Shown in pieces: positions 1 through 27,680 of a DNA stretch of 27,680 nt. The notes beneath the pieces are model-generated. The model was not told where the DNA came from, ran no database searches, and saw only the letters and a program-made list of their open reading frames with translations. Source of the stretch: a virus; the IMG/VR virus record IMGVR_UViG_3300040801_002160, positions 1 through 27,680 of that record; one strand, written 5' to 3'. Numbering within the stretch: position 1 is the first letter of the stretch; every line of letters starts with the position of its first letter. Both the position numbers and the translations under genes were made by a program.

Positions 1-107
1 AGGTGAGCGCGGTCGAGGCGTCGCTGGCCGGGCGCGGCGTGACGCGGCGGTCGGACCTGTTGATCCGGCAGGCGATGGAGGGGCTGGGGCTGCATCTGTC
101 GCGGTGA
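1..107 (+). CDS. C-terminal end of an unidentified protein (partial)
   Basis: An open frame runs from the left edge of the window (codons in phase from base 3) to a TGA at 105-107. It gives about 34 residues ending in ...RRSDLLIRQAMEGLGLHLSR. GC at third codon positions is high, as in the genes downstream, which supports real coding. The rest of the gene lies outside the window. The fragment is helical and basic and I do not recognise a family. It immediately precedes the repeat cluster at 108-171, so it could be a regulator or replication protein, but nothing visible proves that. Confidence 0.55.
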   Translation, partial: VSAVEASLAGRGVTRRSDLLIRQAMEGLGLHLSR

Positions 108-196
108 TTGTACGCGAACTGTACGCCGAACTGTTCGGAACTGTTCGCGCGTACAAAAACGAACTGTACGCCCCCCGGTCAAGGTCAAGGTCAAGG
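108..196. promoter_or_regulatory. Operator-like repeat cluster (GAACTGTWCGS x4)
   Basis: Four near-identical 11-mers with consensus GAACTGTWCGS lie at 116-126, 128-138, 138-148 and 161-171. The two central copies contain a perfect GAAC-T-GTTC dyad. The cluster is flanked by an inverted 9-mer, TTGTACGCG at 108-116 and CGCGTACAA at 148-156. A tandem GGTCAA triplicate follows at 177-194. The block lies between the stop of the partial gene and the ribosome binding site of the next gene. It looks like a multi-site operator or iteron array. The bound protein is unknown. Confidence 0.6.
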
Positions 197-253
197 AACT
201 CTATAGCGAACAGAGCGGACGTCGCGCCTGTGGATATTTCGGAGGGCTGGGGA

Positions 254-529
254 ATGGGAAAGCGGAAAGCGGTCGCGCGTGACGCATACGAGCCCGAGAG
301 CGTCCGGCGAGAGAAGCTGAAGAAACGCGCCGTCGCGGCGGCGGCGAGCTATCGGCGCACGGGCCATCTGCTGGGCGTCTACGACCGCCCCGACGTGATC
401 GGCAGCATGATCGCGCAGGGGCTGGTCTCGGTGGACGAGATGCGCAGCATCGGCGCGCGGCTGCCGAAGGGGGCAACGGCGCGGATCCGTCAGACCTCGC
501 GCAATTGGGCGACGAGGGCGGGGGGATGA
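254..529 (+). CDS. Small basic phage protein of unknown function
   Basis: This 91-residue protein starts at ATG 254. The start is chosen because GGAGGG at 241-246 sits 7 bases upstream. The same frame stays open back to 104, but that part merely reads through the repeat cluster and gives repetitive arginine/serine-rich sequence. The N-terminal half is strongly basic (MGKRKAVARD..., then a KLKKR patch). The C-terminal half, containing YDRPDVIGSMIAQGLVS, looks like a compact helical segment. I do not recognise the family. The stop overlaps the ATG of the NusG-like gene (ATGA at 526-529), so the two are probably translated together. A DNA-binding role is possible from the charge and location, but this is inference. 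Confidence 0.6.
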   Translation: MGKRKAVARDAYEPESVRREKLKKRAVAAAASYRRTGHLLGVYDRPDVIGSMIAQGLVSVDEMRSIGARLPKGATARIRQTSRNWATRAGG

Positions 530-1221
530 CCGAGCGGCGCGCGCCCAATTGCGCCAACGGCCCGCGGCCGACCATGGCCGCCCGGCGCCGGCGCAATCCC
601 GGCCAGACGCTGGCCGAGGCCGACGCGCTGGCGCGGCGTCATGTGCGGCCCTGCCGGGGGGATGGCGACTTCTGGGTGTTGACCGGGCCGCTGGCCGAGC
701 GGCGCTGGTGGATGCTGGCGGTGACCGCCGGGCGGGAGGACGTCGCGCTGCAGGTGCTGGCGGCGCGGGCCCGGGTCCAAGGCGTGGATGCGGTGGCGCT
801 GTGCCCGGCGCGAAGCGTCTGGCGCTATCCCAGCCGCTACGCCACCGAGAAGCGGCGGTATTCGTTTGCGGAGGTTCCCGGGTTGATGCTGCTGGGCCTG
901 CGCGGGCCGATGGTGATCGAGCGCTGGGCGGTGGGGCCCGTGCGCGGGGTGCTGCGCCCGCCAGGCGGCGACGGGCGGCTGGGCGAGCGGGCGGTGGCCA
1001 CGCTGGCGCGGTTCGGAGAGCGGGCGGCCGATTGCGCGGCGCGGATGATCTCCGGCGCCGAATACGGTGTAGGCGATCGGGTCGAGATCGACCGCGGGCC
1101 GCTGGCCGGGATGGCCGGGGTCGTGGAGGCGGTCGGGCCGCGTACGGCGCGCGTGGTTTGCGCGCTGCTGGCGATCGGGGCGGTCGAGGCGCGGCTTGAT
1201 CATTTGCGGCTTGCATCGTGA
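526..1221 (+). CDS. NusG/RfaH-like transcription antitermination factor
   Basis: This 231-residue protein has the two-part layout of NusG paralogs. Residues about 59-145 resemble an NGN domain, with WWMLAVTAGRED at the start and EVPGLMLLGL followed by WAVGPVRGV near the end, where NusG has its PGYV and gV segments. Residues about 180-231 are a KOW domain, with YGVGDRVEIDRGPLAGMAGV and a closing VEARLDHLRLA matching the VxVxxGPFxxxxGxV and end pattern of NusG. The first 40 residues are a basic extension. Known members of this superfamily bind the RNA polymerase clamp and change pausing or termination. The ATG at 526 overlaps the upstream stop; a TTG at 505 in frame is a weaker choice. Being encoded just before the late operon, it is a good candidate for its specific antiterminator, but the target is not shown by sequence. 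Confidence 0.8.
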   Translation: MTERRAPNCANGPRPTMAARRRRNPGQTLAEADALARRHVRPCRGDGDFWVLTGPLAERRWWMLAVTAGREDVALQVLAARARVQGVDAVALCPARSVWRYPSRYATEKRRYSFAEVPGLMLLGLRGPMVIERWAVGPVRGVLRPPGGDGRLGERAVATLARFGERAADCAARMISGAEYGVGDRVEIDRGPLAGMAGVVEAVGPRTARVVCALLAIGAVEARLDHLRLAS

Positions 1222-1246
1222 CTGCGGTTGCGCGTACAAGCTTCGC

Positions 1247-1267
1247 CAGTCGCCCGGTGGGCGATTG
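1247..1267 (+). other. Hairpin in the leader after the NusG-like gene
   Basis: CAGTCGCCC (1247-1255) can pair with GGGCGATTG (1259-1267) around a GGT loop, giving nine pairs including one G-U. It begins 25 bases after the NusG-like stop. No T-run follows, so it is not a standard intrinsic terminator. It could be a Rho-type or antiterminator-controlled site. Confidence 0.45.
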
Positions 1268-1320
1268 CAGGGGCGGGATCAGTAGGCGGCGCAGGCCGGA
1301 CCGAACGCGAAGCCCCGACA

Positions 1321-1359
1321 CCGCCACACGCGGCGGAGGGCGCCCGACATGCTCGGGTG
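1321..1359 (+). other. Two further hairpins upstream of the small membrane gene
   Basis: CCGCC (1321-1325) pairs with GGCGG (1332-1336), and CGCCCGA (1341-1347) pairs with TCGGGTG (1353-1359) with one G-U. With the hairpin at 1247-1267 they make a structured 161-base gap (1222-1382) that has no convincing gene. A 10-base direct repeat, ATTGCAGGGG, lies at 1264-1273 and 1367-1376. A copy of CGCGTACAA, also present in the repeat cluster at 148-156, lies at 1231-1239. Confidence 0.4.
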
Positions 1360-1382
1360 CCGCTGCATTGCAGGGGTCGTAA

Positions 1383-1679
1383 GTGGCGATCGAACTTCCG
1401 TTAGGCGCCGGGGTCTGGGTTCTGCTGTCTCTGGTGGTGGCTGGCCTGGCGCATGAGCGTGGGCGCGGCCCGTGGAAGGCGCTCGCCGTGGCGCTGCTGC
1501 TGTCACCGATCGTGGGCTACGCCGTGGTCGTCGCGCTGCCGCTGGGTGAGCGGGTGTTGCGTCGGCGGCTGGAGATCGAAGCGGCGGTGCGGGTTCAAGA
1601 GGCCGGCGCCGGCGCAAGACCGGATGTCCGCATCGAGCGCGAGCCGCGTATTGAGCCGAGGGTGTCATCGGACGGCTGA
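1383..1679 (+). CDS. Small two-helix membrane protein
   Basis: This 98-residue protein starts at GTG 1383, with AGGGG at 1372-1376 as a fair ribosome binding site. Two hydrophobic helices (about residues 8-24 and 32-52) are joined by a short HERGRGPWK loop. A charged, mostly polar tail of about 45 residues follows, rich in arginine and glutamate. Such small membrane proteins are common in phage accessory positions, for example in superinfection immunity or lysis timing, but no family signature is visible and I assign no function. Its TGA (1677-1679) overlaps the probable CTG start of the HNH gene. Confidence 0.6.
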   Translation: MAIELPLGAGVWVLLSLVVAGLAHERGRGPWKALAVALLLSPIVGYAVVVALPLGERVLRRRLEIEAAVRVQEAGAGARPDVRIEREPRIEPRVSSDG

Positions 1680-2005
1680 CGGCGCTGCCGCCGCGACTGC
1701 GGGAGTCTCCGCCGCGGCTGAAGCCTGCCGTTGAGACGTTGCGACGTGCTCGGGTCGCCATGCATGCCACGGCGCGGTGGGAGAGACTGCGGCTTGAGAC
1801 GTTCCGCGTCGACGGTTGGCGCTGTCGGATGTGCGGTCGGCTGGTGCGGCTGGGACGTGAGGCAGGCCCAGCGCAGGCCATCGGCGATCACATACGATCG
1901 CACGATGGCGACCCCGAACGGTTCTTCGACCCGGAAAACGTCCAGACGCTGTGCAAGGCCTGCCACGACGGACCGAAGCAATCGGCCGAAAAGGGGGGCG
2001 GATAG
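1676..2005 (+). CDS. HNH endonuclease next to terminase
   Basis: The core has two zinc-knuckle-like pairs, CRMC (in WRCRMCGRL) and CKAC (in LCKACHDGPKQ). The HNH residues lie between and within them: DH in AIGDHIRSHDGD, N in PENVQTL, and the final H of CKACH. HNH proteins encoded beside the terminase are known to assist cos cleavage and packaging in HK97-like phages. The frame is coding-like upstream of the first standard starts (ATG 1760, TTG 1739). It reads RLTALPPRLRESPPRLKP, the proline-rich N-terminus typical of this family. No ATG, GTG or TTG exists between the in-frame stop at 1652-1654 and 1739, so I place the start at CTG 1676, which overlaps the upstream TGA (CTGA). A shorter product from 1760 would still contain the whole HNH core. 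Confidence 0.8.
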   Translation: MTALPPRLRESPPRLKPAVETLRRARVAMHATARWERLRLETFRVDGWRCRMCGRLVRLGREAGPAQAIGDHIRSHDGDPERFFDPENVQTLCKACHDGPKQSAEKGGG

Positions 2006-2080
2006 ATTCCTTGAAGATCGGGATCTTGAATGACCCGCGCACCCTCACGCGCAGAATTTTTTCCGGTGGAGGCAAGTTTC

Positions 2081-2521
2081 GTGGCTGATACGCTTGCAGA
2101 AGACGACGTCGATCTGTTTGGCGCGCCGGTCACGCAGCTTCGTGAGCGATGGGGCCGTCCGTCGTTCTCAAAAACTACGGAAAATCAACAGACTGTGGTT
2201 TCGCTGCGTGGGGCCGGCTGGTCTCAGGATCGGATTGCGGCGTATCTCGGATGCGACGCGAAGACGCTGCGCAAACATTTTTCCCGCGAGCTGAGGTTGG
2301 GCGTCGAATACCTTGAGGGCATGGCGCTAGAAGTTCTCGTCGCGAAGATGCGCGCGGGTCATGTCGGTGCGGCGAAAGAGGTCTGGGCTTACGCCCAGCG
2401 TGTCAAGGCGGCCGAGAAGCCGACCGAGACCGAGCCGATGGTCGGCAAGAAGGAAGCGGCGCGGCAGGCCGCCGAGGCAGTGCACCGTGACAGCGGATGG
2501 ACCGGACTGCTCAAGCACTAG
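2081..2521 (+). CDS. terS: Terminase small subunit
   Basis: This protein binds phage DNA at the packaging start and hands it to the large terminase. The GTG at 2081 is preferred because GGAGG at 2068-2072 sits 8 bases upstream, giving 146 residues. The frame also has an ATG at 2030 (163 residues), whose extra N-terminus lacks a good ribosome binding site. The opening LRERWGRPSF followed by TENQQTVVSLRGAGWSQDRI and LGCDAKTLRKHF is the helix-turn-helix pattern of the small terminases seen in alphaproteobacterial HK97-like phages. The C-terminal third is helical and charged. It lies directly before terL and overlaps it by 25 bases. Confidence 0.8.
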   Translation: MADTLAEDDVDLFGAPVTQLRERWGRPSFSKTTENQQTVVSLRGAGWSQDRIAAYLGCDAKTLRKHFSRELRLGVEYLEGMALEVLVAKMRAGHVGAAKEVWAYAQRVKAAEKPTETEPMVGKKEAARQAAEAVHRDSGWTGLLKH

Positions 2522-4215
2522 ACTGGAGCTTCGCGCAGCCGGATTGGAAGGAACGCCTGGCGGCGGGCCGCAGTCTGACGCCCGATCTTCCGCTTGACGA
2601 AGGCGAGGCTGCGCGGGCCGCGGCGATCTATGATCGCCTCCGCCTTCCCGACGTCTCAGGGCAGCCGACGCTGAAAGAAGCGGGAGGAGACTGGTTTCGC
2701 GACATTGTCCGCGCGATTTTCGGGTCTCTCGATCCGCACAGCGGCGTGCGACGCGTCGCGAATACGGTCGTGCTGGTCCCGAAGAAGAACAGCAAGACCA
2801 CCAACGCCGCGGCGCTGATGCTGACGGCGCTGCTGATGAACCGGCGCCCGAACGCGCAGTTCGCGCTTTTCGGGCCGACGCAGCAGATCAGCGACATCGC
2901 GTTCGCAGCCGCGCGAGGCATGATCGAGGCGGACGACGACCTGAACGCGCTGTTCCACGTTCAGGAGCACCTGAAGCGCATCACGATGCGGACGGGACCG
3001 GGCCGAGGCGCGTCGCTGCGGGTCACGACATTCGACGCGAAGGTGGCGACCGGCGGAAAATACGCCGGGTGGCTGCTGGACGAGGCCCATATTCTCGGCT
3101 CCATGGCGCAGGCCGACCGTGTCGTCGGACAGCTACGCGGGGCGCGCGTCGCCGTTCCCGAGCAGTTCGGCGTCGTGATCACGACACAGTCGGACGAAAG
3201 GCCGGCGGGTTTTTTTCGCCGGGAGCTTCAATATGCGCGGCGTGTTCGCGATGGCGCTGTCCAGAACGCAGACCTTCTGCCGGTGCTCTACGAGTTTTCG
3301 GAGGATGTGCAGCGGGATGAGGCCAAGCCGTGGCGCGACCCTGCGCTGTGGCCGATGGTCCTGCCGAACCTAGGCCGCTCGGTCAGCATCGAAGTGCTGC
3401 GGCAGGAATATGCCGCAGCCGTCGAGAAGGGCCCCGAAGAAGAACGACGCTGGGCATCCCAGCACCTCAATATCGAGATCGGCCTTGCGTTGCACGCCGA
3501 CAGATGGGTCGGCGCCGACTATTGGCCGAAGGCTGCTGAGCCGATCGGCTTTGATCGCTTGGTCGATTCAAGCGACGTATGCGTTGCGGGGATCGACGGC
3601 GGCGGCGATGACGACCTGATGGCGCTGGCCGTTCTGGGGCGTTGCGCGACGACGCGGGTGTGGCGGGCATGGGTTCACGCCTGGGCGCAACCGGAGGTTC
3701 TGGAGCGCCGCAAGGAAATTGCGCCGCGACTGCGGGATTTCGCCGCTGATGGCGACCTCACGATCTGCGAAAGCCCTAACGACGACATCGACGGTGTCGC
3801 CGCCCATGTTGCGAAACTGGCGCTGGTCAAGCGCCTCCCCAATCGCGGCGCGGTGGGGCTGGACCCTGCGGGGGTTGGGGCGCTGGTCGACGCGCTCAGC
3901 GCCGAAGGCCTGACGGACGATCAGATGGCCGCTGTGCCGCAAGGCTGGCGTTTGACCGGCGCAATCTGGACTGCGGAGCGAAAATTGAAGGACGGCACTC
4001 TGCGCCACCTCGATCAGCCGCTCGCTGCATGGGCCGTGGGCAACGCCAAGACCGAACAGCGGGGTAACGCCGTGAGCATCACAAAAGCCACCGCAGGCAA
4101 GGCGAAAATTGATCCTTTGGTCGCGTTGCTGAACGCTGTGCAGCTGATGTCCCGCAACCCCGCGCCGGCGCAGGCGTCCAGTTACCTGACACGCCGCAAG
4201 CTGGTGGTGGCTTGA
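2497..4215 (+). CDS. terL: Terminase large subunit
   Basis: This 572-residue ATPase-nuclease pumps DNA into the prohead and cuts it. A Walker A-like VPKKNSKTT lies at residues 94-102, in the variant form usual for the HK97 group. Walker B is GWLLDEAHIL (191-200, with D195 and E196). The C-terminal nuclease has the RNase H-like acidic residues in CVAGIDGGGDDD (about D367) and in KIDPLVALLNAV (about D539). Length and motif spacing are normal and no break is seen. The ATG at 2497 overlaps the small subunit gene. The end overlaps the portal gene by one base (TGATG). The nearby HNH gene suggests cos-type packaging, although no cos site could be identified by eye. Confidence 0.95.
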   Translation: MDRTAQALDWSFAQPDWKERLAAGRSLTPDLPLDEGEAARAAAIYDRLRLPDVSGQPTLKEAGGDWFRDIVRAIFGSLDPHSGVRRVANTVVLVPKKNSKTTNAAALMLTALLMNRRPNAQFALFGPTQQISDIAFAAARGMIEADDDLNALFHVQEHLKRITMRTGPGRGASLRVTTFDAKVATGGKYAGWLLDEAHILGSMAQADRVVGQLRGARVAVPEQFGVVITTQSDERPAGFFRRELQYARRVRDGAVQNADLLPVLYEFSEDVQRDEAKPWRDPALWPMVLPNLGRSVSIEVLRQEYAAAVEKGPEEERRWASQHLNIEIGLALHADRWVGADYWPKAAEPIGFDRLVDSSDVCVAGIDGGGDDDLMALAVLGRCATTRVWRAWVHAWAQPEVLERRKEIAPRLRDFAADGDLTICESPNDDIDGVAAHVAKLALVKRLPNRGAVGLDPAGVGALVDALSAEGLTDDQMAAVPQGWRLTGAIWTAERKLKDGTLRHLDQPLAAWAVGNAKTEQRGNAVSITKATAGKAKIDPLVALLNAVQLMSRNPAPAQASSYLTRRKLVVA

Positions 4216-5417
4216 TGCGCTGGATGTGGCCTCCGCGGGTGACGCGTCGCGCGCCGATGGCGCTCGTGCGAAAGGGCCGCCGCCTCGACGAGATTCTTGA
4301 CGATATGGAAGATCGGCAGGGCTGGAGCGGCGTGCCGGTCGGAGAGCTTACCGCCCTCAAGGTCGGGGCGGCACAGGCCTGCGTCAGCCTGATCGCCAAC
4401 GACGTTGCGTGTCTTCCGGTGACCGTGCGTCGCCGCGGCGCCTTCGAGGCCGATGCGCCGGGGATGGAGGCCGCGCGGGTGCTATGGCGCTCGCCCAACC
4501 CGTGGCAGACACAGTTCGAGTTTCGGCAGATGATGACGGCGCAGGCGCTGCTGCGCGGTGACGCGTTCGCTTACAAGGTCTTTGCCGGAGACGGTTCAGT
4601 CGCCGAACTGTGGCCGCTCATGAAGTCCGAGGTCACGGTCAATCGCATTCGCGGCGAGATCGAATACGTCGTCCACGCCTATGACGGCAGGATCGCCGGA
4701 TCCTATGGTCGGCAGCGGATCATGCATCTGCGCGGACTGACAATGGACGGTCGCGCCGGGCTTGATCGGGTGTTTCTGGCGCGCGACGCGCTGGGGCTGG
4801 CGGCGGCGGCCGAGCGTGCGCAGGGTGCGGTCTACAAGAACTCCAACCGCATGCCCGGCTATTACAGCACCGACGAGGGGCTGACCGACGACGAGGTCGA
4901 CCGCCTGGCGGCGGAGCTGCAGCGCGCCACGACCGGAATGAATCAGGGCCGGTCGCCGCTTTTCGACCGGGGTCTGAAATATCACGCCGTCGGTCAGTCC
5001 ATGCGCGACGCCGAGATGGTGGAGACCCGGCGCCACCAGATTGTCGAGGTCTGCGCCGCCTTCAATGTCGTGCCGGCGGTCCTGGGTCTCGACGACAAGA
5101 CGCAGGCGTTCGCCAGCGTCGAGGCCATGATGCGGTGGCATCTGCAACATACGCTGCGGCCCTGGCTAACGGCGTGGGAGCAGGTCGCGGACAAGGACAT
5201 CCTCGACGGTCTCGACATGCCTCTGGAGCTGAAATTCGACACCAGCGAGATCGAGCGCGCGTCGCTGAAAGATCAGTCAGACGCGTTCGCCGGCCTGATC
5301 GACCGGGGCGTGATGACGCGCAACGAGGCGCGCGCGCGCATGGGGCTGGTGCGCCTCGATGGGCTCGACACGCCACTAACGCCGATGAACCTGCAGCAGG
5401 GGGCCGAAGATGAATGA
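4215..5417 (+). CDS. Portal protein, HK97 family
   Basis: The 400-residue portal forms the dodecameric ring through which DNA enters and leaves the capsid. Family features are visible. The early KVGAAQACVSLIANDVACLP helix with the following VTVRRRG strand is typical, as is WRSPNPWQTQFEFRQMM further on. The central part carries VYKNSNRMPGYYSTDEGLTD and then VVPAVLGLDD. The C-terminal clip and crown region ends in TRNEARARMGL, the usual last motif of this family. The ATG at 4215 shares its A with the TGA of terL. The 3' end overlaps the protease gene by eight bases, so head genes are coupled. Confidence 0.93.
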   Translation: MRWMWPPRVTRRAPMALVRKGRRLDEILDDMEDRQGWSGVPVGELTALKVGAAQACVSLIANDVACLPVTVRRRGAFEADAPGMEAARVLWRSPNPWQTQFEFRQMMTAQALLRGDAFAYKVFAGDGSVAELWPLMKSEVTVNRIRGEIEYVVHAYDGRIAGSYGRQRIMHLRGLTMDGRAGLDRVFLARDALGLAAAAERAQGAVYKNSNRMPGYYSTDEGLTDDEVDRLAAELQRATTGMNQGRSPLFDRGLKYHAVGQSMRDAEMVETRRHQIVEVCAAFNVVPAVLGLDDKTQAFASVEAMMRWHLQHTLRPWLTAWEQVADKDILDGLDMPLELKFDTSEIERASLKDQSDAFAGLIDRGVMTRNEARARMGLVRLDGLDTPLTPMNLQQGAEDE

Positions 5418-6081
5418 TCTAGAGCGCAAGTTCGGCCGCGGCTTGCTGTTCAAGGCCGAGGGCGACGACGTGGAGGGTTACGGGTCGGTCTTCGGCGTGG
5501 TCGACGACGGACACGACGTAGTCGCCGCCGGCGCCTTCGGCGACAGTCTTTCGCGTGTACGGCCCAAGATGTTGTGGATGCACGACCCGGCGGAGCCGAT
5601 CGGCGTCTGGACCGAGGCGGCCGAAGACGCGACCGGGCTGCGCCTGTCGGGCCGGTTGCTGCCAGAGGTGCGCAGGGCTGTCGAGGCTAAAGCGCTGCTG
5701 CAGGCTGGCGCCGTCGATGGCCTGTCGATCGGCTATCGCGTGATCGAGGCGGAAAACCGCGCCGACGGTGCGCGGGTGATCCAGAAAGCGGAGCTGTGGG
5801 AGGTCTCGCTTGTGACCTTTCCCATGAATCATGCGGCCCGCGCGTCGGCCAAAGCCGACGATCGCCGCACCCGGATTGCGAAGGCGATCGAAAGTGTCGA
5901 CGCGCAGGACATGCGCGGGCTTGAGCGTCTGCTGCGCGAGGCGGCGGACTTTACGCGCGACGAGGCGAAGCGGTTTCTGCACCGCACCGCGTCGCTGATC
6001 GCGGCGCGCGAGGCGTCCGCACGAAAGGCGGCCGATACGGCCGAGGCCACCAAGCGGCTGCTTGCCGCGCTGCGCGCCTGA
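5410..6081 (+). CDS. Prohead maturation protease, HK97 family (S78)
   Basis: This 223-residue serine protease cleaves the capsid N-terminal scaffold during head maturation. Catalytic candidates fit the family: His58 in MLWMHDPAEPIG, Ser106 in GAVDGLSIGYR, and the acidic residue in LWEVSLVTFPMN (E131). The opening VEGYGSVFGVVDDGHDVV is the common first strand pair. The last 75 residues are a charged helical tail that probably acts as a targeting or autocleaved segment. It lies between portal and capsid, as in HK97. Confidence 0.93.
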   Translation: MNDLERKFGRGLLFKAEGDDVEGYGSVFGVVDDGHDVVAAGAFGDSLSRVRPKMLWMHDPAEPIGVWTEAAEDATGLRLSGRLLPEVRRAVEAKALLQAGAVDGLSIGYRVIEAENRADGARVIQKAELWEVSLVTFPMNHAARASAKADDRRTRIAKAIESVDAQDMRGLERLLREAADFTRDEAKRFLHRTASLIAAREASARKAADTAEATKRLLAALRA

Positions 6082-6110
6082 AGGCGCGCGCCACCCGAAA
6101 GGATCACACA

Positions 6111-7409
6111 ATGAGCGAAGACCTGACCCAGGTCATCGACGAGCTGGGCCGTACGTTCGGCGAGTTCAAGGCGACCCATGAACGCGAGATCGCCGAGATC
6201 AAGTCGAAAGGCGTGCCCGACCCGGTGACCACCGAAAAGCTGGGCAAGATCGAGAAAGGCCTGGACGCCGTCGAGGCCCTGAAGAAGCGCCTGGAGACGC
6301 TTGAAGTCAAGCTGGACCGCCCGAACGACGGCGGCGACGGCAAGGCGCTGCGGCCAGAGGAAAAGGGCCACGTCGACGCGTTCAACGCGTGGCTGCGCAA
6401 CCCGAACGACGCCGAGCGCAAGGCGGCGCTGGCGCAGGCGCAGGCCAAGGCGCTGTCGCACAAGACGGTCAGCTCTGCCACGTCGTCGGCCGGGTTCGCC
6501 ATTCCCGAAAGCATCGGCCGCGATGTGGCGATGTACCTGCAGCAAGAAAGCCCGATGCGGCGCGTCCTGAACGTCATCACCGTCGGGACCAGCGATTACA
6601 AGGAGCTGGTCGACGTCAACGGCGAGGCGTCCGGCTGGGTTGGGGAAACCGACGCTCGCAGCTCCACCGGAACGCCTGTTCTGGAGGAGGCGAGCCCGAC
6701 GTTCGGCGAGGTCTACGCCTACCCGCAGATCTACGAGCATGTACTGGACGACGCTTTCTTCGACGTTCAGGGCTGGGTCACGAACCGGATCGTCGCCGAG
6801 TTCGCCCGGCGCGAGGGCGAGGCGTGGATCAGCGGCAACGGCACCAAGAAGCCGACAGGGTTCCTGAACGGCACGCCGGAGGCGACGGGCGACTTTGACA
6901 GCCCGGCTCGCGCCTTCCAGACCCTGGAATACGTTCCCACTGGCGTCGCATACGCGGCCGACGCGCCGTTCGGCGTGCTGGCGACGGCCTCGCCGACCTT
7001 CTACCCGCACGACATCTTCATGGACACGATTCACAAGATGCGTCCGGGATACCGTCCCGGCGCGGTGTGGGTCATGAACACTCTCACCAAGGGCGCCATC
7101 CGCAAACTGAAGGACAACGAAGGCAACTATCTACTGCGGCCCGGTCTGGAGATGGGCGAGGGCTCGCAGATGCTGGGCTATACCATCGAGGAGATGGACC
7201 ACATGCCCGACATGGGCGCCAACGCCTTTCCGATCGCCTTCGGAAACTTCCGCGAGGGCTACCTGGCGGTCGAGCGGACCATGCTGCGCATCACCGTCGA
7301 CGACAACATCACCAGCCCCGGCAGTGTGAAATTCTACGCCCGGCGTCGGGTCGGCGGGATCGTCAAGAACGATCAGGCGATCAAGCTGATCAAGATGGCG
7401 GCGTCGTAA
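6111..7409 (+). CDS. Major capsid protein, HK97 fold
   Basis: The 432-residue shell protein is preceded by AAGG about ten bases upstream. Residues 1 to about 105 are a charged, heptad-like helical region (scaffolding delta domain), with IDELGRTFGEFKATHEREI and VEALKKRLETLEVKLD. The mature shell protein probably begins near SSATSSAGFAIPESIGRDV. Further family marks are AWISGNGTKKPTGFLNG, the GAVWVMNTLTKGAIRKLKD helix and GEGSQMLGYTIEEMDHMPDM near the end. Scaffold fusion to capsid plus the upstream protease indicates HK97-type maturation. Whether subunits crosslink cannot be told. Confidence 0.95.
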   Translation: MSEDLTQVIDELGRTFGEFKATHEREIAEIKSKGVPDPVTTEKLGKIEKGLDAVEALKKRLETLEVKLDRPNDGGDGKALRPEEKGHVDAFNAWLRNPNDAERKAALAQAQAKALSHKTVSSATSSAGFAIPESIGRDVAMYLQQESPMRRVLNVITVGTSDYKELVDVNGEASGWVGETDARSSTGTPVLEEASPTFGEVYAYPQIYEHVLDDAFFDVQGWVTNRIVAEFARREGEAWISGNGTKKPTGFLNGTPEATGDFDSPARAFQTLEYVPTGVAYAADAPFGVLATASPTFYPHDIFMDTIHKMRPGYRPGAVWVMNTLTKGAIRKLKDNEGNYLLRPGLEMGEGSQMLGYTIEEMDHMPDMGANAFPIAFGNFREGYLAVERTMLRITVDDNITSPGSVKFYARRRVGGIVKNDQAIKLIKMAAS

Positions 7410-7422
7410 GCGCGCCGTTTCT

Positions 7423-7453
7423 GTCGCTGGCCGCCAGCGTAGTGGCCAGCGAC
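7423..7453 (+). terminator. Strong hairpin just after the capsid gene
   Basis: GTCGCTGGCC (7423-7432) and GGCCAGCGAC (7444-7453) form a perfect 10-base-pair stem with an 11-base loop, 14 bases after the capsid stop. There is no T-run, so complete termination is doubtful. It could be a partial terminator or an mRNA 3'-end stabiliser that raises capsid output over downstream genes. Confidence 0.5.
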
Positions 7454-7474
7454 CCTTCCCGGAAGGAGGCCGAA

Positions 7475-7729
7475 ATGACCGCGCCCATAACCCCAGCCGC
7501 CCGCGCCGCACCAAAAGATCACGCGGCTGCGGTGGTCAAGTCCGACAGCACGACTTTTGCGCAGCCATCCGTTCTGTTCGTCGGCGGCGCCGGCGACGTC
7601 GTCGTCGATACCGCGGGAGGCGAGACAGACGTCACCATCGTCGCGGTCGCCGGCCAGATCATCCCGTTGCGGGTCGTGCGGGTAAAGGCGGCGACGACCG
7701 CGACATCAATCGTACGGATGTGGGACTGA
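7475..7729 (+). CDS. Spike-base-like / capsid-associated small protein
   Basis: This 84-residue protein has a very strong ribosome binding site (AAGGAGG at 7463-7469, five bases before ATG 7475). It is mostly beta-strand. A polar N-terminus (about 1-25) is followed by PSVLFVGGAGDVVVDTAGG, TDVTIVAVAGQIIPLRVVRV and a short strand ending in RMWD. This spacing resembles proteins annotated as the spike base family typified by rcc01079 of the Rhodobacter gene transfer agent, which anchors head spikes. A capsid decoration protein is the alternative. Placement right after the capsid gene fits either. The stop overlaps the next ATG (TGATG). Confidence 0.6.
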   Translation: MTAPITPAARAAPKDHAAAVVKSDSTTFAQPSVLFVGGAGDVVVDTAGGETDVTIVAVAGQIIPLRVVRVKAATTATSIVRMWD

Positions 7730-7989
7730 TGCGGGCGGTGCTGACCCAGCCGTATCGCGGCTGCCTCGACGGCGACGTCTATCCGCGCGACTGGCCGGCC
7801 GGGTCAGAGTTGCGCGGCGCGCTGGCGCGCGAGGCCGTAGCGTCCGGCGCGGCGCGCTGGGTCAAGGCGCACGGGGCGGCGCCGGAAACGGCAGCCCGCC
7901 CTTCGACCGCCCTGACGACTGGCCGGACTGGACGGGCCGCTGCGTCCTCGTCGCGGCGTCGGGGCCCAGCCAGCGGGCCGAAGATCTGA
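7729..7989 (+). CDS. Short ORF whose 3' part is probably out of frame
   Basis: The 86-codon frame begins with a plausible small domain, MRAVLTQPYRGCLDGDVYPR to about RWVKAHGAAPETAAR. After about 7899 this frame becomes low-complexity Ala/Arg/Ser/Thr. At the same place the minus-one frame becomes convincingly coding, reading DRPDDWPDWTGRC and then VLVAASGPSQRAEDL, and continues into the next gene. The two are best explained as one reading frame joined by a -1 shift near 7890-7905, or as a real gene broken by a single-base deletion. I see no classical slippery heptamer there, so a mutation or sequence error is as likely as programmed slippage. Function of the N-terminal part is unknown. Confidence 0.5.
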   Translation: MRAVLTQPYRGCLDGDVYPRDWPAGSELRGALAREAVASGAARWVKAHGAAPETAARPSTALTTGRTGRAAASSSRRRGPASGPKI

Positions 7990-8012
7990 TCTTCGCGCAG
8001 GGCCGCGCTGTC

Positions 8013-8525
8013 GTGATCGCGATCAACGAAACGTGGCGGATGGCCCCATGGGCCGAGGCGCTATACGCTTGCGACGCCCGTTGGTGGGTTCAGCGCGGGC
8101 CTTCGGCGGCGGAGTTTCGCGGGCTGCGCGTCCTGGGCTTTGACGGCGATGGCGTCCACTGGTCCGGGGTGCGCGCTGGTGTGCGTCGCGGCATCTCAGC
8201 GATGGTCTGGCGTGGGCGTGCTCTGGGCGCCGGGGGAAACAGCGGATTTCAGGCCATGAATTTCGCCGCCCGCTGCGGCGCAACCAAGATCGTTCTGACC
8301 GGCTTCGACATGGCCTTGGGGCCGAATGGCGCCGCGCATTGGCATGCCGATCACGCGGCGCCGTCGCTGACCAACCCGGAGGCGGGGTTTCTGAGGCGCT
8401 GCGCGCATCTGCTGGACGGCGTCGCCGTCGACTTGGCGGCGCGGGGTGTCGCCGTGATCAACGCCAGTCGACAGACTGCGTTGACGGCCTATCCGCGCGC
8501 TAATCTGCAGGAGGCTTTGTCGTGA
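8013..8525 (+). CDS. DUF115/norphogenetic-like phage protein, start unresolved
   Basis: The first standard in-frame start is GTG 8013 (170 residues), but coding sequence clearly continues upstream to about 7899 in this frame. The upstream part holds a VLVAASGPSQ strand-turn that looks like the start of a Rossmann-like fold. Downstream features are INETWRMAPWAEALYACDARWW, LGAGGNSGFQAMNFAARCGA, VLTGFDM and HWHADH. These recur in a phage family often labelled norphogenetic protein and related to DUF115/MptE-like pyrophosphokinase or transferase folds. No standard start exists between 7860 and 8013, so the gene is probably expressed by frameshift from the preceding ORF or is disrupted. Next to a methyltransferase and a glycosyltransferase, a role in glycan or nucleotide-sugar handling is possible. 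No activity is proven. Confidence 0.65.
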   Translation: MIAINETWRMAPWAEALYACDARWWVQRGPSAAEFRGLRVLGFDGDGVHWSGVRAGVRRGISAMVWRGRALGAGGNSGFQAMNFAARCGATKIVLTGFDMALGPNGAAHWHADHAAPSLTNPEAGFLRRCAHLLDGVAVDLAARGVAVINASRQTALTAYPRANLQEALS

Positions 8526-9175
8526 CCGCCGACATTCATCAGGCCAACGGCGCGAGGTTCATCGCCGCCGACGACATGATTGTCGCCTGGGAACGACGCG
8601 AGCGGCGGCCTTTCGAGCCGGAGACGACCGCGTTCCTGCGCCATCGCTGGCGTCGCGGCGCGCTGTTCGTCGACGCCGGCGCGTCGACGGGCTGGTTCGC
8701 GATCCCCGCGGCGCTGGCCGGCGCGACCGTCTGGGCCTTCGAGCCGTTTGTCGCGGCTCGGCGCAGGTTGTTCGACAACGCCGTTCTGAACGGCGTCGAT
8801 TTCGCCTTCAGCTCCGAGGCGCTGTCGGATCGGTCGGGCGCGTCCACGTTCTGGCGCAATCCTCGCGTGCGGTTGACGTCGGGCGGCTCAATCGCCCGGC
8901 CCGGATGCCGCCAGCCGGTCAAGGAGACGGTCGCGACGACGACGCTGGACGGCGCCCTGCGCGGGATGCGCGCCGCGGTCGTCAAGATCGACGTGGAGGG
9001 TCACGAGGCGGCGGTTTTGGAAGGCGCGCGGCAGTCTCTGGCGCACCGTCCGCCGCTGGTGCTGGAGGCCAACGACGCGGCCTGTGTGGAGCGCTTGGAC
9101 GCTTGGCTGGCGGAGTTCGGGGGCTACGCCTGGCGCATGGCCGACGGGCGCAACATGCTGTGCAGTCCAACGTGA
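8522..9175 (+). CDS. FkbM-family methyltransferase
   Basis: This 217-residue SAM-dependent methyltransferase starts at GTG 8522, with a strong AGGAGG at 8509-8514. Motif I is LFVDAGASTGWFA (residues 48-60). The acidic residue that contacts the SAM ribose is in VWAFEPF (E74). The FkbM signature VVKIDVEGHEAAVLEGA lies at about 153-169. FkbM enzymes usually O-methylate sugars or other small hydroxyl groups. The gene overlaps the preceding stop (GTGA) and is followed by a glycosyltransferase through another GTGA overlap. The pair probably modifies a glycan on the virion, on a phage product or on the host surface. The acceptor cannot be read from sequence. Confidence 0.85.
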   Translation: MTADIHQANGARFIAADDMIVAWERRERRPFEPETTAFLRHRWRRGALFVDAGASTGWFAIPAALAGATVWAFEPFVAARRRLFDNAVLNGVDFAFSSEALSDRSGASTFWRNPRVRLTSGGSIARPGCRQPVKETVATTTLDGALRGMRAAVVKIDVEGHEAAVLEGARQSLAHRPPLVLEANDAACVERLDAWLAEFGGYAWRMADGRNMLCSPT

Positions 9176-9795
9176 CTCCGCGGATCGTCGCGGTTCTGAA
9201 AACCGGCGGCGATTTCGCGGCCGGTCACGCCGCATCGTTGCGCGACCAATGCGCCTGTCATGCGCCCGATGCGCGGTTCACCGTTCTGACCGACGACCCG
9301 GAGTTGGCGGGCGCGCCCTGGGCGATCCCGCTGAAGCACGATTGGCCGGGCTGGTGGGCCAAGCTGGAGGCGTTCCGTCTGCGCGGCCCTGTCCTTTATC
9401 TCGACCTCGACAGCGTCGTGGTCGGCGATCTGACGCCGCTGCTGAACACGGCGCGGCGTACGCATTTTGTGGCGCTGGCCGATTTCGACGCACGGTCGGG
9501 GCGGCGTCTCGCCTCTGGCGTTCTGGCCTGGTCGGGTCGGATGCGCTGGCTGTACGAGGCCTTTGCGCGCGCCCCGGAGGCGCACATGAAGGCGAACGCA
9601 ACGCGCCGGCATTGGGGCGACCAGGGATTTCTCGACCGCCGCATCCGCAAACTTACCCTTTGGCAGGACATCCTGCCAGGCGCGTTGGTGAGCTGGAAAC
9701 TGGACATGAAGGGCCGCGGCCCGGCGCCCTCTGACGCCCGGATCGTATGTTTCCACGGACAGCCGCGCCCCTGGGAGATCAATCATGGTCTATGA
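9172..9795 (+). CDS. Putative glycosyltransferase (GT-A like)
   Basis: This 207-residue protein starts at GTG 9172, which overlaps the methyltransferase stop (9173-9175). It looks like a small GT-A glycosyltransferase. An N-terminal strand (PRIVAVLKTGG) is followed by FTVLTDDPEL. A metal-binding DxD-type motif sits in VLYLDLDSVVVGDL (D78, D80). HWGDQGFLDRRI and a C-terminal IVCFHGQPRPWE complete the pattern, as in GT8-like and related phage proteins. It overlaps the connector gene by 11 bases, so the cassette is embedded in the structural operon. Donor and acceptor are unknown. A nucleotide-sugar binding protein without activity is a less likely alternative. Confidence 0.75.
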   Translation: MTPRIVAVLKTGGDFAAGHAASLRDQCACHAPDARFTVLTDDPELAGAPWAIPLKHDWPGWWAKLEAFRLRGPVLYLDLDSVVVGDLTPLLNTARRTHFVALADFDARSGRRLASGVLAWSGRMRWLYEAFARAPEAHMKANATRRHWGDQGFLDRRIRKLTLWQDILPGALVSWKLDMKGRGPAPSDARIVCFHGQPRPWEINHGL

Positions 9796-10405
9796 CCTTC
9801 CAGCCTTCGAGGCAGACAATCCGCTTGGACGCGTGCTGAGCCTGGCCGACGCGCGGCGCGAGACCGGCGCGCCCGAGGGTGCGGACATGGACGCGCTGCT
9901 GACGCGGCTGATCGTCGGGGCCGAGGCGAAGGTCGAGGAGATCACCGGCCGCTTGCTGGCGGCGCGCACGGCGCGCCTGCGTCGTCGTCAGTTTCCGCGG
10001 GGCGGCGATCCGATCTCGTTGCCCGGCGGCGTCGTCGTGTCGGTGGCGTCGGTCGCCTATACCGACACGGCCGGATCCGCGGCGACGGTGGCTGCGGATT
10101 CCGTGGCGCTGGACAGCGGCGGTCGGCGCCCGGCGCTGCTGTGGCCCGCCTCCGGCGCGGCCTGGCCGATGGCGCGCGACGACGGCGCGCCGTCGATCGT
10201 GGTCACCTACACCGCCGGTTACGCCGGCGAAGGATCTCCGCCCGACTATGGTGTGGCCGTTCCCCAGCCGTTGCGCGACGCCGCGCTCATGCTGGTGATC
10301 GAAGGATACGCGGCGGGCCGCGCGGTCGGCCCCGACGGCATGACGCGTCGCGCCTACGGCCTCGACCATATTCTGTCGGGCTGGAAACTGCGGCGCGTCG
10401 GATGA
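9785..10405 (+). CDS. Head-tail connector (phiE125 gp8 / gp6-like)
   Basis: This 206-residue protein is preceded by GGGAG seven bases before ATG 9785. It has the two-part architecture of the phiE125 gp8 and GTA adaptor family. Helical N-terminal repeats (MDALLTRLIVGAEAKVEEIT, then GRLLAARTARLRRRQFPRGG) lead to a beta-rich middle. The middle contains ISLPGGVVVSVASVAYTD and IVVTYTAGYAGEG, and is followed by a final helix PQPLRDAALMLVIEGYA. In related phages this ring sits under the portal and starts the neck. The stop overlaps the next ATG (ATGA). Confidence 0.85.
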   Translation: MVYDLPAFEADNPLGRVLSLADARRETGAPEGADMDALLTRLIVGAEAKVEEITGRLLAARTARLRRRQFPRGGDPISLPGGVVVSVASVAYTDTAGSAATVAADSVALDSGGRRPALLWPASGAAWPMARDDGAPSIVVTYTAGYAGEGSPPDYGVAVPQPLRDAALMLVIEGYAAGRAVGPDGMTRRAYGLDHILSGWKLRRVG

Positions 10406-10770
10406 CTGTTGATCCGCGCACCGCGGCCGACCCGCGCAGCTTTAACCAGATGTGCCGCTTCGAGCGGCGTGCTGTCGCGTCGAACGGCTATGGCGGCGAG
10501 CGCGGCGATTGGGCCGCGATCGACGGTCTGACGGCCCTGCGCGGGCGTCTGTCGTTCAAGGCCGCGCGCGAGGCGGCCGGCGCCGGCGCGCCCGAGGCGA
10601 TCGGCATGGCCGATCTCCAGATACCGCGCTCGGTTTTGACAGAGACGATCACCGCGACCGATCGCGTGATCATCGCCGGCCAGACCTGGCGCATCGCCGG
10701 CGCCCCGCAGGCCAGCCCACCGGGCGGCGGGCTTCTGCGATTGACCCTCAGCAGGGTCGACGGAGGCTGA
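10402..10770 (+). CDS. Head closure / head-tail joining protein
   Basis: The 122-residue protein begins at ATG 10402, overlapping the connector stop. It opens with RSFNQMCRFERRAV and GGERGDWAAIDGLTALRGRL, the usual start of SPP1 gp16-like joining proteins (one beta-barrel). It ends in VIIAGQTWRIAG and LLRLTLSRVDGG, also typical. It would seal the connector channel and bind the tail terminator. Its neighbours on both sides are neck proteins in the normal order, which supports the assignment. Confidence 0.82.
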   Translation: MTVDPRTAADPRSFNQMCRFERRAVASNGYGGERGDWAAIDGLTALRGRLSFKAAREAAGAGAPEAIGMADLQIPRSVLTETITATDRVIIAGQTWRIAGAPQASPPGGGLLRLTLSRVDGG

Positions 10771-10771
10771 G

Positions 10772-11200
10772 ATGGCGCGCAATCTGACGGGTCTGGAGGA
10801 CGTGTCGCGCGTTTTCGCTGCGGCGCCTCGCAAGGCGGCGGCGTCGCTGACCGCCGCCCTGAACAAGGGCGCTGACGAAATTGCCGCGAGCGCGCGGGCC
10901 ATAGCGCCCGCCGGCGACGACGACGACCGGCGCATGCGCGATCATATCGTGGTCAAGGGCGCACGGCCCAGCGCGCGGCGGCGCGGCGGCGTGGTGGCGA
11001 CGGTCGAGGCCGGCCGCGATCCTGCCGACCGGGACGCGGCCTTTCGCAGCGAGTTCGGTCGAGCGCCCAGCAGCGATGGCCACCCGGGTCACGCGGCACA
11101 GCCGTTCCTGTTTCCGGCATTCTGGTCGCTGCGCAAGCGCGCGCGGTCGCGGGTGGCGCGGGCGCTGCGCGCGGCGGTGAAATCGGCGCGAAATGGCTGA
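10772..11200 (+). CDS. HK97-gp10-like tail completion protein
   Basis: This 142-residue basic protein has GGAGG five bases upstream of ATG 10772. It shows the HK97-gp10 pattern. A long N-terminal helix, VSRVFAAAPRKAAASLTAAL, is followed by GADEIAASARAIAPAGD. A beta section centres on VVATVEAG. The AFRSEFGR and AQPFLFPAFWSLRKR end is diagnostic of the family (usual form: FxEfGt...aqPFlrPA). The role is neck or tail completion. It overlaps the next gene by eight bases. Confidence 0.88.
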   Translation: MARNLTGLEDVSRVFAAAPRKAAASLTAALNKGADEIAASARAIAPAGDDDDRRMRDHIVVKGARPSARRRGGVVATVEAGRDPADRDAAFRSEFGRAPSSDGHPGHAAQPFLFPAFWSLRKRARSRVARALRAAVKSARNG

Positions 11201-11609
11201 TCGCACGGCCGAGCTGCAGGCGGCGGTGGTCGCCACGCTGCGCAGCGACGCGGCGCTGCAGGCTCTGATCCCGGAGGCGACGCTGGGCGCGCATGTGTAC
11301 GACCGCGCGCCGCAGGGCGTTTTCGCCGATCGCGTGACCCTTGGCGCCACGGTGGCCGAGCCGGTCGACGCGCAGGGGCTGTCGGGCTGGCGCTGCGTCC
11401 TGACGCTCGACGTATGGTCTCGCGCCTATGGAGCATCGACTGCGCGGCAAATCATGGCGGCCGTGCACGGCGCGCTACACGAACGGTCGGTGACGCTGAG
11501 CGCCGGCGCTTTCGTGTGGGCCCAGGTCATAGACCAGCGGACGATGTCGGAAGACCACGGCGAGACGACGCACGGCGTCATCCGCCTCGACTGCATGACG
11601 GATGGCTAG
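11193..11609 (+). CDS. Tail terminator, DUF3168 family
   Basis: The 138-residue protein matches DUF3168, the tail terminator family of GTAs and many siphophages. LQAAVVATLRSDAALQALIP comes first, then GAHVYDRAPQGVF and RVTLGATVAEPVDA. Later RCVLTLDVWSRAYGASTARQ and VIRLDCMTDG complete the ferredoxin-like pattern. It caps the tail tube and joins it to the head. It lies between the gp10-like protein and the major tail protein, as expected. Confidence 0.88.
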   Translation: MADRTAELQAAVVATLRSDAALQALIPEATLGAHVYDRAPQGVFADRVTLGATVAEPVDAQGLSGWRCVLTLDVWSRAYGASTARQIMAAVHGALHERSVTLSAGAFVWAQVIDQRTMSEDHGETTHGVIRLDCMTDG

Positions 11610-11624
11610 GCACAGGAGGCGCGA

Positions 11625-12062
11625 ATGGCTGTCAACAACAACGCGATGAAAGGGGCGCTGATCACGCTGGAAGTCGGCGACGGCGCCTCGCCGGAGGCGT
11701 TCACCGCCTTTGCGGGGTCGCGGAGCGTACGCTTCTCGCTTGGCGGGTCGGAGATCGACGTCACGACCGCCGACGACATCGACGCAAACAGCGCCGTCTG
11801 GTCGACCTACATCAGTGGCGTGAACGACTTCTCCGCCAGCTTCGACGGCGTGATGAAGACGGCGACGACCATGGTTCAGGCCATGCAGGACCGCGCCGCC
11901 GACACGGTGCGCAACTATCAGCTTGTCGTGAAAGACAAGTTCACGATCAGCGGCCCGATGCGGATCACGACCTTCGAGGGCAACGGCGAGTATTCGGACG
12001 CTGCGACCTACTCGGTCACGATCCGCGCCGCTTCCGCGCTGACGATCACCGCCGCCACCTGA
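11625..12062 (+). CDS. Major tail tube protein (TP901-1 type)
   Basis: This 145-residue protein has an AGGAGG box five bases upstream of ATG 11625, among the best in the window and fitting a highly expressed gene. The sequence begins MAVNNNAMKGALITLEVGDG. It contains FTAFAGSRSVRFSLGGSEID, TTADDIDANSAVWSTYISGV and FSASFDGVM, the signature of TP901-1-like and GTA tail tube proteins. Subunits stack as hexamers to build the non-contractile tube. The stop overlaps the chaperone ATG (TGATG). Confidence 0.92.
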   Translation: MAVNNNAMKGALITLEVGDGASPEAFTAFAGSRSVRFSLGGSEIDVTTADDIDANSAVWSTYISGVNDFSASFDGVMKTATTMVQAMQDRAADTVRNYQLVVKDKFTISGPMRITTFEGNGEYSDAATYSVTIRAASALTITAAT

Positions 12063-12460
12063 TGCGCGTTGCGCTGGAGCGTGAAGCGGGGGGCCGCCTG
12101 TGGTGTCTCGCCCTGCCTATCGGGCGGCTGGAAATCGTCGCGGCGCACGAGCCGCGACTTCTCGCGCTTCAGGCGCGCATGGCCTCCGGCGCGCGAACTG
12201 GCGACCTCGATCACAGGGACGTCCGCGCCGTTCTGGACGCCGCGCTCGACCCTCTGCAAGCCGGCGCGCTGATCGAGAATGCGGGCTGGGTCGCCGCGGC
12301 GGGTCTGGCGCTCGATGTCCTCACGCTTGCGCTCGCCGACGACGTCGACGACCCGCCGGGAAAACCGGCGGCCCCGGTGAAGCGCCGCAATTCGCCGTGG
12401 GCCCGTTTCTGGAAGCGGGCGTCGCAATGGGCTTTGCGCCTGACGTCGTGCGGGCGATGA
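12062..12460 (+). CDS. Tail assembly chaperone, unshifted (G-like) product, GTA-gp10 type
   Basis: The unshifted product is 132 residues. Residues 1-95 match the GTA-gp10 type tail assembly chaperone: LPIGRLEIVAAHEPRLLALQ, then DHRDVRAVLDAALDPLQAGA and GLALDVLTLALADD. After residue 101 (K of GGA AAA) the zero frame becomes arginine/tryptophan-rich without family similarity. The conserved second domain lies in the -1 frame. The chaperone coats the tape measure protein during tail assembly. In lambda and many siphophages both the short form and a frameshifted long form are required. Confidence 0.85.
   Translation: MRVALEREAGGRLWCLALPIGRLEIVAAHEPRLLALQARMASGARTGDLDHRDVRAVLDAALDPLQAGALIENAGWVAAAGLALDVLTLALADDVDDPPGKPAAPVKRRNSPWARFWKRASQWALRLTSCGR
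12358..12364 (+). promoter_or_regulatory. -1 ribosomal frameshift slippery site GGGAAAA
   Basis: The heptamer reads G GGA AAA in the zero frame (codons GGA 12359-12361, AAA 12362-12364), the canonical X XXY YYZ arrangement and one base from the lambda G/T site. Short GC-rich stems are possible directly downstream: ACCGG 12364-12368 with CCGGT 12374-12378, or CGGCG 12366-12370 with CGCCG 12383-12387. The spacer is very short and no folding was computed. Confidence 0.8.
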
Positions 12461-12585
12461 CGCTGGCCGACTTCGCCGCCGCCGCGCGCGGCTTTCGCCG
12501 GATGCATGGAAAGAGCGATCGCGCTGAGATGACTGCCCGCGACGCCTTGGCGCTGCGTCGCGATCTGGGGTGGGACGATGACTGA
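12364..12585 (+). CDS. Tail assembly chaperone second domain, reached by -1 frameshift (GT-like)
   Basis: This is the -1 frame continuation after the slippery heptamer. The joined product would be about 174 residues, 101 from the first frame and 73 from this one. The extension contains FAVGPFLEAGVAMGFAPDVV and RAMTLADFAAAARGFRRMHG and ends in ALALRRDLGWDDD. This matches the small tail chaperone family found as a separate gene in GTAs (DUF2376/TAC type). An internal ATG at 12427 could alternatively start a free small protein, but it would truncate the conserved beginning. The end overlaps the tape measure gene by eight bases. Confidence 0.75.
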   Translation, partial: TGGPGEAPQFAVGPFLEAGVAMGFAPDVVRAMTLADFAAAARGFRRMHGKSDRAEMTARDALALRRDLGWDDD

Positions 12586-14509
12586 AGAAGCCGGCGCGCT
12601 TGTCGTCCGCCTTGAGGCGACCGTCGCGCAGTTCGAGCGTCAGATGCAGCGCGCCAATCGCGCGATGAACCGCAGCGCTGGGCGAATCCGGCGTGAGGCG
12701 GACACGCTGGACCGTCGCCTGGAGCGCGTCGGCGCGCGCTTCGGCGTCGCGATCCCGACGGCCGCGGCAGCGTCCGCCGCCGCGATCGCCGGCGTCGGCC
12801 TTGCTCTGCGATCCACGGTGCGCAACGGCGACGCGCTGCGGGCGCTCGAAGGACGTTTCGAGGCGCTGACCGGCAGCGCCGAGCGATCGGCCGCGCTGGT
12901 CGAGCAGGTGTTCGCCACGGCGACGGGAACGGGCGCTGCTGTCGACACCGTCGGCGCATTGACGTCGCAGTTTCTTTTGGCGGCCGAAAGCATAGACGCC
13001 ACCGATGCGGAGGTGGCGCGCTTCACGCAGGCCTTGGTCCAGTTGGGCGCCATCGGAGGCTCGACGGGTCAGGAAATCGCCAACGGTTCGCGTCAGCTGG
13101 GGCAGGCGTTGGCCGGTGGTATCGTGCGCGCCGAGGAGTTCAATTCGGTGCTTGAAAACACGCCGCTGGTGGCGCGGGCGATCGCCGACGCACTGAATCT
13201 GTCGATCGGTGCGCTGCGCCAGATGGTTCTTGAAGGCGAGCTGACCGCCGATCGCGTGTTCAACGCGATACTGTCTAAGGCGGAGGAGACGCAGGCAGCC
13301 TTCGAGGGCCTTCCGCCGACACTTGAGCGCGCGACCGGCCGACTTGCGGCGGCCTGGGCGCGGTTCACCGCCGAGATCGACAAGTCTCTGGGCCTTACCG
13401 AGCGCTTGGCGACAGCCGTGGACACGTTGGCGGGGGCTCTGAACCTTTTCAGCGGGTCCGTCGATCTCAGTGGGTCGGGGCCGCTGGCCGGCGCCCTTGG
13501 AATTCCGTCGGTGACGCCTCCCGGCCAGATGCCGTCTTCGGTGGCGACGCCGGTGCCGACGCCAACGCCGGGTGCGGCGCCTTCGTCGACAGGCTCCGTG
13601 CGAAGCGGCGGGCGTAGCCAGGCCGTCGCGGACGCAGAAGCGATGGAGAGGGCTGTCGCGGCGGAGGTTGACGCTCTGGCGCGCCGGATCGAGCTGCTGA
13701 ATGCGGAATATGTCGTCATGGGCGAAAGCGCCGCGGTTCGCGCGGACGCGGCCGCACAGATGGAAATTCTCGCCGCCAAGCGCGCTGTCGAGACCGCCGC
13801 CGCGGAGCGCGGCCTTGAGGTCGATCAGGGTGCGATCCGCACGATCGAGCAGCTGGGCGAGCTATACCGCGATCTCACCGGCCTGATCGAGGAGCGGCGC
13901 GCCGCGACAGAGGCGACGGCCGAAGCCGAGCGGGAGGCCGCGGCGGCGGCGTTGCGCCAAAGGCAGGCCATCGAGACGATCGGCAATGCGATGACGGTGG
14001 CGATCCAGCGCGCGGACAGCTTCAGCGACGCGCTGCGCAACGTCGCCTTGTCTCTGCTGAACGTGGGCGTTCAAGGGCTTTTCGGCGCGGGGCCGCTGGG
14101 GGGCGCTCTAGGGTCGGTGGGGCCTTCCATCGGCGGGTCGATCTTCGGTTCCTCCAGTCAGCAGTCGGCCGTCGTCCCGACGGGGCAGCTGCAGTTTGCG
14201 CCGAAAGTTGTGCCGTTCGCGCGCGGAGGCGTCGTAGCGTCGCCGACGCTTTTCGGGATGGCGGGCGGCGCGACGGGATTGATGGGTGAAGCGGGGCCCG
14301 AGGCGATCCTGCCGCTGCGCCGCGGGCCTGGCGGTCGGCTGGGCGTCGAGGCGGCGACGGGCGGCGGCGGCGTGACCGTGACGCAAAGCTTCACCTTCGG
14401 CACCAACGTGGATCGCGTCGAGCAGCGCGCCTTCGGCGAGCGCATCAAGCGGGAAACCGTCGCCGCAATCGTGGCGGCGCGGCGCGAGGATGCGGGGTTT
14501 CTCGCATGA
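12578..14509 (+). CDS. Tail tape measure protein
   Basis: The 643-residue protein sets tail length. Residues 1-60 are basic coiled coil (FERQMQRANRAMNRSAGRIR). A hydrophobic segment lies at about 58-80. The tape measure core holds RALEGRFEALTGSAERSAAL, GQEIANGSRQLGQALAGGIV, EEFNSVLENTPLVARAIADAL and LTADRVFNAILSKAEETQAAF, the common TMP N-terminal domain. A Pro/Thr/Ser linker near residues 315-345 leads to a long coiled coil. The C-terminus has GLMGEAGPEAILPLRRGPGG, the usual tail-tip end. At about 0.15 nm per residue, the rule for tape measures, a tail near 95-100 nm would be expected. Confidence 0.93.
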   Translation: MTEEAGALVVRLEATVAQFERQMQRANRAMNRSAGRIRREADTLDRRLERVGARFGVAIPTAAAASAAAIAGVGLALRSTVRNGDALRALEGRFEALTGSAERSAALVEQVFATATGTGAAVDTVGALTSQFLLAAESIDATDAEVARFTQALVQLGAIGGSTGQEIANGSRQLGQALAGGIVRAEEFNSVLENTPLVARAIADALNLSIGALRQMVLEGELTADRVFNAILSKAEETQAAFEGLPPTLERATGRLAAAWARFTAEIDKSLGLTERLATAVDTLAGALNLFSGSVDLSGSGPLAGALGIPSVTPPGQMPSSVATPVPTPTPGAAPSSTGSVRSGGRSQAVADAEAMERAVAAEVDALARRIELLNAEYVVMGESAAVRADAAAQMEILAAKRAVETAAAERGLEVDQGAIRTIEQLGELYRDLTGLIEERRAATEATAEAEREAAAAALRQRQAIETIGNAMTVAIQRADSFSDALRNVALSLLNVGVQGLFGAGPLGGALGSVGPSIGGSIFGSSSQQSAVVPTGQLQFAPKVVPFARGGVVASPTLFGMAGGATGLMGEAGPEAILPLRRGPGGRLGVEAATGGGGVTVTQSFTFGTNVDRVEQRAFGERIKRETVAAIVAARREDAGFLA

Positions 14510-15225
14510 GCATCGTCTACGCTTGGCCTCCGGTCGGCAGCGCTGTCTACGAATGGACCGTGGAGGATCCCGTGTCCGTGTCGCGGTCGGCTCTGACCGG
14601 CCGGCGGTACGCCTCCGCTCACGCCCGCCGCAGACGGTTGGTGACATTAAGCGTTCCTGCCAGGCAGAAAGACGATTCCGGCTGGCGCTACATGGAGGCG
14701 ATGAAGCGCATTCTGCGTGGCGGCGCCAACTACGTTCGTCTTTGCGAGCGCCAGGTCTCCCGCCACGTCGCGGCGCAGGGGCGCGATCGCGGCCTGGCGT
14801 GGACGTCGGGCGGCGAGGATCTGGCATGGACCTCGGGCGCCGGGGCGCTTTCGTGGCGCTACGACCTGAGCTTTCCGGCGCTTCTGTCGGCGGTCGGCGC
14901 TGAGCCGGCGGTGAAACTTACCGGTCTGACGGCCGGCGTCCGGTACGCAGACGCAGGCGAGCGACTGGCGATCGGGGGCCATGTTCGCACGACCCTCGGC
15001 CCTATTGTGGGCGACGCGGCCGGCGCGTGCACGGTGCGTCTGGACGAGGCGTTTCCCGCCGGCGGTCAGGCAATCATCGGGGCGAGCGAGACCGGGATAT
15101 TCGAGGTTCTGGAAATGCCCCGCGCGGCGCGTCCTGTCGGGCAGGGCTACGGTTTCGACTGGAGCTTTCGCGAAGTGTTCGCCGACGAGATCGGGCTGCA
15201 TTCGGAGCGTGACCCATGGCGCTGA
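14506..15225 (+). CDS. Distal tail protein-like minor tail protein
   Basis: The 239-residue protein follows the tape measure gene with an ATGA overlap, the normal place of the distal tail (Dit) protein. It is beta-rich. It starts SIVYAWPPVGSAVYEWTVED, contains LVTLSVPARQKDDSGWRYME, and has a paired LAWTSG repeat in its middle (LAWTSGGEDLAWTSG). The last third holds AFPAGGQAIIGASETGIFEV. The family is not clear to me. It is not the DUF2460 protein that GTAs carry at this place. The role is assigned mainly from position. Confidence 0.6.
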   Translation: MSIVYAWPPVGSAVYEWTVEDPVSVSRSALTGRRYASAHARRRRLVTLSVPARQKDDSGWRYMEAMKRILRGGANYVRLCERQVSRHVAAQGRDRGLAWTSGGEDLAWTSGAGALSWRYDLSFPALLSAVGAEPAVKLTGLTAGVRYADAGERLAIGGHVRTTLGPIVGDAAGACTVRLDEAFPAGGQAIIGASETGIFEVLEMPRAARPVGQGYGFDWSFREVFADEIGLHSERDPWR

Positions 15226-15800
15226 CGCGGGGGCTCGATCCGGCTTTCGCTGCGGCGTTGCGCAGCGACGTGTTCCACCCGGTGACGCTTGTCGATCTCG
15301 ATTGGCCGGCGGGGCGCATTCGCGCTCATTCCGGCGCGGGCGTCATCGTCTGGGGCGGCCACGACTGGATGGGCGTCGGCGACTTCGGGTCGATCACGAC
15401 GCCGGCGGAGACGACGGGCGCAGCGGCCAACCGCGCGACGTTGACGCTGGTCGGGCTTCCGGCGGATGTGCTCGGCGAGGCGCTTGGTACGGCGCGCAAC
15501 AGACCGGCGACGATTTACGCCGGCGCCACGACCAGCGCGGGCGGCGCCGTGCTTGTCGGCGCGCCGGTAGACGTCTTCGCGGGCTATGTGGATGCGACGC
15601 GCTTCGTGCTGGAGCGCGAAGGGGCGGGCGTGACGCATGGCGTGCAGGTCGATCTCGGGTCGGGTCCAAGCGCGCGCGCCGCGGCGACGGTGCATCACTC
15701 CGCCGAGGATCAGGCGGCGAAGTTCCCCGGAGACACCGCGGGTCGGTGGCTGATCAATTCCGAGCGCCGGCAGGCTGCGATGCGCTGGCCGGAGACATGA
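15216..15800 (+). CDS. Minor tail / hub protein, DUF2163-like position
   Basis: The 194-residue protein starts at ATG 15216, overlapping its neighbour by ten bases. It begins LDPAFAAALRSDVFHPVTLV, then WPAGRIRAHSGAGVIVWGGH. TTPAETTGAAANRATLTLVG and FAGYVDATRFVLEREG follow, and it ends SAEDQAAKFPGDTAGRWLIN. This pattern recurs in tail proteins of alphaproteobacterial prophages at the site where GTAs have the DUF2163 hub protein. The closing DQ...FPGD motif is shared with that group. It is probably a baseplate hub protein. The match is by memory of pattern and not by alignment. Confidence 0.65.
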   Translation: MALTRGLDPAFAAALRSDVFHPVTLVDLDWPAGRIRAHSGAGVIVWGGHDWMGVGDFGSITTPAETTGAAANRATLTLVGLPADVLGEALGTARNRPATIYAGATTSAGGAVLVGAPVDVFAGYVDATRFVLEREGAGVTHGVQVDLGSGPSARAAATVHHSAEDQAAKFPGDTAGRWLINSERRQAAMRWPET

Positions 15801-16207
15801 GCATGAGGGGCATGGTCAGTGGCGCAGAGGCGTTCGCCGCCGCGCAGGATGCGATGCTGAAGCCGTGGTCGTGGGGGTCGGCGGATTGCTGTGCTGCGGC
15901 GTGCACCGCCTTCGCCGCCTTGCGTGGCGTCGATCCGATGGCGCCGCTGCGTGGCGTCTACGATGACAAGGCCGGCGCGCACGCCGCTATCGCGGCGCGT
16001 GGCGGGTGGCTGGCCATGTGCGCGGGCCTGGCGGCGTCGGCGGGCATGCGCGCGGTCGGGGGCTGTGCGCGGCCGGGCGATCTCGGGTTGACGGCGGATC
16101 GTGGCGGCGCGCGCGGGCTCGCGCTTTGCGTTGGCGGCGCGTGGGCGATCAAGAGTCCGCGCGGGCTGACATTGGTTTCGCAGGTGGTCGCGGCGTGGCG
16201 GCTCTGA
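15797..16207 (+). CDS. DUF6950 / NlpC-P60-like tail hydrolase
   Basis: The 136-residue protein starts at ATG 15797 (ATGA overlap). The N-terminal PWSWGSADCCAAACTAF has the W-x-W-G-x-x-D-C pattern of the DUF6950 and NlpC/P60 tail peptidases, with the first cysteine of the CC pair as nucleophile candidate. The segment PLRGVYDDKAGAHAAIAARG fits the same family. GCARPGDLGL resembles the domain's central part, but the histidine usual in NlpC/P60 is not obvious there. The role would be local peptidoglycan cleavage during DNA injection. The missing histidine leaves open a purely structural role. Confidence 0.7.
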   Translation: MSMRGMVSGAEAFAAAQDAMLKPWSWGSADCCAAACTAFAALRGVDPMAPLRGVYDDKAGAHAAIAARGGWLAMCAGLAASAGMRAVGGCARPGDLGLTADRGGARGLALCVGGAWAIKSPRGLTLVSQVVAAWRL

Positions 16208-18411
16208 TTCTGGCGTTCGCGCTGCTGGCGTCGCCGGCGGCCGCGGATCCCGTGTCGGTCGCCGCCGTCGTCATCACGGGCGCGACGGCGGGTGCGGCCG
16301 GAGCCGGGTTCACCCTGTTCGGCTCGACCATTGCGGCAAGCGTGGCGATCGCGGTCGCCGGCGCGGCGGCGACAGTGGGCCTCAACATCGCCTTTGCGCC
16401 AGGCCGGCCCAAACGTCCGCCGCTGATCCGCGATCTGGCGCGGGCGCAGTCCATCACGCCCTACCGCTACGCCTACGGGCGTGCGCGGGTGACCGGAACG
16501 CCGGCGCCCGCGCTTGTGTCCGGCTCGACGCTCTACATCTGCAGCCTTCTGAATTCGCGCCCCTCGTCCGGGCCGCTGACCGTCTGGCTGGACGATCGGG
16601 CGGTCGAGTGGGACAGCCAGGCCGGTCTGATCGACATGGCGGTGGGAGCCGCAGCGACGAACGCGCCATTCGCGGGCTACGTCAAGGGGTGGCTCGGCCT
16701 GGGGGGGCAGACGGAGTGCCCCCCCGAGATCGTCGCGGCGATCCCTGACGGGACCGATCCTGCCGACTGGTTCAAGGCGTCCGACGCGTGGCGCGGGCGC
16801 ACCGTCCTGTGGCTGAAACTGGAGGTCGGCCCGAACTCGGAGAGGCAGGACCGCTGGCCGTCGGCTCCGCCCGATGTCGAGGCCGACGGAGACTGGTCCT
16901 TCGTGTGGGACTGCAACGACCCAGGGCAGCATGCCGACGATCCGTCGTCATGGAGGTTCAGCGCCAACCGCGCGCTGTGCGTTCTGGATGCGTTGCGTAC
17001 AAATCCTGTGCGGCCGTATCCGATCGACCAGATCCGGCTGGACGATTTCCGCGACGCCGCCCGTTCCGACTCGGAACCGGTGGCGCTGGCCAACGGCGGG
17101 ACGGAGCCGCGTTATCGCGTCGGCGGCGTGATCGTGTGGAGCGGCGACGAGCTGGAGCGCCAAGTGACGCCGCTTGTCGAGGCGGGGGCGTCGGCCCTGA
17201 TCCGCGTCGGGGGGCGGCTCGGCATGACGCCGGGCGTCTGGACGCCGCCGGTGGCGACGATAGGCGATACGCTGGACGGCATGAGCTACGAGGTTTTGCG
17301 GCCGGGTCGCGATCTCGCAAGCACTGTTTCGGCGACCTACGTCTCGCCCGAACACGGTTGGTCGCAGGCGGCCTTGACGCCCTATGACGCACCTGGCGCG
17401 GTTGAGGCCGACGGTGAGCGCACGACGGTCGAAATCGACCTCGGCATGGTGACGAGCGCGACCCAAGCTCAGCGCATCCAGAAGATTACCGCCCTGCGTC
17501 AGCGCGCGCAGCGCCGGGTGACGCTGGTGGCGCCGCCCGAAGCCTTCGAGGCGGTGGCGGGGGCTACGGTCACCGTGACGTTGCCTTCACCCTACGACGC
17601 GGTCGATGGAAAATATCAGATCGTCGACATGCGCCCGCAGCTTCTGGACGCCGAGGACGGCGGCGTGGCGCTGCGCTGCGCTTTGGAGATGACCGAGCAT
17701 GTCGCCTCGGCCTACGACTGGACCATCGCCGACGAGCGACCGGTGACGCAGGGCGTCGCGGTGGATGTCAGCCGGACGGGGCCGGCGGCGCCAGGGCCGA
17801 TCACCGCGGTATCCGGCGCGGCGGCGGCGCTTGAGACCGGCAACGGGCAGACAGCGCGGATCGCCTACAGCTTCGCGCCATCGGTTTCAGCGTCGGTCGA
17901 GTTCTACGAGATCGAGCACCGTGTCTCCGGCGACGAGTGGGGCGCGACCACGGTTCTTGGAGCCGACATCCGAGACGTGGACGGCGACGTCTTCGGGGTC
18001 GTCTCACCCGTGACCGTCGGCGCTCTGTACGACATCCGGGCGAGGGCGCGAGGGCGCAGCCCGTCGGCCTGGGTGACCGTGAGCGGCGTCCAGGCCCTGG
18101 CGCCGAATTACGCGCTGACGTCCCCGACGAACGGGACGCCGGTTGGCGGGGCGGGCGAGATCGCGATCAGCGCGACGGCGCCGAACGATCCTGACTTTCG
18201 CGGGGTCGAGTTCTGGGGCGGCGACACCGTCGACATCGCGGATGCGCAGCGCATCGCGGGGCCGCTCTACGGACCCCCGGGCACGCTTTACGGCTACACG
18301 GAAACCGGGCTCGGGGCCGCCCAGACCCGCCGATACTGGAGCCGCAGCGTGGGCCCGTATGGCGCCGTCTCCGATTTCGCCGGACCCGTCACCGCGACGA
18401 CCGACCCCTAA
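16195..18411 (+). CDS. Tail tip / host-specificity (J-like) protein
   Basis: The 738-residue protein starts at GTG 16195, overlapping the previous stop. The first 20 residues (ALILAFALLASPAAADP) look like a signal peptide. They are followed by a Gly/Ala-rich hydrophobic stretch to about residue 70, common at the start of J-like tip proteins. Further on, RPKRPPLIRDLARAQSITPY and YRYAYGRARVTG form the conserved start of phage tip proteins. The centre is beta-rich (tip attachment domain), with VTLVAPPEAFEAVAGATVTV later. At least two fibronectin-III-like repeats cover about the last 220 residues (PGPITAVSGAAAALETGNGQ onwards). It would form the tail spike base that contacts the receptor. Confidence 0.82.
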   Translation: MAALILAFALLASPAAADPVSVAAVVITGATAGAAGAGFTLFGSTIAASVAIAVAGAAATVGLNIAFAPGRPKRPPLIRDLARAQSITPYRYAYGRARVTGTPAPALVSGSTLYICSLLNSRPSSGPLTVWLDDRAVEWDSQAGLIDMAVGAAATNAPFAGYVKGWLGLGGQTECPPEIVAAIPDGTDPADWFKASDAWRGRTVLWLKLEVGPNSERQDRWPSAPPDVEADGDWSFVWDCNDPGQHADDPSSWRFSANRALCVLDALRTNPVRPYPIDQIRLDDFRDAARSDSEPVALANGGTEPRYRVGGVIVWSGDELERQVTPLVEAGASALIRVGGRLGMTPGVWTPPVATIGDTLDGMSYEVLRPGRDLASTVSATYVSPEHGWSQAALTPYDAPGAVEADGERTTVEIDLGMVTSATQAQRIQKITALRQRAQRRVTLVAPPEAFEAVAGATVTVTLPSPYDAVDGKYQIVDMRPQLLDAEDGGVALRCALEMTEHVASAYDWTIADERPVTQGVAVDVSRTGPAAPGPITAVSGAAAALETGNGQTARIAYSFAPSVSASVEFYEIEHRVSGDEWGATTVLGADIRDVDGDVFGVVSPVTVGALYDIRARARGRSPSAWVTVSGVQALAPNYALTSPTNGTPVGGAGEIAISATAPNDPDFRGVEFWGGDTVDIADAQRIAGPLYGPPGTLYGYTETGLGAAQTRRYWSRSVGPYGAVSDFAGPVTATTDP

Positions 18412-18452
18412 ACCCGCCCGCCATCCCGTCCCGACCGCCCGCTGCGATCCGT

Positions 18453-18469
18453 CGCGGCGCGCGGCCGCG
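18453..18469 (+). other. GC hairpin between tip and esterase genes
   Basis: CGCGGC (18453-18458) and GCCGCG (18464-18469) flank a five-base loop in the 81-base gap before the esterase gene. No T-run follows, so its function is uncertain. The next gene's ribosome binding site (AGGAGA at about 18479) lies just after it. Confidence 0.3.
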
Positions 18470-18492
18470 TGCCGACAACAGGAGACCGACCC

Positions 18493-19947
18493 ATGCCGCC
18501 GACGATCAACATCACCGTCACCGAAGGCGTTGCGACGCGCGAGCAGCTGGAGACGACCGTCAACACGGCGTTGGCCACGCTGCAGACGCGCGCCGGGCCG
18601 GGTTACGACACCATCGCCGCCGCCGCGGCCGACACGATCGACGAGACCGTCAGCCATGTGACCGTCGATGGCGTGGAGTTCGCCCGCACGACCACGACGT
18701 ACCGGCTGGGCGGAACGTCGGACGGCGATCAATTCTCAAGCGCGGACGGCGCGAAGTGGGTGCGCGCCGACCTGATCGCGACGAACGACCGGCTGCCGAT
18801 CGTGGTGATCGCGACTGGTCAGAGCAACAGCCTGGGCGTAAGCGCCGGCAACGGCGGAGACATTGCGTCGCGCCCCGGCGTGTGGAGTTACGAGCGCCAT
18901 CCGACCGGCGACCAGACGACGGGCTGGAAACTAGGGTTCAAGAACTCGCCCGACTATCCGACCGGGCAGACCGGCAACCATTTTAGCTATCATTTCTGCG
19001 CTCGGCTCGCGCGGGCGACCAACCGGCCGGTTTGCCACATCCCGTATTCGATCGGCGGCCGGGATGTGGCGGAGTGGATCCCGGCGGGCGGCGGTTTGTC
19101 GGGGGCGACCGGCATCATGTGGGACAACCTGCGGAGCGCCTTCGCTCAAGCGCAGGGCGTCGCGCTGCCGTTCCGCAGCGATTCCGCGACTCTGGCATCG
19201 CTCGGCTTGACGACCGCCGACTACGTGCTGTGGCATCAGGGCGAGGCGAATTCCGACGGCGCTGCGCTCTACGGCGGGTCGGAGGGCGCGAACTTCACGC
19301 GCGATCTGCTGCGCGCCCTGCGGGCGATGGAGGCGCCGTCGTCGGCGTCCAGTTCGGCGGCGGCGCTGATCCGCGCCGATACGCCCATCGTCATGGGCGA
19401 GCTGCTGACGGGCGGCGCCAACAGCGACCGCAATCTCGAAATGCTGCAGCTGGCCAACGAGGTGACCAACCTGCGCTGGGCGCGCGTCGGCCACCTGCCG
19501 GCGGACGACGGCGTGCATTACGACGCCGAGCACATCGAGCGGATGGCCGATTATTACTGGGACGCGCTGCATCGAGAGGAGGGTGGCGGGTTCACGCTGA
19601 CGCTCGCCGCCGGTGGATTCTATCAGTTCCGCCCGTCGCACCTCGCCGGCGCCTACGCGGTGAGCGACGCCAACGGCTCCAGCCGTCTGCATTTCGGATT
19701 CGGCTACCGCGTCACCGCGTCCAGCCCGCAGATCAGCCCATGGAACGCCGAGCCCGGCGCCGATCTGATCGAATATAACGACAACGTCGACCTTTCCACG
19801 CTGGGCAACACGACCGACACGGCGCTCGGGCTCAGCGCGCGAAAGAACCGAATCCAGATCCGCAACCGGCGATCCGGTTCGCTGACGCTGCGGTTCGTGT
19901 CGCTGGTCCGACAGCCGCTGTCCAGCGCCAACCTCGTCGCCGACTAG
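18493..19947 (+). CDS. Phage tail SGNH esterase (sialate O-acetylesterase-like)
   Basis: The 484-residue protein starts at ATG 18493 with AGGAGA about eight bases upstream. The first 100 residues look like a tail-attachment domain (TRLG-type fibre repeat with YRLGGTSDGDQFSSADGAKW). The SGNH hydrolase domain follows. Block I is VVIATGQSNSLG with nucleophile S111. Block III-like WHQGEAN lies at 247-253. The catalytic Asp-His pair is in DDGVHYD (D339, H342). This set of motifs is the SASA family of sialate/acetylxylan esterases. The C-terminal 120 residues are beta-rich, probably for binding. It may strip acetyl groups from capsule or lipopolysaccharide during adsorption. Substrate is unknown. 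Confidence 0.85.
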   Translation: MPPTINITVTEGVATREQLETTVNTALATLQTRAGPGYDTIAAAAADTIDETVSHVTVDGVEFARTTTTYRLGGTSDGDQFSSADGAKWVRADLIATNDRLPIVVIATGQSNSLGVSAGNGGDIASRPGVWSYERHPTGDQTTGWKLGFKNSPDYPTGQTGNHFSYHFCARLARATNRPVCHIPYSIGGRDVAEWIPAGGGLSGATGIMWDNLRSAFAQAQGVALPFRSDSATLASLGLTTADYVLWHQGEANSDGAALYGGSEGANFTRDLLRALRAMEAPSSASSSAAALIRADTPIVMGELLTGGANSDRNLEMLQLANEVTNLRWARVGHLPADDGVHYDAEHIERMADYYWDALHREEGGGFTLTLAAGGFYQFRPSHLAGAYAVSDANGSSRLHFGFGYRVTASSPQISPWNAEPGADLIEYNDNVDLSTLGNTTDTALGLSARKNRIQIRNRRSGSLTLRFVSLVRQPLSSANLVAD

Positions 19948-19983
19948 ACGGCGGCAAAGACCTTCCCATCAGGAGTCATCGCC

Positions 19984-20028
19984 ATGACGCACCACGCCAC
20001 CGCGTGGCCTGCAGGGCTGCGCGCATGA
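19984..20028 (+). CDS. 14-codon leader ORF coupled to the spike gene
   Basis: ATG 19984 has the only good ribosome binding site of this gap (AGGAG at 19971-19975, eight bases upstream). It encodes MTHHATAWPAGLRA and stops at TGA 20026-20028, overlapping the ATG of the spike gene at 20025 (ATGA). It may be a leader peptide that delivers ribosomes to the spike gene. Alternatively it is the true N-terminus of the spike, separated by a one-base change. No function for the peptide is claimed. Confidence 0.4.
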   Translation: MTHHATAWPAGLRA

Positions 20029-23000
20029 TCGGCTTTGCACTGTCGTTCTGGCCGCTGAGCCCCGCCGACGCGCTCGCGTCGGTGATCGTTGGCGATGCCG
20101 TCGCGGCTGACGCGACGTCTCCCGTCACGCTGGACACCGGGTCGCTCGACGGCGGTTGGACCAGCGTCGAAACGCAGCCTTCTGGCGGCGTGCTCGCGAT
20201 CAGCGGGGGCGACCTGACATTCGACCCGGACGGCGATTTCGATGGGGTGGCGTCCAGCGGGAGCACCACGACCAGCGCCGTCGCGGTCCACAGCAACGGC
20301 TCGACCTACAATGTCCGCGTCACTGTCTCCGGCATCGACGCGCCGGTGCTGACCGAGGCGACGGTGCAGGCGGCTCTGGCGACGGCCGACGATCTGGCGG
20401 CGTACAGCGAGGACGTCTCGGGCGGGCTGGCCGGCGGCGCCGGGACGATTGTCTGGGGCGCGACGGGGCTGCCCTCGGGCGCGGCGATCAACAGCAGCAC
20501 GGGCGTCGTGACATGGAGCGCGCCGGTCGCCGGAGCCTACGACATCACAATCACCGCGACCGACGCGCGGGACGAAAGCGACAGCGTGGGTGTCAAGCTG
20601 TCCATCACCAGCACGCAGACCGAAAGCGCGAATTTCGCCCTTGGCGACGGCAACGCCACGAACCCGTCCATCGTTTCCGGCACCGGCTGGACGAACACGA
20701 ACACCGTGGCGACGACGACGCAGGAAACTCCGCTGGTCGGTTGTACGCCGGTGCTCATCACGACGGACGCGGGAAATGGGGTTGGTCGGCTGGAGCGCTG
20801 GCGGTCAGACCAGGTCGCCGCGGCGCAGGGCGACAGGTTCTATTGCTCCGTCGTGTTCGACCCCGCGACGACCGGTCTGGATCGCGTGGCGCTGTTTCCA
20901 GAGACCATCTCCGCCAACGGCGTTCTGCGGGTGCTGATCAAGCAGAACATCGCCAGCGGTACGCCGACTTTCACCATCACCCTGGACATTGGCGATGGCG
21001 ACACGCGGATGGACTGCATCGCCGCCGGCTTGGAGCGCATCTCCACCAATGTCGCGCGCATGTGGGCGATTGTGGAGGTCATCGGCGCGTCTGACGACGA
21101 GTTCGGGATCGGGGCCGGCACGAACACGGACGGTTCCTCGATCCGCATCTACCGCAATGACTATCACCGCCTCACCGTCCCGACCTTCGCGCTTGTAGAC
21201 GAGACGGCGACGACGCCTGGCCAGATCAGGCTACAGCCTGAGGCGAGCTGGCCTGGTTGGGGTATCGACGCTGCGCAGGTGCAGTATCGCCTGGACGGCG
21301 GCACGCCGGTGAACGTCGACTCCGCCGACGCCTTCGACGTCGACCTGGACGGCGTGAACACCTTCGAGGTCCGCGTGGTCTACACGGTCGCCGACTTGGA
21401 CACCGACGGCGTTGCGGTCGAAGACGACGCGACCACCATCGACACCGGATGGCGCGCGCAGTCGCTGTCGTTCACGGCAGACGAGCCGCTGAGCCCTGCG
21501 TCCGGCGGCGATTTCCAGATGCAGGCCAACCAGATCGGCTCGTTCCGCATCGACCCGGCCGACAACATCCACAGCATCGAGGGCGAGGCGTGGGTGACTT
21601 ACGTCGGCGACGATCCAGGCCCGCGCAATCCCGGCACCAACCGCAAGATCCTCACGTCTCCCGAGCGGCAGATCACCTTCGGCGGTTCGCTCAGCGGCGT
21701 GGCCGAAATCCTTCAGCTATACCGGCCGTCGCTCGACCTCGACCCCGGCGAGCATGAGGACGTGACCGTCACCTACCGCACAGCGGACGCGACGAGCACG
21801 GACAAGACCTATGACGTCCGTGTCGGGGCGTCTCAGCAGGTCGGCCGCAACCTCGCCAAAGACGTAACGCCCAGCGGCGGGGCCTACACGCTGATCGACG
21901 TCGCGCTGCGCGATCACGTCTACGAGCTATCGTTCGACGTCACCGGGACCGCCGGAACCGTCACGCCCTCGCTGGGCGGCGTCGCAGGAAAAACCGTCTC
22001 GCGCGTCGGCGTGACGGCGCTGGACTACATCCGCGCTCCTGCGAACACCACGGCGTTGAGCTTCGCATTTACCGGCGATGCGGGCGTCAGCAACGTCCGG
22101 TGCCGGCGCGTCATCACCTCGGACGGAGACGCGGCGGGCATCCGCAGGATCGAAGCCGCCCTCGTCGACGGCGACCTGCGGTTCTGGATCAAGCCGGAGC
22201 CGGCCAGCCGCCCGGAAGACGCGACGCCGGCGCTCGGCACCTGGACCAAGTACGGCGGAACCGCAGCGTCGCCGCTCGTCATCAATCCGACCGACGACGC
22301 CAGCGAGTTCGACGACGCCAACAACGGCAGGTGGCAGCAGACCGCCGGGGCCAACGACGTCAACCACAACTGGTTCTTTGAGTGGTTCGAGGTAACCGGC
22401 CCCGGCCAGATGGTGCGCAAAAACGGCTACAACCAAGTGCTTCTTCGCGATGGCAAGGTGTTCGGCCCTGGCGACAACGCCAACGATGAGGCCACGTCCG
22501 TCCTAACCGTCTGGAACGACGGCAAGGCCGGCGGCACTGCAGCGCGGGTCTACGACTGCGAGTTCTCGGGCGGCGGCGACCTGTTGGACAACTCCGAAGT
22601 CGTCAACATGGACGTCAACAGTACCGGCAGCGACGCCGGCTGGGACGACATCAACGAGCAGCACTGCGCGATGATCAACTGCGACAGTTACGGCTGGCCG
22701 GACTGTTCTGTCGATGCGAAATCGAATTTCCACGCGATGGCTTGCACGTTCGGCCGCGTCGGCGTCGATGATGATCGGCACCTTCGCGCGTGGCGCTCGC
22801 CGCACGTCGTCAGCAGGTTCAACTTCCCGACCAATGGCGTAAACAACGACGAAGACAAGACGCCGAACCACGTTCTTAACCTCAGCAATCAGCTGGGCAT
22901 GATCGGCCTCCACATGACGAGCTACATCGACGGAGCGCCGGTCTACGATACCGCCGACATCGCAGTTTCCGCCAGCGTCGGCAGGTTCGGCTTCGACGGC

Positions 23001-23261
23001 GACGAAGAACAGGTTATCGTCTGGAAGACGATCCCGAAAATGCTTGACGAGGCACGCTTTCGTGCAACCGACTTCGACGTCGAGATCAGCGCCGACGGCA
23101 CGAACTGGTCGACGCTGACGGGTCTGGGCCTCGGGACGGGCGACCCCTGGGGCGTCCTGCGCCGCACGGTCGAGAACGTGAGCCCGACGCCGACGCACAT
23201 CCGCGCCCGCGCGCGCTACGGCGCCAAGGTCGGCGCGTGGTCGACGCTGACGATCAGTTGA
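20025..23261 (+). CDS. Giant tail spike / fibre with Ig-like and beta-helix-like regions
   Basis: This 1078-residue, highly polar protein carries the signs of a receptor-binding or depolymerase spike. Residues about 105-200 form an Ig-like (He_PIG/cadherin-like) domain with GAAINSSTGVVTWSAPVAGA and YDITITATDARDES. A jelly-roll-like carbohydrate-binding section (about 205-385) and several beta sandwich segments follow. From about 780 the sequence shows short regular strands rich in N, D and G (VLLRDGKVFGPGDNAND, then VYDCEFSGGGDL, MINCDSYGWPDC and ACTFGRVGVDDD). These suggest a right-handed parallel beta-helix such as in polysaccharide lyases. No catalytic residues can be assigned by eye. ATG 20025 is chosen; GTG 20004 in frame is an alternative. 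Length far exceeds ordinary fibres. Confidence 0.75.
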   Translation: MIGFALSFWPLSPADALASVIVGDAVAADATSPVTLDTGSLDGGWTSVETQPSGGVLAISGGDLTFDPDGDFDGVASSGSTTTSAVAVHSNGSTYNVRVTVSGIDAPVLTEATVQAALATADDLAAYSEDVSGGLAGGAGTIVWGATGLPSGAAINSSTGVVTWSAPVAGAYDITITATDARDESDSVGVKLSITSTQTESANFALGDGNATNPSIVSGTGWTNTNTVATTTQETPLVGCTPVLITTDAGNGVGRLERWRSDQVAAAQGDRFYCSVVFDPATTGLDRVALFPETISANGVLRVLIKQNIASGTPTFTITLDIGDGDTRMDCIAAGLERISTNVARMWAIVEVIGASDDEFGIGAGTNTDGSSIRIYRNDYHRLTVPTFALVDETATTPGQIRLQPEASWPGWGIDAAQVQYRLDGGTPVNVDSADAFDVDLDGVNTFEVRVVYTVADLDTDGVAVEDDATTIDTGWRAQSLSFTADEPLSPASGGDFQMQANQIGSFRIDPADNIHSIEGEAWVTYVGDDPGPRNPGTNRKILTSPERQITFGGSLSGVAEILQLYRPSLDLDPGEHEDVTVTYRTADATSTDKTYDVRVGASQQVGRNLAKDVTPSGGAYTLIDVALRDHVYELSFDVTGTAGTVTPSLGGVAGKTVSRVGVTALDYIRAPANTTALSFAFTGDAGVSNVRCRRVITSDGDAAGIRRIEAALVDGDLRFWIKPEPASRPEDATPALGTWTKYGGTAASPLVINPTDDASEFDDANNGRWQQTAGANDVNHNWFFEWFEVTGPGQMVRKNGYNQVLLRDGKVFGPGDNANDEATSVLTVWNDGKAGGTAARVYDCEFSGGGDLLDNSEVVNMDVNSTGSDAGWDDINEQHCAMINCDSYGWPDCSVDAKSNFHAMACTFGRVGVDDDRHLRAWRSPHVVSRFNFPTNGVNNDEDKTPNHVLNLSNQLGMIGLHMTSYIDGAPVYDTADIAVSASVGRFGFDGDEEQVIVWKTIPKMLDEARFRATDFDVEISADGTNWSTLTGLGLGTGDPWGVLRRTVENVSPTPTHIRARARYGAKVGAWSTLTIS

Positions 23262-23262
23262 T

Positions 23263-23688
23263 ATGCTGGATCGCATCATTCAGCGGCTGTCGAAGCGCCC
23301 GGCGGAATGGTTTCTCGCCGCGCTCGACGCGTACCTGGGCGTCTGGCTCCTGCGGCCTGCGGCCTCCATGGACGCGCCGGCGTTCGCGGCCATGACCGAT
23401 CTCATGACGGAGGACACATGGGGGAGCGTGCTTTTGCTCAGCAGCGCTGTGCAGTTTGCCGCGCTCTGGGTCAATGGCGGTCGTGGATGGACGCCATACG
23501 CGCGGTGCGCCGCCCATATGACGGGTTTCGCAATTTTCTGGATTGGAGCATGGGCGTTTTACGTGGTGGATAAGGATACGTCGGGGGTGCCGATTTGGGG
23601 CGCCCTTGCGGTAGCGCATCTTCTGGCGGCGTGCGGGGCTGTTGCCCAACTACACTATCGCCGGTTGACGCGCCGTGACGTTCTCTGA
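23263..23688 (+). CDS. Four-helix membrane protein (possible lysis or superinfection role)
   Basis: This 141-residue protein starts at ATG 23263, right after the spike stop. Four hydrophobic helices are visible: WFLAALDAYLGVWLL, WGSVLLLSSAVQFAALWV, MTGFAIFWIGAWAFYVV and VPIWGALAVAHLLAACGAVA. Short charged loops and a basic C-terminal end (HYRRLTRRDVL) complete it. It lies between receptor genes and the lysis genes. A holin or accessory lysis role is possible, as is a small host-surface membrane protein. No family was recognised. Confidence 0.6.
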   Translation: MLDRIIQRLSKRPAEWFLAALDAYLGVWLLRPAASMDAPAFAAMTDLMTEDTWGSVLLLSSAVQFAALWVNGGRGWTPYARCAAHMTGFAIFWIGAWAFYVVDKDTSGVPIWGALAVAHLLAACGAVAQLHYRRLTRRDVL

Positions 23689-23968
23689 GGTTCCATGGCC
23701 CGCCATTTCCGGCGTTCTCATCGCTGCGATCAGCGCCTGGGCGGCCGTGAAGGTGGCGGAGCTTCAGCACGCGCGCCGCGGCATGGAGCGCCAGCCGCAG
23801 GTGCATCGCCGTACGGTTGAAGAACTGCTGATGGATGCCAGCGACGACATCGCGGGCGTGCGCCACGATCTGGCGCAGCACCGAAGACTCTCGACGGCGG
23901 AGAGGCAGATCATCCTGACGCGACTGCAGCGTATTGAAGCCAAGCTGAACCTTCGCGACAGCACCTGA
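23675..23968 (+). CDS. Single-helix membrane protein, holin candidate
   Basis: This 97-residue protein starts at GTG 23675, overlapping the previous gene by 14 bases. One N-terminal transmembrane helix (PWPAISGVLIAAISAWAAVKV, shown only in part) is followed by a long charged cytoplasmic helix with AELQHARRGMERQPQVHRRT and a second helix HRRLSTAERQIILTRLQRIE. This is the layout of class III-like holins and of small phage membrane proteins near lysis genes. The downstream endolysin and spanins support a lysis role. No specific family is certain. Confidence 0.5.
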   Translation: MTFSEVPWPAISGVLIAAISAWAAVKVAELQHARRGMERQPQVHRRTVEELLMDASDDIAGVRHDLAQHRRLSTAERQIILTRLQRIEAKLNLRDST

Positions 23969-23979
23969 AGGAGACCGCT

Positions 23980-25134
23980 GTGGAATACACGATCACCGTA
24001 CCCAAATCCGCAAACGAATTCTCGCTGCGAGTTCGTCTCGGCCAGCCCGCTTTTCGCGAGGGGCCGCGCGTCGATAATATCATCTGGACATGGCACGCGG
24101 TACAGACCGCGCTGCACAACCCGGCGACCGGCCAGACCGTTCTGACGGGCGCGCGGCGCAGCGGGGCGCAGGCCATCGTGTCGATCGAGGACGGCGCTGC
24201 GGTCACGCTGCCGCGCTACTATCCGCAGAACGACCATCTGACGCCGGGCGTCGCGCTGCGCGACGGCGCGCTGATCACCGTGGCGACCGGCCACAACGAC
24301 GGCGGGGAGGACGGCCGGCGGCTCCGCCTGCGCTCGGCGCTGTCGGGCCGGGTCGAGGATATCGCCTATCGCGCGCAGGTGAGCGTCGCGGACGGGACCG
24401 CGACCTACGCCCAGCTGATCGCCGACGATGGCGGGCTCTACTGCCTGACCCGAACCGGCGGTCCGCGCGGCCAGAACACCCGATGGGTCGCCTACGCCGT
24501 GCTAGACCATGACGGGCTGGCGCAGGCGGCCGTGGTGATCGACGGGCCGTCGCAATGCTATCTGGCCGCGCGGCCCGGCGGCGTGCTGGCCTGGACGCAC
24601 CCGCGCCACAACACGCCGACCCAGGGCCACATCTACCGCTTCGCATGGGCGCCGGGTGACCCGACGCGGGACATCGACGCGATGTCGCCGGTCTACGAGC
24701 CGACGGCCGGGCGCTCTGCGCGGGTGCTGGACGTGAGCGAGGACGCGACGCGCGCGCTGATCGTGGAGTTCGACGCCGATGCGCCGTGGCCCGCCGACAC
24801 GGCCGAATACGTGCTGCTGTCGGGCCTGGATGGCGTCGTGACCGAGACGCGCACCGGCGTCGCGCCGGGCCTGGACCTGTGGGAGACGTATTTCCTGGGC
24901 GGCTGCATCGACCCGACCGACGGCGCGCTGTGGCTGTGTCATCGCGACGGCTCCGGCTATGCGTTGACGCGCTGGACGCCGGATGGCGCGGCGGTCGTGC
25001 TGACCGACAACGCGCCGCTGGCGCGGCCTCTGTCCACCCTCGGCCCCGTCGCCTGCGCGGTGCAGCGCCTGGAGGGCTACAGCCATTTCCGCACATGGGA
25101 CCGGGCCGACGCGCGCACGGTCCTGCGCGGCTGA
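23980..25134 (+). CDS. BNR-like beta-propeller protein (sialidase/BNR_4-like)
   Basis: The 384-residue protein starts at GTG 23980, with AAGGAG (23968-23973) six bases upstream. The sequence repeats strand-turn units of the BNR_4 type: NDHLTPGVALRDGALITVAT, then HNDGGEDGRRLRLRSALSG, YAQLIADDGGLYCLTRTGG and GPSQCYLAARPGGVLAWTHP. These recur at about 50-residue steps, as in a six-bladed propeller. Such folds bind or cleave surface sugars. I see no clear catalytic set (Arg triad, Tyr/Glu), so binding is as likely as cleavage. Gene position after the receptor genes suggests a second adsorption protein. It could also be a free-standing host-range factor. Confidence 0.6.
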   Translation: MEYTITVPKSANEFSLRVRLGQPAFREGPRVDNIIWTWHAVQTALHNPATGQTVLTGARRSGAQAIVSIEDGAAVTLPRYYPQNDHLTPGVALRDGALITVATGHNDGGEDGRRLRLRSALSGRVEDIAYRAQVSVADGTATYAQLIADDGGLYCLTRTGGPRGQNTRWVAYAVLDHDGLAQAAVVIDGPSQCYLAARPGGVLAWTHPRHNTPTQGHIYRFAWAPGDPTRDIDAMSPVYEPTAGRSARVLDVSEDATRALIVEFDADAPWPADTAEYVLLSGLDGVVTETRTGVAPGLDLWETYFLGGCIDPTDGALWLCHRDGSGYALTRWTPDGAAVVLTDNAPLARPLSTLGPVACAVQRLEGYSHFRTWDRADARTVLRG

Positions 25135-25150
25135 CATCGGGAGCATGGCC

Positions 25151-26212
25151 ATGAACATCAGCCCCCACATCGCCGAGGCCGCGCAGCGCTCGCGATACGA
25201 GCCCGCCGTGATCGCAGCCATTGTGGCGGTGGAAAGCCGCGGCGACCCGTTCGGCCCGGACGGTCGCCCGATCATACTGTACGAACCGCACGTCGCATGG
25301 CGCGTCGCGCCGGAGCCGATGCGCCAGACGCTGGCCGCCGCGGACCTCGCTTGGCCGCAATGGCGTCGCGACCGATACCCGACCAGTCAGGCGGCGCGCT
25401 GGGAGCAGTTTGACCGATGCGCGGACATCGCCTCGCCCGACGTCGCCATTCAGGCGTGCTCATGGGGCATGGGGCAGGTTCTGGGGGAAAACTGGAGCCT
25501 CTGCAATTTCGCCACGCCAGCGGCGTTTCGCGCGGCGCAGGATACGCGGGTCGGGCAGATCGACACGATCATCCGCTACCTGGAGGGCTGCGGTCTGCGC
25601 TCGGCTATCAATGCGCGGGACTGGACGGCCATCGCGCGGGCCTACAACGGGCCGCGTCACGCCGAGCACGACTATGCTGGCCGGATGGAGCGGGCCTATC
25701 GTCAGATCACGGGCGCGGCCTCGCCCGTCGTGCTGCGCATCGGGGACCGGGGGCCGGCCGTGAAGCGGCTCCAGACCGCGCTTGAGGCCGCCGGCCATGA
25801 TCTCGGCGCCGTCGACGGAGCCTTCGGGCCGGAGACCGCCGCCGCCCTGCGCGCCTATCAGGCGCAGGCCGGCCTGCGGATCGACGCCGTGGCCGGGGCG
25901 CAAACATGGGCGGCTCTTGAGCGCGACACCGCGCGCCGGCCCACGCCTCAGTATGTGGACACGCCGACGGCCGACGCCGCGCGCCGCACGGCCAAGGCCG
26001 GCGGCGCGGCCATCACCGCGGCAAGCGTGCTGGATTACCTCGGCGCGCTGGAGCCCGTGATCGAGGCGGCGCGGCGCGTCATGGACGTCGGCGCCGAAGT
26101 CGGGCTGAGCCCGCAAATCGTGGCCGGGGCGCTGGCCGTGGCCGCGTTGGTCTACGGCGCCGGGCGGCTCTGGCCGTTCATCGCCGCGCGCACTGCGGAG
26201 CTTTGGTCATGA
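25151..26212 (+). CDS. Endolysin: N-acetylmuramidase with peptidoglycan-binding domain and C-terminal membrane anchor
   Basis: This 353-residue lysin is read from ATG 25151, because GGAG (25140-25143) is seven bases before it and only one base before the alternative ATG at 25145. Residues about 1-190 are the DUF3380 muramidase: the catalytic Glu in VAVESRG (E28), then PIILYEPHVAW, SWGMGQVLGENW and YNGPRH. Residues about 192-256 form a PG_binding_1 domain (VLRIGDRGPAVKRLQTALEA, then FGPETAAALRAYQ). The C-terminus has a hydrophobic helix (SPQIVAGALAVAALVYGAGR, about 320-340). The anchor may hold the lysin inactive in the membrane until a holin or pinholin acts. That is inference from the architecture. 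Confidence 0.85.
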   Translation: MNISPHIAEAAQRSRYEPAVIAAIVAVESRGDPFGPDGRPIILYEPHVAWRVAPEPMRQTLAAADLAWPQWRRDRYPTSQAARWEQFDRCADIASPDVAIQACSWGMGQVLGENWSLCNFATPAAFRAAQDTRVGQIDTIIRYLEGCGLRSAINARDWTAIARAYNGPRHAEHDYAGRMERAYRQITGAASPVVLRIGDRGPAVKRLQTALEAAGHDLGAVDGAFGPETAAALRAYQAQAGLRIDAVAGAQTWAALERDTARRPTPQYVDTPTADAARRTAKAGGAAITAASVLDYLGALEPVIEAARRVMDVGAEVGLSPQIVAGALAVAALVYGAGRLWPFIAARTAELWS

Positions 26213-26466
26213 TCGGGCTGTGGTCGCGCCTGCGCGCGATCCCCAGCGCCATCGTCGGAGGTGTGGCGATCATTGGCGCGGCGTTCGCGCTGTGGAGACA
26301 TGGCGAGGCGAGCGGCGAAAGGGTCGCTGAGGCGAAGGCAAAGGATGCGGATCGGAGGCGGGCGGATGGTGTACGGGAAAAAGCGGCGGATGCGCTGCGC
26401 CGTAGCAGCGGCGACGATCGCGCTGTCGATGACCGGCTGCGCGAGCACGGGAGGCTCCGCGACTGA
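26209..26466 (+). CDS. i-spanin (Rz-like)
   Basis: The 85-residue protein starts at ATG 26209 and overlaps the endolysin stop (ATGA). One N-terminal helix (AIPSAIVGGVAIIGAAFALW) leads to a strongly charged helical domain (GERVAEAKAKDADRRRADG). The layout is that of an inner-membrane spanin subunit. Its 3' half overlaps, in another frame, a lipoprotein gene, exactly the arrangement of lambda Rz and Rz1. Sequence itself is not diagnostic, so the pairing is the main support. Confidence 0.75.
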   Translation: MIGLWSRLRAIPSAIVGGVAIIGAAFALWRHGEASGERVAEAKAKDADRRRADGVREKAADALRRSSGDDRAVDDRLREHGRLRD

Positions 26467-26590
26467 GGCCGCAATCTGCGACGAACTGCGCCGGGCGCTG
26501 CCGACATGGGCGCCCGACGACACGGAGATGAGCAAGGCGGAAGGTGCGTTGTTCCTGGACGTGTTCGCGGCTGTCTGCGCTAAGCCGTGA
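26366..26590 (+). CDS. o-spanin (Rz1-like) lipoprotein embedded in the Rz-like gene
   Basis: The 74-residue lipoprotein starts at ATG 26366 inside the i-spanin gene (26209-26466) and in a different frame. GGAGG at 26354-26358 lies seven bases upstream. The signal peptide MVYGKKRRMRCAVAAATIAL is followed by a lipobox-like SMTGC with C25 as the lipidated residue. The mature part is about 50 residues with EAAICDELRRALPTWAPDD and DVFAAVCAKP, a paired-cysteine form seen in phage Rz1-like proteins. With the i-spanin it would span the periplasm and disrupt the outer membrane in the last step of lysis. ATG 26390 is an alternative start. Confidence 0.78.
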   Translation: MVYGKKRRMRCAVAAATIALSMTGCASTGGSATEAAICDELRRALPTWAPDDTEMSKAEGALFLDVFAAVCAKP

Positions 26591-26798
26591 CGGCGAAGGC
26601 CACAAAGAGCGCAAACAGCACCCATGCGAAGATCATGGCGGCGATGAAGGGCATTTCGTCGCCCTGGTCCTCAACGAACCGCCTCTCGTCCATGTCCGAC
26701 ATCGGCCAGTCCTCGGGGGGCTCGACGTCGGGCAGCGTGTGCGACACGTCGTCGTCTGGCGCCGCGCCTCTCGCGCGCGGCTCTCTGAAATTGGCCAT
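26580..26798 (-). CDS. Small membrane protein of unknown function
   Basis: The 72-residue protein is read from ATG at 26798 with GGAG about six bases upstream on the minus strand. An upstream in-frame TTG at 26810 is less likely. An acidic soluble N-terminal part (DVSHTLPDVEPPEDWPMSDM) is followed by one C-terminal transmembrane helix (MPFIAAMIFAWVLFALFVAF). This C-tail membrane layout gives no specific function. It converges on the o-spanin gene, overlapping it by 11 bases. Confidence 0.6.
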   Translation of the reverse strand: MANFREPRARGAAPDDDVSHTLPDVEPPEDWPMSDMDERRFVEDQGDEMPFIAAMIFAWVLFALFVAFAVTA

Positions 26799-26843
26799 GG
26801 GATGCTCCAATCATCCTGTGGCCCCGGTGCTGTCTGGCGCCGG

Positions 26844-26873
26844 GGAGGGGGCAGCTACCACCCTGCCCCCTCC
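26844..26873 (-). terminator. Perfect 11-bp hairpin between minus-strand genes
   Basis: GGAGGGGGCAG (26844-26854) and CTGCCCCCTCC (26863-26873) pair perfectly around an eight-base loop. It lies between the stop of the gene at 26911-27153 and the start of the gene ending at 26580. No T-run is present, so it could be a Rho-independent-like pause or a processing site. Confidence 0.45.
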
Positions 26874-26882
26874 GCGATGCGG

Positions 26883-26901
26883 GCGGCGATGCGCTCGCCG
26901 C
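26883..26901 (-). terminator. Second hairpin beside the minus-strand gene end
   Basis: GCGGCGA (26883-26889) pairs with TCGCCGC (26895-26901) around a five-base loop. Read on the minus strand it begins nine bases after the stop of the gene at 26911. Together with the 11-bp hairpin it makes this the most structured spot of the right end. Confidence 0.4.
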
Positions 26902-26910
26902 GGGTGTCTC

Positions 26911-27153
26911 TTACTCTGCCTCTATTGTGAAAGTGATATCGTTGTCTGGAGAGAGCACCAAAAACCGCCCGCCAGCCTTCGCGTAGACCTTGCCGCGAAC
27001 TTCACTCTCTATCGCTTCGCGCGTCACGCCGTCGTAGCCGTTGAACCAATCGACGTTTTGAAACGTGATCGGCCTTCCGCCGCCAAAGCAGAAGCCGTCG
27101 CTAAGCCGTGCGGGCAGTCGGTAAACGAAGATCATTGTTTGGTTCGGAAGCAT
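26911..27153 (-). CDS. Small unknown phage protein
   Basis: The 80-residue protein starts at ATG (27151-27153 on the plus strand), because GGGGAGACC lies just upstream on the minus strand. A longer frame to 27282 has only basic, non-family-like extra sequence. The protein contains MIFVYRLPARLSDGFCFGGG, FQNVDWFNGYDGVTREAIES and VYAKAGGRFLVLSPDNDIT. It appears as a compact alpha-beta protein. I do not recognise it. It is followed by the hairpins at 26844-26901. Confidence 0.65.
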   Translation of the reverse strand: MLPNQTMIFVYRLPARLSDGFCFGGGRPITFQNVDWFNGYDGVTREAIESEVRGKVYAKAGGRFLVLSPDNDITFTIEAE

Positions 27154-27164
27154 GCTGGTCTCCC

Positions 27165-27428
27165 CTAAATGGTGGCTTCGGCGAGGTGCTTCGCAAGCGC
27201 CTCTCGGCCCATCTGCGTCACGGTGAAAAGCACATCGCGACCGTCGTTCATCGGCTTGCCTTCCGACCAGTGGAACGACCATCGCATGTGCTCTGCCTCG
27301 GGTGTGTCAGCGCAGGCGACGTAGTGATTGCGGTAGGTATCGCCGAGCGGATCGCGCGGGCGACCGAGCGCATGGTCGATGTCATCCATGCGCGGATCGG
27401 CGAGGCTGCGGTTGACGCCGCGTGTCAT
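27165..27428 (-). CDS. Small phage protein with YRNHY motif
   Basis: The 87-residue protein starts at ATG (27426-27428 on the plus strand) after a GGGAGAGGG purine stretch. The segment MDDIDHALGRPRDP followed by YRNHYVAC and FTVTQMGREALAKHLAEA matches a widespread small phage family that pairs HALGRP...YRN with a C-terminal VTxxGrxxL helix. The role is unknown. It is probably co-transcribed with its neighbours on the minus strand. Confidence 0.7.
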   Translation of the reverse strand: MTRGVNRSLADPRMDDIDHALGRPRDPLGDTYRNHYVACADTPEAEHMRWSFHWSEGKPMNDGRDVLFTVTQMGREALAKHLAEATI

Positions 27429-27448
27429 CGGCCCTCTCCCTTTCTTGG

Positions 27449-27670
27449 TTAGCCAGCCGAGCCGTCGAAGCCGAGCGCGTCCTCGGCATCACGCAGCGCG
27501 TCCATGATCGCGTCCTCGTCGGCCTCAATCGCGCCGGGGTCCATGTCCCACTTGTGGGCGCAGTCGATCACGACTTGCTGATAGTCGTGCCAGCCTCCGA
27601 GCGGCGCAATCATCGCCTTGATCTGGTGGACCATCTCGCGGTGCGTCGGGCGCTTCGTTGTCGTGGTCAT
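27449..27670 (-). CDS. Small acidic unknown protein
   Basis: The 73-residue protein starts at ATG (27668-27670 on the plus strand), so its leader lies at the edge of the window (GAGACCAGCC directly upstream of the ATG). It is helical and acidic at the C-terminus, with HREMVHQIKAMIAPLGGWHD and IEADEDAIMDALRDAEDAL. No family is recognised. It appears to be the first of the four minus-strand genes within the window. Confidence 0.6.
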   Translation of the reverse strand: MTTTTKRPTHREMVHQIKAMIAPLGGWHDYQQVVIDCAHKWDMDPGAIEADEDAIMDALRDAEDALGFDGSAG

Positions 27671-27680
27671 GGCTGGTCTC

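Follow-up and report, generated by a model that had tools for sequence, protein, structure and literature searches.

A NusG-family protein in the place of Q: a candidate late antiterminator paired with leader RNAs in alphaproteobacterial phages

Can a phage NusG paralog fill the slot that Q holds in lambdoid phages and turn on the late genes? The question arises from an IMG/VR virus record, IMGVR_UViG_3300040801_002160. The window, meaning the whole stretch of 27,680 bases analysed here, is probably a genome fragment. A sequence-only reading had placed a NusG-like gene directly upstream of a non-coding gap, at 526–1382 overall, and this span is correct. The gap is 161 nt long, a length that hinges on the uncertain boundary of the small ORF that follows. 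The packaging-head-tail-lysis operon that had been claimed 3' of the gap is also there. Its genes all lie on the plus strand, in the order hydrophobic ORF, HNH, TerS, TerL, portal, protease, capsid, tail and endolysin, with the tail genes assigned from gene order alone. Coordinates are given in Table 1.

We think it probable that the NusG paralog is a late antiterminator, loaded at a leader RNA and sitting in the Q slot. In the mechanism that we propose, NusG would be expressed from the distal end of the early operon. Host RNA polymerase would take it up while transcribing a structured leader just 3' of nusG, and the modified polymerase would then pass one or more terminators and transcribe the long late operon. 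The cis unit of the Rhodobacteraceae relatives would comprise a late promoter over the nusG stop codon, an RNA that folds from its first nucleotides and, in many loci, a terminator. Leader binding by phage NusG and antitermination are both inferred. A phage NusG in place of a Q-type antiterminator has good support from relatives, through position, leader RNA, promoter and terminators; the gap in the window itself, however, fits neither of our two leader models. For the window, the analysis establishes the protein family, its position and its clade, and by position alone the gap would be the leader of the late operon.

Table 1. Features of the nusG locus and the start of the late operon in the window.
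Feature	Position	Strand	Evidence
NusG/Spt5-family protein, 231 aa; NGN-like core ~58–150, KOW ~180–231	526..1221	+	phrog_6386, weak KOW, AF2/Foldseek, tree
Weak candidate promoter TTGCAT-N18-TACAAG, spanning the nusG stop codon	1211..1240	+	7/12 consensus bases
Non-coding gap, candidate late-operon leader	1222..1382	+	Same position as conserved leaders in relatives
Hairpin 1, CAGTCGCCC-GGT-GGGCGATTG	1247..1267	+	Sequence, fold; within chance
Direct repeat ATTGCAGGGG, 10 nt	1264–1273 and 1367–1376	+	Sequence
Hairpin 2, CCGCC-ACACG-CGGCGG	1321..1336 (approximate limits)	+	Sequence; within chance
Hairpin 3, GGCGCCCGA-CATGC-TCGGGTGCC, 9 bp, not followed by a U run	1339..1361	+	Sequence
Small hydrophobic ORF, 98 aa	1383..1679	+	Codon-position GC as in other genes; weak PHROG matches
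HNH endonuclease	1739..2005	+	Profile matches
Terminase small subunit	2030..2521	+	Resembles L072 ORF in TerS place
Terminase large subunit, opening the packaging/head block	2497..4215	+	Profile match

In alphaproteobacterial phages, the phrog_6386 NusG family is at the early/late boundary irrespective of terminase type. NusG is annotated before the terminase, at the end of the early genes, in Mesorhizobium phage vB_MseS-P1, Sinorhizobium phage phi3LM21 and Nostoc phage Nsp-JY10. It lies at the end of the record in Rhizobium phage PPF1, and two Bradyrhizobium phages carry it in the slot without naming it as such. Three further proteins in the same slot (RcapNL_0001, Pthi1_p23 and the first ORF of Mae-JY02) were not recognised as NusG. 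A single family without a PHROG match fills the pre-terminase slot of RcapNL (L013:139–897), Pthi1 (L015:3028–3786) and Mae-JY02 (L071:1–771), and is a candidate alternative late regulator. The words NusG and antitermination are absent from a 2017 paper on LM21 prophages, and the open literature searched yielded no work on a NusG acting as late regulator in phages, or on its mechanism.

Homologs unlinked to late operons and lacking a conserved leader had been named as what would speak against a functional link, and conservation of the gap across relatives as a check. Two lineages turned out the opposite way, with a conserved, covarying leader RNA just downstream of nusG. The class I loci are Rhodobacteraceae prophages, gathered with a profile of one NusG group. 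Directly 3' of nusG they hold a conserved non-coding block with a four-helix structure of 21 pairs (24 aligned sequences). Scored partly on the alignments from which it was derived, this structure has 94.8% standard pairs, compared to 37–49% with partners slid and 78% with the 3' letters shuffled. Covariation is 0.511 against 0.222 for shuffles, a control that related sequences inflate, and at 12 pairs both partners have changed. Such compensatory changes on both helix sides indicate selection on RNA pairing.

An RNA model of the class I leader (R1) detects it in the searched NusG loci of the class I group. R1 does not detect it in seven related terminase loci that yielded no NusG, some of which start at a contig end. 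A strict scan of 296 genomes of the family found the leader in three already known prophage genomes only, one copy each. The terminase that follows is of the lambda gpA type in L031 and of other types elsewhere. At L042:6819–6890, a tRNA-Met (CAT) gene lies between the leader and an HNH gene.

A promoter of the form TTGAC-N18-TAnnnT stands 5' of 26 of the 27 class I leaders. The TGA within TTGACA usually serves as the stop codon of nusG. From the end of the -10 box to the first R1 model position, further 3', there are about 7–11 nt. Two Salipiger loci (L036 and L039) have genes inserted between nusG and the promoter, 1.3 and 3.1 kb, and both retain promoter and leader beside the late operon despite this cargo. 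This argues that the cis unit consists of promoter, leader and late operon, with nusG acting in trans. The cargo (L039:6938–8756 and L036:6721–7503) includes, in L039, the candidate defence system PDC-M07A/B; the interval between nusG and the late promoter may be a hotspot for cargo that lies outside the late operon.

Class II comprises 18 leaders, mostly of Rhizobiales type. Their structure combines a long-range helix with a long hairpin that carries an internal loop, and includes AGUGC..GCUAUGA. Here 95.8% of cells pair, compared to 24–47% when slid, again in a structure drawn partly from the same alignments. The class I and class II models do not cross-match, and neither leader RNA has a match in Rfam. 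Like the class I leader, the class II leader was not found in the seven related loci without a detected NusG. The pattern used for class I found no promoter of that form before class II leaders.

Terminators called by a crude rule follow 12 of the 27 class I leaders and 15 of the 18 class II leaders, compared to 4–5% of random places in the same loci. By this simple definition, 15 class I leaders have no clear terminator. In Bradyrhizobium phage ppBeUSDA76-1 (L075:2800–3234), the scan finds three successive intrinsic terminators 3' of the NusG-like gene and 5' of the late operon; inspection by eye suggests a fourth.

The product of 526–1221 in the window is a divergent member of the NusG/Spt5 family. 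Its frame is intact from ATG 526 to TGA 1221; it shares bases with the stop of the ORF before it and has coding-type GC by codon position. The phrog_6386 profile, 'transcription antiterminator', matches residues 58–216 (2.9e-8). A Pfam search of the protein gave no NusG match, only a weak KOW match, while Pfam NusG matches the other 34 of 35 aligned sequences. Of the two domains proposed earlier, the C-terminal KOW domain is supported by weak sequence matches at residues 182–211, by an hhalign match to class II (probability 75%) and by the structural model. An NGN domain may be present, as suggested indirectly by the phrog_6386 match and by the structural matches of the model.

Structure prediction, proposed as a check on the domains, gave a moderate AF2 model (mean pLDDT 61.8), with the C-terminal KOW barrel at 75–90. 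Searched with this moderate model, Foldseek returned exclusively NusG/Spt5 proteins as top PDB matches (E 3.5e-7). The C-terminal domain of the model fits that of E. coli NusG at 1.5 A over 54 columns. It is predicted as beta strands in this single prediction, with which fold switching is compatible.

Placed in a tree alongside NusGs of phages and hosts, the window protein joins the Rhodobacteraceae class I clade with support 0.996, on a long branch. A tblastn search against phages, plasmids, viral and genome contigs and 385 alphaproteobacterial genomes returned no close relative, and a search through the ORF upstream of nusG found none either. The NCBIfam LoaP model scores 17.5 bits on the protein, below its cut-off of 125.

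Three smaller observations concern the neighbouring DNA. A perfect 13-nt inverted repeat at 499–554, GCGCAATTGGGCG/CGCCCAATTGCGC with its arms 30 nt apart, surrounds the nusG start codon at 526; it could regulate nusG translation, and the local fold has a z of only -0.96. Further upstream, 5' of the ORF preceding nusG, the word CGAACTGTACGCC occurs twice within 115–172 (at 115 and 160) with partial copies in between (GAACTGTTCGG), an operator-like arrangement to judge from the letters. The HNH frame is still open over 1667–1738 and encodes IGRLTALPPRLRESPPRLKPAVET, whose likeness to the N-termini of related HNH proteins (MGRLK...) suggests a gene start near 1667. This extension has no ATG, GTG or TTG, and the ATC at 1667 is a possible start.

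The gap itself was said to hold three hairpins and a direct repeat. All can be drawn (Table 1), but the gap is no more stable than chance: its fold has z = -0.17 against dinucleotide shuffles, with 88 of 200 shuffles equally stable. The 10-nt repeat is only mildly unusual: 19 of 500 shuffles hold one as long. Terminator scans found no intrinsic terminator in the gap. R1 scores at most 1.3 bits there and the class II model (R2) 0 bits, so that the models lend no support to the window's own hairpins as the leader element. Sequence similarity to class I leaders in local alignment is marginal, 8 of 300 shuffles attaining its mean score. A class I-like fold drawn by eye (GCTT 1240/AGGC 1284, GGCG/CGCC, GAACGCGA, CGACAC) was rejected, as neither the covariance model nor local alignment supports it. 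Scanned for sigma-70 promoters, the window gave no strong one, and the promoter-like pair at the nusG stop is placed like the class I promoters, with a weak match.

A wider reading has, in our view, an even chance of being right. It holds that the late switch of a NusG plus a large leader RNA, with the class I promoter over the nusG stop, arose at least twice in alphaproteobacterial phages, as cognate coevolving pairs, and that the window would hold a third pair.

Lambda Q is no relative of NusG, and its loading site is a stretch of DNA with paused sigma. The Q/pR' system is alike in having a regulator at the early/late junction, a promoter just after it, an early terminator and a long late operon; it differs from the phages described here, whose regulator belongs to the NusG family and goes with a covarying leader RNA. 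The put RNA of HK022 is likewise a structured RNA near the transcript start that acts on polymerase. It requires no phage protein, whereas the leader RNA here is tied to phage NusG. RfaH in the strict sense uses the ops element on non-template DNA and has a fold-switching, autoinhibited alpha-helical C-terminal domain. In the phage relatives, by contrast, the conserved element is an RNA structure. The RfaH, ActX, UpxY and TaA groups have the NGN-KOW architecture that is also predicted here, and like them the phage proteins are expected to act on one or a few long operons; as far as the available text of the two sources goes, no phage late-operon group is described among them (PMC7819879, PMC7593976).

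A promoter, leader, terminator and long operon 3' of a NusG paralog form a processive antitermination layout, and LoaP is the closest known case. In Bacillus velezensis, this NusG paralog serves long operons, where a leader hairpin is essential and is followed by an intrinsic terminator, at which LoaP antagonises NusA (PMC12691694). Shared with the phage systems are the paralog, the long operons and the 5' leader RNA with terminator. The phage systems differ in serving a late operon, in alphaproteobacteria, with larger multi-helix leaders. GafZ also provides alphaproteobacterial antitermination of a phage-like late cluster, that of the Caulobacter GTA; it is reported to act in complex with NusG and is thus a separate protein, not NusG itself (PMC11150451).

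The NusG in the Q slot might instead act mainly against Rho, or by coupling ribosome and polymerase in the style of RfaH. It would then be recruited by a non-template DNA element, and the leader would stabilise the RNA or mark where it is processed. A review describes action through Rho and translation coupling for members of the NusG family (PMC7819879), and neither the window gap nor over half of the class I leaders has a clear terminator. We nevertheless consider this unlikely, given the compensatory helix changes, which point to selection on RNA pairing, and the strong enrichment of terminators 3' of the leader.

Linkage also differs from binding, and two leader classes that do not cross-match accompany related proteins. 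The leader could thus be an attenuator or riboregulator that binds some other factor, such as a host protein or a Nus complex, with NusG as a neighbour that modulates elongation, for example by displacing host NusG. Yet the leader is seen only with phage NusG: the strict scan of 296 genomes found it in the three known prophage genomes alone, and it is missing from the seven loci where no NusG was detected. We rate this explanation as quite improbable. The window gene could, finally, be a decayed or repurposed NusG without a leader, and the gap an ordinary GC-rich spacer. The unremarkable fold of the gap, its lack of a match to R1 or R2, the missing Pfam NusG match and the long branch would all fit. 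Against this, the 231-aa frame is intact with coding-type GC, the position is conserved and KOW is retained, and we rate this reading as very improbable.

If phage NusG is indeed a late antiterminator loaded at a leader RNA, phages would add a branch to the specialised NusG paralogs, and Q would have been naturally replaced by a member of the universal NusG/Spt5 family of elongation factors. Two structured RNA families, both absent from Rfam, would be gained. Since the NusG/leader pairs are compact and separable, they would make the RNA targeting of a NusG paralog to one operon testable outside Bacillus.
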